Source: Pithys albifrons albifrons
Taxonomy: Eukaryota > Chordata > Aves > Passeriformes > Thamnophilidae
Direction: 5' to 3'
NCBI RefSeq assembly: GCF_047495875.1
Contig: NC_092497.1
Location: forward strand, 2,812,937 to 2,876,936
DNA length: 64,000 nucleotides
The translations under genes were made by a program, and so were the position numbers. The notes under the pieces are model-generated. The model was not told the DNA's origin and did not search any database. It worked only from the letters and a program-made list of their open reading frames with translations. How positions within the stretch are numbered: the first letter of the stretch is position 1; the number at the start of each line of letters is the position of its first letter. Of the stretch, positions 1 to 64,000 are shown one piece after another.

Positions 1-631
1 GTCTCTTCTGCCTACCCTGATCCTTTAGGGTGATGACTTTCTGTCTCAATGTGGGTTCTGCAGCATTCAGCACAGCAGGGACTCGGTCTCAGCTGGAAAC
101 ACTAATGTCATTGCAGAGCAACTTTGAAATTACAAATAAAGGCAGTTTCCTCCCTATTATCTGGGAATAGAGTATGCAGAGGCTTTTCTGGTACTGGATA
201 CATTGCTAATGACTGTCTTAAAAGCTAAAACATTTGTAGCATGGAAAGTATTTCTGGTGCAGAACACAGGTGTGTCTGGGCACTGCTGCCAGGAAATTTC
301 TGCCTGAGGATGTGCACGGGTGCAGCTGGGCCAGTCAACTTCTCCATCCCCTGGGGCAGGAGGGTCTGAGACAGCCCAGGGAGGCTGAGTGATGCTTTAG
401 CAGGCTTTGAGGAGGTTGTAGGCACATGGGAGAGGAACTCAGTAACTGTTTCAGAGGGAATTTGGCAGCACCTGAAGAGCTAAGTGACTGAGCCCTTGTT
501 ATTGATTTAGATCCTTCACTTTAAGCAAATAGAGCAAAGATAGCTCAACGAATTGGCATACTTGCTGCAAAGGACCCCAGAATTTCTGCTGTTATTCTGG
601 TCTCCAACATGTGGATCTGATCTGGAAATTG

Positions 632-807
632 GAGAATTTGTGCCCAGAGAAGCTGTGGCTGCCCCAGATCTGGAAGTGTTCAAGGCTGAGTTGGACGGGG
701 CTTGGACCAACCTGGGATAGTGGAAGGTGTCTCTGCCCATGGCAGGGAGCTGGAACTGGATGAGCTTGAAGGTCCCTTCCAACCCAAAGCAGACTGTTAT
801 TCTATGA
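632..807 (+). repeat. CR1 LINE 3' fragment
   Basis: The + strand reads as the CR1 3' end: a 'cccagagaagctgtggctg' segment, then 'ggggcttgga', 'ggaaggtgtctctgcccatgg' and 'ggtcccttccaacccaa', ending in the terminal 'ttctatga' repeat. It is 5'-truncated, as usual for CR1, with no coding capacity left. Confidence 0.88.
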
Positions 808-2477
808 AACCCACTGAAAGCTTAACTCCAATGAAGGACCTGCATTGGGGTCTGCATATTTATCATCAATACATCAACTATGGTTCTGATCTTTGTAAAC
901 ACTTATTCCTTCTACGGAGTGTCAACAGTGGTACTGGCTTCACTGGCAGCACAAAATTCTCTTTGGGATCATGCTGTTTAATGGTTGGACTCAGTGATCT
1001 TGGAGGCTTTGCCAACCTTAATGACTCTATGATTCAATGCTTGCATTAAATATTAAATGTACTTGGACTTGCTAGCCTGTGCATATATTTTTAAATAAAA
1101 AAAATTAAAATTATGTTTTTTAGTTGTGTAACTTCTAAATAAACAGAGTGGTAGAAACATCTGTTAGCTTTGATTTTAATTTACTATATAACAGCTTACA
1201 TCATAATAAATGATGGTGTGATTTGGATGTAATTTTGAATTTGTCAGGAAGCTCACAGCCAAATCACTGAAGTTAATGGTATTTCAGCAATCAGTTTTAC
1301 TATGTGTCAAATCAGAGGAGCCATTATTGAATTTTAAAAGGCTAAATTACTGTGTTGTTTGTATTGAATCTTATATGCTGTTTCGGATAGTGGAAATGCT
1401 TTCCCTTGGAGGTATGTGTTGGAAAGGGCTTCTGTTTCTGAATAGAAAAACCAAACAGGGTTTCAGTGAAATTGCTGGAATTTCAATTTTAAAGGGGTTA
1501 GGTATATCCAAAAGTAATTTCAAATCTGTCCTAAAGGAAGGAATATATTTCCCAGGTTAGATATAATGCTGTAGTACAGTCCTTTTTAGGAATTAGGAGA
1601 ATTTAGTGGTGCACTGTAATATGTCAGCCACAGAAATTAAGGTACTGACGTGGCTTATCATTAACGGGTAGGGAAAAATCATGTTTACATTTCTTTAGGG
1701 ATGGAAAAGAGAGGGGAACTGCCCTGTATTTGCTTACTTTGAGGTAGTGTCTTTTCCACTGACTACAGCAAGGTCTGCTGAAATCACCATGAGAGCATCA
1801 TCTGGGATCTCTCAGGATGGGCTGGGAACCAGTAGGTGGGTAGCTGTACAATATTCTTACACCTTCTGAAATTGGGAATAGGGGTGGATGTTTATTCTCC
1901 CCCTGAACCTCAAGCCTTTTCAGAGTCTTGGTGTCCTAGACTGATCATTTCTAAGTTTGCATTTTAAAATAAATATTTAAAAAAAAATATATTCCCACAA
2001 AGCACTCCTGGAGCTGAGACATTGTCTTGCTAAGTCAAAACAAGCCTCCTTGCCCTGGTAAGGTGGCTCCCTCTGCTGATATTGGTGCTTTGGAGTTACC
2101 TGCCTGGTCTCTGGAAAGGAAAGGCTTCAGCCAGAGATGCAAATGGTCAATGTTCGTGCCAAGGAAGGGGGTGAGATGGGACTCCTTTGCTGTATTTCTG
2201 TCTATGCTTTGCTAAATCAGCCTGGGCAAGTGCTGTAGTAAATTCTTTATCCTCCCAAGACTGAAATTACCTGTTTAGAGGGTGGCAAAGCTTTTGGTCT
2301 TGACTACTTCCTCTAAGGATTGATTTGTCTTTAAGTTCTCTGATACGTTTGAAGAAAACCAGAGATGCACAGCAAAGTGACTAAGATTGATTTTTTTTCC
2401 CCATCACTTTTAATGTAGATAATGGCAAGAAAGTCACCTGGCCTGATTTTATCATTGTTTCCCCAAACACAGTCCAG

Positions 2478-2630
2478 ATCATAGAAGGAACTTTCAAGCT
2501 CATCCAGTTCCAACTCCCTGCCACAGGCAGGGACACCTTCCACTACAACAGGCTGCCCAGAGCCCCATCCATCCTGGCCTTGTCTGTTTCCAGGGATGGG
2601 GTATCCACCACAACAGAGAATTTTTGTGGC
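2478..2630 (-). repeat. CR1 LINE 3' fragment
   Basis: The + strand carries the reverse complement of the CR1 3' end: 'atcatagaaggaac', then 'ccagttccaactccctgcc', 'agggacaccttccacta' and 'tccagggatggggtatcc'. It is moderately diverged and 5'-truncated. Confidence 0.85.
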
Positions 2631-5120
2631 CTCTTCACGGTTGGATGCAATAAGTCCATGTCTTCACTATGCTGAGGACCCCAGAGCTGGATACATTACC
2701 TATGTGAGGAAGTACTCACGATTTCCCATAGCAAATTTCTGTTTGGTAGGCTTTTCTTTTTCTCTTCTAAATTTTTTGTCTCTCTGTGTGGTTCCTAGCC
2801 CAGAAAAGCTTCTCACATGAAGGAGAGCACTGGCCCATGGCATCCCTGCTGTGCTGGGAGAGCTTTCCATCTCCCTCAGGTGGTGCATGACAGCAATAGA
2901 TATAATGGACTCATTTGGATAATTTAGTACTTGCTTAGTGTATCTGGTTTCTCTAGTGACACTCTGAAGTTCATGCTTGACTTCTCCAACTCTCAGATAA
3001 TAAATGAAAGAGGTTTCACCTTGTTGGCGGCACTGGCGTTTGGCCCATTATCTTTCCCAACATTGTGTACTTGAGAAATTAAATTACCTGGTGTCCTGGT
3101 TACCTCCCTAATGAATGCCATTAATTAATGTGCTTTTCAAAGGAGTAGATGTATTTATTCTTAATCCAAGGGAGAATCTCTTTCCTTGTCTGCCTGTGAG
3201 CAGAGAGCACAGGTGGGACCAGGTCAGTCAATTTGCAGAGGAGTTGTCCACATGGGTCCTCACTAAACGTGGCCTTTGGCTCCTAAGTTGTTTTATAGCA
3301 CCTTTTTGGGGGGGGAAGATCTAGTCCCAGGAGCACCCAGGTTAATGAAAAAGATGATTACCCTTGCAGGTGATGGACCAGTGTAGCAAAGGTGCACTGC
3401 TCATGGTGCAGTGAGAAGATGGATGGAAATGCAGCCTGGTCCTTTGTTAGGAATTAGGAGGAAAGTGGGGACCTGACATCCTCCCTCCCTTTTGCTCCTC
3501 AAATTTCCTCTACCCAGGGGAAGTGGCAACCCTACATATGTTAACAGTATGTGGGACTGTTAACACAAGCTGGGGAGATGTGTGGAAACCTCACATCTTG
3601 AAGGTCCAAGATGGCTTTGGACATTCTTGTGGATGAAGAAAAATGCACTGAAGTAAGCAGGAGGGAGATCAGCGCTGGGGTGGTGGGCTCTAGGTTAGTT
3701 GTATCCATCTGTATTTTACTATGATGGTACTGGAGTGAAAAGGGGAAGACCTGTGGTGCTGGAGGTGATGGACTGGTCTGGTGCCTGGCCTACACTGCAG
3801 ACAGTAGGATTGAAAAGGTGGTATGGAACGACTTGATTTGGGCACAAATTCCTACTTCTGAGATGTCCCAATGCCTTGGCAAGGGAGAAGTCAAGCAGAA
3901 CCTGGTGCTGGGGCTCTTCAGGAGGAGAAGCCACATGAGTGGAAGCAGCAGTGACTTGCTGTATGTCCCTGGGACAGGAACAAAGGCCCTGGGGTTGCTT
4001 GGACCTGCTCTGACTCACGTGGTGCTTCAGGCAGCAATTGGTTCCAATGACATCAGTGTTTCAATTCATGTTTTAAATCTCACTGTGCTCAGTACCTCTC
4101 AGAACTGAATTCTTCAGGTTCTTCACCCCTGCTGACGTGCCTGAAGATAGCTGATTTTCTCCTCATATCCCTGACACTTAGTCACTTCTGCTGCTGCCTC
4201 TCATTGAGATCTGTGGTGTTCTTTACTGTGGAGAAAGAACAGTGTCCTTTTGAAATACTTAAAGTTGATGTGAGTCACAGTGTTTTTAAGAAATACTGGA
4301 TTTTTTAGTCTTCTGTCAGAACAGGCACATCAGAAAGTTTTAGGATGCAAGGAGTTAGGTTGATCCCTCCTGGGGGAGACTTAAAATAACCTTGCAGAAG
4401 ATGAGGAAGAAGGCTCATCGGTGGGATGCTTGGTACTTTGTACAGAAGTGGCTGGTGCTCAGGAGCACTCTTCCCAGTTTTGGTGGTAGGACTAATATAC
4501 ATTGTGATCAAAAAGAAAAGATGAATTGCAGTCTTGGGGCTGAATCTCTCATTCTCTTGAAATCAGCATGATTTGAGCTGTCAGTCTTTAAAGAAAAAGT
4601 CTTCTCAATAGGAAACCAGGTGCAATACTAATAATTGTAGCTAATGCCTTAGCCAGGGCTGCCTGCACAGCTGGTTTAAATAGAAATAATGTCCTTTAAG
4701 ATGTTTAGCTGACAGTTTAGTCCCTTCAGTGCTGAAGTTGTACTTTGTACAGTTGAAATTCTTCATCTCTGTGAGTCGGTCTTACTTTCTTACCGCTTTG
4801 CTAAGAGGCAGCTGAGGAAGCAGATTAAAATGTAATAATTCCAGTAATTCACCAAACTTATTCTTTTAAAGGCTCGGTTTTATACCAGCATCATTCAGAT
4901 GCATTTTCCCAGACTTGTGGCTTCTAAAACAACTCCTGGCTGTGCATAAACCTTAATGGATTACTGCATATAAAACTTGCCAGCTGTGGGCATCTGGAAC
5001 AGATCCTACAGTTCTAGAATAGCCTTCAAACTGGAGGTACTGCAGCTCCAGGGAAAAGCAGATGAGGGCATCACACTCCTTATTTCTATTGAAAGTCTCA
5101 TCAGCGAAGACCTCTGGGAA

Positions 5121-5288
5121 ATCATAGAACAGTTAGGGCTGGGAGGGACCTTAAACACCATCTCATTTTAACCCCCTGCCATGGGAAGGGACACTTTTCA
5201 CTAGACCAAGTTGCTCAGAGCTCCATCCAACCTGGCCTTGGACACTTCCAGGCACGGGACAGCCATAGCAAAGAATTTCTTCCTAATA
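5121..5288 (-). repeat. CR1 LINE 3' fragment
   Basis: Reverse-complement CR1 3' end: 'atcatagaacagttagggc', 'ggagggaccttaaacacca', 'ccctgccatgggaagggac', 'ccatccaacctggccttgg' and, at the truncated end, 'agaatttcttcctaatatg'. No coding remnant. Confidence 0.9.
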
Positions 5289-5589
5289 TGTACTCCAAAC
5301 CTACCCTTCTTTCAGTTTGTTGACCCTACACTGAGTTCTGTGTTCCTGCAGCTCCTCTGGCACCTGAAGCTGGATAGGTAATGTTTACTGTCTGTGTGAT
5401 TCTGTCTTGGGAGGTGCAGGTTTGCTCCAGGAGGTGCCAGTGGGGTCTGTGCTCTGATATCTGTATGTTTAGGCAATGGGAGAGGCTTCCTTCTGCACTC
5501 TGGAAAAGTCCCACCAATAGCTATGTCAACATGGATTTAAAATCCTAGCTTCACTCAACCTTTCTTTAAAGTTAATTGAATAATAAATA

Positions 5590-5713
5590 TATTATTATTA
5601 TTATTGTTGTTGTTTTGTTGTTGTTGTTGTTGTTACATATATATATGATATATAAATACATGGGATATAGATATATATAAAGAAATGGGATATACATATA
5701 TATATATATATAA
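5590..5713. repeat. Compound microsatellite (ATT)n-(GTT)n-(AT)n
   Basis: Adjacent runs of ATT, GTT/TTG and AT units, with a degenerate 'gggatata-atatata' spacer repeated twice before a final pure AT run at about 5696-5712. It lies downstream of the CR1 fragment but is separated from it. Likely length-polymorphic. Confidence 0.9.
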
Positions 5714-7125
5714 GGTGTTTTCCAGGCAAATTCTGTCAGGAGCTTTCATGCTTTATTCTTGTTTTCAAGGCTTTTTCTTACAATCTCAAATGAAGCAGCT
5801 TCCCTGATCCTATGTTTGGGATGGCTACAGCAGTAGCTGTTTCAAGGCCTTTGAGGACTCAGGGTCTTTAAGAATGTCCCTGCTGATGGATGCCTGTGGT
5901 TTCCAGGGAGCTCTCTGTAGGACACTTAACATCCCACTGCGTTTTGCTAGGAAGTATTTCTCTTGGCTAAACTCCGTTTTACCAGCAGAGGCCGATATGT
6001 CCATGTGCTTGAAGGCAGCAAGTTCGCACTGAAACCCACGGACATATTAAATATTAAAACCTCTCCAGCCCGCCTGAGATGGTTTGGTCCCTGTTTCCCA
6101 GTATCCCCACACTGCCTCTCGCTGAGCTGGTGGAATTGCAATGCAGATTTTGTTATTTGACTTTAAAATAAAATAAATAAATGTAAGGAGTAGCCAACTG
6201 GGGCTGGAATGAAAAGCCAAGCTCTTTGTAGGCTCTGTGAGGTCTGATTAAACCTGTCATGAGCACCATGTCTGGTACTGCAATACTGGAGAGCAGCTCC
6301 CCCAGCACCTCCACTGCCCAGCCTGGTGTAATTCCGGGCATCACTCATGTGCATGGCACAGAAATAAAATGTCTCCATTGGAGGAATCCTTTGGTATTTA
6401 TTTCTGTGGCCTTAAAGAAATTTATTTTCCAAAGGAGATGGACTCTGTGTATATATATTATAAGTAAGTGATGTGCTGGGCTGCAGGGAGTATTTTCAAG
6501 AAACTATCCAGAGATGGAGGTAGAGCCTGCTTTAACTGTAAGTAAATGCACAGCAAAAAATATGAATTCTGAGGCTGTGCTCTTGGTGCTGCAGATTTCC
6601 TGAGTGGTTCAAACTCACTCAAAGCTCTGATAACTGGAGATCAAAGTTGCCCTTCTTTTCTACATTTTACCACAATCTTTACCCCTCACTGGACCAGTAG
6701 GGGAGGCAAAGTAAAACAGATGTTTCATAAAACATCTGAGAAACACCTTTTCCTGTATCTAAACTGTCTTGCTGTCTATCCCTTGCAGATAATTTCTTTG
6801 CCCTTGTCTCCTTGGGATGTGGTGGTGACCAAAAGAGCACCTAAACACAGACCATGCATGCAGACACCAACGTTTTCTTTAAATTGCCCCAGACTGTGCA
6901 AAGAGGATGACAGACCTCCCCAACCACAAGTGCAGAGCAGCATGTATTGAAATATAACTTCTGAAACAGGAGGCTTTCCTGCACCTGCCTTGGGAAGGAG
7001 ACTGGAACAAGTGTTTCCTTTGGGGTATGTCAGCTGTGTTGAATGGCACATGGGTAGAGACATCTGGCTTTTATGATAGTAAGTGCAAAATAAGAATGAC
7101 ATAGAAGGGAATGAACTAAAGAAAA

Positions 7126-7129
7126 GGTG
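7126..7129. repeat. Target-site duplication GGTG, left copy
   Basis: The four bases just left of the left LTR are GGTG, and the four bases just right of the right LTR (15485-15488) are also GGTG. With LTR ends of TG...CA this is the footprint of integrase-mediated insertion and shows the element sits where it inserted. Confidence 0.88.
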
Positions 7130-7655
7130 TGTCGCAGGTTTGGCCTAGCTGTTGCCAACCCTGGACTGGCCCCCCTTCTCCCCCAGAACCTTCCCAGCAA
7201 AGGAAAGAAAAAAAAACTGAAAAGAAACGCACTCTAAAGAAACTGAACTGAATAAAAAGAATAAATTATATTTACTAACATTTACAAACCACACTGTATA
7301 CACAACACATAGGATCCCACCTCCCAGGGGAGAGGGGAAAGGGAGAAAAGGGGATTGATTAGCTGGGAAATAGGGAAGACACCAACCCAACCCAAAGAAA
7401 CCGAATGAATCAAAAGAAACACAATTAAAAACCTCAAGGAAGGGGAACAAGAATGAAACAATCTCACCCAGGACAGGAGAAACACCAGGCACCGGAGGGA
7501 CCAGGCTTCAACCACCTCCCTCCAGCTCCTCAGCCAAGGAAGGGAAGCAGAACAAAAAACCACTCCCCCACTGCTACGTGGAAGACACGTGTGGAATACT
7601 TGTAACTTCCTTAGATACAATGGTTACTGAGGAAGCCATGGGTCAAACCATTACA
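7130..7655 (-). repeat. 3' LTR of the endogenous retrovirus
   Basis: A 526-bp direct repeat of 14959-15484, with no difference found by eye. It begins TG and ends CA on both strands, as expected of an LTR. In the viral sense it starts TGTAATGG and ends CTGCGACA. The open reading frames inside it (115 and 112 codons, overlapping, - strand) occur identically in the other LTR and have no recognisable domain, so I treat them as chance frames. Confidence 0.96.
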
Positions 7656-7668
7656 TTCTCCACCCCTT
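7656..7668 (-). other. Polypurine tract (plus-strand primer)
   Basis: Immediately upstream of the 3' LTR in the viral sense the sequence is AAGGGGTGGAGAA, purine except for one T. Its position flush against the LTR and its G-run fit the RNase H-resistant primer for plus-strand synthesis. Confidence 0.8.
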
Positions 7669-7973
7669 ATTCCACACTGGTCTTTCCACGCAATCTTCGT
7701 ATTATTGCATTTGCTTATATCCCACACACACATATATATATATATATAGTCCATATGCAGTCCTTCAAGGCAGATGTCTTGTCATCAAGGATCAACACCA
7801 GCATCAGTTCAGCTTTAGTCCATTGCCTTTTGGTTAGAGTCACAGTTCCAAGTTGAGGTCTAGTCCACAGGGCTGCCTTATCGTTGGACATCATGGGATA
7901 CCAGTACCGGCTTTGTTTGGGTTTTTCTCATCTCGTGTCTGGTTTCCTGCAAAACACAACTCAAAGCACAACA
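7669..7973 (-). other. Retroviral tail between pol and the purine tract
   Basis: About 305 bases follow the pol stop. This is far too short for an envelope gene, and I see no signal peptide, fusion peptide or transmembrane pattern. It contains a (TG)n(TA)n microsatellite near 7722-7750. One small - strand ORF (7894 down to 7715, 59 codons, starting with two tandem ATGs) has no similarity I recognise; its C-terminal codons come from the TA repeat, which argues against function. Confidence 0.7.
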
Positions 7974-10900
7974 TTAGTTCTTCCCCAAGGCTAGATTGCC
8001 TTGGGGCACACACTGGATCTCACCATCCTTCCTCATTACCCACCAGGTGTTTCCGGACCCTTGGGCAAAAACAATCCCACGAATGGGTTTGTCTTGGCCC
8101 GAGGGAGGGGTAATCCAGACAGATTTCCCTAACATGCCTCTCAAGTGAATCGCTGGAACTTTGTCTCCATCTACCGTGTGGAGGGATTCTGCTTGGGCAG
8201 GACCAGCTCGATTGACAGAGCCTCTGGTGTTAACCAACCAGGTGGCCTTGGCTAAATGCTTATCCCAGTTCTTGAAGGTTCCTCCACCTAGTGCCTTCAG
8301 AGTTGTTTTTAATAGTCCATTGCACCTTTCAACCTTTCCAGCAGCAGGTGCATGATATGGAATGTGATATACCCATTCAATACCATGCTCCCGTGCCCAA
8401 GTGGCTACTAGATTGTTCTTGAAATGAGTCCCATTATCTGACTCAATGCGATCTGGAGTGCCATGCCTCCACAGGACCTGTTTCTCAAGGCCCAAGATAG
8501 TATTCCGGGCTGTTGCATGTGGTACTGAATATGTCTCTAACCATCCGGTGGTTGCTTCCACCATGGTAAGCACATAGCGCTTACCTTGGCTAGTCTGTGG
8601 CAATGTGATGTAGTCAACCTGCCAGGCCTCTCCGTATTTATACTTGTCCCAGCGTCCACCATACCAAAGGGGCTTCAATCTTTTTGCCTGCTTAATGGCA
8701 GCACAGGTTTCACAATCGCGAATAACCTGGGAAATAGTGTCCATGGTTAAATCCACCCCTCGGTCTCGTGCCCATTTATAGGTTGCGTCCCGGCCTTGAT
8801 GGCCTGAAGCATCATGGGCCCATTGAGCTAGGAACAATTCTCCCTTTTGCTGCCAATCGAGGTCTACTTGTGACACCTCAATCTGTGCAGCTCGGTCTGC
8901 CTGTCTGTTATTATCTTGTTCCTCATTAGCTCGACTTTTGGGCACATGGGCATCTACATGGCGGACTCTCACGTTCAATTTCTTTACTCTGGCAGCAATG
9001 TCTTGCCACAGATCTGCAGCCCAGATGGGCTTCCCTCTACGCCTCCAATTCATCTTCTCCCACCGGTCTAGCCATCCCCAGAGAGCATTTGTTATCATCC
9101 ATGAGTCGGTGTACAAGTAGAGCCTTGGCCATCCTTCTCTTTCTGCAATGTCTAGGGCCAATTGGACAGCTTTGAGTTCTGCGAACTGACTCGATTCGCC
9201 TTTCCCTTCAGTGGCTTCTGCCACCCGTCTGGTGGGACTCCACACAGCTGCTCTCCACTTCCGGCTTCTCCCTACGATACGGCAAGAACCATCAGTGAAA
9301 AGGGCGTAGCGCGTCTCTTCATCTGGCAGCTGATTATATGGTGGAGCTTCTTCAGCTCGACTCACTGACTCTTCCTCTTCTTCATCTGCCAGGCTGAAGT
9401 CCCCACCTTCAGGCCAATTGGTTATAATTTCTAGAATTCCAGGGCGATTCGAGCTCCCAATTCGAACACGTTGTGTAATCAAAGCAATCCACTTGCTCCA
9501 CGTGGCATCGGTGGCATGGTGTGTAGGGGGCACTTTTCCTTTGAACATCCAGCTTAGCACCGGTAGTCGGGGTGCCAGGAAAAGCTGGGCTTCAGTACCA
9601 ATTACCTCTGAGGCTGCTCGTATGCCTTCATATGCCGCTAGGATTTCCTTCTCCATAGGGGTGTAATTGGCCTCAGAGCCTCTGTAGCTTCGGCTCCAGA
9701 AACCAAGTGGTCGCCCTCGTGTCTCACCAGGCACCTTTTGCCAGAGGCTCCAGGAGGGACCTTTATCTCCAGCTGTGGAATAAAGTACATTCTTCACATC
9801 TGGTCCCGTCCTGACTGGTCCAAGAGCCACGGCATGTGCGATTTCTTGCTTGATCTGCTTGAAAGCCTGTTGTTGTTCAGGACCCCATTGGAAAATGTTC
9901 TTTTTACGGGTCACAAAATAGAGAGGGCTCACGATCTGGCTGTACTCTGGGATGTGCATTCGCCAGAAGCCTATGGCTCCCAGAAACGCTTGGGTCTCTT
10001 TCTTATTAGTCGGTGGAGCCATTGCTACAATCTTATTGATGACGTCGGTTGGAATCTGGCGACGTCCATCTTGCCATTTCACCCCAAGGAACTGAATCTC
10101 TCTGGCAGGTCCCTTGACCTTGCTCTTTTTGATGGCAAAACCGGCTTTGAGGAGAATCTGAATAATCTTTCGTCCTTTTCCGAAAACTTCTTCTGCTGTG
10201 TCTCCCCATACAATGACATCATCAATATACTGGATGTGTTCTGGGGCCTCACCCTTCTCCAATGTGGCCTGGATCAGCCCATGACAAATGGTTGGACTGT
10301 GTTTCCACCCCTGGGGCAATCGGTTCCAAGTGTACTGCACGCCCCTCCAGGTGAAAGCAAACTGTGGCCTGCACTCTGGTGCCAGAGGAATGGAGAAGAA
10401 TGCATTAGCAATGTCAATAGTGGCATACCACTTTGCTGCTTTGGACTCCAACTCATACTGGAGCTCCAACATATCTGGCACGGCAGCACTCAGCGGTGGC
10501 GTAACTTCATTCAGGCCACGATAGTCCACAGTCAGTCTCCATTCTCCATCTGATTTACGTACAGGCCAGATAGGGCTGTTGAAGGGTGAGTGTGTTCTGC
10601 TGACCACCCCTTGGCTCTCCAGCTTCCTGATCATTTTATGGATGGGAATCACAGCATCTCGGTTTGTACGATACTGTCGCCTATGTACAGTTGCAGTGGC
10701 CATCGGTACTTCTTGATCTTTGACTTGGAGTAATCCCACAACAGAAGGGTCTTCTGAGAGACCAGGAAGAGCAGACAACTGTTTGGACTCTCCTTCAATC
10801 ACTGTGGCTACACCAAAAGCCCACCGGTACCCCTTCGGGTCCTTAAAATGTCCTCTTTTTAAATAGTCCATACCAAGAATGCTAGGGGCTTCTGGTCCTG

Positions 10901-11171
10901 TCACAATGGAATGCTTTTCCCATTGGTCTCCTGTTAGGCTCATGTCAGCCTTTACCACCGACAGGTCCTGAGACCCTCCGGTAACTCCAGAAATAGACAC
11001 AGTCTCTGTACTCACATGTTCTGATGGCATTAATGTACATTGGGCACCAGTATCTACCAAAGCTCGATATTTCTGAGGATCCGATGTGCCAGGCCATCGA
11101 ACCCACACAGCCCAATAAACCCGATTATCATCCTCGTCCCTCTCCTCCTCCTGGCAGGAGGCAGGGCCCCT
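7974..11171 (-). CDS. pol: Pol polyprotein: protease, RT, RNase H, integrase (ERV-L-like)
   Basis: The frame is open from the codon after the gag UAG to a TAA at 7974-7976. No convincing ATG opens it, and the first usable alternative codon is GTG at 11108, so it is probably made only as a Gag-Pol readthrough product. Residues below are numbered from that GTG. Aspartic protease: LVDTGAQ (17-23). Reverse transcriptase: LTVDYRGLN (192-200), catalytic D232 in TIDIANAFF, LPQGW (264-268) and the YIDD box (294-297). RNase H: acidic residues D606 (FTDGS), E644, D668 (YTDSW) and D738. Integrase: zinc-binding H765, H770, C799, C802; catalytic D832, D891 and E927 with the D-35-E spacing; then a tryptophan-bearing C-terminal domain. 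All key catalytic residues are present and there is no internal stop. It ends after integrase, without the dUTPase seen in mammalian ERV-L. An acidic linker (EEEEE, about 576-580) separates the RT connection from RNase H. Confidence 0.95.
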   Translation of the reverse strand, partial: RGPASCQEEERDEDDNRVYWAVWVRWPGTSDPQKYRALVDTGAQCTLMPSEHVSTETVSISGVTGGSQDLSVVKADMSLTGDQWEKHSIVTGPEAPSILGMDYLKRGHFKDPKGYRWAFGVATVIEGESKQLSALPGLSEDPSVVGLLQVKDQEVPMATATVHRRQYRTNRDAVIPIHKMIRKLESQGVVSRTHSPFNSPIWPVRKSDGEWRLTVDYRGLNEVTPPLSAAVPDMLELQYELESKAAKWYATIDIANAFFSIPLAPECRPQFAFTWRGVQYTWNRLPQGWKHSPTICHGLIQATLEKGEAPEHIQYIDDVIVWGDTAEEVFGKGRKIIQILLKAGFAIKKSKVKGPAREIQFLGVKWQDGRRQIPTDVINKIVAMAPPTNKKETQAFLGAIGFWRMHIPEYSQIVSPLYFVTRKKNIFQWGPEQQQAFKQIKQEIAHAVALGPVRTGPDVKNVLYSTAGDKGPSWSLWQKVPGETRGRPLGFWSRSYRGSEANYTPMEKEILAAYEGIRAASEVIGTEAQLFLAPRLPVLSWMFKGKVPPTHHATDATWSKWIALITQRVRIGSSNRPGILEIITNWPEGGDFSLADEEEEESVSRAEEAPPYNQLPDEETRYALFTDGSCRIVGRSRKWRAAVWSPTRRVAEATEGKGESSQFAELKAVQLALDIAEREGWPRLYLYTDSWMITNALWGWLDRWEKMNWRRRGKPIWAADLWQDIAARVKKLNVRVRHVDAHVPKSRANEEQDNNRQADRAAQIEVSQVDLDWQQKGELFLAQWAHDASGHQGRDATYKWARDRGVDLTMDTISQVIRDCETCAAIKQAKRLKPLWYGGRWDKYKYGEAWQVDYITLPQTSQGKRYVLTMVEATTGWLETYSVPHATARNTILGLEKQVLWRHGTPDRIESDNGTHFKNNLVATWAREHGIEWVYHIPYHAPAAGKVERCNGLLKTTLKALGGGTFKNWDKHLAKATWLVNTRGSVNRAGPAQAESLHTVDGDKVPAIHLRGMLGKSVWITPPSGQDKPIRGIVFAQGSGNTWWVMRKDGEIQCVPQGNLALGKN

Positions 11172-11174
11172 CTA
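11147..11174 (-). promoter_or_regulatory. Gag-pol UAG with downstream hairpin (probable readthrough site)
   Basis: In the viral sense gag ends with two CAA codons and UAG (11174-11172). Pol continues in the same frame. Ten bases after the UAG lies CCTCCT-GCC-AGGAGG (11161-11147), a perfect 6-bp stem with a 3-nt loop. Gammaretroviruses use UAG readthrough promoted by a pseudoknot starting about 8 nt downstream, so the geometry is similar. Same frame, single stop and hairpin are seen; recoding is inferred. I did not identify a pseudoknot partner for the loop. Confidence 0.65.
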
Positions 11175-14100
11175 TTGTTGTTCCTGGTCGGAGCATTCTC
11201 CATCTGACGTGTGCGATGCTCTGTCAGAGGCTCCTTCATCAGCATGGGGGGAGTTGTTTCTTTTGCGTCTCGAAGATCGATGTTTCTTTTCCGGGGTCTT
11301 TGCTTCAACTATGTGGACAGCTTTTTTGCCAGCTACTTTCCGTTTTAATTCCTGCACTCGGGCTTTAAGTTTAGAGGTGGGTTCACCGTGCCATTTTTTC
11401 ATGTTTTCCCCTAGTTCACGCAGAAGGGCCCACAAGAAACCACGCTCACTTTGTGTCTTACTCCTGGGGCTTCCAGTTTTCTCTCGTGCTGCATGAGATG
11501 ACCGAGAACGGGAGCGGGAATGAGAATGAGAACTGGAACGAGAATAAGAACGAGACCTTTCTTTGCGACCTCTAGAACATCTGTGTCTAGGTTCTTCTTC
11601 ATACACAGAACGTCTAGTATTCTTCTGGTGGCCTCTAGTTCTCCCTCGTGCTGCATGAGGTGACCAAGAACGGGAACGGGACCGAGAACAGGAACAGGAA
11701 CTTGAATGAGAATGAGAACGAGACCTTTCTTTGTGACCTCTGGGACCTTTGCCTCTAGGTTCTTCTTCATACACAGAGCGTCTAGCATTCCTCCCTACCC
11801 TTTCCCCACTGTAGAGGGACGAATGCTGGTAGTTAGAGGGGACCCTCATGGTTTCTGATATTCTCCGTATCCAGTGACACATTCTGTCAACGTGTATCTC
11901 ATTCTCGTCCATACTTAGAGGGTATGCAGATATCAGACATGGCATATAAGACTTAGGGGCCCCATTCATCACCTTATCCCACATCGGCTGTGTGCATGGC
12001 ATCTTCTCTGGGACCAAGATGTCATAGTAATTTGGATCGGAGTATATAATCTCCAGCATGGCCAGTTCCCGCAGATACTGGATGCCTTCTTCTGCAGTAT
12101 TCCACTCTCTCGGAGCACTCACCAAATACTCTTTAAATGGGTATCTTGCCCTCACGGCACGGAGGATTCGGGTCCAGAGACTGGATGCCATCTCCCCCTG
12201 TCCCATTTCCTGTTCTATTTCACGGTCTCGGGCAAGAGATCCCAATTGTTGTGCTTCATGACCTTCCAGCACATGACTACTGGCCCCCTGGTCCCAACAT
12301 CGCACCAGCCAGGTGAGGATGCGTTCATCGGGCCACCGACTGTAATCCCTTCGTATATCTCGAATCTCCTTTGGGGTCAATGATCGTATAATTTCACTTT
12401 CCCTCATTATTTCCTGTCCATCTCTTCCACGTACTATTCTCTCTACCTGTGTTTTTACTCTTCCACTCCTTCGTGGAACCTCTCTCACTTCCTTTCTGAC
12501 CCTCTCACGCGAAGATGGGGATTGTTCAGGCCGTGAAGATGAGCTTCTATGGTGTTCACTCCGGGAGGATGGGCTCCTACGTCGCCCACGCTGTGGAGAG
12601 AGACTTCTACTTCGTTCGAGCCGTGGGGAAAGACTCCTAGCTCGTGCACCCCGTGAAAGGGAGCTCCTGCGTTGTTCATCAGGTCTGATGAATGGAGGTA
12701 GCACATAGTCCTTGGAAGGCCGGGGTAAGGGCCTTCCCCGGTCATCTATTCCCTCAAATGTAGGTCTAGTATGGGGAGGTGGAATCATACTTCCAAGAGA
12801 GGGTTGCCTTAGGAGAGGCTGAAACGGTCCTTCCTCAGGCTGATGGAAGCGCGTTGACCTCCTCTCTTCCTCCACTGGGTACTTGCGTATGTAGTCAGAG
12901 CACCAATCGTCGAATGTTCTTCTATCCCAGGATGCTCGCACCGTCCCTTTCCTTTCTCCAGGCATGCCTCTGGTCTCTTTTGGGCGTGCCCCCAGTCCCA
13001 TTAGGTGTGCCCCATCCCTTGTGACCACTCCTCCCTCTCTGGCGGCTGCTCCCTCTTCTACTGTGACTATTCTTTCCTCTTGTGCCGTCGCTCCTTCCAT
13101 CGTCACAGTAGTTTCTTCCTCTCTCGCAGCTGCTTCTTCATCTACTTCTTCTTCTTCTTCTTTTTCTTCTTCTTCTTGTTCCTCTTCTTCTTCTTCTTGT
13201 TCCAATTGCGGAGGTGGCTCTATGGGTTTTGTAGTCTCCTTTGTCCTCGTTGTTTTCTTCTTTATGGGGGCAATGATAATCCTCCGGTCCATAACTTCAG
13301 TTTGAGTTCCCACAGAGCGAATAGGAACTGTATCCGCGTCGGCTTGAGTTTGAGCTTCAACTGTGGTCTTGGTGGGTTTAGTAGGAATGACCGCTTCCAG
13401 ATCTGCAGCTTGAGTCTGAGTTTCCACAGAGCGAATAGAAACTGTATCAACGTCGGCCTGAGTCTGAGCTTCAACTGTGGTCTTAGCAGGCTTAATAGAG
13501 ATGGCAACCTCCAGATCTACGGCTTGAGTCTGAATTTCTACGGAACAACTGGAAGCTGTATTAGCTTCAGCTTGTGTCTGGGTTTCAGCCGTGGTTGTAG
13601 CAGGGACAGCAGAAACGGCCTTGTCCGGATTTGCAGCCTGGGTCTGGGTTTCTGTCGAGCAAACAGAGACTGTATTTGCTTCAGCCTGCGTCTGAGTTTC
13701 AGCTGTGGTTGTAGAAGGGACAGCAGAAATGGCCTTGTCCAGATTTGAAACCTGAGTTTGGGTTTCTACTGAGCAAACAGAGGCTGAAACTTGAGTTTGG
13801 GTCCCTACAGAGTGAACGGGGGCTTTGTTGGCCTCTGTTTGAGTCTGAGTCTCAACTGTAGTTTTAGCAGGGACAGCGGAGGTAGCCATGTCCGGGTCTG
13901 CAGCTTGAGTTTGGGTTTCTACAGATGGGACGGAGGCTGTATTAGTTTCAGCTGCTTGAGTTTGGGTCTCTACAGAAACAGCCTTCACCTCATGCTGTGT
14001 TTGGACTCCGCTTTCGGTAGTCTGAACAGGGACTGCACGGGTCTCGGATGGCATATCTCCATATTCTATCCTGTCCTCAAGCCATTGACAGTAGTCTATG

Positions 14101-14777
14101 GCACATCGATAAGCACTAGCCAGGCCCCAACACAAAGCAGAGACGCGCGTATACGGGTCCTCATAGGAAAAACACTCTTCTGATAAACAGCGGGCCACCT
14201 CAGCAGAGTCACACACTTGTTCTGACGTGAACTTCCAAAAAACGGAGGGTGAGATACGCCCTAGCACTTTACCGAGATCCGTCCAAGGCCCATCCCACCC
14301 TGGGACTGGCCTGTCCGAAGCCCCTTCCAAAGTTCCAGCGAGTCCCCCAGAGGCATAGCCTTTCTTAGGTCTAAAACAAGGGAAGCAACAAAGTGCCAGC
14401 ATTCTTCCAATCTTATACAACAGTTCCATTACCCTCATAAACACTAGTGCTGTCACAATACAATTTAGGTAATAACTGGGACCAATTGTAACAGTAGGGA
14501 TCTCCCTCAATAGTCCATTAATGTCATAATTTAACAGGCCTTTAATGTCAAGATTCAGGAGGGCCTTACATGGATGACAATTATCAGGCAGACCTAGGTA
14601 TGTCCCTAGGAGACCTCTCAGAGTGGGAGTAAGCATTAGCAGCATCAGTATGTAAAGGAATAGAAAGACACTTAACAGGAGGCCTTTCACTACAAGAGAC
14701 TGCCAGGCCATGCCAGCATGGTTGGACTGACCTCCTCTGGTACCTCTCAGGTATTTGCTAAAAAGGGTGAAAACCAT
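11172..14777 (-). CDS. gag: Gag polyprotein with TQT (LC8-like) repeat array
   Basis: An ORF of 1201 codons with an intact frame, about twice a usual Gag. The ATG is in strong context (A at -3, G at +4). Layout by residue: hydrophobic segment 28-50; second hydrophobic segment 103-121 followed by a Cys-rich patch LALCCFPCF (127-135); repeat region 253-495 with a 38-residue unit carrying paired xETQTQ motifs; glutamate-rich tract 526-548; Ser/Arg-rich block 704-760; a folded, Trp-containing region about 797-985 that I take by position to be capsid; Ser/Arg-rich tandem duplication 996-1108; basic tail to 1201. There is no CCHC zinc knuckle, so RNA binding probably rests on the basic and SR blocks, as foamy virus Gag uses Gly/Arg-rich boxes. 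There is no clear Gly2 myristoylation signal (it starts MVF). The retroviral Gag identity rests on position (5' LTR, leader, ORF, in-frame UAG, pol) and on the capsid-like region; the N-terminal half is unlike any Gag I know. Confidence 0.85.
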   Translation of the reverse strand: MVFTLFSKYLRGTRGGQSNHAGMAWQSLVVKGLLLSVFLFLYILMLLMLTPTLRGLLGTYLGLPDNCHPCKALLNLDIKGLLNYDINGLLREIPTVTIGPSYYLNCIVTALVFMRVMELLYKIGRMLALCCFPCFRPKKGYASGGLAGTLEGASDRPVPGWDGPWTDLGKVLGRISPSVFWKFTSEQVCDSAEVARCLSEECFSYEDPYTRVSALCWGLASAYRCAIDYCQWLEDRIEYGDMPSETRAVPVQTTESGVQTQHEVKAVSVETQTQAAETNTASVPSVETQTQAADPDMATSAVPAKTTVETQTQTEANKAPVHSVGTQTQVSASVCSVETQTQVSNLDKAISAVPSTTTAETQTQAEANTVSVCSTETQTQAANPDKAVSAVPATTTAETQTQAEANTASSCSVEIQTQAVDLEVAISIKPAKTTVEAQTQADVDTVSIRSVETQTQAADLEAVIPTKPTKTTVEAQTQADADTVPIRSVGTQTEVMDRRIIIAPIKKKTTRTKETTKPIEPPPQLEQEEEEEEQEEEEKEEEEEVDEEAAAREEETTVTMEGATAQEERIVTVEEGAAAREGGVVTRDGAHLMGLGARPKETRGMPGERKGTVRASWDRRTFDDWCSDYIRKYPVEEERRSTRFHQPEEGPFQPLLRQPSLGSMIPPPHTRPTFEGIDDRGRPLPRPSKDYVLPPFIRPDEQRRSSLSRGARARSLSPRLERSRSLSPQRGRRRSPSSRSEHHRSSSSRPEQSPSSRERVRKEVREVPRRSGRVKTQVERIVRGRDGQEIMRESEIIRSLTPKEIRDIRRDYSRWPDERILTWLVRCWDQGASSHVLEGHEAQQLGSLARDREIEQEMGQGEMASSLWTRILRAVRARYPFKEYLVSAPREWNTAEEGIQYLRELAMLEIIYSDPNYYDILVPEKMPCTQPMWDKVMNGAPKSYMPCLISAYPLSMDENEIHVDRMCHWIRRISETMRVPSNYQHSSLYSGERVGRNARRSVYEEEPRGKGPRGHKERSRSHSHSSSCSCSRSRSRSWSPHAARGRTRGHQKNTRRSVYEEEPRHRCSRGRKERSRSYSRSSSHSHSRSRSRSSHAAREKTGSPRSKTQSERGFLWALLRELGENMKKWHGEPTSKLKARVQELKRKVAGKKAVHIVEAKTPEKKHRSSRRKRNNSPHADEGASDRASHTSDGECSDQEQQ
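11454..11792 (-). repeat. In-frame 168-bp duplication in gag (SR repeat)
   Basis: The coding unit RRSVYEEEPR followed by a Ser/Arg-rich run appears twice with a period of 168 bases (56 codons): residues about 999-1054 and 1055-1108. The duplicated 'gttcttcttcat' starts at 11591 and 11759. Copies have diverged at scattered positions while keeping frame and composition, so this is an older duplication than the insertion itself. Confidence 0.85.
13293..14021 (-). repeat. Tandem 114-bp repeats encoding the TQT array in gag
   Basis: This segment encodes residues 253-495. The unit is about 38 codons and contains two copies of a [VA]ETQTQ-like motif, 22 and then 16 residues apart. TQT cores start at residues 271, 288, 310, 326, 339, 361, 377, 399, 453 and 491. 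Near-variants with V, I or A before QT occur at 258, 415, 437 and 475. The repeats have diverged individually while the motif stays, which suggests selection on it rather than simple slippage. Confidence 0.9.
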
Positions 14778-14936
14778 TCTTTCTATTGTTTACCTTATGC
14801 CTGAGTCCTCTGTTCCCAAACAAAAACCTTGTTTATAACAAAAAGATACTCTTTTGATAATACCACTTCAGTTGGCAGTTCTCCCGGCCACTGTTCTCTA
14901 AACAGAGAATTGTTTACCAAACAACTCAAGGTCAGT
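14778..14936 (-). other. Retroviral leader (5' untranslated, candidate packaging region)
   Basis: About 159 bases between primer binding site and gag ATG. It contains a perfect 6-bp inverted repeat, TTCTCT-GTTT-AGAGAA in the viral sense (14909-14894), a plausible dimerisation or packaging hairpin. A donor-like AAGGTAAAC lies shortly before the gag ATG, but with no env there is no obvious spliced product. Confidence 0.6.
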
Positions 14937-14954
14937 ATCTCGGTAGAACCTCCA
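14937..14954 (-). other. Primer binding site, tRNA-Gln-like
   Basis: Four bases inside the 5' LTR the viral strand reads TGGAGGTTCTACCGAGAT. It is complementary to the 3' 18 bases of vertebrate tRNA-Gln (including CCA) with one mismatch, at the G of GGTGGAACC. The TGG start and position are as expected for a retroviral PBS. The 4-base spacer to the LTR is slightly longer than the usual 0-3. Confidence 0.8.
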
Positions 14955-14958
14955 ATAA

Positions 14959-15484
14959 TGTCGCAGGTTTGGCCTAGCTGTTGCCAACCCTGGACTGGCC
15001 CCCCTTCTCCCCCAGAACCTTCCCAGCAAAGGAAAGAAAAAAAAACTGAAAAGAAACGCACTCTAAAGAAACTGAACTGAATAAAAAGAATAAATTATAT
15101 TTACTAACATTTACAAACCACACTGTATACACAACACATAGGATCCCACCTCCCAGGGGAGAGGGGAAAGGGAGAAAAGGGGATTGATTAGCTGGGAAAT
15201 AGGGAAGACACCAACCCAACCCAAAGAAACCGAATGAATCAAAAGAAACACAATTAAAAACCTCAAGGAAGGGGAACAAGAATGAAACAATCTCACCCAG
15301 GACAGGAGAAACACCAGGCACCGGAGGGACCAGGCTTCAACCACCTCCCTCCAGCTCCTCAGCCAAGGAAGGGAAGCAGAACAAAAAACCACTCCCCCAC
15401 TGCTACGTGGAAGACACGTGTGGAATACTTGTAACTTCCTTAGATACAATGGTTACTGAGGAAGCCATGGGTCAAACCATTACA
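14959..15484 (-). repeat. 5' LTR of the endogenous retrovirus
   Basis: The 526-bp partner of 7130-7655. In the viral sense an AT-rich AAATATAATTTA (15103-15091) about 385 bases in is the best TATA-like site. I find no AATAAA; AGTAAA beside the TATA-like site is the only near variant of a poly(A) signal. Transcription would run leftwards, away from LOXHD1. Confidence 0.96.
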
Positions 15485-15488
15485 GGTG
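15485..15488. repeat. Target-site duplication GGTG, right copy
   Basis: It matches the GGTG at 7126-7129. The empty site before insertion would have held a single GGTG. Confidence 0.88.
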
Positions 15489-15689
15489 TGTTCATGCATT
15501 GCCTAATATTTATGTAGTAATTATTAATAACAATATAATTACCTAATAATGGGGAATTCCAGGTTAAGCCTGGTACAGGTTTTAACATCCTAGGAAAAAA
15601 GGTTACAGGTGAGTCAGGACCTTGAAAAATGAAATTTTGACCTCTTGTACTTCACCAAATCTGCTATAATTCAAGAATTCCCCTGCAAC

Positions 15690-15900
15690 ATGGTGTTCTG
15701 GTGGGTTCTGGCCTGAGTCTTTTTGGGAGGGGATATTTGGGGTATTCTCTCGCTGAATGAGGGGTGAGAGTATAAACCCATATAAATACAGTTGACAGTT
15801 GTAACTAATGGTTCTCACCAATAGCTTGGTTGCTTTCCTTTATGCATCAATAAATCCCATTGTGCTTCTCCCAGCTGTTATTCACAAAAAGAACAAAAAC
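15690..15900 (+). mobile_element. Possible degraded solo LTR
   Basis: TATA-like motifs (tataaaccca and tataaataca, 15771-15790) are followed 60-70 bases later by AATAAA (15849-15854), the U3-R-U5 spacing of many LTRs. I could not find matched TG/CA ends or a target-site duplication, and the similarity is only structural. It could equally be unique DNA or a cryptic promoter. Confidence 0.25.
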
Positions 15901-16378
15901 AAGCCAGAGTGTTCTCAGCACATTTCTTTTTAATTAAAATAAATTGAGAGCCAAAGGAAGTGTGTGGAGCAAAGTTTGAATAAGACATGGTAAATGTCTC
16001 TTCTTCTCCACAGTTTTAGCCTGTTTGACAGAGGTGATTTATTTGTGGCTTATACCTGAAGTCCTGCTCTGCTGCATCCAGAGAGGGTGAATTGTAAGTC
16101 TGAAAGTACCTCAGAGGGGTGGTTCTCCCTGGGAAAACTACCCTGGAGACCCACAGGTGCTTTTAGTGCCTCAGATTGTTCTTCCTGACACGACAGATTA
16201 ATTGCAATATTTCTGCAAATGTAGTTGGGTCTCAGCCCTCACTGCGGCTGTGCCAGCCTGAGGGTGCTCCCAGAGGTACCCTGAGTAACCTAAAACTGAA
16301 TCTGCCAGTGCAGGAGGTGAAAAAGGCATTTCTCCTACCCTACCTGCTCTACTGAAAAAGGCAGGTATTTTTTTTCCT

Positions 16379-16573
16379 AGTGAGGTTGGTGAAACACTGG
16401 CACAAGTTGCCCAGAGAGGCTGTGGCTGCCCCATCACTGAGAACATTCAAGTCCAGTTTGGGCAGACCTTGGAGCAACCTGGTCTCATTGAAGGTGTCCC
16501 TGCCCATGTCAGGGGGTTTGAACAAGATGAACTTTAAAGCTCTCTTCCAACCCAAACCACTCTGTGATTCTGT
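16379..16573 (+). repeat. CR1 LINE 3' fragment
   Basis: Sense CR1 3' end: 'tgaggttggtgaaacactgg', 'cccagagaggctgtggctgc', 'gcagaccttggagcaacctg', 'aaggtgtccctgcccatg' and 'ttccaacccaaacca', ending 'tgtgattctgtg'. It is the only clear repeat between the retrovirus and LOXHD1. Confidence 0.88.
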
Positions 16574-19461
16574 GCTGTCAGCATTTCGCTGCATAGAGCT
16601 GGAGCTGTTCAGAGCAGCAGCACTCAGGGACTCAGTGTGATAAAGTGTTTACCTTGTGAAAGCATAACAAAGATATGAGCTTTGCTTTTTTGAGAGATCC
16701 CGTGATTTTTATTTTTGAAGACACGTTTTTATTCTGTTCTGTGAGATTTTTTTTCTCTTGTTTTTCTGCAACCAAAACCCAAATCCATCTCCCAAATTTT
16801 AGATGACATATTTATGCCCGTGATTTCTGCTGTGGGCTGATGGCTGTCCAAGAGAGCAGAAAGGTAAGAGTTAGGAATACACTGTGCTGCAAAACATCTG
16901 TCTGGGGAAATGTGCTGCATCATAAAATATCACTATAGAATCCCTGATATCCCTGGGACTGGCAGTATCCACATGCCTGGACAGTGCCTTTGGAGCATTG
17001 TGCCCTTGGTGCCTGAGCCAGCTGTCCCGTGCTCACTCTTAGAAGTGCCATGAAGAGATGCATGATCTGCCTTTCTGCTGTTTTCCAGAAAATAAAGACT
17101 TGACAATAATCGGTATTTCAGGCACAATGCAGTTCCTACAGCACTGATGTCTCAGGATTTTGGCAAGTGGGAGTTGCATCCCAAGCACGTACATACTTAT
17201 TTTCTTTATGATTTTAAGAGCTTGGAAAAACCATTCTGATGTTTAATCCCAAACCTGTGCTTTAACCTACTTGGAAGCTGTCCCTGAATAATCCACTTTA
17301 TGATGCTTAGTAGAAAGATTTCCATTCAGCAAACAGAGGCCACTAAAAATACAGTGCTTTTAAAAATACTAGTCACATTAAATTGTGGGAGACTTGTGCC
17401 AAACACCTGCTAAAGAGGGAGGCACAGACCCCCACCAGCCCCTGCAGCTTTTGGCCCAGTGCTCTCCACCACTTCTTTCCAGTGCAACACCATTGCCATC
17501 CCTCTTGGGCTGCACATCCTTCTGTCAAAACATCTGTTCACCGTGTTCCTGACAAACCAAAAATGATGCCATCCTCTCATTCCAGCTGGATCATGGAAGC
17601 CCTTAGATTTATCTAGGAAGAGTTTTAAATCAGGTAAAGACTTAGCATGGATGGAACCTCTGATTTACCAGTACTTGGGACATAATTAATTTGGGCAGCA
17701 CACCATCAAGATAACCACATTTAACACCTGAAGAAGCTGTGGCCTGAATTATCTTATAGACAGAGTGGGTGGGGGAAGGAGGTTCTGTATCGTCATTCTA
17801 CAGCCCTGCCATCAATCCAGCTCTTCCATCAGTGGGTTTAGTGCCAAGCTGACTACCCTTCTTGCCTTACACGTCCTTGATCTACACTGGAGAATTTCAG
17901 TATGCTTCTCTATACCCAGTTTTTAATACAACTTAATTTCCTGTGATAAAGCCTAGAACCTTTGAAGGGAAAAGATAATATTTTTCTTCTTTTCCCTTCT
18001 TATTCTGTCAGACTTTAAATCATCAGCTCTGGACTGCAGCTGACATTGATCAGATCTCATAGTGTTTGTCCTTCCCCTTTTCTCTGCCACATGAGCCTTT
18101 TTGGGGGCCTCTGGATGCCAGCCCAGGCTGAGCATCTGGGGCTGTACACTTACACCATGGTGTGGTTTGGACCATCACTGCACTGTTGGCTCAGGTGGGA
18201 AGAGAGAGTTGGAAGATTCCTAAGTCCTTTCCTTTGTCCCTCTGATGTGTCCCTCTGGATATGAAAGTGAAACATCTCTATTAGATTTCAGGTGAGTCCC
18301 ATGCTGACATCCCAGGGCAGAAGTGGAGTACCAGGCACACTTCATGCTGAGGTGTCCTTCCAACCATTATGTTACATCATTTGTTTTTCCAGTCCCCCAC
18401 CTATCTCTCCTTAATATTTGCCCCTAGGAGGAGCCAAATATACCCTGGGAGGGTATATTTGTGCTTGTCCCCTGTTACTAGTCTAAGTTTTGCTTCTGTT
18501 TGGTTTGCCAAATGGGCTGTTAGCAGGGCAACTTGCAAAAAGCACACTCAGTGTCTTCTTCTGACTTTAGCATTTATTTATCATCAATTTTTGGAGGTTT
18601 TAGTGGAAGTAGAGCACAGTAATGAGCAGGATGAACTGGATGCAGAAGTGCATTGCTAATGCCACAACATCTCTAGACAGAAGTCATGAGTGTTTGTCTT
18701 TTCTGGTCACTGGCCTGGCTGATCAAAAGGAAAAAAAATATAAAGTTGAGACCTTTGCTATCAGTAACGTGATCCTGACACCATGAATAATGGAGAGGAA
18801 ATACAGACCAGTGAGATATGGTTGCTTGGTGGGTCTCCTTTTTCACCTGCCCATCTGTCTTATAGCCACATGACTGGGTAGCACTAAGTAATTTTTCATG
18901 AGGTTTCTGAAGCTGCTACGTTTTATGAGGAGAAGCAATGTCTCTGTTTTCCTCCAGCCTGGGCTGGCATGTGAAGGACAAGAAGCAACTTGACCATGTG
19001 CCCTGATCTGACTGATTTTCCAGGGAGCTACAACCTTGATTGGCACATCCTGATATTGTAGACCCAGATTATCAGCTGGCCCTGAGCAGAGGCTGAGGCA
19101 GCTCTAAAAAAAATGAGAAAGTTCTCAGCTCAGGCCAATGAATAAATAATAAAAAGGAAAAGGAGAAAACCCAAAGACAAGGAGAGGCAGAAGGCAGAGA
19201 AAAGTGCCTCAGTCAAGGAGGGGAAGGAAGCCAGGAAGGGGCAGAAGGAGGTGAGCTGTTGGCACCTGTGGGTTGGGAAGGACAAGAGAATCCAGGATAT
19301 ATCTACACTGAGCCAGTGGGGCAGAAGGACATTGTGAAACAAGGGCAGCCCAATCCTAGGCAGGCAGAGGGGGACTAAAGTACTTTGGCAATTAGAAACG
19401 TGGCAGAAGATTAAGGCAGTCCCAGAGTGTAGCTGAAAGTGCAGGGCTGCAAAATAATGAC

Positions 19462-19873
19462 ATGAAAGAAAAGACTGAGAAGAACAATATGGAAGAGGAG
19501 GAAGAGGAGGAGGAAGAGGAAGAGGAGGTAGTGGAAGAGGTAGCTGAGGAAGATGAGGAAGATGAAAGCCAGGAGAAAAAACCAAAGAAGAAATCAAAGT
19601 CTGAGGACTCTGAGCTTAATGAGGAAGTGAAGAAAAAGAAAAAGAAAAAGAAAAAGCACAGAGAGTATAGCAGTGAGGATGAAGATGACTATGAGCGCAG
19701 AAAGAAAAAGAAGAAAAAAGGCAAAAAAAGCAAAGAAAAGAAGAAGAAAAAAGGTGACAAGTCCAAGAAAGGAAAGATTGATGAGAATTTTTTGGAGATG
19801 TATGAAAAGGAGCTTCGGGACTATCATTCGGACTCCTCCAATGCAACAGAAGACGAGTACAACAAAAAAAAAG
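19462..19873 (+). CDS. LOXHD1: LOXHD1, first recognised coding exon
   Basis: LOXHD1 (lipoxygenase homology domains 1) is a multi-PLAT-domain protein of hair-cell stereocilia, and mutations in it cause deafness. This exon gives 137 codons plus one base. The ATG at 19462 is the first in an open frame; a second in-frame ATG is at 19489. The product is a glutamate run (residues about 11-32), then Lys-rich blocks alternating with acidic stretches, then the segment DENFLEMYEKELRDYHSD, which resembles the N-terminal tail of mammalian LOXHD1 before its first PLAT domain. The exon ends AAG|GTCAGT after codon phase 1, and the leftover G joins exon 2 to make Val. The charged part is much longer than the short human N-terminus as I recall it. 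The exact start and any upstream coding exon are uncertain. Confidence 0.8.
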
Positions 19874-20440
19874 GTCAGTTCCATCCTTTCTCATTTCTCC
19901 TCCTCAGCAGACACTGTTGGCACCTGCAGATGCCCTTGTTGGGATCCTTCCTGGGGTGCAGGCACTAGTTATTCCTATGCAGGGGTTATTTCTAATTCAA
20001 TAAGAATTTTATGTATATGAGGTGTCACAGACAGATTGAGTCTGTAGAAGCTTCTCAGTTTATGAGACCACTTTGCCATGTGTGTGGTGCTGCTGTAACT
20101 ACATTCTCCTAATTAATATTTGCATTGTGGGGCTGTTCAGAAGCTGCAATCAGCAGGCTCACCCTGTATAAGCAGGATCCATAGTAAAGGTGCACAGTCC
20201 TACTCAAGTGGGTGCACACCAGAGATTTTGGCAACCAGATGGCCAGGCAGTGGAACATGGGACTGATGTAAAGGCAGGAGGTTCAGCACACTGAATCTCT
20301 GGCTGTTTTAACTAACCAAATAGGCTGGGAAAATACTAACAGTTGCCTCTGCACCTTAATACTGTGCCCCTACAATAAATAGTCCACTTGGTTTACACAT
20401 GGACAGTACTTAGTTCAATGCATGTTGAGCAGTGCTTCAA

Positions 20441-20654
20441 GTTGGAGGAGGTTTGGATGGGATATTAGGAAAAAATTCTGCATGGAAAGGGCTGTCCTGC
20501 CCTGGCACAAGCTGCTCAGGGCAGTAGTTAAGTCCCCATCCCTGGAGGGATATAAAATCAGTATGGATGTGGCCTAGGCAGTGCTGGGAAAGGGTTGGAC
20601 TATATGTTCTCGGAGGGCTTTCCCAAACTAAAAGATGCTTTGATTCTATGATTT
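20441..20654 (+). repeat. CR1 LINE 3' fragment (divergent subfamily)
   Basis: A sense CR1 with the 'ggatattaggaaaaaattct' and 'tccccatccctggaggga' modules, and 'gggttggactatatgttct' near the end before 'ttgattctatgattt'. The wording differs from the commonest copies here and matches the subfamily also seen at 23552 and 53964. Confidence 0.82.
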
Positions 20655-20835
20655 AAGGTTTTAGATGATGCACTGAGTTTCATTAGAATACCACAGTGTA
20701 GCTCTGTGATCAAAAGAAAAAGCCCTGGACAACTAGAAGGATCCTCCCAAGCATAGAGAAGTTACCTTCTCATGAGAGAGGTGGGCAGCAAAGAGGTAAT
20801 GGATGCTGACGGATGGTACCAGCAACTGTCCAACT

Positions 20836-20985
20836 GGATCTTGGCATGACTGTGGCAAGACACTTAACCTCTCAGCACTGTGGTTTCCCCATCAGCTAAT
20901 TAGAGTAGTAGCACATCTGGGATGTGGCAAGTGGGAGAACCAAGTCTAAGGAATAGTATAAAGCACTTCACACTTGTGGTGTGGC
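20836..20985 (+). repeat. MIR-like SINE fossil
   Basis: The stretch 'caagacacttaacctctcag', followed by 'tggtttccccatcagctaa' and, about 70 bases on, 'ataaagcacttcacac', follows the order of the MIR core and 3' part. MIR-type SINEs predate the split of mammals and birds, so a decayed copy is plausible. Identity is low and the assignment is by eye. Confidence 0.5.
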
Positions 20986-21277
20986 TTTGAGTTGACTATA
21001 ACTGGTGGGTTTTCTGTGATGGTGCCATATGAGTGTACTGAGAAAGAAACATGATTCAGTGACCCTGACACAGAGAAGTGAGTTCCTCACATATATGCTG
21101 TATTGAGGCCATGCACAAAACCTACTTTATTTGTGATGGCTTTTTAGGGGAAGAGCAGATCTCTCATCCCATACTACATTTTTTATACTTGAGGGATAAT
21201 AATTTGCACTTTTCACAGACTGAAGTTTCAGCAAATATTTCTAGTAATCTCTTCATGGTCTTCTGATACTATATACT

Positions 21278-21493
21278 GGGAAGAAATTCTTATCTGTGAG
21301 TGTGGTGAGGCCCTAGCACAGGTAGGGCAGAGAAGCTGTGGCTGCCCCATCCCTGGAAGTGTCCAAGGCCAGGGTGGACGGGGCTTGGAGCAACCTGGGC
21401 TAGTGGAAAGTAGCCCTGTCCATAGCAAGAGGTGGAATGGGATGATTTTTAAGATCCTTTCCAACCCAAACCATCCTGTGATTCTCTGATTCT
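21278..21493 (+). repeat. CR1 LINE 3' fragment
   Basis: Sense CR1 from 'gggaagaaattcttatctg' through 'cccatccctggaagtgtcc' and 'ggacggggcttggagcaac' to 'tgtgattctctgattct'. Little diverged, so among the younger copies here. Confidence 0.9.
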
Positions 21494-22632
21494 GCTTAGT
21501 TGCGAACAAGTTCTGCAGGGAAGCTGATAGCTTGAGGTTGAAATACTGTGAAATTAATTATTTCCTATCAGAAATTTAAAACTTTGATCCAAAACCTGTA
21601 AGAGTTATTCCTGTTGTTTCCCAGGATCGCCAAGAGATTTGTCATGTGGGCAAAAGCCTACAGGGTGAACCACTGGTTGCTCCCTTGGATCATGGACTCT
21701 CCTTGTGGAGCTGTGTCTCAGCACCCTCAGTTTTCAGATATTCATGGAAGCAAGTGCACATGTGTGTGAGGGAAGAAACAGAGGGAAAGGGAGAGAAGGA
21801 TGTTGAGTAGGACATGCACAATCGATGAGCCACTGATGTTTCCCAGCAGGGAAATCCTGCCACTATGCCGTTTGGCAGCAAAAAGCAGAAGCTCAAGAGC
21901 AAACTGCCCTATCCCCTTGCTTGAGTTTCAACTATTCCCTTTGCTGTGTATCATGCTTCTGCTCTTACTATTTTGAGTCAAACCAGCAGATTTTTTGTGT
22001 GACTTATTTGGAGGCCACTGCTGCTTTCTCCCAAGGGACCATTGAGTGAAATGACTGTTTCTGGCCAGGCTTTGGAGAATAATGTAACCTCCCAAAAGCC
22101 TTGTAGAAGCTTTGGGGATGTCAGCTGCCTCTGCAACTGGTGAATATTCAGTAGAGGTGTATTTCAGTCCACAAACTGTGATTCTTTTTGCTGTAAAAAA
22201 GAAAAGAGAGGTGTTATAAATGTTTTATAAGCAGGGAGTCAGTGGTGCCTGTGTCATCTGATGTCCTCTTTATCTTACTGTATTAGCAAACAGGAAAAGG
22301 GATCCCCCCATCACATTCAATCGATGACTGAGCAACAAGGCAAATCCGGCTCCTAGAGAGAGGAAAACAAAAGATATCAAGTGACTGGGTGATACAGTAT
22401 CTGAGAAAATTAAAGCAGAGATAGCAGGCATTTTTAACTAAGTTGCAGCTGTTGTCCATTCCTGTGATCCTGGTGTTAATGAGATTAGTTATTTATTAAT
22501 AAGTGTTTGCAAAGTTACTTATACAGTACAGCAAGGAAAGCTACAGAGAGACCTTATTGTGGGCTTTCAATATTTACAGGGAGCTTAAAAGAAAGATGTA
22601 GAGAGAGTTTTTACCAAGGTCTTTACGTGATA

Positions 22633-22880
22633 AGGGACAATGACTTTAAACTCAGAGGGTAAATTTGATTGGACATAAGGGAGAAATTCTTGTCTGTGAG
22701 GGTGATCAAGTCCTGGCACAGGTTGCCCAGAGAAGTGGTGGCTGCCCCTGGAATTGTGCAAGGCCAGGGTGGACAGGGCTTGGAAGAACCTGGGCTAGTG
22801 GAAGGTGGCCCTGTCCATAGCAGGGGATGGAATGAGATGATCTTTAAGGTCCCTTCCAACGCAAACCATCCTGCAGTCTT
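22633..22880 (+). repeat. CR1 LINE 3' fragment
   Basis: Sense CR1 starting in the 'gggacaatgactttaaactc' module, through 'gggagaaattcttgtctg' and 'gggcttggaagaacctgg', to 'ttccaacgcaaaccatcctg'. The terminal octamer repeat is eroded. Confidence 0.9.
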
Positions 22881-23551
22881 GAGCTGCAAATAATAGAGCA
22901 CAGCATACATTCAATCAGTGGAATGAGTGGATTTAAAGTGTAGCAGATATCCAGAAAATGTTCACACAGCAACCTGGCTGCTCAAAACACCATTAAAGCT
23001 TCTAGAGGTGCTAAATACTTCAGGTTCAGAATGGATGTCTTATAACTGAATTCAACCCTTTGCAGGAACTTCACTCTTTCTTTTTTCCATGGCTTTCTCT
23101 TCATGTCTCAGATCTTGCGGGTGATTGGGAAAAGTGAGACTGGCTTGATTGTTTATCCTTCTGCTCAGGTCTGAGGTCACAGAATCATGAAGAAAGGATA
23201 TCCAGCCATGGATATCTCTGTGTTGGTAGGAAGAAAGAAAATGTTTCCTTTTTCAACTTGCTTTTATGCCTTTAAATGGGTCTTCCCTCTGGTTGAATTT
23301 GGAGCTGCCACCTTGGTGACTCCAGCCCCAGACATGCACAGGCTGTGGTAGATGGTAGGATATTCTCTCCTGTCCTGTGTCACAGCAAAATATTGACTCA
23401 GGAGATGTTCAAGCTTCCCTCTGATGTAGCTCACATACAAGCATATCTCATTTCAGAGGAACACAATCTTCTTTTTTGTGGTCCTATCAATGATATTTTT
23501 TTTCTTTTTATCCCTCTTTTTTTTTCCTACCAAGTTTCAGGTATGGATATT

Positions 23552-23703
23552 ATCCACCCAGGGAAGTGGTGTAATTACTGTCTCTGGAAGTGTTCAAAAA
23601 CTGTGTAGATGTGGCACCTGGGGACATGGTTAGTGGTGGTTTGACCATACTGGACTAGATGATCTTAGAAGGCTTTTCTAACCTAAATGTTTCTGTGTCT
23701 CTG
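23552..23703 (+). repeat. CR1 LINE 3' fragment
   Basis: Sense CR1 tail: 'cccagggaagtggtg', 'ctctggaagtgttcaaaaac', 'gtggcacctggggacatgg', 'actagatgatcttagaagg' and 'ctaacctaaatg'. Older subfamily, short remnant. Confidence 0.83.
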
Positions 23704-24448
23704 TGCAACACTGCTGGTTTGTCCCTCTTGCACAGTGGTCTTAGCAGTGCTGATTGATCACAAAGTGAAGAAAGCTACTCAAGAAACGCATGTTTTTGTT
23801 AACACATTGCCTCAAATGCTGATGGAAGGGGAAAAGACCCACTGTTGATTTGTAAATAGATATACAAGCTGCTCATAGGTACTTTTGATGTGTTCTGTAT
23901 TTATCATATCATGTTCCTTTAGTGACTGCAGCAACAGAGAAAGCATTCAGGACACGCTGAGTTTACTGCTAAGTTCTGTTTAATGTAATTTAGCAGCAGA
24001 GTGGAGGAGGAGGAGAGCAAGTGCTGTGTGGTCACCAGCTCTTTCCCTGTGCTCTATACAGAACTGCAGAGAGGTCTCTCATACTTTTATGATAGATCAT
24101 CATCAGTTGTGAAATTACCTCATCTGTGCTCTGCACCCTCTGATCTTCCCCAGATGAGGCTTTGATTATTAAGATAGAATTTTTTCTCCTTGCTGCTACA
24201 ATGAACTTTGGTTTTAAGCATAAAACATTTGGAAGAGAGTTTTGTGCCAGTGGCAATTTTATGTCTTGTGATCCAGTGGGAGATAGAAACCATACAACTG
24301 AGAGAAGGTGATGCTGAACCCTCCTTGGAGCTGTGGTGGATCTTGCCTGCTTCCCTCTCAGCATTTTCCATATCTGCAATTGACCACATGAAACATGAAT
24401 TTTGAAAGGTTTAGGTAATTTTTAGAGTTTATTAGGTGAGTGTACAAG

Positions 24449-24814
24449 CCTGGAAAAGAGAAGGCTCTGGGTCACCTGACAGGGGCCTCCAAGTACCTGA
24501 AGGGAGCTACAAGAAAGATGAAGGACTATTTACAAGAGAATATAATGACAGGACAAAGGGGAATGGCTTCAAACTCAAAGAGTAGGTTTAGATTAGATAT
24601 TAGGAAGAAATTCTTTACTGTGAGGGTGGTGAGGCCCTGTCACAGGCTGCCCAGAGAAGCTGTGGCTGTCCCATCCCTGCGAGTGTTCCAGGCGAGGCTG
24701 GATGGGGCTTGGAGCAAGCTGGGATAGTGGAAGGTGTCCCTGCCCACGGCAGGGGGTAGGAACTACGTGGTCTTTAAGGTCCTTTCCAATACAGGCCATT
24801 CTATAATTCTATGA
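24449..24814 (+). repeat. CR1 LINE 3' fragment (longer, with 3' coding remnant)
   Basis: A sense CR1 of about 366 bases. It begins in the degenerate end of the coding region ('cctggaaaagagaaggctct', 'ccaagtacctgaagggagc') and runs through the 'agattagatattaggaag' module to a clean 'cattctataattctatga' terminus. Confidence 0.92.
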
Positions 24815-27662
24815 ACTACCACCTTGTGTGGCAGAACAGGCCCATAAACATTAGCTGTGATACTAAGTGTTGATTAGTTTCAGGAGCACTTGCTAATATT
24901 TTTATGTAGTCATCAAAATCTCTGTGCCTGGCTATTAGACACTCCCCCCACCATATAGCTGTGTAGTCCCCAGGAGGTGTTATGCTGAAACTGGGCCTTA
25001 CAAATTGGAAATGAATTATTAAAATGCTGAGGATGAGGCTTTGCAAGGAATCCCAGCAGCTCTTCATTGTCCATTATCAGCCATCAACCTGCAGCAGGGC
25101 TGCCATTTGTCATTGGCATGGAAAATCAGTATCATAAAGCCATGAGTGCAAATAAATGTTTTGGAGCAAGCTCTTGCTGTATCTAAAGGTTTAGGCCCTT
25201 TCAGTTGTCATTTTCTTTTTGCAAGTATGTGTTTAACAAGTGCAGGCACAGAGCTGGGGGGGAGTGAGCACTTGTGTACCCCCACCACTCCCCCTCTGCC
25301 CAGGCAGGACCCTGCATCCCCAAGCATATGCAGAATTCATTCTTGTTAGGCACACATGATCCATTTGGGATGGCTCAGTCCAGCTGGCAGCACCAAAAAC
25401 AGCATAGAGGAACAGCTGCAGGTGCCAGGCTGCCAAAGGCACGGCACAGCTGATGCCTGTAAAACCTACACCCAAGAGCAGGAGCTGCAGCTTTCCAGCA
25501 TTGCTGCTCTTCTCCACACCCAAAATACTCAAATCTGAACGGAATGGCAAGTTTAGTTTTATACACTCAGTTTTGTATCCTTAATTGCCTGTGGCTACGT
25601 TTAGATTGAATGTTTGGGTTTGGACTTTAACAGAAAATATCTTTGAGAACCTGAGGACAAACTGAACAAGATTTCACTGGGAAGCAGATGTTAAATGCAG
25701 ATCAATATATTCAATTCTAGCTGTATTCCCCTCAACTCATGTATCCCATCAGCCTGGATTCAATTATCTGTAGCATCCAAGGTGTCCTCTCTGAGGAAGG
25801 TGACCTTTAGAGGATCCAGGACTAGAATTTAGTCATCCTGGAATAATTAAAAATGATCTGGAGATTTTTCTTTCCCTTTTCAGTTTTAATTTTTCCTTCT
25901 TTCCTTTTCCTTTTTCTCTTTTTCCTTTACCCTTTCCTCCCTTAAGAAACTAATCAAGATTCCTGTGTCTTTAGAACATCCAAACTCTGTCTGCACAGTT
26001 CTTCGTTCTCTGGTTTTAGAAAGAGAATTGAGGAGCTGCCTTTGCTCACAGGTACAGCAGTTGCCTCCATGGGTGCACCAAATTCCCAGTTTCAGGACTG
26101 CACTGATATTTTAAGGATCATTAGTTTTGTTCCCACTTATACTTTGTTAAATATACATCTTCCAGGCCCTCTGTGAAGCTGTTTATCATCCTGTCCCTGG
26201 GAATTTGGACTAGTAACTGAATACCTTTCCATTAAAACAGCAAAATTGCCTCAATCTGGATAGAAAGTCTGGGCAGAAAATAGTACTGGGCTGTAAGTGA
26301 CTAAGAACAGAGCAGGGCAAACCAGTATTTTATTCCTCTTTAGGTCAATCCCACAGTCTTAGGTGAGATGGTTTCTTCATCTGAATAGCAAAGTGGAGAC
26401 TTTTGATGGGTTTGGTGTCAAGACTGGTCCTGGAATGCAGTGATTTACTGGGGGGTTCTATTTCAGCTCTCCAGGATGTGCAACCAGCATGTGACTTCCA
26501 GATTCCCAATGTATTTTTGTCTGGTCAAGGCCTCTTCTTGTCTGGCTATCACTGCTTCAAGAAATATTTATTCTCAATGCCTTGTGGGTGCAGATAGTAC
26601 CCCAGGCATGGTCAGAGGGAGTTTTCTTCCTTGCAGGACACTGCTGTGTGACACAATGACACAAATACCTGAGTGGAAACACTTAAAGACTGAAAATAAT
26701 AATAATTGTGGCTTTCGTTGATGGATTTACATCTACTCCAAGACACACTGGACACATAGCACAAAATAGTTGTGTGTTGTTGCTGTAATTGAATGTGGCT
26801 GTTGGAAAATAAGTTTTTTGACTCTTCACCCTCTGATGTTCAGATCTGTTGCATTTATCAGCATCAGTTTAGTGTTCTCCATTTCATATCTATATCACAG
26901 TAGTGTCTCATTTAGACTTGCTCTGTGAACTGTAAGTGCTAATTAGGACATATTTGTAAAGAAGGCAGAGGTAGGACACGGATGCCTTAAAGTTCATAAG
27001 TATACAGATTTTAATGCAGCTTTTAGCACTTTTCTGTGGTAATTTAGGATAGAGCTTTCAACTAAATGCCTTTGTAGCAAATTCCAAAATGTTGTTTATG
27101 TTTCCTTCTCAAGGACTTCAGTAGACAGAGATTTTTTTAGCAAGCAGCTAGTCTGAAGAGAGTGTACTAGAACAAGATCTATCCAACATTCCTTGATATG
27201 CCCCAGTCAAAACTATTCAGAAGGCCAAGAGACCTTGAAATAATTCCAAATAGGACAGAAGATACTGAGGAAGGTGGAGATACGGGGTCATTGTGACTGT
27301 TGACTCAGTTTCAGGGAGGCATGCCTGAAGGAGGACCAGGGGGGCAGAGAATTTTAGACCTGGGTTTATCCCCATGAGGTAATAGTTAGATATTATAATT
27401 AGAAGATACTGTAAGTTTGTAAAACCTGTGTGTATATGTGCATATGCCATCTTTGTGCACCTAAGGTGTCTTATTAAAGAGCTGGGTGTTTTACCTTTCT
27501 ATATGAACACAGTCTAGAGAATTATTTCTCTGATTTTAGGCAACAAGATGGGAAGCTTATATCAATTATTTTTATTTATTTATTAATTCTTTTTTTTAAG
27601 GTGATATTTGGAGAGTAATAACTGGATGTCATGAAAGCTTAAATTGAGGAGTTATGGTTAAT

Positions 27663-27800
27663 TCATAGAATCTTAGAATGGTTTGTGTTGGAAAGGACCT
27701 TAGACATCACATAGTTCCAACTCCCTGCCATGAACAGAGGCACCTTTCACTAGAGCAGGTTACTTCAAACCCATCCAACCTAATTCAACCCATCCAACCT
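27663..27800 (-). repeat. CR1 LINE 3' fragment
   Basis: Reverse-complement CR1 starting 'tcatagaatcttagaatgg' and 'gtgttggaaaggaccttag', through 'actccctgccatgaacag'. Past about 27760 a 'cccatccaacctaat' motif is repeated locally, a small tandem duplication at the truncated end. Confidence 0.85.
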
Positions 27801-28422
27801 AATGACATCTAACAATGCACATGTACACATAAGAAACACACATAACTTATATTTGTAACAAGCTTCTGACAGGCATCAACCTGACACAATTAGAAATCAG
27901 CTCCCAGGACCAAAACATGCTGGTTCCTCCTTGGAGAGCTGCCAAGGGCACAGAGTCACCCTCCAGCTTGCAGCTGGTGTGTCTGCTGTGAGGTGGCTGT
28001 CCCTACTCATGCTATCATCCAGTCCTCACCTGCTGGTGGCTTTGCCAGCTGTTGACTCAGTGGCTTTGCCAGCTGTTCTCCCCTAACAAATTCCTGCTGG
28101 ACTCACTGCCTCAGGCAGAGTAGTTTTGAAACATGTTATCACCGGTGTGTTTTCCTCTGTGAAAACAACTTAGCCTTTCCCTGGGAAAAAACTGTGAGGA
28201 TTGTCTTGTCTTGCTTACGTCAGGAAACACCCAGCATCCAACTGCTGCAGTGCCTCCAGGCCAAGGATACTGGGTGTATGTATGTAAAAAAAAAAAAAAG
28301 AATCTTTGGTAAAATTGCTCTTCCTCCTGCCTAGGTATTGAGGGTTGGAGCTGGCAGCAGGGAGAGCTTCTTGCTTTTGGTTCTCATGATGCCCAGATGA
28401 CTAGAAAAAGTGGAGTCTGCTG

Positions 28423-28865
28423 ACATAGAATCAAAGAATCACAGAATGGTTTGGGTTGGAAAGGGCCTTAAAGATCATCCTGTTCCAACTCCCTGTCATG
28501 AGCAGGGACACCTTCCACCAGCCCAGGTTGCTCCAAGCCCCATCCAACCTGGCCTTGGACACTTCCAGGGATGGGGCAGCCACAGCTTCTCTGGGCAACT
28601 CATTCCAGGGCCTCACCATTTTCACAGCCAAGAATTCCATCTGAATATCCCATCTAACCCTGACCTCTGTCAGTGTGAAGCCATTCCCCCTTGCCCAGTC
28701 ACTCTGGGCCCTGGTCCAAAGTCACTCCTCAGCATTTTTATAGGCTTCCCTTCAAATACTAGAAGGCTGCAAGTAGGTCACCCCAGAACCTTCTCTCCTC
28801 CAGGATGAACTATCCCAATTCTCCCAGGCTATCCTCATAGGAGAGCTGTTCCATCCCTCTAATCA
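28423..28865 (-). repeat. CR1 LINE 3' fragment (longer)
   Basis: Reverse-complement CR1 of about 440 bases, from 'acatagaatcaaagaatc' through 'gttccaactccctgtcatg', 'ccagggatggggcagccac' and 'ttcccccttgcccagtcac' to the truncated end of the coding tail ('agaaggctgcaagtaggtc', 'cttctctcctccagga'). Confidence 0.92.
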
Positions 28866-29769
28866 CAGACATGACAGACAGCGGGGAATTGCTTCCATGT
28901 GCATTCTGCAGATGTGTTGCTCTACTGCAGACTTTGTTCAGTGCTGCAGATAAAATCAATTCCATATTTTACCTAGACTGCGCTACACTCTTCCCATTGG
29001 ACAGCAGTGCCTAATGTTCCTGTCAATAGTTGTGATTCAGAGACATGCCATGTCCTGGCAGGCCTTTCTTGCCTCCGAAAGATGACAAAAGAAATGGAAC
29101 AGGTTTCTATCGCTAATGTTTCTTTCCCCTGAGGCACAGTGTTTTCCTCCAACACAATCTAAACCTGAGTAACAAAGATGTCAATTTTATTTTAAGCTAA
29201 TTCTACTTTGCTGTTCCAGAAAAGAGTTGGGATGTTTTTTCCTGGTGGTGCTCAGGCAAAGCACTTTTAAGTGATAGCTGGACTACCAGATGAATTGAGT
29301 TTGGCTTCCTACAGTGCACAAGAATGAAGTGTTGATTTTTACAATAGCTGATGAAGTAAAACTAACTCCAAACCACAACTATGCTGCCCATGATAACAGG
29401 CAGGACAGTGCTCAGCTTTGGATTTGTGTTTTAAGAGCTTAATGATGTTTCAGAGCTTAAGATAATGAGCAGGAAGTGTGTACTAGCAGGAAGTTTGCAG
29501 GAAACTTCCCTAATACATGTCTGTGACATCTCAAAACTCAAGATACTATTGATTCTGCAATTCTTTGTATAATCTATGAATAGCAAGATGTATAACAGTG
29601 TGCAACCAGTCCAAATATTTGTGGAAAAAAATCCCTGTCTTTTGCTTTGAATAATTAATTTGGCATCCATGCCAGACTCAAAAGCTGCTTTCCATACAGC
29701 ATACAAAGAGTAAGCAATCTCTCATAATGTGGGAGGCCCAAATCTGCTCACAGTTTGCCGGTACGAATC

Positions 29770-29850
29770 CAAAGCCATTGTGCTCAAGTCAATGGAGTTA
29801 GTCAGGATTTGCTCCAGAGTGAATGAGAGGAGAATTTGACTCATTTTACG
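29770..29850. repeat. Possible ancient amniote repeat fragment
   Basis: 'gctcaagtcaatggagttag' followed by 'caggatttgctccagagtg' resembles a short conserved motif ('agtcaatgggagtt...') that recurs in amniote genomes in old interspersed repeats. I cannot name the family, and the match is short. Confidence 0.25.
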
Positions 29851-30343
29851 TATGACAAGAGATTATTGCCTAAATTGTGGCTCACTAAAAACAAACAGGC
29901 TGTGATTTCAAAGGCCCATCTTCATGGTGGGTAAAGGTTGGTCCTGGTTTAACTGTAACCATAACAAGTATTTAACTGGTATGTTCACATGCACAGAGCA
30001 TCATTTTGGGAAATACAACCCATAGCAGTCAGCACAGGCCCTTAAAAACTTCCAAGTATTTTGCATAAATGTCAAGGCACTCTTCAGGTGCTACAAGACA
30101 AACACACTCCAAAGTGCTTCAGTAGGAGCCAGAGTGATTGGTGCTTTGCATGAATCAACACGAAGTGAATATTGAGAATAATCAGTGAATTCCCAAATGG
30201 AAGTGCAGTGAAGTGCAAACAGCCATTACTGCTTCTGAAGTAAATGCATCCTGTTAAACAGATGCATCCAAAGGCAACTCTGAGAACCATGGCTTCAAAG
30301 CAGTTGGTGTGGATTTGGGTTTATATTCAAGATGAATCAGTGT

Positions 30344-30595
30344 GTCAGGCTGGAACGGACCACAGTGTGTTATATGGCCCCAACTCCCTGCTCAAGCAGG
30401 GCCATTCCACAGCACATGGCTCAGGATTGTATCTAGATGGTTCTGGAATAACTCCAGTGAGGGAGACTCCACATCCTCTCTGGGGAACCCATTCAGCTGC
30501 ATGGGAAAGAAGTTCTTCCTCATGTTCAGGTGGAGCTTCAGGGTGTCAGTTTTCTCCTGTTGCCTCTTGTCCCATTGCTCCATTCTCTGACACCC
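30344..30595 (-). repeat. CR1 LINE 3' fragment (divergent)
   Basis: Reverse-complement CR1 with modules 'ggctggaacggaccacag', 'agggagactccacatcctct', 'ggggaacccattcagctgc' and 'aagaagttcttcctcatgtt', ending in 'ttgcctcttgtcccattgc', a hallmark of several avian CR1 subfamilies. Confidence 0.8.
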
Positions 30596-31785
30596 TCTCT
30601 TCAGAGACCTCTGTCTTCTGCTTTCCCTCTTCCTTACTCAAACTCTTCCATGACTCCTTGCTAGCTTTTCTGTCTCATTCCATCTGCTTAATCATTCTTG
30701 TGGCACAACACTCCTTCCCTTCTCCTACCAAGGCCCATGCTTTCTAGACAACACTTAGCCACCTCCATGAGCTCCAGCTGAATTCTCCATATGATGAATG
30801 TGAGAATAGGAGTTACAGTCACTACAATAATTGGTTCTGAGCAGTCCCATGTTGTTGAAGTCAGGAAAACCTGAATTTATCAGCCAAAGCACTTTTCTGC
30901 CCTGGAGATACTCCTTCCTTATGCAGCCAGGGGAATTTTTCATGCTCTCAGCTAAAGGATCTCAGTCTCCACTTGTCAGTCTCTACAGCTTTACAATAAC
31001 TTTAACAGCCATTTTCAAGCAAGTGTTTCTCCATTGCGTGGAGGAATTTATAGCATCAACTCTTTCTGCAAGGCAGGGAAATGGATGGAAGTTCTTCCAG
31101 AGACGCTGCAATATAACTCAATACCGATTTTATGCTGTCGGTATCTTGCACTTGAAATGACCATTTTTGAATGCTTATTTTCAGCAAAGAATCTAGTCTA
31201 TAATTTCATTTATTGAGCTTGTATATGCCTGAGAAAAGCAGTTAAAGATTTGCAGTTCCTAGTAAGTCAGCCTTGTTTATCATGCTGAAACTTTCACTGG
31301 TTTCTGAAGACTTCGTGCTGGATAGCTGAACAGTGCAGTCAGATGGGGATTCAATATCTACCAGAGGAGATAAGTGAACTAAATTCCACTTGATTGAGAT
31401 AATATTTGGAACAAAAGAGTCTGTATCAGTAACTGTATTAAAGCTTTGTATTGACTCTGCTTGGTCCATTGGGAGAAAAGCAAGATTTGGAGACTGGGCT
31501 GAAAGTCAAGTGTTCTCATATTAACTCTTTAGATTACTGTACCCTGGCCATGTTCTGAGCACTCAGAATAGACTTTGCTTGACCTTGGGGTGGGGTTGTT
31601 TGCCACTTAAAAGCATCTAAATGTAGGTGTCTTTCTGTGAGCAGAGTATCACACAGCAAAATCATGTTCAGACTGGGAGCCACTATTCCCTCTTTTGTTT
31701 GGCCGTTTCTCTCTGAGGCTATTCTGCCCATACATGTGATAAATTCAGGAAACACTGCCAAAAAATGAATTAAGGAGTAGCACAG

Positions 31786-31903
31786 ATCACAGAACGATTT
31801 GGGCTGGAAGGGACTTGTAAGACCATCTAATTCCACCCCTCTGCCATGGGCAGGAACACCTTCCACTGGATGAGGTTGCTCCAAGTTCCGTGGCAGGAGC
31901 ATC
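31786..31903 (-). repeat. CR1 LINE 3' fragment
   Basis: Short reverse-complement CR1: 'atcacagaacgatttgggc', 'ggaagggacttgtaagacc', 'ctgccatgggcaggaacac' and 'tggatgaggttgctccaag', then loss of similarity. Confidence 0.85.
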
Positions 31904-33471
31904 TTAGTTTGGCTTAATGACCAGACTATGCAACAGCTTAGATGAAGACCTTTGGGGCATCCTGTCCATGTCTGAAGGGAGATGTATGACCAATGCCAGT
32001 ATTTGACAGGGAGACATGGGAATGTCATGGTTTACACCCTGTGTTTGACCAAGAAGGAAATAAGGGCATTGTGAATGCAAAGCTATCAATCCATGGAGAG
32101 GCCAAAACTCTGCCAAAGTACATCTCAATGTGCAAGAACAGCAGGAATACAAGGAGTTTGTATTTTAATCATGAGAAAGAAAAGTTATTGCAAAGCTCTG
32201 CAGAAAGTTCATGTTTAAAATCCTGTACACTAGATGGGGAAAACCATTAACTCTTGAGGTGTGCAGCTGGTAAAACACTGCAGTGTCTGCCTAGGGCTGG
32301 GGTCTCAGTTGACCCTGTGGAGGAAATGTCAATCCAGCCCTCCCAAACTTCACTTTGGGAGCAGATCTTTTTGAGGAACCAAAACTTTCCTGATTATAAT
32401 TCTCTATGATGTCAAACACCTAAGAGCTAAGCCACTACATACTGAGTAAGAAATTCAAGAGGTGGTTAAGAAATGTCATTAATCTACGGTTCTTGCTGGC
32501 TTACATCATGATGTGCTTCCCAGCAAAGGGGCTTGGGGCTACAAAATGCTGACCCTCACCCAAGCACAGTATCTTATTCTGCCTGCTGGATCCTCAGGCT
32601 GCAGAGGTGGTCCTAGAACATGACACTTGTCAGCGCTCAGGGACTGATGAAAAACAAAAGAAATTCAAAGAAAAGGACCGATCACAAATCCAGACCACTG
32701 AACATTCATGACTTTGAAGTGGCTAAATGACCTGCATTTGTCTCCCGGTGCCTTTTCGAGAAAGAGCTAACACCAATATTAGTATTAATCCTCTATTTTC
32801 TTCCTGCAAAGGAAATTAAGGGCCCTGTATGCATGACATCACTGGAAAACTGTAACATCATTTATTTGCACAGCTGGCAACCCAGCTGTAGTGCTGCAGA
32901 AGGGGCAGCAGGGCCTTTTTACCCTCCCAGGGGTGCACTGTTACCCTTGTCCCAGTAAAGTGCTCCTGCCACCAACCTAGACCCTGTTTTTGTCCCTCAA
33001 TGCAAAGTTAATTAAAATGGTGCTAACTGCATTGTATGCTTGTTAATGACATGTGCTAATGGAGTAGGGCTCAGCACATCTGTCCAGAAAAAAACTGCCT
33101 ATCCATGTGTCTGCTCACTGCAGTGTGTGGAAGCTGAATTGGGGTTGTGAACCTAAAGTGAAAAGTTGTATGTACTCATGGGTTGTGGTTTTCTGCAACT
33201 GTGAGACTCCCATAGTGGAAATCAGATAAGGGGATTGATATTTATGGGGGGGGAACTGTAACTTGTTGATGGTTTTGTCTTAGACAATTCCCTTGTATCC
33301 CATCGTCTCACTTCTTTGGAGTTGAAAAGTGGAAGTAGATCAGTCCCACTTAAAACTTCTGTGAGGAAATTAAGGTTAGATGTATAGATAAGGTGATGTC
33401 AATACCTGTAGAGGTGGAGCAGATTGGTTCAGGAATGGGTTTCACTTCATGGGGATATGTGACATAGAATC

Positions 33472-34325
33472 GAATCATAGAATAGAATCATAGAATCGAT
33501 TGGGTTGGAAAAGACCTCTGAGATCAAGTCCAACCCTTGGTTCAACTCCAGTCCCATCTCAGTTTAAAAACCTCCAGGGAAGGTGAATCCACCCCCTCTC
33601 AGGGCAACCCATTCCAATGCCTGAGCACTCTCTCTGCAAAGAATTTTTTTCTGACTTCCAACTTCAATTTCCCCTGGCAGAGCTTGAGCCCGTGCCCCCT
33701 TGTCCTATTGCTGAGTGCCTGGGAGAAGAGACCAACCCCCACCTGGCCAGAACTTCCCTTCAGGTAGTTCTAGACAGTGCTGAGGTCAACTCTGAGCCTC
33801 CTCTTCTCCAGGCTAAACTCCCTCAGCCTCTCCCCACAGCACTTGTGCTCCAGTTCCTTCACCAGCCTCGTTGCTCTTCTCTGGACCTGCTCCAGCCCCT
33901 CAAGATCTTTCCTGAACTGAGGGGCCCAGAACTGAACACAACACTCAAGGTGTGGCCTCACCAGCGCTGAGTCCAGGGGAAGGGTCACTGCCCTGGGCCT
34001 GCTGGCCATGCGATTTTTGATACAGGACAGGATCTCATTGACCTTCTTGGCACACTGTTGGCTCCTGTTGAGCTTCCTGTCACTCAGTCCCCCCAGGTCC
34101 CTTTCTGCCTGGCTGCTCTCCATCCACTCTGTGCCCAGCCTGGAGCGCTGCAGGGGGTTGTTGTGGCAAAAGTGTAAGAACTGGCACTTGGCCTTGTTGA
34201 ACTTCATCCCATTGGAATCAGCCCATCTCTCAAGTCTATCCAGATCCCTCTGCAGAGCCCTCCTGCCTTCCAGCAGGTTGACACTCCCTCCCGACTTGGT
34301 GTCATCAGCAGACAGACTGTCTTGA
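33472..34325 (-). repeat. CR1 LINE, 850 bp, with extended 3' tail repeat
   Basis: The longest CR1 of the window. At the 3' end (33472-33505) the ATAGAATC-type octamer is repeated about four times in imperfect form. Inwards follow the 3' untranslated modules ('gggttggaaaagacctctg') and then about 550 bases of open reverse-transcriptase C-terminal coding sequence (separate entry). It is 5'-truncated. Confidence 0.93.
33770..34316 (-). pseudogene. CR1 ORF2 remnant (C-terminal reverse transcriptase)
   Basis: A continuous frame of about 180 codons. It starts in the region just after the catalytic motif of the LINE reverse transcriptase (an ADDTK-like SADDTKSGG is visible) and continues with [42 protein letters not shown] and QFWAPQF, typical of CR1 ORF2. 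Endonuclease and most of the RT are missing by 5' truncation, and the frame closes early at 33770. Dead as a gene. Confidence 0.88.
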
Positions 34326-34611
34326 ACAATACAACCTGTAAGTCCTAGCACTTCGTCATCAGTGAAAAAAAACACACTAGAAAATCTGACTGAACTTTAG
34401 AAAAGTTTCTGGGAACTTGCAGAGTATTGTCATGACTGTTTTTCTGCATTATTACAAGAAAAATGCTTCCAGCCACATGCCTGCCCACCAGCATGAAGCT
34501 GAGCACAATTTGACCTCACTCCTGAAAACAGAAACAGGGTCAAATTTTGCTGAGCCTCTGTGGGGAAAGGATGGAGGATGCCTTAAAGGCCCTTTCCCCG
34601 AATAAAAGCTA

Positions 34612-34700
34612 AGAATCACTGAATCATTAAAGTTGAAAATGACCTCCCAGTCATCGAGTCTAAGCTGTGAATGATCACACCACCTTGTCAACCAGACCAG
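34612..34700 (-). repeat. CR1 LINE 3' fragment (old)
   Basis: 'gaatcactgaatcattaaag', 'ttgaaaatgacctcccagtc', 'atcgagtctaagc' and 'ccaccttgtcaaccagacc' follow the reverse-complement end of an older CR1 subfamily. Short and diverged. Confidence 0.65.
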
Positions 34701-36253
34701 AGAAATGTGTGCAACATGCAGCTGTAGTATTTTGCAGAAGGATGCTAGAGAGACTTTATATGGGCAGAGAGAGACAGCTAGGGTAGATTTTGCTGCATGT
34801 TTTGCTGCAGATGTTGAATCTTGCTCAGCTGTAGCTGCCACTTTGGCAATGCCTGTCGGATGCTCTGACAGTGATAAGTACTTCCACAGTCTGGGTGAGT
34901 CGTAATGCTCTTTGAGTTGATCAGACATAAAAGGCTGCTATAAATGAGTGCAGCAATATTATAATGTAAACTCCCTGTTTCCAAAGCAGAGTCGACACAG
35001 CTGAAAACTGCGGAGTGATTGCTGCTGACTCACAGGGGCAGGATGGATTACAAACCTTGCTCCTGTTAATGGCTAATGCAAACACGTTGTCTGTCTCTCC
35101 CCGCTATGCCAAACATCTCCTGTTGGCATGTGGGAATGCTAACAGGAGGAAGGTGAAATGAAAACACTGTTCATACATATTACTCATGTGCAAGCTGTGG
35201 ATTTCATATTCTGTTGGGGTTTTTGGTGTTTTTTTTTTTTTTTTAAACAAATCTCTTTCTTTGAGCCTATAAATGAAATACTCCAAGCCAAGGGATTCTT
35301 AAAATGTTGGCAAGCCCACATCAAAACTTGCTATATTTATTACAACAATGTCCCCCTTTCTCTCCCATTTACATTCATGGAAAGGTGAGATTAGGAAAAT
35401 ATTGCACTATTTTTTTCTGACTCAGTGTAATAGAACTGCTGCAATAAAGAACACTTTTTAATCAGTTTTACATGAATGCCCTGGATTTTGCTCTGTCTCC
35501 ATGTTTTTTGGTTGAAACAGAGATTAAATTTCTTCTTGCTTATGTTTTGAGGGAAGATTGTTAGTGGAAAAAACATTTGATGTTCAGAGCAGAGTTTCAA
35601 CACATTTTTTGTCTCTTTTGAAAATATATAGAATAGAATATATATGTGAATAGAAGAGATATGTGAGGTAGTAAGGGAATTGTGTTTGCTCACAAAATGC
35701 ACATCAGTTCTGATTGTACCCATGAAGGGCGTTTTTACAGTATTAGTTCTGAGAAATCACATACTTAGCAGTCAGACTGTGCATCATAAAATGATGAAAG
35801 TTTAGCCTTTCCTCCATCCTATACGTATGAGACTGAAATATCATTATTAACTAATGACCATCATGTTGTCTGAAGTCAAAATGGCCACAAGGATGCCATT
35901 TTGGCCACAGGCAAAATGTTATAGTTTCTTCCAGTTTCTTCTGTATTGAGCCAACCAAGATATGTCCTTCGGAAAGGTAACCTGTTTTCAAGCCTCAAGC
36001 CTTGTTCTAACTTCACTCATCATCCTGTCTAAGGAGATGTGTGTCTGACTGTAATTTGAATCTGTCTAGCTCTACCTTCTGGCCACTGGATCTTGTTATG
36101 CCACTTGAGTAAAAGGCTCTTTTTAAGTTGTGTGTCTTTGAAGAAGATATATTTGTTTGTAAATTAAGTTGCCACCGAATCTGCTACTTGGAAAGATAAA
36201 TAGATAGAGCTTTGAGACTCTAATTTAAATGTTTTCCTACCTATTTTCCAAGG

Positions 36254-36494
36254 AGGGTTAGGTTGGATACCAGGAAAAGGTTCTTCCCCCAGAGGGTGAT
36301 GGGCACTGAACAGGCTTCCCAGGGCAGTGGGCACAACCCCAAGGCTGCCAGAGCTCCAGGAGTGTTTGGACAACACTCTTGGGAACAGGGTGGGACTGTT
36401 GTGGTGTTCAGTATGGCCTGCACAAGAGAAAGAGCTGGACTCAACAATCCTCATGGGTTCCTTCCAACTCAGAACATTCTATGATTATGATTCT
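36254..36494 (+). repeat. CR1 LINE 3' fragment (divergent)
   Basis: Sense CR1: 'agggttaggttggatacc', 'ggaaaaggttcttccccca', 'cagggcagtgggcacaac', 'gctggactcaacaatcctc' and 'ccttccaactcagaacattc', ending 'tatgattatgattct'. It lies about 500 bases before LOXHD1 exon 2. Confidence 0.87.
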
Positions 36495-36997
36495 CCTCAT
36501 GATTTACTGTTTTGTCATTGGTAAAGTGTCCAAAACAACTGAAATAAAAAATTTCTGGCTGTAGTGATGTCTTGGTTTTGATAAAAATATCTTAGCAGAG
36601 TAAACAGCAGAGTGTGCATTGCATTGACATGTGCATTAATGAAAAGTGGCTCAACAGCTTCAACACTTCACATAAATTCATCTGCTATATGTAACACATG
36701 CACATGCATTACAGTAGGGGAAGTGATGTGTTCACAGAGAAGTGGGTTTTTTTGGAGCAAAATCAATCACTCTTTGACCATATAAAGTATCTCCAGCAAT
36801 TTTAGTTTGCTGTGTAGATTTTCAACAGCTGAGTTGACCATGCCCTGTCCAAGCAATGAGTTTGTTTGGGTGGTTGGGTGCACAGATCTGTCTCTGGGGT
36901 CTGTCTTTCAGCTCAGGTTTGGGGTGACTTGGATCTACAGTGTATAAGCTGATGGCTTTCTCCTCTTGTCCCTGATCTTTCTTTTCTTCTTACACAG

Positions 36998-37112
36998 TTT
37001 ACGAGGTGGTAACAGTGACAGGAGATGTCCGGGGAGCAGGAACTGATGCCAACGTCTTTGTTACTCTCTTTGGGGAGCACGGGATTACTCCCAAGACACA
37101 TCTCACAAGCAA
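36998..37112 (+). CDS. LOXHD1: LOXHD1 exon 2, start of PLAT domain 1
   Basis: A 115-base exon bounded by a pyrimidine-rich acceptor (tacacag) and donor GTGAGT. With one base from exon 1 it reads [20 protein letters not shown] and on through LFGEHG to LTSK. The TGD-x-x-GAGTDA signature is the first beta strands and calcium-site loop of a PLAT (lipoxygenase homology) domain and is nearly invariant in LOXHD1. It enters at phase 1 and leaves at phase 2. Confidence 0.95.
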
Positions 37113-39704
37113 GTGAGTATCTGTTAAGAACATGTGTATCTTTGAGACATGTTCTTTAGGGACTGTTATTGCATTTTGATGCAGCATAATATCATGCTTA
37201 AGGATGCAGAGGGAATAAACCTAAAAGGTATTTTGAGATTGGCAGGAAAATCTGAATTTTTGTGATTGCATATTTATTAGCTAATCCCTTGCAAACCTGC
37301 ATTCCCTTCTGTAGGTGGAAATCTATATTATATAAGGTTCACACTTGCAAGGTGTGGGGATATTTGCTTTCCTTAAAGCTTAATTTAGGATCTCCCAGTT
37401 TAGAAGCTCAGAATATTCGTTGCTTGTTGGAGTGGGCATGGTCAGCTACATTCCCATGTCTAAATCCCACTGAGGTCTCCATACTAGTCAGGTACAGACA
37501 CAAATGTCCTTGAATGATTCTGAAGAGTAACTCAGTGGGTTTTAAGTAACGTTGATGGGTAACCACCCACATCCAGCCATAGGAAATCTGAGGCAAGCAG
37601 ACATGCAAGAATTGAAGCTCATTCCTAATTTAGACTTCTTCCATCCTATCTGCTGTATGCCTTGCTGCCCACTGTTGTGGTTGCACATCACCATGGTGGC
37701 CTTGTTCTATTTCCCTCCAGATGATGACAATGCCATCCTATGGATGTAACTTCTCACTTCTTATCACCATGCTGAACTTAATGAAAGATGTATATTATAA
37801 TTTAAGAATCTATTAAGACACTTTTGACTCTCTAAATAGCTTTAAAAAAAATTAAAAAGTGAGCATCAGGGCCAGCAGGTGCTCATTTCCCATAAAAGCA
37901 ACCTGCCTTTTAATAAAGTCCCAGCTCCGCATGTACTAATTTCTCCTTAGTCAATTGCACTAAGATAAAGCAGAAACCCCCTCTCCACAGGGTCTAGGAG
38001 AGGCTGTGTGTCTCTGGTTTTTTTCAGTGTTACTGTTGTGGTTTTCTTGAAAATGTGTTTCAGAATTATTAATCCTGTGCTAATGTCACACGTTAACATC
38101 ACATTTTCTCCATTTCTACAGCACCGACAAGAGGTACCTGCAGCTATTTTAAATTTTACCCTCAAAAGAGCTTCTCTTCCCAGTGAAACAACTCAAACAT
38201 GAGAGTCTGTAAAGAAAATGATATGGGAATGGTAAAGAAAATACATGAAATTTCAGCCCTGTTTGCCATATTTAAACTTCAGAAATCAGAGCTAGGCAAA
38301 GGAGTTTTATTATCCCAGGATCCCTAGAAACACCAGGGAGACCTTCTTGATTGTATAGTACACATCTATAAAAAAATGCTTTGTCTCTGTTCTGTGATTT
38401 TCATCCAGACATCCCAACGACCTTACAAGATGAAGTTCTGTTTTCGTTGAAGGAAACCAAGGCAAGGAGGTAAAAGATGATGTGGTCCCAAAGCAGGTCA
38501 GGGAGAGAGCTGGGTGCAGCAACAGCTTTGCTGAGGAGAGGGCTTCTAGGAACCAAACCTGCCTCGTAGCATTTGGCAAAGCCATCAAAGCAACATCTGC
38601 TTTCCAGGGAGTTTTCTTGAGGTCAGCATTTACATAAATAGCCATTTCATTGTGAAAGTGGTCATCTACTCATGGCTATGGAAAGAATCCAAATATTAGT
38701 TAAAAAAATAATGAATATACTGTATGCCCTTTAGAAAATAAGTCAAGAGTTCTCCATAAAACATTTCTCCGTCAGCTGTGTCCTTAAACAAGCTACAGGT
38801 CATCTTTGCTGGCACTTTGGTTAATGCCTGCTCCTTTCTGCTGCTCCCACTGCACACACTTTTATTTTGTGAAAGAAAAAAAGAAATTACACACAGGGGT
38901 TATTTTAGGCTGCAGCAGCAGCTCTCTGAGTTTGCTCAGACCTGAGTTAGTATTTTGGGCTTGGTCCCTGTTGCTGCAGAGAACAGATGGCTGAGGTGTT
39001 GGTAAGCAAGGATGAAAGGCACAGGAAGCAACCTTCTACAGTTCAGGGCTCTTAAAAGTGGTCCCACAGGAGGTGACCGCTAGAACTGCAACTACAGCTT
39101 TCCACTGAGGGTTTTCCAAACATCAGCAAAATTTCTGTGTTTCTAAGCAAAGTCTGGCATGTTACAGTGCTTCATCGAGGAACAGTGAGAAAAAAGCTCC
39201 TCCGAGTGTAGGAGTATCTGCAGATCTGCTTGATAGTCTTGTCTCCTAAATATGAAGCAAACCATAAAATAGTCAGTCTGCCCCACAGAATTTGTTGTGC
39301 AGATTTGTGAATATGGCAAAAGGATGGAATCTCATGCATCTTTCAGCTAAATGTTTACACGAGTTCACCTATGACTGCAAATGCATGACATTTTATGGGA
39401 GTTTACATTTCCTCATGTATGACAGACAGCTAAAATATCATGCATTGCCTAAAGATGGTACTACCATTTCAGCTTCTGGTTAGAATAAGTTTTTCTTATT
39501 TCTTTCGTGACTGTGTGCTGGTAGTGAAATACATGACATTTCAGGTCTTTGTGTTGTGCACGGGAAAGGAAAGACATGGCAAGCTGATGAGATATCATGT
39601 GCTTTAACATTGGCCAACAATCAGGTAACTGTGAAAGACACAAATCTTTGTCATGACTTGTCAGGAGGAACATCAGTTCTGGAAATGGTAGCACCAGAAA
39701 TATA

Positions 39705-40004
39705 TGTACCTAAAGGGGACCTACAAAAAAGGGCATGGAGTGACAGGACAAGGGAGAGTGGCTTTAAATTGACAGAGCACAGGGTTAGATTAGTTGTTAG
39801 GAAGAAATTCTTGACTATGAGGATGGTGAGGCCTTGACACAGGTTGCCCAAAAAAGCTGTGGATACCCATCCCTGGAAGTGCCCAAGACCGGGTTGGATG
39901 GGACTTGGAACAATCTGGTCTAGTGGAAAGTGTCCCTGCCCATAGCAGCGAGTGGGACTCAATGGGCTTTAAGGTCCCTTCCAACCCAAACCATTCCATG
40001 ATTC
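39705..40004 (+). repeat. CR1 LINE 3' fragment
   Basis: Sense CR1 from 'tgtacctaaaggggacctac', 'acaaaaaagggcatggag' and 'gacaagggagagtggcttta', through 'ttgttaggaagaaattc', to 'cattccatgattc'. Confidence 0.92.
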
Positions 40005-42009
40005 AGTTATTTATTTAGGCAAGAAGGTTTAGTCAGGTAGTGTTTGGGGCCTGGGAGGGACTGGAATGACTCCTCCTTTGCAGTCACTGTCTGTCATTTG
40101 GTGGTGGCAGTAACACTGGTGCAGGAGGTGGTGGATGGGTGCTAGCAAAGAGCTGCTTGGACCCAGCAGCTCTTGGCAAAATCCCACTTCAATCCCAGCT
40201 CACACAATTCTCCAGTTCCCTACCTGCCATCCTGCACCAGCTCCAGCTCAGCCAGAATATAAAAGCACTACCACAAATAATTGGTTTCCACTGGCTCCAT
40301 CATGGGCACAGGGGTGAACACCAAGGCAAAGCTTGGTGGTATCTTGGTAGCTGCCAAGACCTGTTCCATAGGCATGAATTGATTCTCTGGGATCCAACAC
40401 TGACCAAAGTGTGCTGATCCCCCCAGTATTTAATTTATCTATGCTCAAATGCTTTTCCACCAGGCTGAGACCAAGGAACAAATACAATACTCAGTTGGTA
40501 TTGCAAATGCCAGCTCATTCACAGCATTTAGCTCAAATTTATGTGTTTCTTGCTAGTGTAAATGAATTCACTTTTCAGTGTCAGGCTTACCCAGTCCAGC
40601 TTGTGACAACTGCAATTAATATTCATGGTGAGATTTCTCCCTTGAGGGGAAAAAAAAGAGAAAAAATAGAAAGAAAGATGTAGAGAAGATTTAACAGCTA
40701 TGGCAATCTGGAAGAAAGATGAAATAATTGGTGACAGCTGGCTTCTTACTAAATTTGAGGACAATACAGTGATTTTTTTTTTATATTCTGTTGTTGAATA
40801 CTTTTAACTGGCAGTCTTTTCTACCTGGTCTTGCATGCCTATACAGAGTTTTTCCTGTTCATAATGCCAGCACATACATATGAATTGCAGAGCATGTACA
40901 TAATGGTCTTTAAAGGATAGTAAGGTTTGTAGCTCTGATACAGTTAAGCCAAGCCCAGTTGCAGAAGATATTATTTTGTTGCTTAACTCCTCTGGGATAA
41001 ACAAATAAATAGAGGAAAGCAGGTTTATTTACTGTGAGTAGTTAATACAATAAATTAGGAAGGGTTAGATAGTTGGTACAGAAGGTTTTGTTCAGGTTAG
41101 GAAGCAAATGAACCCCAAGTGCAGAGAGGATAAAGATTCTCACATTGCTGCTGAAGTGCTACTTCAGAGATGAGTTGCAATGCTTTTCCTTTAATGCCAT
41201 GGGATGCTTCCCATCTTAAAGCTGTTTATGTGTCTAACTGTGCTCTGATTCACCCATACAAATCTGCAGCACTTACAGTGCGCTCTGAAGACTTAATGAT
41301 CTGGGACGACGTTAAGTGATGGCACATCCTCTTTGAAAAAGAAATGAAGTGGGATTTTTTTTTCTCTCTCTCTTGCTCAGGCTTATTACCCAGCCTGTGC
41401 CTAGCATTTCAGGAACAAAATACCTGAGACAGTGCTTAGATAGCTGCATTGAACAATCCAAATACAAAAGCCTGTGGAATTGGCCTATGTGTAAATTATA
41501 ATCCAGTGGCAGCTACACAAGCAGCAGCTGGTGGTACAACTACCAGGAAGGTTAAGCCTTTGAAAGAAAACAAGAATTTGCTTAAAATAGTCAGATGTTT
41601 AAGGGAATTCAGCTGCTGGACCCAGGTCTCTGCTGATCAAGTGTCACCAGCATTTTTCACACTATAAAACATGACCAGTTTCCCCCATGGAATGACTATA
41701 AGGTGTCTTCCTGGAAAAAACTCAACCATCCTGTCTTGCTCAAATCCTGCCCCTATCTGAACTCATTAATGTCATTCTTAAAAATGTCTGAGCTGATTCT
41801 TGTGAAAAATTTAAAAATACTTCTCCTCTGGAATGGGATAAAAATTTTCAACAGAGTAAAATTTGCCCCTAAATTTGGCAAAGTGAATGCAATTCAAAAT
41901 GTAGTTTAATACAGAAAAATGATGAGCAAACTGCACTGCTATCAGTGACACTTTGCTTTGTATACAGTTTCTCTAGAAAACAGCAACCAAACTACACATT
42001 AACAAAGAA

Positions 42010-42091
42010 ATCTCTGCCCATGGCAAGGGAGGGTTGGAACAAGATGATCTTTAAGGTCCCTCCCAACCTAGACCATTCTATGATTCTATGA
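42010..42091 (+). repeat. CR1 LINE 3' terminus, short
   Basis: Only the last 80 bases remain: 'atctctgcccatggcaagg', 'gatgatctttaaggtccct' and 'accattctatgattctatga', with two intact terminal octamers. Confidence 0.88.
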
Positions 42092-43187
42092 TAAATCATA
42101 GCTAAAATTATCTAAATTAAACACCACTGGTTTATTTTGTTTATGCAAATCACACCACCAAAGATGAGAAACTGATATTAATATGCTGCTGCTCCATGCA
42201 GTACAAAGTGAAGGATAACTTACCCTATCTCTGTCATTAAGGCTGTCGAAATCTGTACCTGGCATGCTTATGGATCAGGCAGGGATTGTTTCAGTGTGCC
42301 TGTGTAAAGTTTCAGGGTAAGTTGAGACACAGGCTCCCATGGATTTGGGCTGGTGTTTGACTCCTGGGTGTCATCATGCTGCTACATACCAGAGCAATTC
42401 ATCTCATCCAAATAAATCCTTTTGAGTGGGTCTGTTATTTCACTGATTTTTCTGCACTTGTTTAAGCAGGATTTCTTCTGCTGGTCAGTACTGTCCCTGG
42501 TACAGAGACATTCACAATGGCTGTGCTTTTCTGCTCGTTTCTTTTCCATCTGGAGCATTTTCGGACGTGTGCTGCCTCATGTGGTATTTCCAGCCACCCG
42601 CTGACTGATGTTGTCAGCTCATGACAGCAGTCTTGGCTAAATATTTGCAGACCAAACTCCCTGGAGTATTTGTTGCTCCAAGAAGGAGGTTAATGATGCT
42701 GCTATTGGAGTTCTGTCTTAAGAGTAAATATGGTTTGAACATATCGGGGGGTTTGTTGCAATTAGGCTGTTTGCGAATTTCTACAGGCTGTGTCCTCTCT
42801 CCAAGAATGACTGTTATTGGAGGGAGGAACACAGAGACAAGGCCAACATATTGTCAGCATTTTTCCAATACATTTTGCATCTTCTGGCAAGGTACCATCT
42901 TATCCAGAGGTCTGATAACACACATTCACCCAACCTATAATGCATATTGGACAACCTGAGGATGAGCAAAGCTTTCTGTCCTTTCAAGCCAGCAAATCAG
43001 TAGGGACTGAGCAATGTTCATCCCTGCCCCCTTTACAGACAGTGCTGGCTGACAGGTGGAAGTGGAAACCGTACATGAAAACAGGATGTGGAGAGAGCCC
43101 AAGACAGCAATTGCAAATATATGGGGAGAGAGAAGGGTTCATTCTGTGTTTTTGGGAAGAAATTCAATTTCCTTGTTTCTCTCAATT

Positions 43188-43410
43188 CAGCCCTAACACA
43201 TCTCAAATACTGTGTTCAATTTTGGAATTCTCATGACAAGGAAGGGAGGATCTGGAACAAGTCCAGAGAAAGGCAATGGAACTCGGGAAGGGTCTGGAGC
43301 ACAAATCTGATAAGGAGCAGCTGAGGGAGCTGGGAGGGCTCAGCCTGGAGAAAAGGAGGCTCAGGGGGAAGCTTCTCATTCTCTACTACTCCCTGACAGG
43401 AGGAGGGATC

Positions 43411-43441
<31 letters not shown>

Positions 43442-43730
43442 GCTTGGGCTCTGCTCCCAGGGAACAAGGGGCAAGATGAAAGGAAATGGATTCAAGCTGC
43501 ACCAGGGGAGGTTTAGGTTGGATATTGGAAATAATTTCCTCATGGAAATGGTTGTTCAGCCCTGGCAGAAGCTGCCCAGGGCTGTGATGGAGTCCCCATT
43601 CCTGAAGGGATTTAAAAGCTGTGTGTAGTTGGTGGTGAGCCTGGGGACTTGGTGGTGAGCTTGGCAGTGCTGGGGAATGGTTGGACTTGACGATGTTAGT
43701 GGGCTTTTTCAACACAAATGATTTAACATA
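43188..43730 (+). repeat. CR1 LINE 3' fragment containing a G29 tract
   Basis: A sense CR1 of about 540 bases. Coding-end modules 'gtgttcaattttggaattct', 'gagaaaggcaatggaactc' and 'gcctggagaaaaggaggctc' come first, then a run of 29 G (43412-43440), then the 3' untranslated modules 'accaggggaggtttaggttg' and 'gaagctgcccagggctgtg'. The G run sits where this subfamily has a short G-rich stretch. Confidence 0.9.
43412..43440 (+). repeat. Homopolymer G29
   Basis: Twenty-nine consecutive G, preceded by 'ggagggatct' and followed by 'cgcttggg'. It could fold as a G-quadruplex and is unstable in sequencing; true length is uncertain. Confidence 0.9.
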
Positions 43731-46274
43731 TCATTCAGTAATACAATAAAACTATACTGCCCACCTGTATTCCATGTGAAACTCACTTCCCATGAGCTTT
43801 GGTTGAGGTGAACCCAATGACATTTATTTTTTTCTAAAGAGTGGCAGGCTGTAGCATGGTTTTTGCTGTGTGACCTTCAAAATCATTCCCAATACCCAAC
43901 TTCTCCCAATGCTGCTAAACATCAGTGGCAGGAGCAGGCAGACCTGTGGGCAGCGTTTCAGGGAGATGCAACCAAGAACTGACTCCTTCTAATGGTTTAA
44001 TGGAGCATCTTTAAAATTTTGTTTGAACTGACATGCACAATAACACTTCATGCTTCTGTGCAGCCCTTCATCCACAGTGCTTTTTCTGGCAATTCTGTGT
44101 GTAAAAAGCATTTTCAAGTAAAACACCTAATGGAAAGGCAATTTAAATGATTGTTAAGCAGAGATTCAAAGATAAATTGGTTTAGGTTACTCCACCACTG
44201 CTGAAGGTTATTATTTTTATGGCTCTGCTGTGATCAGTACCCAGGAATTCCCTCTGTTCCTAAAAGCTCAGCTGTAGAAAGGGTGATGTTAGCTGATCAG
44301 AGATGAAAACTGTTTTCTACAAAGGTTCAAAATTTCCATTTCAAATGTGACTTTCATTTAGGTGGTGGGATCCACTCCTGTTAATTAAGTTCTATTTAAA
44401 AAGAAAATGAAATATTTATTTTATGTATTTTTGCATACAAGACTCCATCATTTAGAGTTTCTTGCTGTCAACACATCAAATAGTAGCAAAACTCTTACAG
44501 CACTGGCTCTATTGTCTGTGTCCATGGCCTGCAGAAGAAATGCATGCAGGGATTTATAAATACTAGACTTGAATATGCACCAGATCTTGTGGTGATTTTT
44601 AACAACGTGACTTACCCAACCAGGGGACAAAGTGTTCTGAATCACTGTACATTTGCAGCTCCATGAGCAGTAAAGCCTACAGGCAATTATTCAACTGAAA
44701 GAATCTAAAAACAACTTCAGATAAAAAATATATGTCTAAGAATTTAATATACTAGCCTTTGATGAAGTTTCTTGGATGTTTCTTACAAAGCAATCAGAAA
44801 AAATGCTACAACAGACTGAAAGAATAGAGCTATGAAGGTAAATCAAATATGTGAAATAACAAACCCAATTGAAACATATTTCTGAAGTTTCCCTGGCCTG
44901 GTATTTCAGTTTAATGATGGTGCTCATGTGAAATTCAGCAGATCTTTAGACTAAGCTTATGGTCTAAGGTCCCTGGGTTTTAACCCAGTCAAGCTCAACC
45001 ATTGGAAATTTAGTCCTGCAATTTCCACATTAGGTTTTTTTCCTGCTTTATTTGTCGCTGGGCTGTGCAAGTTAATGTGCTGCATTGTTTTGTGTAACAA
45101 GCTCCTTAAGGTAATCAGACTGTGAACATCTTATCCCAGCCCAAGCCTAGACCAGACATCAACCAGGCCCAGCTATAATTTCTCCTTTTCCTTCATTATT
45201 TTTTTGTTTAGGCTAAATTTCAGTGTAGCCATTCACTGTGGGATATTCCCTCACTCATTCTCTCCCCATGTAATTGGCAATTCTGAAACATGCTAGAAGG
45301 AAGGATTGGATTTGTCCTTTTCTGTGGTGTTGATGCTGCAGGTCCACCTCAAGGGAAGAGACTTGTCAAATTCTTCCTACCTTTCGACAGCATGACTTCC
45401 CAGGGGCTTGACTCCTGGACTATGTCACGTTTTCCAATGGTTCCCCAAGCTGTTTTGGGATGCACAAAGCATCTGCTCAGTGGGAACTTTCAGATGCCCT
45501 CCAAAAGGGAGGTTTCCTCCCCACCATCCATCCCAGCGACTAAAAGAGCCCAGCTTAGTGGTGGGACTGCTATAAACCAGCAGCCACTGGTGCACTGAAA
45601 GCTTTGGGCTGATTATTCTCCCTCAACACTTCTGTGCCATCTCTGTGGCAGTCTGCAGCACTGCATCGATCTGGGGAGCTGATGCGGGGAGAAGCTGCTG
45701 TCATTACGATGCTCATTCAAGCCTGACAGACTAATTGCTTCTCACTCGCTGGCTGCTTTCTCTCCGACAGCCAGGTTGGGGGAGGCTCAGCTGAGTTTAA
45801 TTGTCTCTTGTCTTCGCGGCAAGGTTAACCATTTTAGCCTTCTTATACTTGGGCAATGTTTGCAGAGTGGTTTCTGAAACAGCAGAATGGAGGAGGAGGA
45901 TGAGAAGTTGGAAGGCTGGGCATGGGTGTGGAGAATACAAAATAAACTGCAAACAAGGCACATGCAGATCCTGCAGCAATGTGGAGCAAAACCTAATCCC
46001 CTTCCTGGAATTATTAAGATTCATTAACTTTCTGAGTACAAGCCACTTGTCACTGTGGCTTTTTGCTGCTGAAGTGCTGTGGTTTTCAGTTCATTTTAAT
46101 ATGACCTCTGGATTTTGCTGTTTAATCATCCATGGCTGTGCTTAGTGGGTTCAGGTGAAAGGGGAACCCATCAGGGAGAGCAGGTGGAAGAGGCTCCCTC
46201 TTCAGAGCAAGGATTGGCTTTGCCTTGATGTTATTCCTTTTTGGCTTTGCCTTGATGTCTTTGTGGAAAATACG

Positions 46275-46365
46275 AGCTTAGAAAAGGATGGAGGTCCTTG
46301 CCAAGGATCACATTGCAGGCTAGAGGCAGAAATGGGAATTAAATTCTACATCCCCTGACCTGGGC
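46275..46365 (-). repeat. MIR-like SINE fossil
   Basis: 'ccttgccaaggatcacattg' and 'ggctagaggcagaaatggga', followed by 'attaaattctacatcccctg', follow the reverse-complement MIR order (the 'cccaaggtcacacagctag ... ggcagagctgggatt' region). Diverged, assigned by eye. Confidence 0.45.
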
Positions 46366-47000
46366 CAATAGACTTTATACTGCTTTTTCACTTGCACCTG
46401 TGAAATACAAACAGCATCCTTAACACTTCACCAAAAAAGTCAAACTACTCCCAGTGCTACAATTGTTTTACTTTGGATGAGATGCAAATTGTAGGAGAAA
46501 GTGTTAAAAGCGAGTTTTAGTAGTTGTTAAAAAAAACGATTGGAGATGGACCTGGAAAGTTGGATGAGGTCGGATGCTTTTATCTCTGGCTGAGCTCTGG
46601 GCACATCCGTGGCCTCACAGGGAACTTGCTGGGATGTGAAGCCTCTTTGCTCCATCTCCAGAAGTACATCTGCTTGATGCCTGGAGGCTAGAATGGCAGG
46701 AAAGAAACTGTCTGGGAGTGGCAAATTGAGGTGAAAAGCATGATGCATTTCCCTCGAAGCTTCCATGTCACCTTCTGCAAGGACTCTTAGATCTTGAGAA
46801 GGGGGAAAAATCTGTTAATGTCAGTATTTAGTGCACCTAAAACTTGTCATAGGAGAGAGGGCATTGAAAAGTAGGCTTTTCCAGCACCAGGAGTGACATT
46901 TCTTCATCCTTACACACTAGCGTTCTGTCAGGCCACCACGTGTGCTTGCTGACAAGGTTGTTGTTTTTTCACCATAGCTTTTGATGCATGTGCATTACAG

Positions 47001-47081
47001 GAGCAGCACGGCCTTTGAGAGGAGCAAAACAGACGTGTTTCGAGTAAAAACCAATAACGTTGGACAAATAAAGAAAATAAG
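47001..47081 (+). CDS. LOXHD1: LOXHD1 exon 3, PLAT domain 1 middle
   Basis: An 81-base exon after 'gcattacag'. With AA carried over from exon 2 it encodes KSSTAFERSKTDVFRVKTNN and then VGQIKKI, ending AG|GTACCC at phase 2. The F-E-R/K...DVFRV-T-N-VG pattern is the central PLAT strand pair of LOXHD1. The donor GTACCC is weak beyond its GT, but frame and homology continue perfectly into exon 4. Confidence 0.93.
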
Positions 47082-47876
47082 GTACCCGCACAACGTTCCT
47101 ACCACAGCACCTTCTCTGCAAGGTGCTAATCGGATGACAGGCTGTAGAGGTTTTAGCATTTTCATGTTTTATTCATCATTCCTTAACATACTCCCATCAA
47201 GGTGAAGGGATGGTAAAAGCTTGTTTACTGCCTAAGATTTGAGCTGAAGCATGAAATCACCTATCGTATTGCTTATAACTATCCATGCTCCCCACCAAGA
47301 ATTGTATTTCTGTCATATGCAATCATAGGGAGAAACATTTAGGACTGTTTTTATGTCCCTGGGGAAGTAAATGGGGTTTGCTATCCTCTTTTGCTGAATT
47401 AGTGTCATGTAAATGATGATTATTATGTTTAACCACCATCTGACCAACCGCTATAAAATTAAAAATTAGTAAGTGGTGCAAAGAAAGCTGTGAAGAGGCG
47501 GTAAGATGGAGAATAGAGCAGGAGGGATACGGGGTGGGAAGAGAGTCCCTTATGTTTTAGATATGCAGTGCAAGGTGAATGAATGCATATGTTGAATGAA
47601 TATGGAGAGATGTGTATGTAGAGTGCACCCCTTGAAGATAACAGCCCACAGATTCACCTGTGATATCAGCCCACAAATATATGTGGAAAGTTGTTATTTT
47701 TGAAGTACCTTGTAAAAGTGTGCAACTTCTTTGAAGTAACTTTGGGTAGATGGCTACAAACAGGCATTTTGAGTATAGTTGCCCCAGCCTTGCCTAATAT
47801 ATAACATTCCACAAAATTATGGTGCTAGTGGTCAGTTTTAATGAAAATACCAAAATCAGGATTGTTCTTCCTCCAG
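47082..47876 (+). other. LOXHD1: LOXHD1 intron 3 (795 bp)
   Basis: The shortest intron in the window, phase 2, with a pyrimidine-rich acceptor (attgttcttcctccag). I see no repeat or other feature in it. Confidence 0.85.
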
Positions 47877-48061
47877 GATTGAGCATGATAACACTGGACT
47901 GAATGCAGGGTGGTTCCTTGACCGCGTGATCGTGACCGACATGAACAGACCCCACCTCCGGTTCTACTTCCCCTGCAACAACTGGCTGAGCAAGGAGGAT
48001 GGGGATGGACTGTACGTCAGAGACCTTGTTGGCAGCCTGAACCCCATGGATGTGCCCAAAA
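47877..48061 (+). CDS. LOXHD1: LOXHD1 exon 4, end of PLAT domain 1
   Basis: A 185-base exon. Joined to exon 3 it reads [20 protein letters not shown], then [20 protein letters not shown] and the linker ending NPMDVPK. HDN-x-G-x-x-x-GWFLD-x-V is the classic PLAT signature and NNWLS closes the domain. It leaves through A|GTAAGG at phase 1. PLAT domain 1 is therefore complete across exons 2-4, with no stop or frameshift. Confidence 0.96.
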
Positions 48062-51000
48062 GTAAGGGTTTTCAAAAAAAAAGTTTGGCTTTCTGTTGCC
48101 TTGTAAGAAAGAACAGCATTGCTTTGAGAATATTTCATTATTTGAAAAGTAATTGCATAGTCTAAGCTGATTTGAGCTTTCTTTATAGTCAGTGGGAGAT
48201 ATGGGAAGTTGTAAGATGCCTCAAGAGGGTAATTTCTTCTTCCAGTGTTGGAGCTGACATCTTAGTGTGAGATAAATCACTATTTGGAGAAGCTCCACTT
48301 GTTGGTTGAGTATTGAAGGATCCATGACAACAACATCAAATTAGATTAAATGGCTACATGTAGATCACAGGCATCCTACTTTGGTATGCTTGAGTGGTAT
48401 CTGAAGAGACAGTGTGGTTACAGTCCTGTGCATAAACTGTTTCCAGGCTCTAGTGATGTCCTGCAAGAAGTTTCCATAAAGAAGCAAACATCTTGCTGTA
48501 TCTCTTTGCTGGTTTGCTGTATGTGTATGACATCGGTATTGAACTGGTGCCTGTTTTTCAGGGTGGTTTTAAGCTAATGATGTTGAAACGAAGCCAGGAC
48601 AGCTTGCAAAATCAAATTGGTATCAGCATGTAGGCCATGTGGTGATGTATAGTGCATGTAACATGAGTGGGAAGGCGATCGAGATGTGCAAGTGGAGCCA
48701 GCAAACCAGCCTCAGGTGGGATGTCAGCAGTTTATCTGCAAGGGCTAATGAGGAAAATGAGTTGTGTTTTCCTGATGGCCTCACCAGTGTGCTGCTCCTT
48801 TCTGGGAGCTTAGTGTTGGGCATGGACTTGAAGTACATCTGACACCAGCCAAGCGCCTGCAGGAAAAGAGAAGTATGTAGTGTAATTCTAAAAAGGAGAA
48901 ACTTGTGCTTTTTCTAGTATCTCATCTTACTGAGAATAAGGAGTTGATTTCTTTGAATGATGTTGCTGACATGACCACTTAGGAGGAATTTTTTGGTAAA
49001 ACCAGTTTATTGCCAACCTTAATTCAGTGCTGTGAGCATTGACAGATGCTCTAGAATGGCAAAGTATAGTTATTTTTATTAAGGTCCAGTTTGAAGTTAA
49101 CAGTGAAACAATAAACTAAATTGACCCTGACTTATTAAGTATTTTGCCTTATTGAGATACAACATTTTAAAACAGATTTGCTATGTTGAATATGTAGTTA
49201 CTAAAGGATGCTGTGTGTGAACTAGTGTGCACAGATAATATCCATTGACAGGAAATGTAGGTGGGAGCAGACATCCCCAGGGTGGCTGCCACAGGGGAAT
49301 GAGGTAACGTCTGGAGACTTAATCTGCCAAAAACCCACCCAGTTACTGCTGGAGTTATGTGTGCTGAAGTATTTTGCTGCTTTTTTATCCAACTCGTTTG
49401 TGAAATGGAGACGTTAAGGACACAATCTTAAGAATTAAGAGGCAGGAAGGGTCAAAAGAAAATAGTGGATGAGTCAAAGCAATATACAATTAAGGAGACA
49501 TTCCCTTGAGGAGGAAATCAACTATTCAATCTTAATAGATCTTTAAATGACACAACACCTTACCTGAATTTATTATTGCCCCTGCCTGGGAGAGATGATT
49601 CAAGGGAATGCATGTGATTTCCTCCATCCTGTTCAACACCTGTCTCACAGCAGGAAAGGACCCATGGGCTAAATCCTCAGCTGGTAAAAAGAGTGCAGCT
49701 CCAATGAAATTTCTGGAGCAACTTTGCATTTCACCAGCCAAACAGTAAGTCCTGAGTGCTCGCTCTTCTGGAGGAGTGGTTTTGGGTTAGAGGTGAACCA
49801 CTCACTATGTGCTTGGTACAGGATAAACACAAATAAAATTATCTCCCACGTGCAAAAGGAAAGATTTAACCAGGCCTTTGTCAGAAAAGCATCTGTTTTC
49901 ATCACCTTTATCAGAGAGAAAAGCCCACTTTTGAGTGGCAGTGAGTGCTCTGCAGCCATGCTTGTGAGTATGGGGAGCTGGGCCGAGGCCAGAGCCATGG
50001 GTGATGGGTTGGAAGCCTTCCAGGTGGCAAGTTTGAATCTGTAAGAGGAGAGGGTTAGCTCAGCTATCTCAGGTTGCAGTTCCCCTTGAACCATAATTAA
50101 TGAAAGACAAACATTCCCAGACTTCTGTGGTGAACTGTCAGCTGCAGATGTAAATGTATCTGAATTAATTTGCCTCCCTCTGGATCTGTAAAGGTCTGAA
50201 ACGAGATTGTGATATGATTTTCTTTGTATATATAAGTCATTTGCCCTAAATTTGGTTGGGTTTGGGTTCTTTTTTCTTTCCAGTGGATCAAATAGTGGTG
50301 TTTATTCTTTAACTATTAATATTTTCTAGGGCATTAGATAAATGAATAATTATGTGGTTTGGTGGGTTTATGCACCTGTGAAGAAAGATTAGTAACTCTC
50401 TCCTAAGTCTGTGTTCCCATTAGCAGTGTTCAGTGCCATACTCTTTTCTGGCTAAGTCTCTTGAATCACTGTTTCCCTTTTTTATTAGTTTTTTGTTATA
50501 AACCACCCAGTCACTGCTGTTGCCAAAACTAGCTTCATGTTTTGCTTTCATGCTGTATTTGCTCTCAGTCAGGAATGTTTTTGGAGGTAATCAAACAAGT
50601 TTCCTCCATGTTCCTTTCCCTTCCAAAAACACCTTCAGCTTTTGATCTTCTCCTGGAGAGCTTTCCCGTCTTTCTCAGGAGCATTTTCTTTCCTCTTTTG
50701 AACTGGAGGTCACTGCTGGGATGTGCATCTTCTCTGTGCTTTGTGTGGGAAGGATGTGGACTTGAGAAAAATGAACTGATTGTTTTTTGTCTTATTTTCC
50801 CTTTGCTGAAGAGGCATCTGAAGCCGTATTTGGAGGGTGTTTTAGACCAAAACTGACCAAACTATGGGGAGACTCAGCCTTTTTCTTGGTGAGGAGCAGA
50901 GGGCAGCCAGAGAATCCCTTCAGGACTGTGATTTTTGAAGAGGTTAATTTAAAGGAAAAAAAAGCAGATGAATTACTAAAAACTGCAGAAAAGACTATGT

Positions 51001-51664
51001 GATGAAAACTGTCAATGTATCGTGGAAAAAATTTGACACACACACTCAAAAAGCAAAAGGAAAGCACTTTCCATGATCCAAACAGAGCTGCCAAGAAAGA
51101 CACACTACTTAGCAATTGCAGATGCCTGAGTGGTTGCATTTACTTACCTAAGTAAAATGTGTCCCATCAGGTTCCCTGTAGAATGCCACACATTTCTCAA
51201 GGAGAACAGGTTACATTTTAAATGTTATTGCTTGAGTGATCCTCTATTCCCTGTCTTCACAACTGTGGCATCATATGCCCACAGCCCTTTGACAGTGATA
51301 GTGTCACAGATTCTTATTTACCCAGCAGCTGCTACTGGCAGCCTGGATCAATTTACATTACAGGTATTAATTACAAGGAAGGGTTATTGTTCGGCTTTAT
51401 GCTGCTTCACTTGAGTTTATGAAACCTCAGGATTGCATGACTGTGGCTGGGCTTTTATGTAAAGGACCGGCTCAAAACTGAAGTAAGGTGCTGGTCTTCC
51501 TCTGAGTGTTGTGGGTTTTGGATCACTCTGAGGGTGTCTGATGTCCTGCCAAAGCAGTGGGGAACCAGAGCATTCACAATAGCTGGCAGCCACGTTAGTA
51601 AGATGTACTGACCCAACAGAGATATAAAAGTGCATGAAATTCAGGAACCAGCTCACAGAACAGC

Positions 51665-51837
51665 AGAATCACTTAGGTTGGAAAAGCCCTTCAAGATCAT
51701 CTAGTTCAACTATTCTACAGCACTGCCAAGGCCACCACTAATCCATGTTCCCAAGTGCCACATCCACAGGGCTTTTAAATCCCTTCATGGATGGGGACTC
51801 CACCACTGCCCTGGGCAGCTTGTTCCAGTGCCTGTAG
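51665..51837 (-). repeat. CR1 LINE 3' fragment
   Basis: Reverse-complement CR1 of the older subfamily: 'agaatcacttaggttggaa', 'ttcaagatcatctagttc', 'agcactgccaaggccaccac', 'tcatggatggggactccac' and 'ctgggcagcttgttccag'. Confidence 0.88.
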
Positions 51838-53963
51838 TTTCCAGTCCATTGTCTGATACTGTAGACTGGTCATGACTCATTCGTGCCACTCAGAGGACAG
51901 ACCCTCCTGCCTCCCCATCCCATGGGGACTGTCATTTGGCTGGACTTTTCTGGCTCTTCATTTACTGCAGGGCTGTGTCCTTCTCTATCCTTGTGTGTGA
52001 TGGGTACAGCTTTTTATCACTCAGATGGAAAGCAGGGGCTCCTGAGAGCTGATCTCTCCAGGTAGACTGAAGAGTTTCTCAAGACATAATGTTAAAATAT
52101 TTTTGCCAGGATAAATTTTGTCCTGGTTCATAAAAGAAGCTGAGGTTTGGTTGGATTAGAGGATAAGTTGTTTATCCATGGACCATCTTTTCAGCTGGTT
52201 GAGGTTAGTCTGGGCTCTCTGCAGGATGACCTCCAGCTGTTCTCAGAATAAGGATAACACATATTGGCTGTTCTTGATTTCCCTTGAAACCTCTCCCTAA
52301 TCAAACAATTCTCTGTACCTGCCCTTTACTATGAGATCATTCATTTGCAACAGGGATGTTCACTCACTTGGCCCTTAAAATCATGTATAAGAACATAGAG
52401 AGCTGAAAATTAATTCAGTCTTCTGTGCAATAGCAGTTTACACTAACCTCTGAAATTCTGGTGAAGTCTTAGCAACTTGCATGTTGCAAATGAGGTTGAG
52501 AGCCAAGGACTTATCTCCATCTAGCTTTTTGGTCATCAGCACCCTGAAATTGTTTAGGATTGGACATGATGGGCTATAAATGTGCATGGGACAGCAGTTC
52601 ATGTCAAGCCCTCTCAAGGCTGCCTATTCCCAGTAGGACAGAACTACATGTGTGACCTCAAACTGTAGAGCTCCTTCAATCTCTGCCTTTCCTGGGTAAA
52701 GTTTAGTCTCTTTTGGTCTATTAACAGTGAATGTGAAGGAGCAGGACAGACACAACATATGGTGCACCTTGACTTTAAGGATGGGAGAGTCCAACACAGT
52801 TTTATTTTCTTTAATTTTCCCATATTCAAATGTGTTGGGAATTGATCGCCTATTGTTTTTTATTATCGTTATGTAAAAAATGGATCACAAGATGAAATCA
52901 GGTGTAGCTGTATTGTATCTAGGGCTAAGTCTGGATGGTCTTTTGCAGGCAGACATGAAATTTCTGCCTTGTTGTGACAAGAACCCTCTTTGAGTTGTAA
53001 GGTTGTTGGTTGTGTCAATTCTGGCCTGATTTGGGGTTGATATATGGTGCATTTTAGAGTTTACATAGATATGTCCTAAGGGTAATGGCTGTAAGGTCAC
53101 AATGAGCAGCTGGGAACTGGATCCCAATAAAAGCAGATGAGTGGTGAAATGTCCCTATGTGCTTGTGCAGGCAGAGGGAAGTCTCACCTTTTAAAAAAAA
53201 TTAGAACAATATTTACTATAATTTCAAATGACAGAAGTTCAGACGATCAAGTTGCAGGTCAGTCCCAACCCATTAGTCTTTCAAAAGTTTCCTTGAATCA
53301 TTGCTCTGCCCTCATCTGGGGCAGAGTTAATGAGATCACCCAATAAGACTGGGACAGTTCGTGTTTGTGGTGGGTCAGAGGAGAAGACCACAAGCAGAGA
53401 GAGCCACAGAACAGTTTCCTTTGAAGTCAGGACTGGCAGTCAGTGCAGGCATTATGAAGGCAGTTTGTGCACTCTAAGAGGCAGCCTGTGCTGGATTTTT
53501 CTGTCCACCGTGCTTTTGAAACCATATGTGCAAGCACAGAGTTAACAGCCTCTAGGTATTCTCTGAGGTTTTTAAATCCACTAGGACCTAAAACTCATAT
53601 ATTTGAGCTGGGAATGTGAGCTGTGTTATTTCTTTCCTCTGCAAAGCAGGCTTGTGTTAAGACTTCACAGTTCAGTGTCCAGAGTTTTAATGTTGGCTGA
53701 CTTGAAGACTTATGAGGCATTGACCTGGCTGTGGCCTGGGGAAACACTTAGCTAAGTCCTTCCTGCTGTCATGGGATATGCATGTCCCTAAGGGCTGGAC
53801 TGGATCTGACCTGAAGCTGTGGCCAGTATTTCTCAGAAATGTACTGGTGGTACAAGGAGCAGCATTTGGGATGTGAGGCACCAGTCGATGATGCCCTATA
53901 GGCTCTGCAACCTCATTTTATAAAGCTTCAGGTCTGGAGAGCAGGACTAGTCCCTTGTGACTG

Positions 53964-54102
53964 AGTCACCTCCCTGGAAGGATTTAAAAAGTGTGTAGTT
54001 GTGGCATGTGAGGACCTGGGTTAGTGGTGGCCTTGGCAGCGTTTGGGTAACAGTTTGACTTATTGATCTTAGAGGCCTTTCCCAACCTAAATGATTCTAT
54101 GA
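53964..54102 (+). repeat. CR1 LINE 3' fragment
   Basis: Sense CR1 tail: 'cctccctggaaggatttaa', 'agttgtggcatgtgaggacc', 'ttagtggtggccttggcag', 'tgatcttagaggcctttccc' and 'aacctaaatgattctatga'. Confidence 0.87.
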
Positions 54103-55659
54103 GTCCCCTGGGTCATGTTTCAAAATGAGGTCTCACAGTTTGGAAACTTTCATGATCAGAAAAATGAAAAGAGATTATTTCTGAGGACACAGAAGTGGAA
54201 GGAAAGGGAATGAAATATTAATAAGTGTTACCTGCTCATCAAAATTCATCTTTATTTACATTGAGAACTGGAAGTGTATAATCAGCACAGGAAAATGCAT
54301 CTAAATATATTTATGAAATAAATATGAGTTGTTTACTTTTGAGTAATGGTGAATACCCTCTGTGGTAAGGAGGAAGCCTTGCTGCATGCTGAAGCATTCA
54401 ATAAACAAGGTTTGTAGAGGAAGTAATATCTTTTACCACCCCATTGATAACACTGGGGAAAAAAATTGTAATGGTCTTCCATACTGAGTACCCAGAATGT
54501 CTTTTATCTTTGGTCAAAAATAACCAGTTGGTCTCATAAGTATTTTACTCTCCCTGCAAACTTTGCCCATCTTATATCACTGTGTCCAAAATGTGGCAGC
54601 TATGGACATTTTACTTGTAATCTATTTTTTTGCCCACTTTTTTGTCTCTAAAGACGGATAAAATGAAAGAGAAATTGAAATATAGAAATAAAAAGAGACA
54701 CTAGTGACTTGTAAACGACAAGGAAGACAGGATGCACAGAGCTCTGAAATGGGATGGAAATAGGTATTTCTGATTCATATAGAGGACTTCATGTTTCAAG
54801 AGAAAGAATTTTGAAGTGGCAGGAAACATCTCAGTGTGTGGCTGGTGTACAGATCTATGTGTACCCAATACAAAACAGATAATACAGCACATTTGTGAAG
54901 ATGTGGGATAATTTTGACTAATTATGTCTATATAAGTATGTTAATTCAGTTTTGAAATAAAGTAACTTTTAAAAAATATATGATTTATTCAAAGCAAAAC
55001 TGAAGTACAATGCTTACAATAAGAATTTTAACAATGCTGTAAAATTATTTTACTCATTTCCAAGCAAAATTGTTTAACCCAAGAGGATATTTTCAGTGAT
55101 TTCTTCAATTTTGATAATACCAGATCTGGGGAAAGCAGAAAACTGGTATTTATTATTTGAAATGTCTACCTTTTTTTTTTTTTCTTTTTAATTGGTTTCC
55201 ACCCTGGGGCTGAACTAATGCAAAATAATGATAAATCTTAGAGAATTAGATGAACAAGGATTTCTGCACTGCTGTCACAAGTGGGTTGCCCTGTGCTTAG
55301 CTCCTTGCTTCTGCATCTAAACCACTATTGTCTCCTGAGCAAGGTCATTTAAAGCTCACTTCAAAAAGTCATCATCACTTTGAAGTCACAGTAGGAACAT
55401 CAGTTTAGCATATCCTACAAGCAAAGCCTCCTGCATGTGGTAGATTGCCTCTCACAGGCTCTGCAGAGGGATGATCCAGGCTGAATCCTAATATATTATC
55501 TGTTTTGATGCAAACTTTGATTTCACATAAAAGCCCCAAAAAATGGAGCTGAATCTCAAGGTCTCTGGCCTGGATGGGGAGGCCAAGTGTCTGAGCTCAT
55601 CACAGGAGGGGCATGGGGCAGTGACTGAGGGTGGTGCAATACACAACAGAGCAAACACC

Positions 55660-55797
55660 ATCATAGAGTCACAGAATATCCTGAGTCTGAAGGGACCTCC
55701 AACGGACATCAAGGGCAGCTCCTGGCCTTGCACAGGACAACCCAAAGAGTCCCATCACGTGCCTGAGAGTGTTGTCGAGATGCTCCTTGAATCCTTT
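55660..55797 (-). repeat. CR1 LINE 3' fragment
   Basis: Reverse-complement CR1 of the subfamily with 'atcatagagtcacagaatat', 'cctgagtctgaagggacct', 'gctcctggccttgcacagg' and 'cctgagagtgttgtcgagat', different from the majority type in this window. Confidence 0.85.
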
Positions 55798-56020
55798 CCT
55801 TCTCCCCTGTGTTGTGTCTCCTTGAGTGACAAAAATAATATCTCTTAAGAACTCACTTTTAGAGAACTCTTATGAAATAAAAGAAATGCTGAATCAGGGC
55901 CATGCCATCCCTAGTGCTGTCTCTAATGATGAGCACCCCTAAGGCATGCATAGGCTCCTCAGCATTTCTCTCTTGCTAACACAGTGTTTTGGCAGAGGTG
56001 CTCATTGGCCAAAAGCCATG

Positions 56021-56140
56021 GAGTCACAGAATTTTGGTTAAAAGGGGCATTTAAAGGTAATCTAGTCCAACTCCTTCCAATGAGCAGGGACATGTCAACC
56101 AGACTCTGCTATTCCAAGTCCTGTCCATTGCAAAACTCTT
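56021..56140 (-). repeat. CR1 LINE 3' fragment (degraded)
   Basis: 'gagtcacagaattttggtta', 'taatctagtccaactccttc' and 'ccaatgagcagggacatgtc' keep the order of the reverse-complement CR1 end, with many substitutions. Confidence 0.7.
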
Positions 56141-59100
56141 CTTCAGCATGCCCTGTGCTCCAGGTGTGCTTGTAATCTGCATTTCCAATTCAAACCCGTG
56201 GTTAAAGGAGCTGTTCCCACCTCTGAAGGCTCAGCTCATTAATAAAGGTAGCTGTCAATTACCCTTGAAAGACATTAATTACTTTTGAGCTCTAAACCAA
56301 TCTTTTGAATTCAATGCTCTCCTGGATGGGGAAAAAAAAGTCTTCTTTATCTGTGTGCCGTTGCTTTGTGCGAGAGCAAGACATGATTCTAAGACAGAGC
56401 TGGCTGCTGGTGAGCTCAGCAGGGCTCCTGTGCTTTTACAGAGGTTGATTTAGGTGCTCAATACCTTTTGCTCTGCTTAACTATCTCTACAGTCCCTTCT
56501 ATTGTGTCAGAGAAAGGTGTAATGACTGGGGCTGGGCGAGTTTTTCTCTCCGCAGAGTTTGCAGAGACTCGATTGCTGGATATGGAAAAGTGGCAGGGCT
56601 GTCTGAATTTTAAGGATGGTCTTACCAAGAACTCTGTCACTAAGGAACATGGTGTCAGCAGTGGTATAAAAGAGCTTCCATTTTGACAAGTCAGTCCTTT
56701 GCATTAAGAAGAGATTTTGTCAGACAGTTTCTGATGGGCTGGAATGACTGACTGGATCTGACATCGAGGAACTAAAGCATATGGATGTTAAACTACCTTC
56801 CTGAGCCCATGCAAAGAGACCGTGGCAGACTCAGGCTGAAATTGTACCTTGTTTACAGATCCAGGCCCCCGCCTCTTCTTCTAGCAGCAATTCTTTTCAC
56901 GTTTCACACTAACCACAAAAGTACTTCTTTTTCAGCAGCAATTCAGAGACACTAGCACTGCCTCTCTCCCTCTCCACCCCTTCCCAAATCTGCCTGCTCA
57001 GTGCTGAGCAGCAGAGAACACATCTCAAACATTGCCACCCTTGGGAACAGTGTGAAAACTGAAGGACAATTGCTAAACGTTGCCTTATGAGAACAATCCA
57101 TCGCTGCCTATGGCTTGGTTCCCTGCTTTTAACCCTGCATGTTTTGCCTGTGAGGGCTAGGGCATTTCTCAGATATTGGATGCTGAGCTGCTGCCCTGCT
57201 CTCTGACAGATCATGCACATGGAAGGTAGGCAGGGCTGTCTAGCTGGGAATTCACTGTGCCCTGCAGGAGGTGATAACTCTAGGTAATGAAGCACAGCCA
57301 ACTTTGTTTTCGTATCTCCAGCTCCTGCTGCTACAAACTCAGCAGATTGTGTGTAAGCACCCTGTCTAATGCCCTAAATAACAGTAGCTACAAGATTTCT
57401 TTAGGCAATTGCATCCTATGGTGGTTCAAGTGACCATGACATCATATTGCTAAATAAATGTCATTAACAGATGAATATCACATGGCTAAACAATCAGCTT
57501 CAGTTTGCAGGTGGAAGGCTTTGGCTGGGATATATCGATGCATTTTCCAATGCTGAGGGCAGGACAGAGGCTGCACAGGAACTCCCAGGGGCGCTGGGTC
57601 TGGATAAAAAGATTCTGGGCAATGTGTTGGACTAGTACTGCACCTGACTCATCAGGATGGAGATGGCAGTGGGAACAACCTAGATGGGGAACGCTGTGGG
57701 GCAGGAGAGCAGCAGCGCCATGTACTTTGTCCCCCAGGAGAAGCACTGGGAGTGCACCACATTCACAAAAATAATTCTCTTGGCTCCCAGTGGAGGGAGC
57801 CTGACTGTGGCCCACGGTGCAAGATTAACCTTTCCTCCTCACTGTTGAAGGCTGAGACTGAGTTAATCAGTAACTGACAAACTGATCAACTGTAACACCT
57901 CTGCTAAATTAATGCAGTGGGGTCACATTAGAACCACCCCACTGCTTTTCAGGGATGGCAATGTCTTCAAATGCTACCTTGGTACAACTTTGCCTGCATC
58001 AATATGTTGGATGAGAGATGTCAGAGGGTACTGAGCTGTCTCTACTGGAGCAGACACCCAACTGTAAAGAAAAAAAAGGGTGCTCTAACCACCAGAAGGC
58101 ATTTACACTTGTGTGTTGCAATGGGAAGAGGAAAGGCAGCAGAAAATAGCTACTGCTCTTCCTACTGATTTTTGTTAGCTGTTCTGCTCTTGGCATCTTG
58201 CAGTTCGTGCCTCTGAAGCTGCTAATTTTGTTCCTAGGAAAGCTTCCCTCCCCATGCCTGTGCTGCAGTGAGTCTGCACTGCTTGATGGAGGCACAGCTT
58301 TTACATTAGCATTTTGCATGTTCTCAGTGCTAGGAGAAGCATTCAGGAAAAAAAATATCCAGGCAACATCTTGATCCCTGTTTTGCAGATGAAGTCAGAG
58401 CCATGTATTGAAATTAACGAGAGAAAAAAAGAACAACAAACAACAAACCGAAAACTCAGCCAAGTAGGTATTTTTGAAAAGATGTTGCTGCTAAGGGCTT
58501 AAAGAATAGGGAACAACATCCACCCATGCTCAAAATGAAGAGTGCTTGACTTAAGCCAAATCTCTGCCTGGCTGCAATGAGACCTTTTTGTTGCATGCTT
58601 TTAGCAGCTGAATCCTCACTGTCTTTTGAGAGGCAGCATTCCTTCCTATTTAAATTTGCACAATCCACCATGTCATTCTGTAAGATGTGCTGATGAACAA
58701 AGCACAGAAGTACCTCTGAGCAGTATTAAATGCTCCTCCCTCTGTTGCAGCTGAGTGTTGAATGGAATGGGAGAGAGTGCTGGCAAAAATTCAGCATGGC
58801 TTAGGATTGATCTTGTTTGCTTCCTGAAGATGGAGGAGCTAAAATTTTCCTGTATGCAGACCTGAGGGCTCCTGACCCCAGGTATGGGGTCAGGCTTGAG
58901 TGCACAGTTTCAGAGCTGTAAAGATAAAAAAAAAAATAAAGGGAAAACCTCATGAGCAAAGGCTAGGCATGATCCCATAGTCTATGAAGCAGGGAAGTGT
59001 TATGACCTAAGCCAGGGACCTCCAGTGCTCTTGAAGCAGCTTTGCCTATGGAAACATATCAGCATGGAGAAGAAACCTGCCTGTACCCCAGCCTTGCTTA

Positions 59101-60434
59101 CATTTTTGGGAGCTACATAAAACCCTCACAGCACAGTGTTCTGTGATTGCCACCAGTCCAAAATAACCCATCTGTAGGCTCAGGGATAGGCTCTGCCATG
59201 GGGCTTTCTCTGTGCTGATACTCTGTGTGTGTCTGGAGCCCTTGGGACCCCTTAGTTTGCTAGGCAGTTGTCAGGGATGTCACTTGGTACCTTAGATTTG
59301 AAATACAGCCATGCTGATAAACATATGAAGTTGTTTGATATGTCAAATAATTTTACCAGTGTTTTTCTTGCTGACCAGATGTATTTCTGCAAATGCTACT
59401 CAAGGTGCCCTTCCTGCCCTGTGTTTGGTCTCTGCACCTCATTGCTCTTCATGGGCTTGTTCTCTCCATGTCCTCCTTGATGCTCTGCATGCATTCAAGC
59501 ATCCTTCTGGTCTCTATTTCAGAGGAATAAAGCCTTATCCTACAAGGGTAATCTAAGTTCAGCCATTGTTGATTGTCCTTTTGAGGATCCTTTTATCCCA
59601 TCAGGTTCTTCTGGCTCCTGAAATGTGGTGTGGAAAATTAGTTGCTGACATCAGAAAAAATATTCTAGAGGAGTTGCAAGGAGCAAATCCTCTTGAAAAA
59701 TGTAGTCTGTAATTAAAGATTTCAATGTACAGTGGGTCAATTTTAGTTAGAGCAGCTTAGTGGCCAAGTGGGAGCTGTAAATTGCACCATCTCCCTCCTT
59801 GGCTAATGCTGATGAACTCTTTTTGTGTTAATGTATCTCTACCAGTTTGTTAGAGCTCTCTGAGCTGAAGCAAAAGAGTTAAAGAGAATAATTAAGGCAT
59901 TTTCTCCCTTGTCTGAGCCTGGTTCTGTCCTCCTCTTTCTTGTTATTTAGCATTTATTGCAGTTTTATCATTATTATTTTATTTGCAATGGCATGTTTAG
60001 CGATGGGGCGCCAAGGATGTCAGCTCGATTTTTAGCCTTTTCTCAGCACAGTCATTAAACTGTGACGGGTGGTTTTGCCTTCTGCTTGGGCTCTGCCCTT
60101 GTATGCCTCACCCTGAGAGCTGAGGGCATCGTTGTAATTCAGGGGATAGTCCAACAACTGCTTCTGATACATTTGCTCTCAAATCCTCTGCCTCGGTGGG
60201 AGCAAGTGCACTGAAGTGTCTGCTGTCTTTTAGAATCAATTTTAATATGCACTACTGGTGGGGGAGGAGGAGGGGGGGACACCTGCTCTGGGGGCAGTAA
60301 CCCAGCATTTGTGATGTTCCATGGCTTCTGAGGGAATCCATTTCTAGAGCTGGCTAGGGAAGCCCAGACAAGATTTTCTTGTAACCTTGCACCTGCCAAA
60401 GGAAAAGGAGTTGCAAATCATGAATCATTGTTAA

Positions 60435-60480
60435 CAGCTGGACTTGATGATCCAGTCTGAATGATTCCATGATTCTATGG
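60435..60480 (+). repeat. CR1 LINE 3' terminus, very short
   Basis: 'cagctggacttgatgatcc' followed by 'atgattccatgattctatgg': the last approximately 45 bases of a sense CR1 with two terminal repeat units. Confidence 0.65.
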
Positions 60481-61159
60481 TGCAAAAGGGGTTTTTTTTG
60501 CAAAGGATGTGGGTGTGAGGAGACCTGTGCATTTGACCCTTTCACAGAAGCAGCATGCGTGGGACTCAAATAAAGAGGTGACATAGCACAGAGGTCTCAG
60601 TATCAGCTACCCAGGGGTCCATAACAGAGGGTTTGTTGAGGGCATATGTGACATCAGGTACTGTTCATGTAGATTTTGCATTAATTTTCATCAGTTTTAT
60701 GTCTTGCTCTGTGCCTCCAGCACTGGTTTTCACAGAAGATACAGCACCAGGTGTTTGTCATGGCTGTTTGCCTGGAGGAAAAAGGTAGTCAGGTGGTAGA
60801 TTCTGAAAGTTGCTCATATTTGACCTGAGTAGAGTCACACTGAAGGTCATGGAAGCTTTCTCATTAGTTTCAGAAGAAGCTGATCTCCCTTTTGCTGTCC
60901 TTGGGAACAAAATGAGTCCCACCCTGATCCATCTGAAGAACTTGCTTCTACAGCTTACTTGACATATGTGAATTGTTTGTGGTGTGGCTCGCCCACCGGG
61001 GTTTTGTGTTGCTTGGTGCACACTTGTATCTTCACAGTGTCACAGCTACTGGACTTTACTTGTGTTTCCCCATTAAATGAAAAAGACAGGAATTTTTTTT
61101 TAAACTCAGCAGGGTGGTCACCTTTATATATTCGTGTTCATGCAGTGTGACTGACCTTT

Positions 61160-61180
61160 CATAGGATCATAGAATCACAG
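61160..61180 (-). repeat. CR1 terminal repeat remnant
   Basis: 'cataggatcatagaatcac' is the reverse complement of the CR1 terminal repeat, but the body that should follow is absent. Either a near-complete truncation or a junction with the LTR-like block to its right. Confidence 0.45.
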
Positions 61181-61660
61181 TGTGGAGTGATAGCCCTGAT
61201 AAGATCTTGATGGGTTAAGGGAAACACCTCAGCCCCTTGAGGGGTGGTCCCAGAATACCATTGTCAGAGTTACACAGGAGAGGACAAAGAAACCCCAGTG
61301 GTTTTCCAAAAGTGCTCAAGCCAAATTGATAAGATTAACAAAGGATGGAGTATTGTGAAAATAGTACAGCCTTCCTTTGTCACACCTTCTGGGAGCACAG
61401 GAAGCTACTTCCTTAGGCCTATGTCATCTGCCTGTCACCCCCAAAATAATTATTGACCATAGTCACTCAAACTACCTGAGAAAAAAACATATAAAAAGAG
61501 ATTGGGCATGAGAAAAAGTTGTGGAGAAATACCATCAGCTCTGTGGGGGTAGCCAGCGAGCTGCCCTGTCTCTTCCCACCTCCCTCAGACAATGTAGGGG
61601 TGAGCAACCATGTATTCTGTTTTCCTATGCATTATCACTTATCCCTTATCCCTTAAACCT
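61180..61660 (+). mobile_element. Possible LTR fragment
   Basis: A block with TATAAAAA at 61490-61497, followed by sequence like 'gggggtagccagcgagctgc', has the look of an avian LTR around its TATA box. I could not find matched ends, a duplicated target site or retroviral coding sequence nearby, so this stays a structural guess. Confidence 0.28.
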
Positions 61661-61790
61661 TATATTCTCTTAGAATGCATATTACCTTATACCCCTATAC
61701 CCTTATAACACCTTAAACCTAATGGATTACCACCTTTCTCTTTTACCTTATAGCTACCTTATTTAATAATCTTACCTTGCGAAATCTTTA
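61625..61790 (+). repeat. Degenerate CCTTA-rich tract
   Basis: Repeated units of the form (A)CCTTA / CCCTTA / ACCTTATA, more than ten times in about 165 bases ('cttatcccttatcccttaaa', 'ccttatacccctataccct', 'ttaccttatagctacctta'). It is strongly strand-asymmetric (C, T and A; almost no G). Probably a decayed pentamer satellite. Confidence 0.6.
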
Positions 61791-62284
61791 TTTCATAAAC
61801 AACTTGTTTACTAACTATATTTTGCTACTATAATACTAATTATGCCTTGCCTTACACCTCGTAACCCACCAGTATTATATCTTTCTTTATATTGGTGCTT
61901 GTGTTCCTTTAAGGTGTGCATATACCATGTGTTAATGGGAAGCAGCTATATTCTTTCTTTGTGTTACAGAGAATGTTGTGTGCAGTTCTTTTTGTTGCTC
62001 TGTGTTAACAAGAAGGATTAGATTTTTGTTTTAGGTTGTTGTCCTTCTGGTTAGTATTTTTCTGTTGTTAGTTGAGTATGTGCTGAGGGGAGGATGTTAT
62101 TTGAGTCTGTGTTGAACCTTAGGTTGGTGTGTTGTCTGTAAAATGTGTCTTGTGCTGGTTTGTTTGGGGGATTTTGTTATCAATTAAATACAATCATGCA
62201 GCTAAACGTTATCACTGGAAATGTGGTGCCCACAATAACTGTCACATACTTGTATTAATAAAAGTCATTTTGGGAGCTGCTATG

Positions 62285-62600
62285 GAGAACGTTCTTTCTT
62301 GTTATTGAGGTCTCATATCAGTGTATCAAAAATCCTTCCAGACAGTGGATTTGTCCAGCGATGTCTCTTTAAGTGGGATGCAGACAGACTGATTTGGGTT
62401 TTACAAGACTTTGATGTTCTGGGGATGCTTGTAGCTAATATCTTCATAGAGAAGGTTCTCCCTTTCTAAAGTGTTGTCCTCATGGGAGTGTCAAAACCCC
62501 TTCCAAACAGTGAATCTGTCTAGCATTGTCTCTTTAAATGAAACACAGACAGACTGATTTGGGTTTCACGAGGATTTGATGTTCTTTGATAGATAGTAAC
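62285..62600 (+). repeat. 164-bp tandem duplication, diverged
   Basis: Two head-to-tail copies, 62285-62448 and 62449-about 62600. Landmarks recur at a near-constant offset: 'gagaacgttct' / 'gagaaggttct', 'ccttccagacagtgga' / 'ccttccaaacagtgaa', 'atgtctctttaagtg' / 'ttgtctctttaaatg', 'cagacagactgatttgggtt' in both, and 'tttgatgttct' in both. No known family recognised. Confidence 0.8.
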
Positions 62601-62660
62601 TTTTTATTAATACCAGTGGGACAAGAAATCTTTGTATTTCTGCCCTCCTTTTCCTGTGAC

Positions 62661-62920
62661 ACATAGAACCATAGGATGGTTTGAGTTGGAAGGGACCCTT
62701 ATCGTCATCTAGTCTACCCTCTGCCATGGACAGGGACACCTTCCTCTATCCCAGGTTGCTCCAAGCCCCATCCAGCCTTGCCTTGGACACTTCCAGGAAT
62801 GGGGCAGCCACAGCTTGCCCAGCCTGTGCCAGAGCCTCACCACCTTCATGGGGAAGAATTTCTTCTGTATAGTTAATCTATTTCAATCTGAATCCAGTAC
62901 TTCTTGTTCTATCACTACAC
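62661..62920 (-). repeat. CR1 LINE 3' fragment
   Basis: Reverse-complement CR1: 'acatagaaccataggatgg', 'gagttggaagggaccctta', 'ccatggacagggacaccttc', 'tccaggaatggggcagccac' and 'gggaagaatttcttctg', with a short coding-end remnant ('gtacttcttgttctatcac'). Confidence 0.9.
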
Positions 62921-63383
62921 TACTATTTCCTCAAAATACTTGTCACCAGCCAGGCTTAATATAAACTCAAGTACAAAAATAGCTCTAGGACAGCACTAGG
63001 ATCAGAGAGGTCAGGTCTGAGCTTGGGCTTTGTAACACTTTAACTCCTCAAAATTTGGGAAAAACAAAGCTAGTATGGTAGGTCTGAGTTCATTTAATGC
63101 CCTTTATCAATATCAAGATTTCACTTTTTTTATCTGCTTTCAGTGTCAAGGCCAGGAGTTGAATGATCTGTCCTCTTGCCCTGGGCAGTGAATATGCAGT
63201 GTCAGAGTTCTGCCTATGGATTTTATTCCTCTTATGGAGAAGAAGGTCAGAGTACCAAGAGCCGTGGTTCAGATGTGCCTTTCAACAGAGTATCAGCACA
63301 GCCTGAACTGGTTTGTAGCATTATGATTTGTATCGAACAACTGAGTTATTAATGTATTGTGATTTCTGCCTCTCTCCTTGCAG

Positions 63384-63482
63384 TCAACAAGTACGTAGTC
63401 CGGGTTTTTACTGGTGAAGTCAGTGGCAGTGGAACAGATGCAGATGTCTTCATTAATATCTTCGGTGAGAAAGGAGACACAG
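63384..63482 (+). CDS. LOXHD1: LOXHD1 exon 5, start of PLAT domain 2
   Basis: A 99-base exon after 'tctctccttgcag'. With A from exon 4 it encodes [20 protein letters not shown] and then [13 protein letters not shown], repeating the strand-1/calcium-loop signature of exon 2 (TG[DE]V-x-G-x-GTDA), so it opens the second PLAT domain. It ends ACAG|GTATTC at phase 1. The rest of the domain lies beyond the window. Confidence 0.95.
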
Positions 63483-64000
63483 GTATTCAAATGCAAATCA
63501 ATTCCCAAAATATTTCATCCTCCTTTGCAGGCCTGTGATCTGAACAACACACAGTGGCAACCTGGCAAATGCAGAATAATTTGGCTGAGTGAAAGGCACA
63601 ACAAATGCTGGTTTTAGCTCGGTGGCTGCTGATATCCACTGGAAGCTGCTTCTGCAGTGCAGCAGCCATGGTTTGGCTGTGACTGAAATTACCTACAACT
63701 AAAAAACCCAAACCATGTGAAAATGCAGGATAAACCACTATCAGGAAGCAGTGCAGGAAGTGCCAAACCACTGAAGAGGCCAACATCAACGTGTATTTAC
63801 AGAGCATGCAGTGAGGGCCATGTGTTTAATTTTCTGGGTCCCTGGGTGGGTAATGATGTCCCTTCTGTGTGGCAAAGGTTGTGGCTGAGCCTGACAGGCC
63901 ATTTGGAAAAATAATCTTACCAAGGTTTATACTAGTTGTCTTTAAATTAATGGTGCTATCTTTCTATTTTTATTTTTTTTAATGTAGATTGAACTGCAAA
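63483..64000 (+). other. LOXHD1: LOXHD1 intron 5, partial
   Basis: It starts GTATTC and runs to the window edge. The last bases (a pyrimidine run and then 'aatgtag' at 63981-63987) resemble an acceptor, but continuing at phase 1 would give a TGA at the second codon, so I do not call an exon there. No repeat seen. Confidence 0.7.

What the first reader, a model, noticed from the sequence alone, without database searches (positions are those of the whole stretch)
13293..14021. Retroviral Gag carrying a tandem array of LC8 (DYNLL) TQT docking motifs
Seen: residues 253-495 of the gag ORF are a 38-residue repeat with ten exact TQT cores, mostly as VETQTQ, AETQTQ or VGTQT, plus four [VIA]QT near-variants, spaced mainly about 16-22 residues apart. 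Known: TQT is the anchor of the dynein light chain LC8 binding motif, multivalent LC8 partners carry regularly spaced TQT sites in disordered regions, and a Gag-LC8 interaction has been reported for primate foamy virus. Inferred: this Gag may use a poly-LC8 'ladder' to cross-link itself, to travel along microtubules to the centrosome, or to sequester a host hub protein. Conservation of the core while linkers drift suggests selection. I know of no described Gag with such an array.
Basis: partly seen in the sequence, partly recalled or inferred. Interest (0 to 1): 0.85.

Follow-up and report, generated by a model that had tools for sequence, protein, structure and literature searches.

The report
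Avian retroviral Gag with LC8-motif array
A young bird endogenous retrovirus carries, in the flexible hinge of its capsid protein, a long ladder of short motifs predicted to grip a host dimer-making protein (LC8); related bird elements show shorter ladders of other repeat lengths at the same place.

Summary
Window 11172-14777(-) is an open 1201-aa Gag frame; residues 253-495 hold ten non-overlapping TQT cores (11 counted overlapping) plus four [VIA]QT variants. The provirus is young: 526-nt LTRs without a difference, CACC on both flanks, in-frame pol after one TAG, no env-sized ORF. At 12 sites fixed by the DNA period, Q and T(+1) never change residue despite synonymous drift (6:0 synonymous:nonsynonymous; linkers 30:32). 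Gag relatives lie in many bird orders. Their hinge, between an N-terminal membrane/matrix-like part and capsid, holds [TVI]QT in 31 of 49 countable Gags (window included); arrays of three or more have periods of 10, 13, 20, 26 or 38 residues. Of 17 countable B-type Gags 13 have exactly two TQT, so the long array probably grew in a passerine lineage. A score trained on published LC8 peptides puts 2 of 16 sites above all non-binders and 6 more above 85% of them; 7 look like non-binders. LC8 binding is likely but unproven. I favour LC8 zipping parallel Gag chains into a stalk over dynein transport. Five literature searches listed no such Gag.

The parts
14959..15484 (-). 5' LTR, TGTAATGG...GCGACA
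   Evidence: 526 nt, 0 differences from 3' LTR (first seen)
7130..7655 (-). 3' LTR
15485..15488 (-). CACC, 5' copy of a 4-bp target-site duplication (partner 7126-7129)
   Evidence: flanks printed
14937..14954 (-). primer-binding-site candidate; resembles the complement of a tRNA-Gln 3' end (tRNA identity recalled, not tested)
   Evidence: sequence
11172..14777 (-). gag ORF, 1201 aa, ends in TAG
14628..14684 (-). Gag residues 32-50, predicted membrane helix (hydropathy 2.58)
   Evidence: N-terminal hydrophobic segments in 14 of the 17 relatives scanned there
14058..14246 (-). matrix-like conserved domain, about residues 178-240, with ALCWGLA at 214-220
   Evidence: 'matrix-like' is by position, no fold tested
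13293..14021 (-). TQT array, residues 253-495: ten TQT plus VQT259, IQT416, AQT438, AQT476; 38-residue unit with two sites
13254..13274 (-). basic patch IAPIKKK (502-508) that follows the array; counterparts such as IAPVVKKK in most B-type rows printed
13133..13202 (-). acidic Glu-rich run, coded by an imperfect trinucleotide tract
11847..12392 (-). capsid domain, residues 796-977
   Evidence: homology to other Gags (alignment); boundaries from a profile that included the window itself; fold comparison suggestive
11464..11790 (-). duplicated Arg/Ser-rich segment in Gag C-terminus (168-nt unit)
7974..11171 (-). pro-pol frame, in frame with gag after one TAG; protease (weak match), RT, RNase H, integrase
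7656..7973 (-). 318-nt spacer between pol and 3' LTR; longest open run about 70 codons; purine run directly before the LTR
   Evidence: three frames printed; no other minus-strand ORF of 150 aa or more in the element

Best explanation
The hinge between the membrane-anchored, matrix-like N-terminus and the capsid domain of this Gag is a multivalent LC8 (DYNLL) docking strip. Shown: motif array, young provirus with open frames, coding constraint on Q0 and T+1 between copies, TQT motifs in the same hinge of relatives, arrays of several different periods. Inferred: LC8 dimers bind paired sites of two parallel Gag chains and zip them into a rod. That rod would dimerise Gag and hold membrane and capsid lattice apart or in register. 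Weak sites would be filled through their neighbours, as in ASCIZ. The growth to 14 candidate sites would have raised the avidity of an older one- or two-site interaction.
For: (1) With 12 non-overlapping, period-defined sites Q0/T+1 codons show 6 synonymous and 0 nonsynonymous changes, linkers 30:32, p=0.026; in the five DNA-defined copies, which overlap, 9:0 against 49:47, p=0.004. (2) In 47 other distinct hinges TQ is followed by T in 47 of 59 cases, although T is 12.9% of the hinge, and in 0 of 23 cases in 48 capsid domains; residues before QT there are T 47, V 6, I 3, A 5, N 1, C 1, and Y 15 from a YQT just after the matrix-like signature. T/V/I before Q is the published anchor set (abstract). 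(3) 16 of 17 countable B-type Gags keep at least one TQT; 7 of the 17 are crane copies, the others raptor, owl, mousebird, stork, passerine, or unnamed. (4) [TVI]QT arrays of 3 or more with distinct periods: 10 (P0041), 13 (P0064, P0115), 20 (P0043, P0056, P0112), 26 (P0024), 38 (window). (5) Sites 454 RSVETQTQ and 492 RSVGTQTE outscore all 28 published non-binders used; 492 matches the phage-evolved consensus VSRGTQTE at 6 of 8 positions. The array has 8 windows above the lower quartile of known binders, 500 shuffles a mean of 0.7 and at most 4. (6) Linkers, taken as spacing minus 8, are 5, 8, 9 or 14 residues; 6 and 9 give homogeneous LC8 duplexes in fly ASCIZ, and the barrier between mid-length and long is not set there (PMC10046861 passages).
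Against: No binding data. 7 of 16 scored sites score like non-binders; KMT2C VSVSTQTA, close to VSVETQTQ, is a published non-binder. Q+2 is also near-invariant (11 of 12), which LC8 does not need. 18 of 49 countable hinges hold no [TVI]QT, and some carry TPTP repeats of the same kind without Q (P0027); only 9 of 32 A-type hinges have a TQT. Many relatives' sites also score low, e.g. the first site of the crane/eagle pair. In Willisornis gene model P0007 several array cores read VQI, AQA or VQA; it may be a dead copy. The charge-hydropathy index of the array is borderline, not clearly disordered. Many relatives are copies within a few hosts, so counts are not independent.
Confidence: 0.5

Rival explanations
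1. LC8 binds, but the array serves dynein-driven transport of incoming or assembling capsids to the centrosome, as proposed for foamy virus Gag.
For: Foamy virus Gag binds LC8 and helix-breaking mutations in CC3 abolish centrosomal trafficking of incoming capsids (PMC3705263 passages).
Against: A 2025 review says that all LC8 complex structures to date carry the same client on both sites, against the cargo-adaptor model, with Bim/Bmf as an exception (PMC12017986 passages). No env-sized ORF, so capsid entry from outside may not be part of this element's cycle.
Confidence: 0.12
2. SQ/TQ cluster: the array is a target for ATM/ATR kinases (cluster definition recalled), not an LC8 strip.
For: TQTQ gives many TQ pairs (24 in the window hinge); TQ at +1/+2 is kept in 11 of 12 period-defined sites.
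Against: The first T is replaced by I or A in 3 of 12 sites while T+1 is kept in 12 of 12; relatives with VQT and IQT have no TQ at that place; T follows TQ in 47 of 59 cases in other hinges, which such a kinase would not need; no SQ in the window hinge.
Confidence: 0.08
3. Low-complexity hinge that expands and shrinks by slippage or unequal recombination; length and disorder matter, the TQT core does not.
For: Hinge length and period differ freely; TPTP and no-Q repeats occur in relatives; 18 of 49 hinges lack [TVI]QT.
Against: Synonymous-only drift of Q0/T+1 between copies; TQT in 16 of 17 B-type Gags.
Confidence: 0.22
4. Molecular sponge: the array titrates LC8 away from host users such as ASCIZ or transposon silencing.
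For: Number of candidate sites lies in the range of human ASCIZ (11 verified; 16 predicted); LC8 serves transposon silencing in Drosophila (PMC7861614, title and abstract start in the listing).
Confidence: 0.08

Closest known systems
ASCIZ (ATMIN) LC8-binding domain
   Same: Long disordered region with many TQT sites of unequal strength; 11 verified in human, 7 in fly (passages)
   Different: Host transcription factor with irregular linkers; here a tandem 38-residue unit in a viral Gag; homology neither seen nor tested
Nup159-Dyn2 rod
   Same: Array of LC8 sites on a disordered chain; stacks of LC8 seen by EM (passages)
   Different: Five sites, yeast nucleoporin; rod formation shown there, only inferred here
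Prototype foamy virus Gag-LC8
   Same: Retroviral Gag reported to bind LC8 (passages)
   Different: Depends on coiled coil CC3; no TQT array mentioned in the passages read
Ovex1
   Same: Bird endogenous retrovirus, gag and pol in one frame across a stop
   Different: Ancient, without typical LTRs, 565-residue Gag with coiled coil and MHR; no array in the Gag section read
Bird Gag relatives of this family (e.g. P0002, P0023, P0024, P0043)
   Same: Matrix-like domain, hinge with [TVI]QT, capsid domain; N-terminal hydrophobic segments in 14 of 17 scanned
   Different: 0 to 5 TQT in the hinge instead of ten, other periods

Membership tests
Multivalent (polybivalent) LC8 clients | Several [TVI]QT anchors in one protein | tested here: met
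   ten TQT plus VQT and IQT
Multivalent (polybivalent) LC8 clients | Sites lie in a disordered region | tested here: inconclusive
   no F/W/Y in residues 250-497, but charge-hydropathy index +0.04, borderline
Multivalent (polybivalent) LC8 clients | Flanking residues suit LC8 | tested here: inconclusive
   own matrix, leave-one-out AUC 0.876; 2 of 16 sites above all non-binders, 6 more above 85% of them, 7 at or below 64%; LC8Pred itself not available
Multivalent (polybivalent) LC8 clients | Direct binding and parallel duplex with LC8 | not testable with these tools
   needs protein chemistry
Retroviral Gag | ORF upstream of and in frame with pro-pol between LTRs | tested here: met
Retroviral Gag | Capsid C-terminal domain fold | tested here: inconclusive
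Retroviral Gag | Major homology region and CCHC zinc knuckle | tested here: inconclusive
   two simple patterns found neither; Ovex1 and foamy viruses also lack the knuckle, foamy viruses the MHR
SQ/TQ cluster domain | Cluster of SQ/TQ pairs (definition recalled) | tested here: met
   24 TQ pairs, no SQ, in the window hinge
SQ/TQ cluster domain | Constraint on the [ST]Q pair itself | tested here: inconclusive
   first T replaced in 3 of 12 sites, but TQ at +1/+2 kept in 11 of 12
Ovex1 | Locus without typical LTRs, Gag of 565 aa with MHR | tested here: not met
   identical 526-nt LTRs, 1201-aa Gag

The most novel reading that the evidence does not exclude
A whole clade of bird endogenous retroviruses builds its Gag with a host-made stalk: LC8 dimers zip the hinges of paired, membrane-anchored Gag chains. 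The number and spacing of rungs has been re-invented by independent tandem duplication in passerine, stork, mousebird and raptor lineages. The window copy, with 14 candidate rungs, would be the longest LC8 ladder of any virus in the papers I saw, between the 11 verified and 16 predicted sites of human ASCIZ.
Probability: 0.3. Interest if true: 0.9.

Novelty: new variant of a known kind. Interest (0 to 1): 0.72.

Why it matters
LC8 arrays are known from a few cellular proteins, and the one Gag-LC8 contact I read about (foamy virus) goes through a coiled coil. A Gag family whose hinge has several times been built into a TQT array would be a natural series of multivalency experiments, with ladders of 1 to 14 candidate rungs and defined spacing. 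It would let one test how rung number and linker length set LC8 stoichiometry, and whether retroelements use a host dimer hub as a structural part of Gag assembly instead of as a motor adaptor.

Tried and rejected
Ovex1 was the first candidate; its Gag section shows a different, shorter Gag. Foldseek against PDB gave nothing at E<=0.001. A first structure job on a five-row alignment gave no usable model (pLDDT 39). PDB sequence searches with the array and with a 63-row profile found nothing. Pfam gave no Gag family for the ORF; for five rows of relatives it gave only matches of E 0.047 to 0.15, one of them Retrotran_gag_2. A scan of viral contigs with pol found nothing. Patterns for the late-domain types P[TS]AP, PPxY, YPx[LI] found none in Gag.

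Selection was first counted on 14 sites chosen by their QT, which is circular for Q and T; I repeated it on sites fixed by the DNA repeat and rest on that. In the five-copy count neighbouring copies overlap, so the 12-site count is the safer one. The linker counts leave out positions -2, -1 and +2 (9 synonymous, 4 nonsynonymous together in the 12-site run). Changes were counted by parsimony on neighbour-joining trees that ignore recombination between copies. DNA of bird relatives was not available, so dN/dS between elements could not be measured.

Hinge counts use 49 sequences: 48 of the 127 fetched proteins plus the window. The other 79 lacked a near-complete capsid domain or the matrix-like signature. 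P0112 and P0115, cited as arrays, are outside those 49 and were read by eye. Only 120 of the 283 hits were listed and used. For the LC8 matrix I took 24 binders and 28 non-binders by hand from the tables; left out were four weak binders, a duplicate MUC4 peptide, the weak TMT peptide of ASCIZ, and 15 non-binder rows, mostly without a usable xQ[TVIL] core (tables).

Full report
WHAT IS THERE. The finding lies in an endogenous retrovirus on the minus strand. Its LTRs (14959-15484 and 7130-7655) are 526 nt long and do not differ at any position; both flanks show CACC. The gag ORF (11172-14777) has 1201 codons and ends in TAG. Pol follows in the same frame, with RT, RNase H and integrase matches above Pfam's cut-offs and a weak protease match. 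The best PDB sequence matches to pol are 'RT/RNase H p80' (1.2e-53) and 'Pr125Pol' (1e-50) chains (best 60 of 315 shown), which I recall as gammaretroviral and foamy virus enzymes. Between pol and the 3' LTR lie 318 nt with no open run above about 70 codons, and one search lists no other minus-strand ORF of 150 aa in the element. So the copy is a young, env-less gag-pol element with open frames; activity was not tested.

THE ARRAY. Residues 253-495 are 13293-14021 exactly. They contain all 11 TQT of Gag (ten if the two sharing a T at 311/313 are counted once) and VQT259, IQT416, AQT438, AQT476. The last nine sites alternate 22 and 16 residues apart (one 38-residue unit, two sites). The repeat is seen without any motif in mind by TRF and the repeat finder. 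Shuffling the stretch gives 1.1 TQT on average, at most 7 in 20,000, but for duplicated sequence that is a weak test.

IS THE CORE KEPT BY SELECTION? Copies made by duplication start identical, so the useful question is what changed since. With 12 non-overlapping sites fixed by the DNA period, Q and T(+1) codons show 6 synonymous and 0 nonsynonymous changes, linkers 30 and 32 (p=0.026). In the five DNA-defined copies, which overlap, it is 9:0 against 49:47 (p=0.004). The preceding T is freer (I or A in 3 of 12). Q+2 is also nearly fixed (11 of 12), which LC8 does not call for and which I cannot explain. A first version of the test chose sites by their QT and is circular. The result speaks for constraint on the amino acids Q and T, not for LC8 as such.

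DOES IT LOOK LIKE LC8 BINDING? I built a position matrix from published peptides (24 binders, 28 non-binders, chosen by hand from tables in PMC6607443 and PMC5963919). Leave-one-out AUC is 0.876. Of 16 [TVIA]QT sites scored, 454 (RSVETQTQ) and 492 (RSVGTQTE) outscore all 28 non-binders. Sites 340, 311, 362, 378 and 400 outscore 89-96% of them, 252 outscores 86% and 327 outscores 82%. The other seven (259, 272, 289, 313, 416, 438, 476) outscore 39-64% and look like non-binders. Eight windows of the array pass the lower quartile of known binders, against a mean of 0.7 and a maximum of 4 in 500 shuffles. The matrix is small, and one Gag segment without a Q (at 516) also scored high, so single scores are rough. 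Published rules prefer a large residue at -3, no large hydrophobic residue at -4, and P, D or E at +2 (PMC6607443 section); V-3 and S/T-4 fit, Q+2 is neutral. In ASCIZ positive cooperativity helps neighbouring weak sites (PMC5963919 passages). Linkers of 6 and 9 residues give homogeneous duplexes in fly ASCIZ, 3, 30 and 41 heterogeneous ones (PMC10046861 passages); here spacing minus 8, my conversion, gives 5, 8, 9 or 14.

RELATIVES. Three protein searches found the Gag family in birds named as crane, hawk, eagle, owl, mousebird, stork, ibis, duck, goose and passerine species (common names partly recalled); 283 hits, 120 listed. Many are gene models built over element copies, several with misleading names. 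N-terminal hydrophobic segments were found in 14 of 17 relatives scanned; the three without (P0047, P0051, P0101) may be cut models. The capsid tree (56 rows, quick method, 25 of 52 inner branches weak) puts the window with Manacus (support 92) and, one step out, Pitangus (98), all Passeriformes. These sit in a B-type assemblage, not itself a supported clade, in which 13 of 17 countable members carry exactly two TQT, 13 residues apart in most (VEAGTQTAAEDTVAEIGTQT in a crane). The nearest rows to the window, from Manacus and Pitangus, have no countable hinge, so the step from two sites to many is inferred from farther kin and from Willisornis models P0007-P0009, which have two or three TQT each, one of P0009's outside the Gag part. 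A second, A-type clade (33 rows, support 100) often has a Thr/Ala/Pro-rich hinge. Among 49 countable hinges (window included) 31 have at least one [TVI]QT and 18 have none. TQT is present in 16 of 17 B-type and 9 of 32 A-type Gags. [TVI]QT arrays of three or more in these 49: window, P0043 (5, period 20), P0056 (4, period 20), P0024 (3, period 26), P0041 (3, period 10), P0064 (3, period 13); P0112 (period 20) and P0115 (period 13) were seen outside the 49. Different periods on separate branches suggest separate tandem duplications. Against this, P0027 has 10-residue TPTP repeats without Q. In Willisornis P0007 the upstream part of the array reads VQI, AQA and VQA.

LC8 OR TQ CLUSTER? In 47 other distinct hinges TQ is followed by T in 47 of 59 cases with T at 12.9% of residues; in 48 capsid domains in 0 of 23. 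Residues before QT in those hinges are T 47, V 6, I 3, A 5, N 1, C 1 and Y 15, the Y from a YQT just after the matrix-like signature. A kinase TQ cluster does not need T at +1, and V/I before QT destroys TQ but is accepted by LC8. Related copies inflate these counts, and the well-kept TQ at +1/+2 in the window is a point for the cluster.

MECHANISM. I favour LC8 dimers zipping two parallel Gag hinges into a stalk between membrane anchor and capsid (inferred). The dimer-hub view is from PMC12017986 (passages), which says structures argue against the cargo-adaptor idea and notes an exception (Bim/Bmf). Transport, a TQ phosphorylation cluster, an LC8 sponge and plain repeat drift are the rivals.

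IS IT KNOWN? Full-text searches listed no paper on such a Gag, judged from titles and abstract starts: LC8/gag/TQT/retrovir (20 of 36 listed), DYNLL1/Gag/endogenous retrovirus (1 of 1), avian ERV gag repeat terms (10 of 10), LC8/endogenous retrovirus (15 of 15), dynein light chain/Gag/avian terms (12 of 184). The library lacks most subscription journals. Foamy virus Gag binds LC8 through CC3 (PMC3705263 passages). So the kind (multivalent LC8 client) is known, and its occurrence as an array in a Gag family appears new.

Noticed in passing
window 14340-14777 (Gag N-terminus): Gag begins with a strongly hydrophobic, probably membrane-spanning segment and the element has no env-sized ORF; N-terminal hydrophobic segments recur in 14 of 17 relatives scanned. 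This recalls an intracellular, ER-budding lifestyle (analogy recalled, not tested).
   Followed up: partly
window 11464-11790: A second tandem repeat (168 nt, two copies) codes Arg/Ser-rich stretches like those of splicing factors; Manacus relative P0101 has its own RRSPSP repeats.
   Followed up: no
window 13005-13748 (+): A 247-codon open frame runs antisense through much of the array; probably a by-product of its codon make-up.
   Followed up: no
P0027, P0041, P0045 hinges: 10-residue repeats occur with TQTP or TPTP cores in relatives; a Q to P change can be one base, so the anchor may be gained and lost quickly.
   Followed up: partly
window array, position +2: Q at +2 is nearly invariant (11 of 12 sites, with synonymous changes) although LC8 needs no Q there; relatives have A, T, I, P, L or S among others.
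   Followed up: partly
window 33770-34375 (-): Weak reverse-transcriptase match (E 0.0013, below Pfam's cut-off), probably an old retroelement fragment.
   Followed up: no
P0096: A protein of this bird Gag family is filed under Klebsiella pneumoniae on a 2-kb contig, probably host DNA in a bacterial assembly.
   Followed up: no
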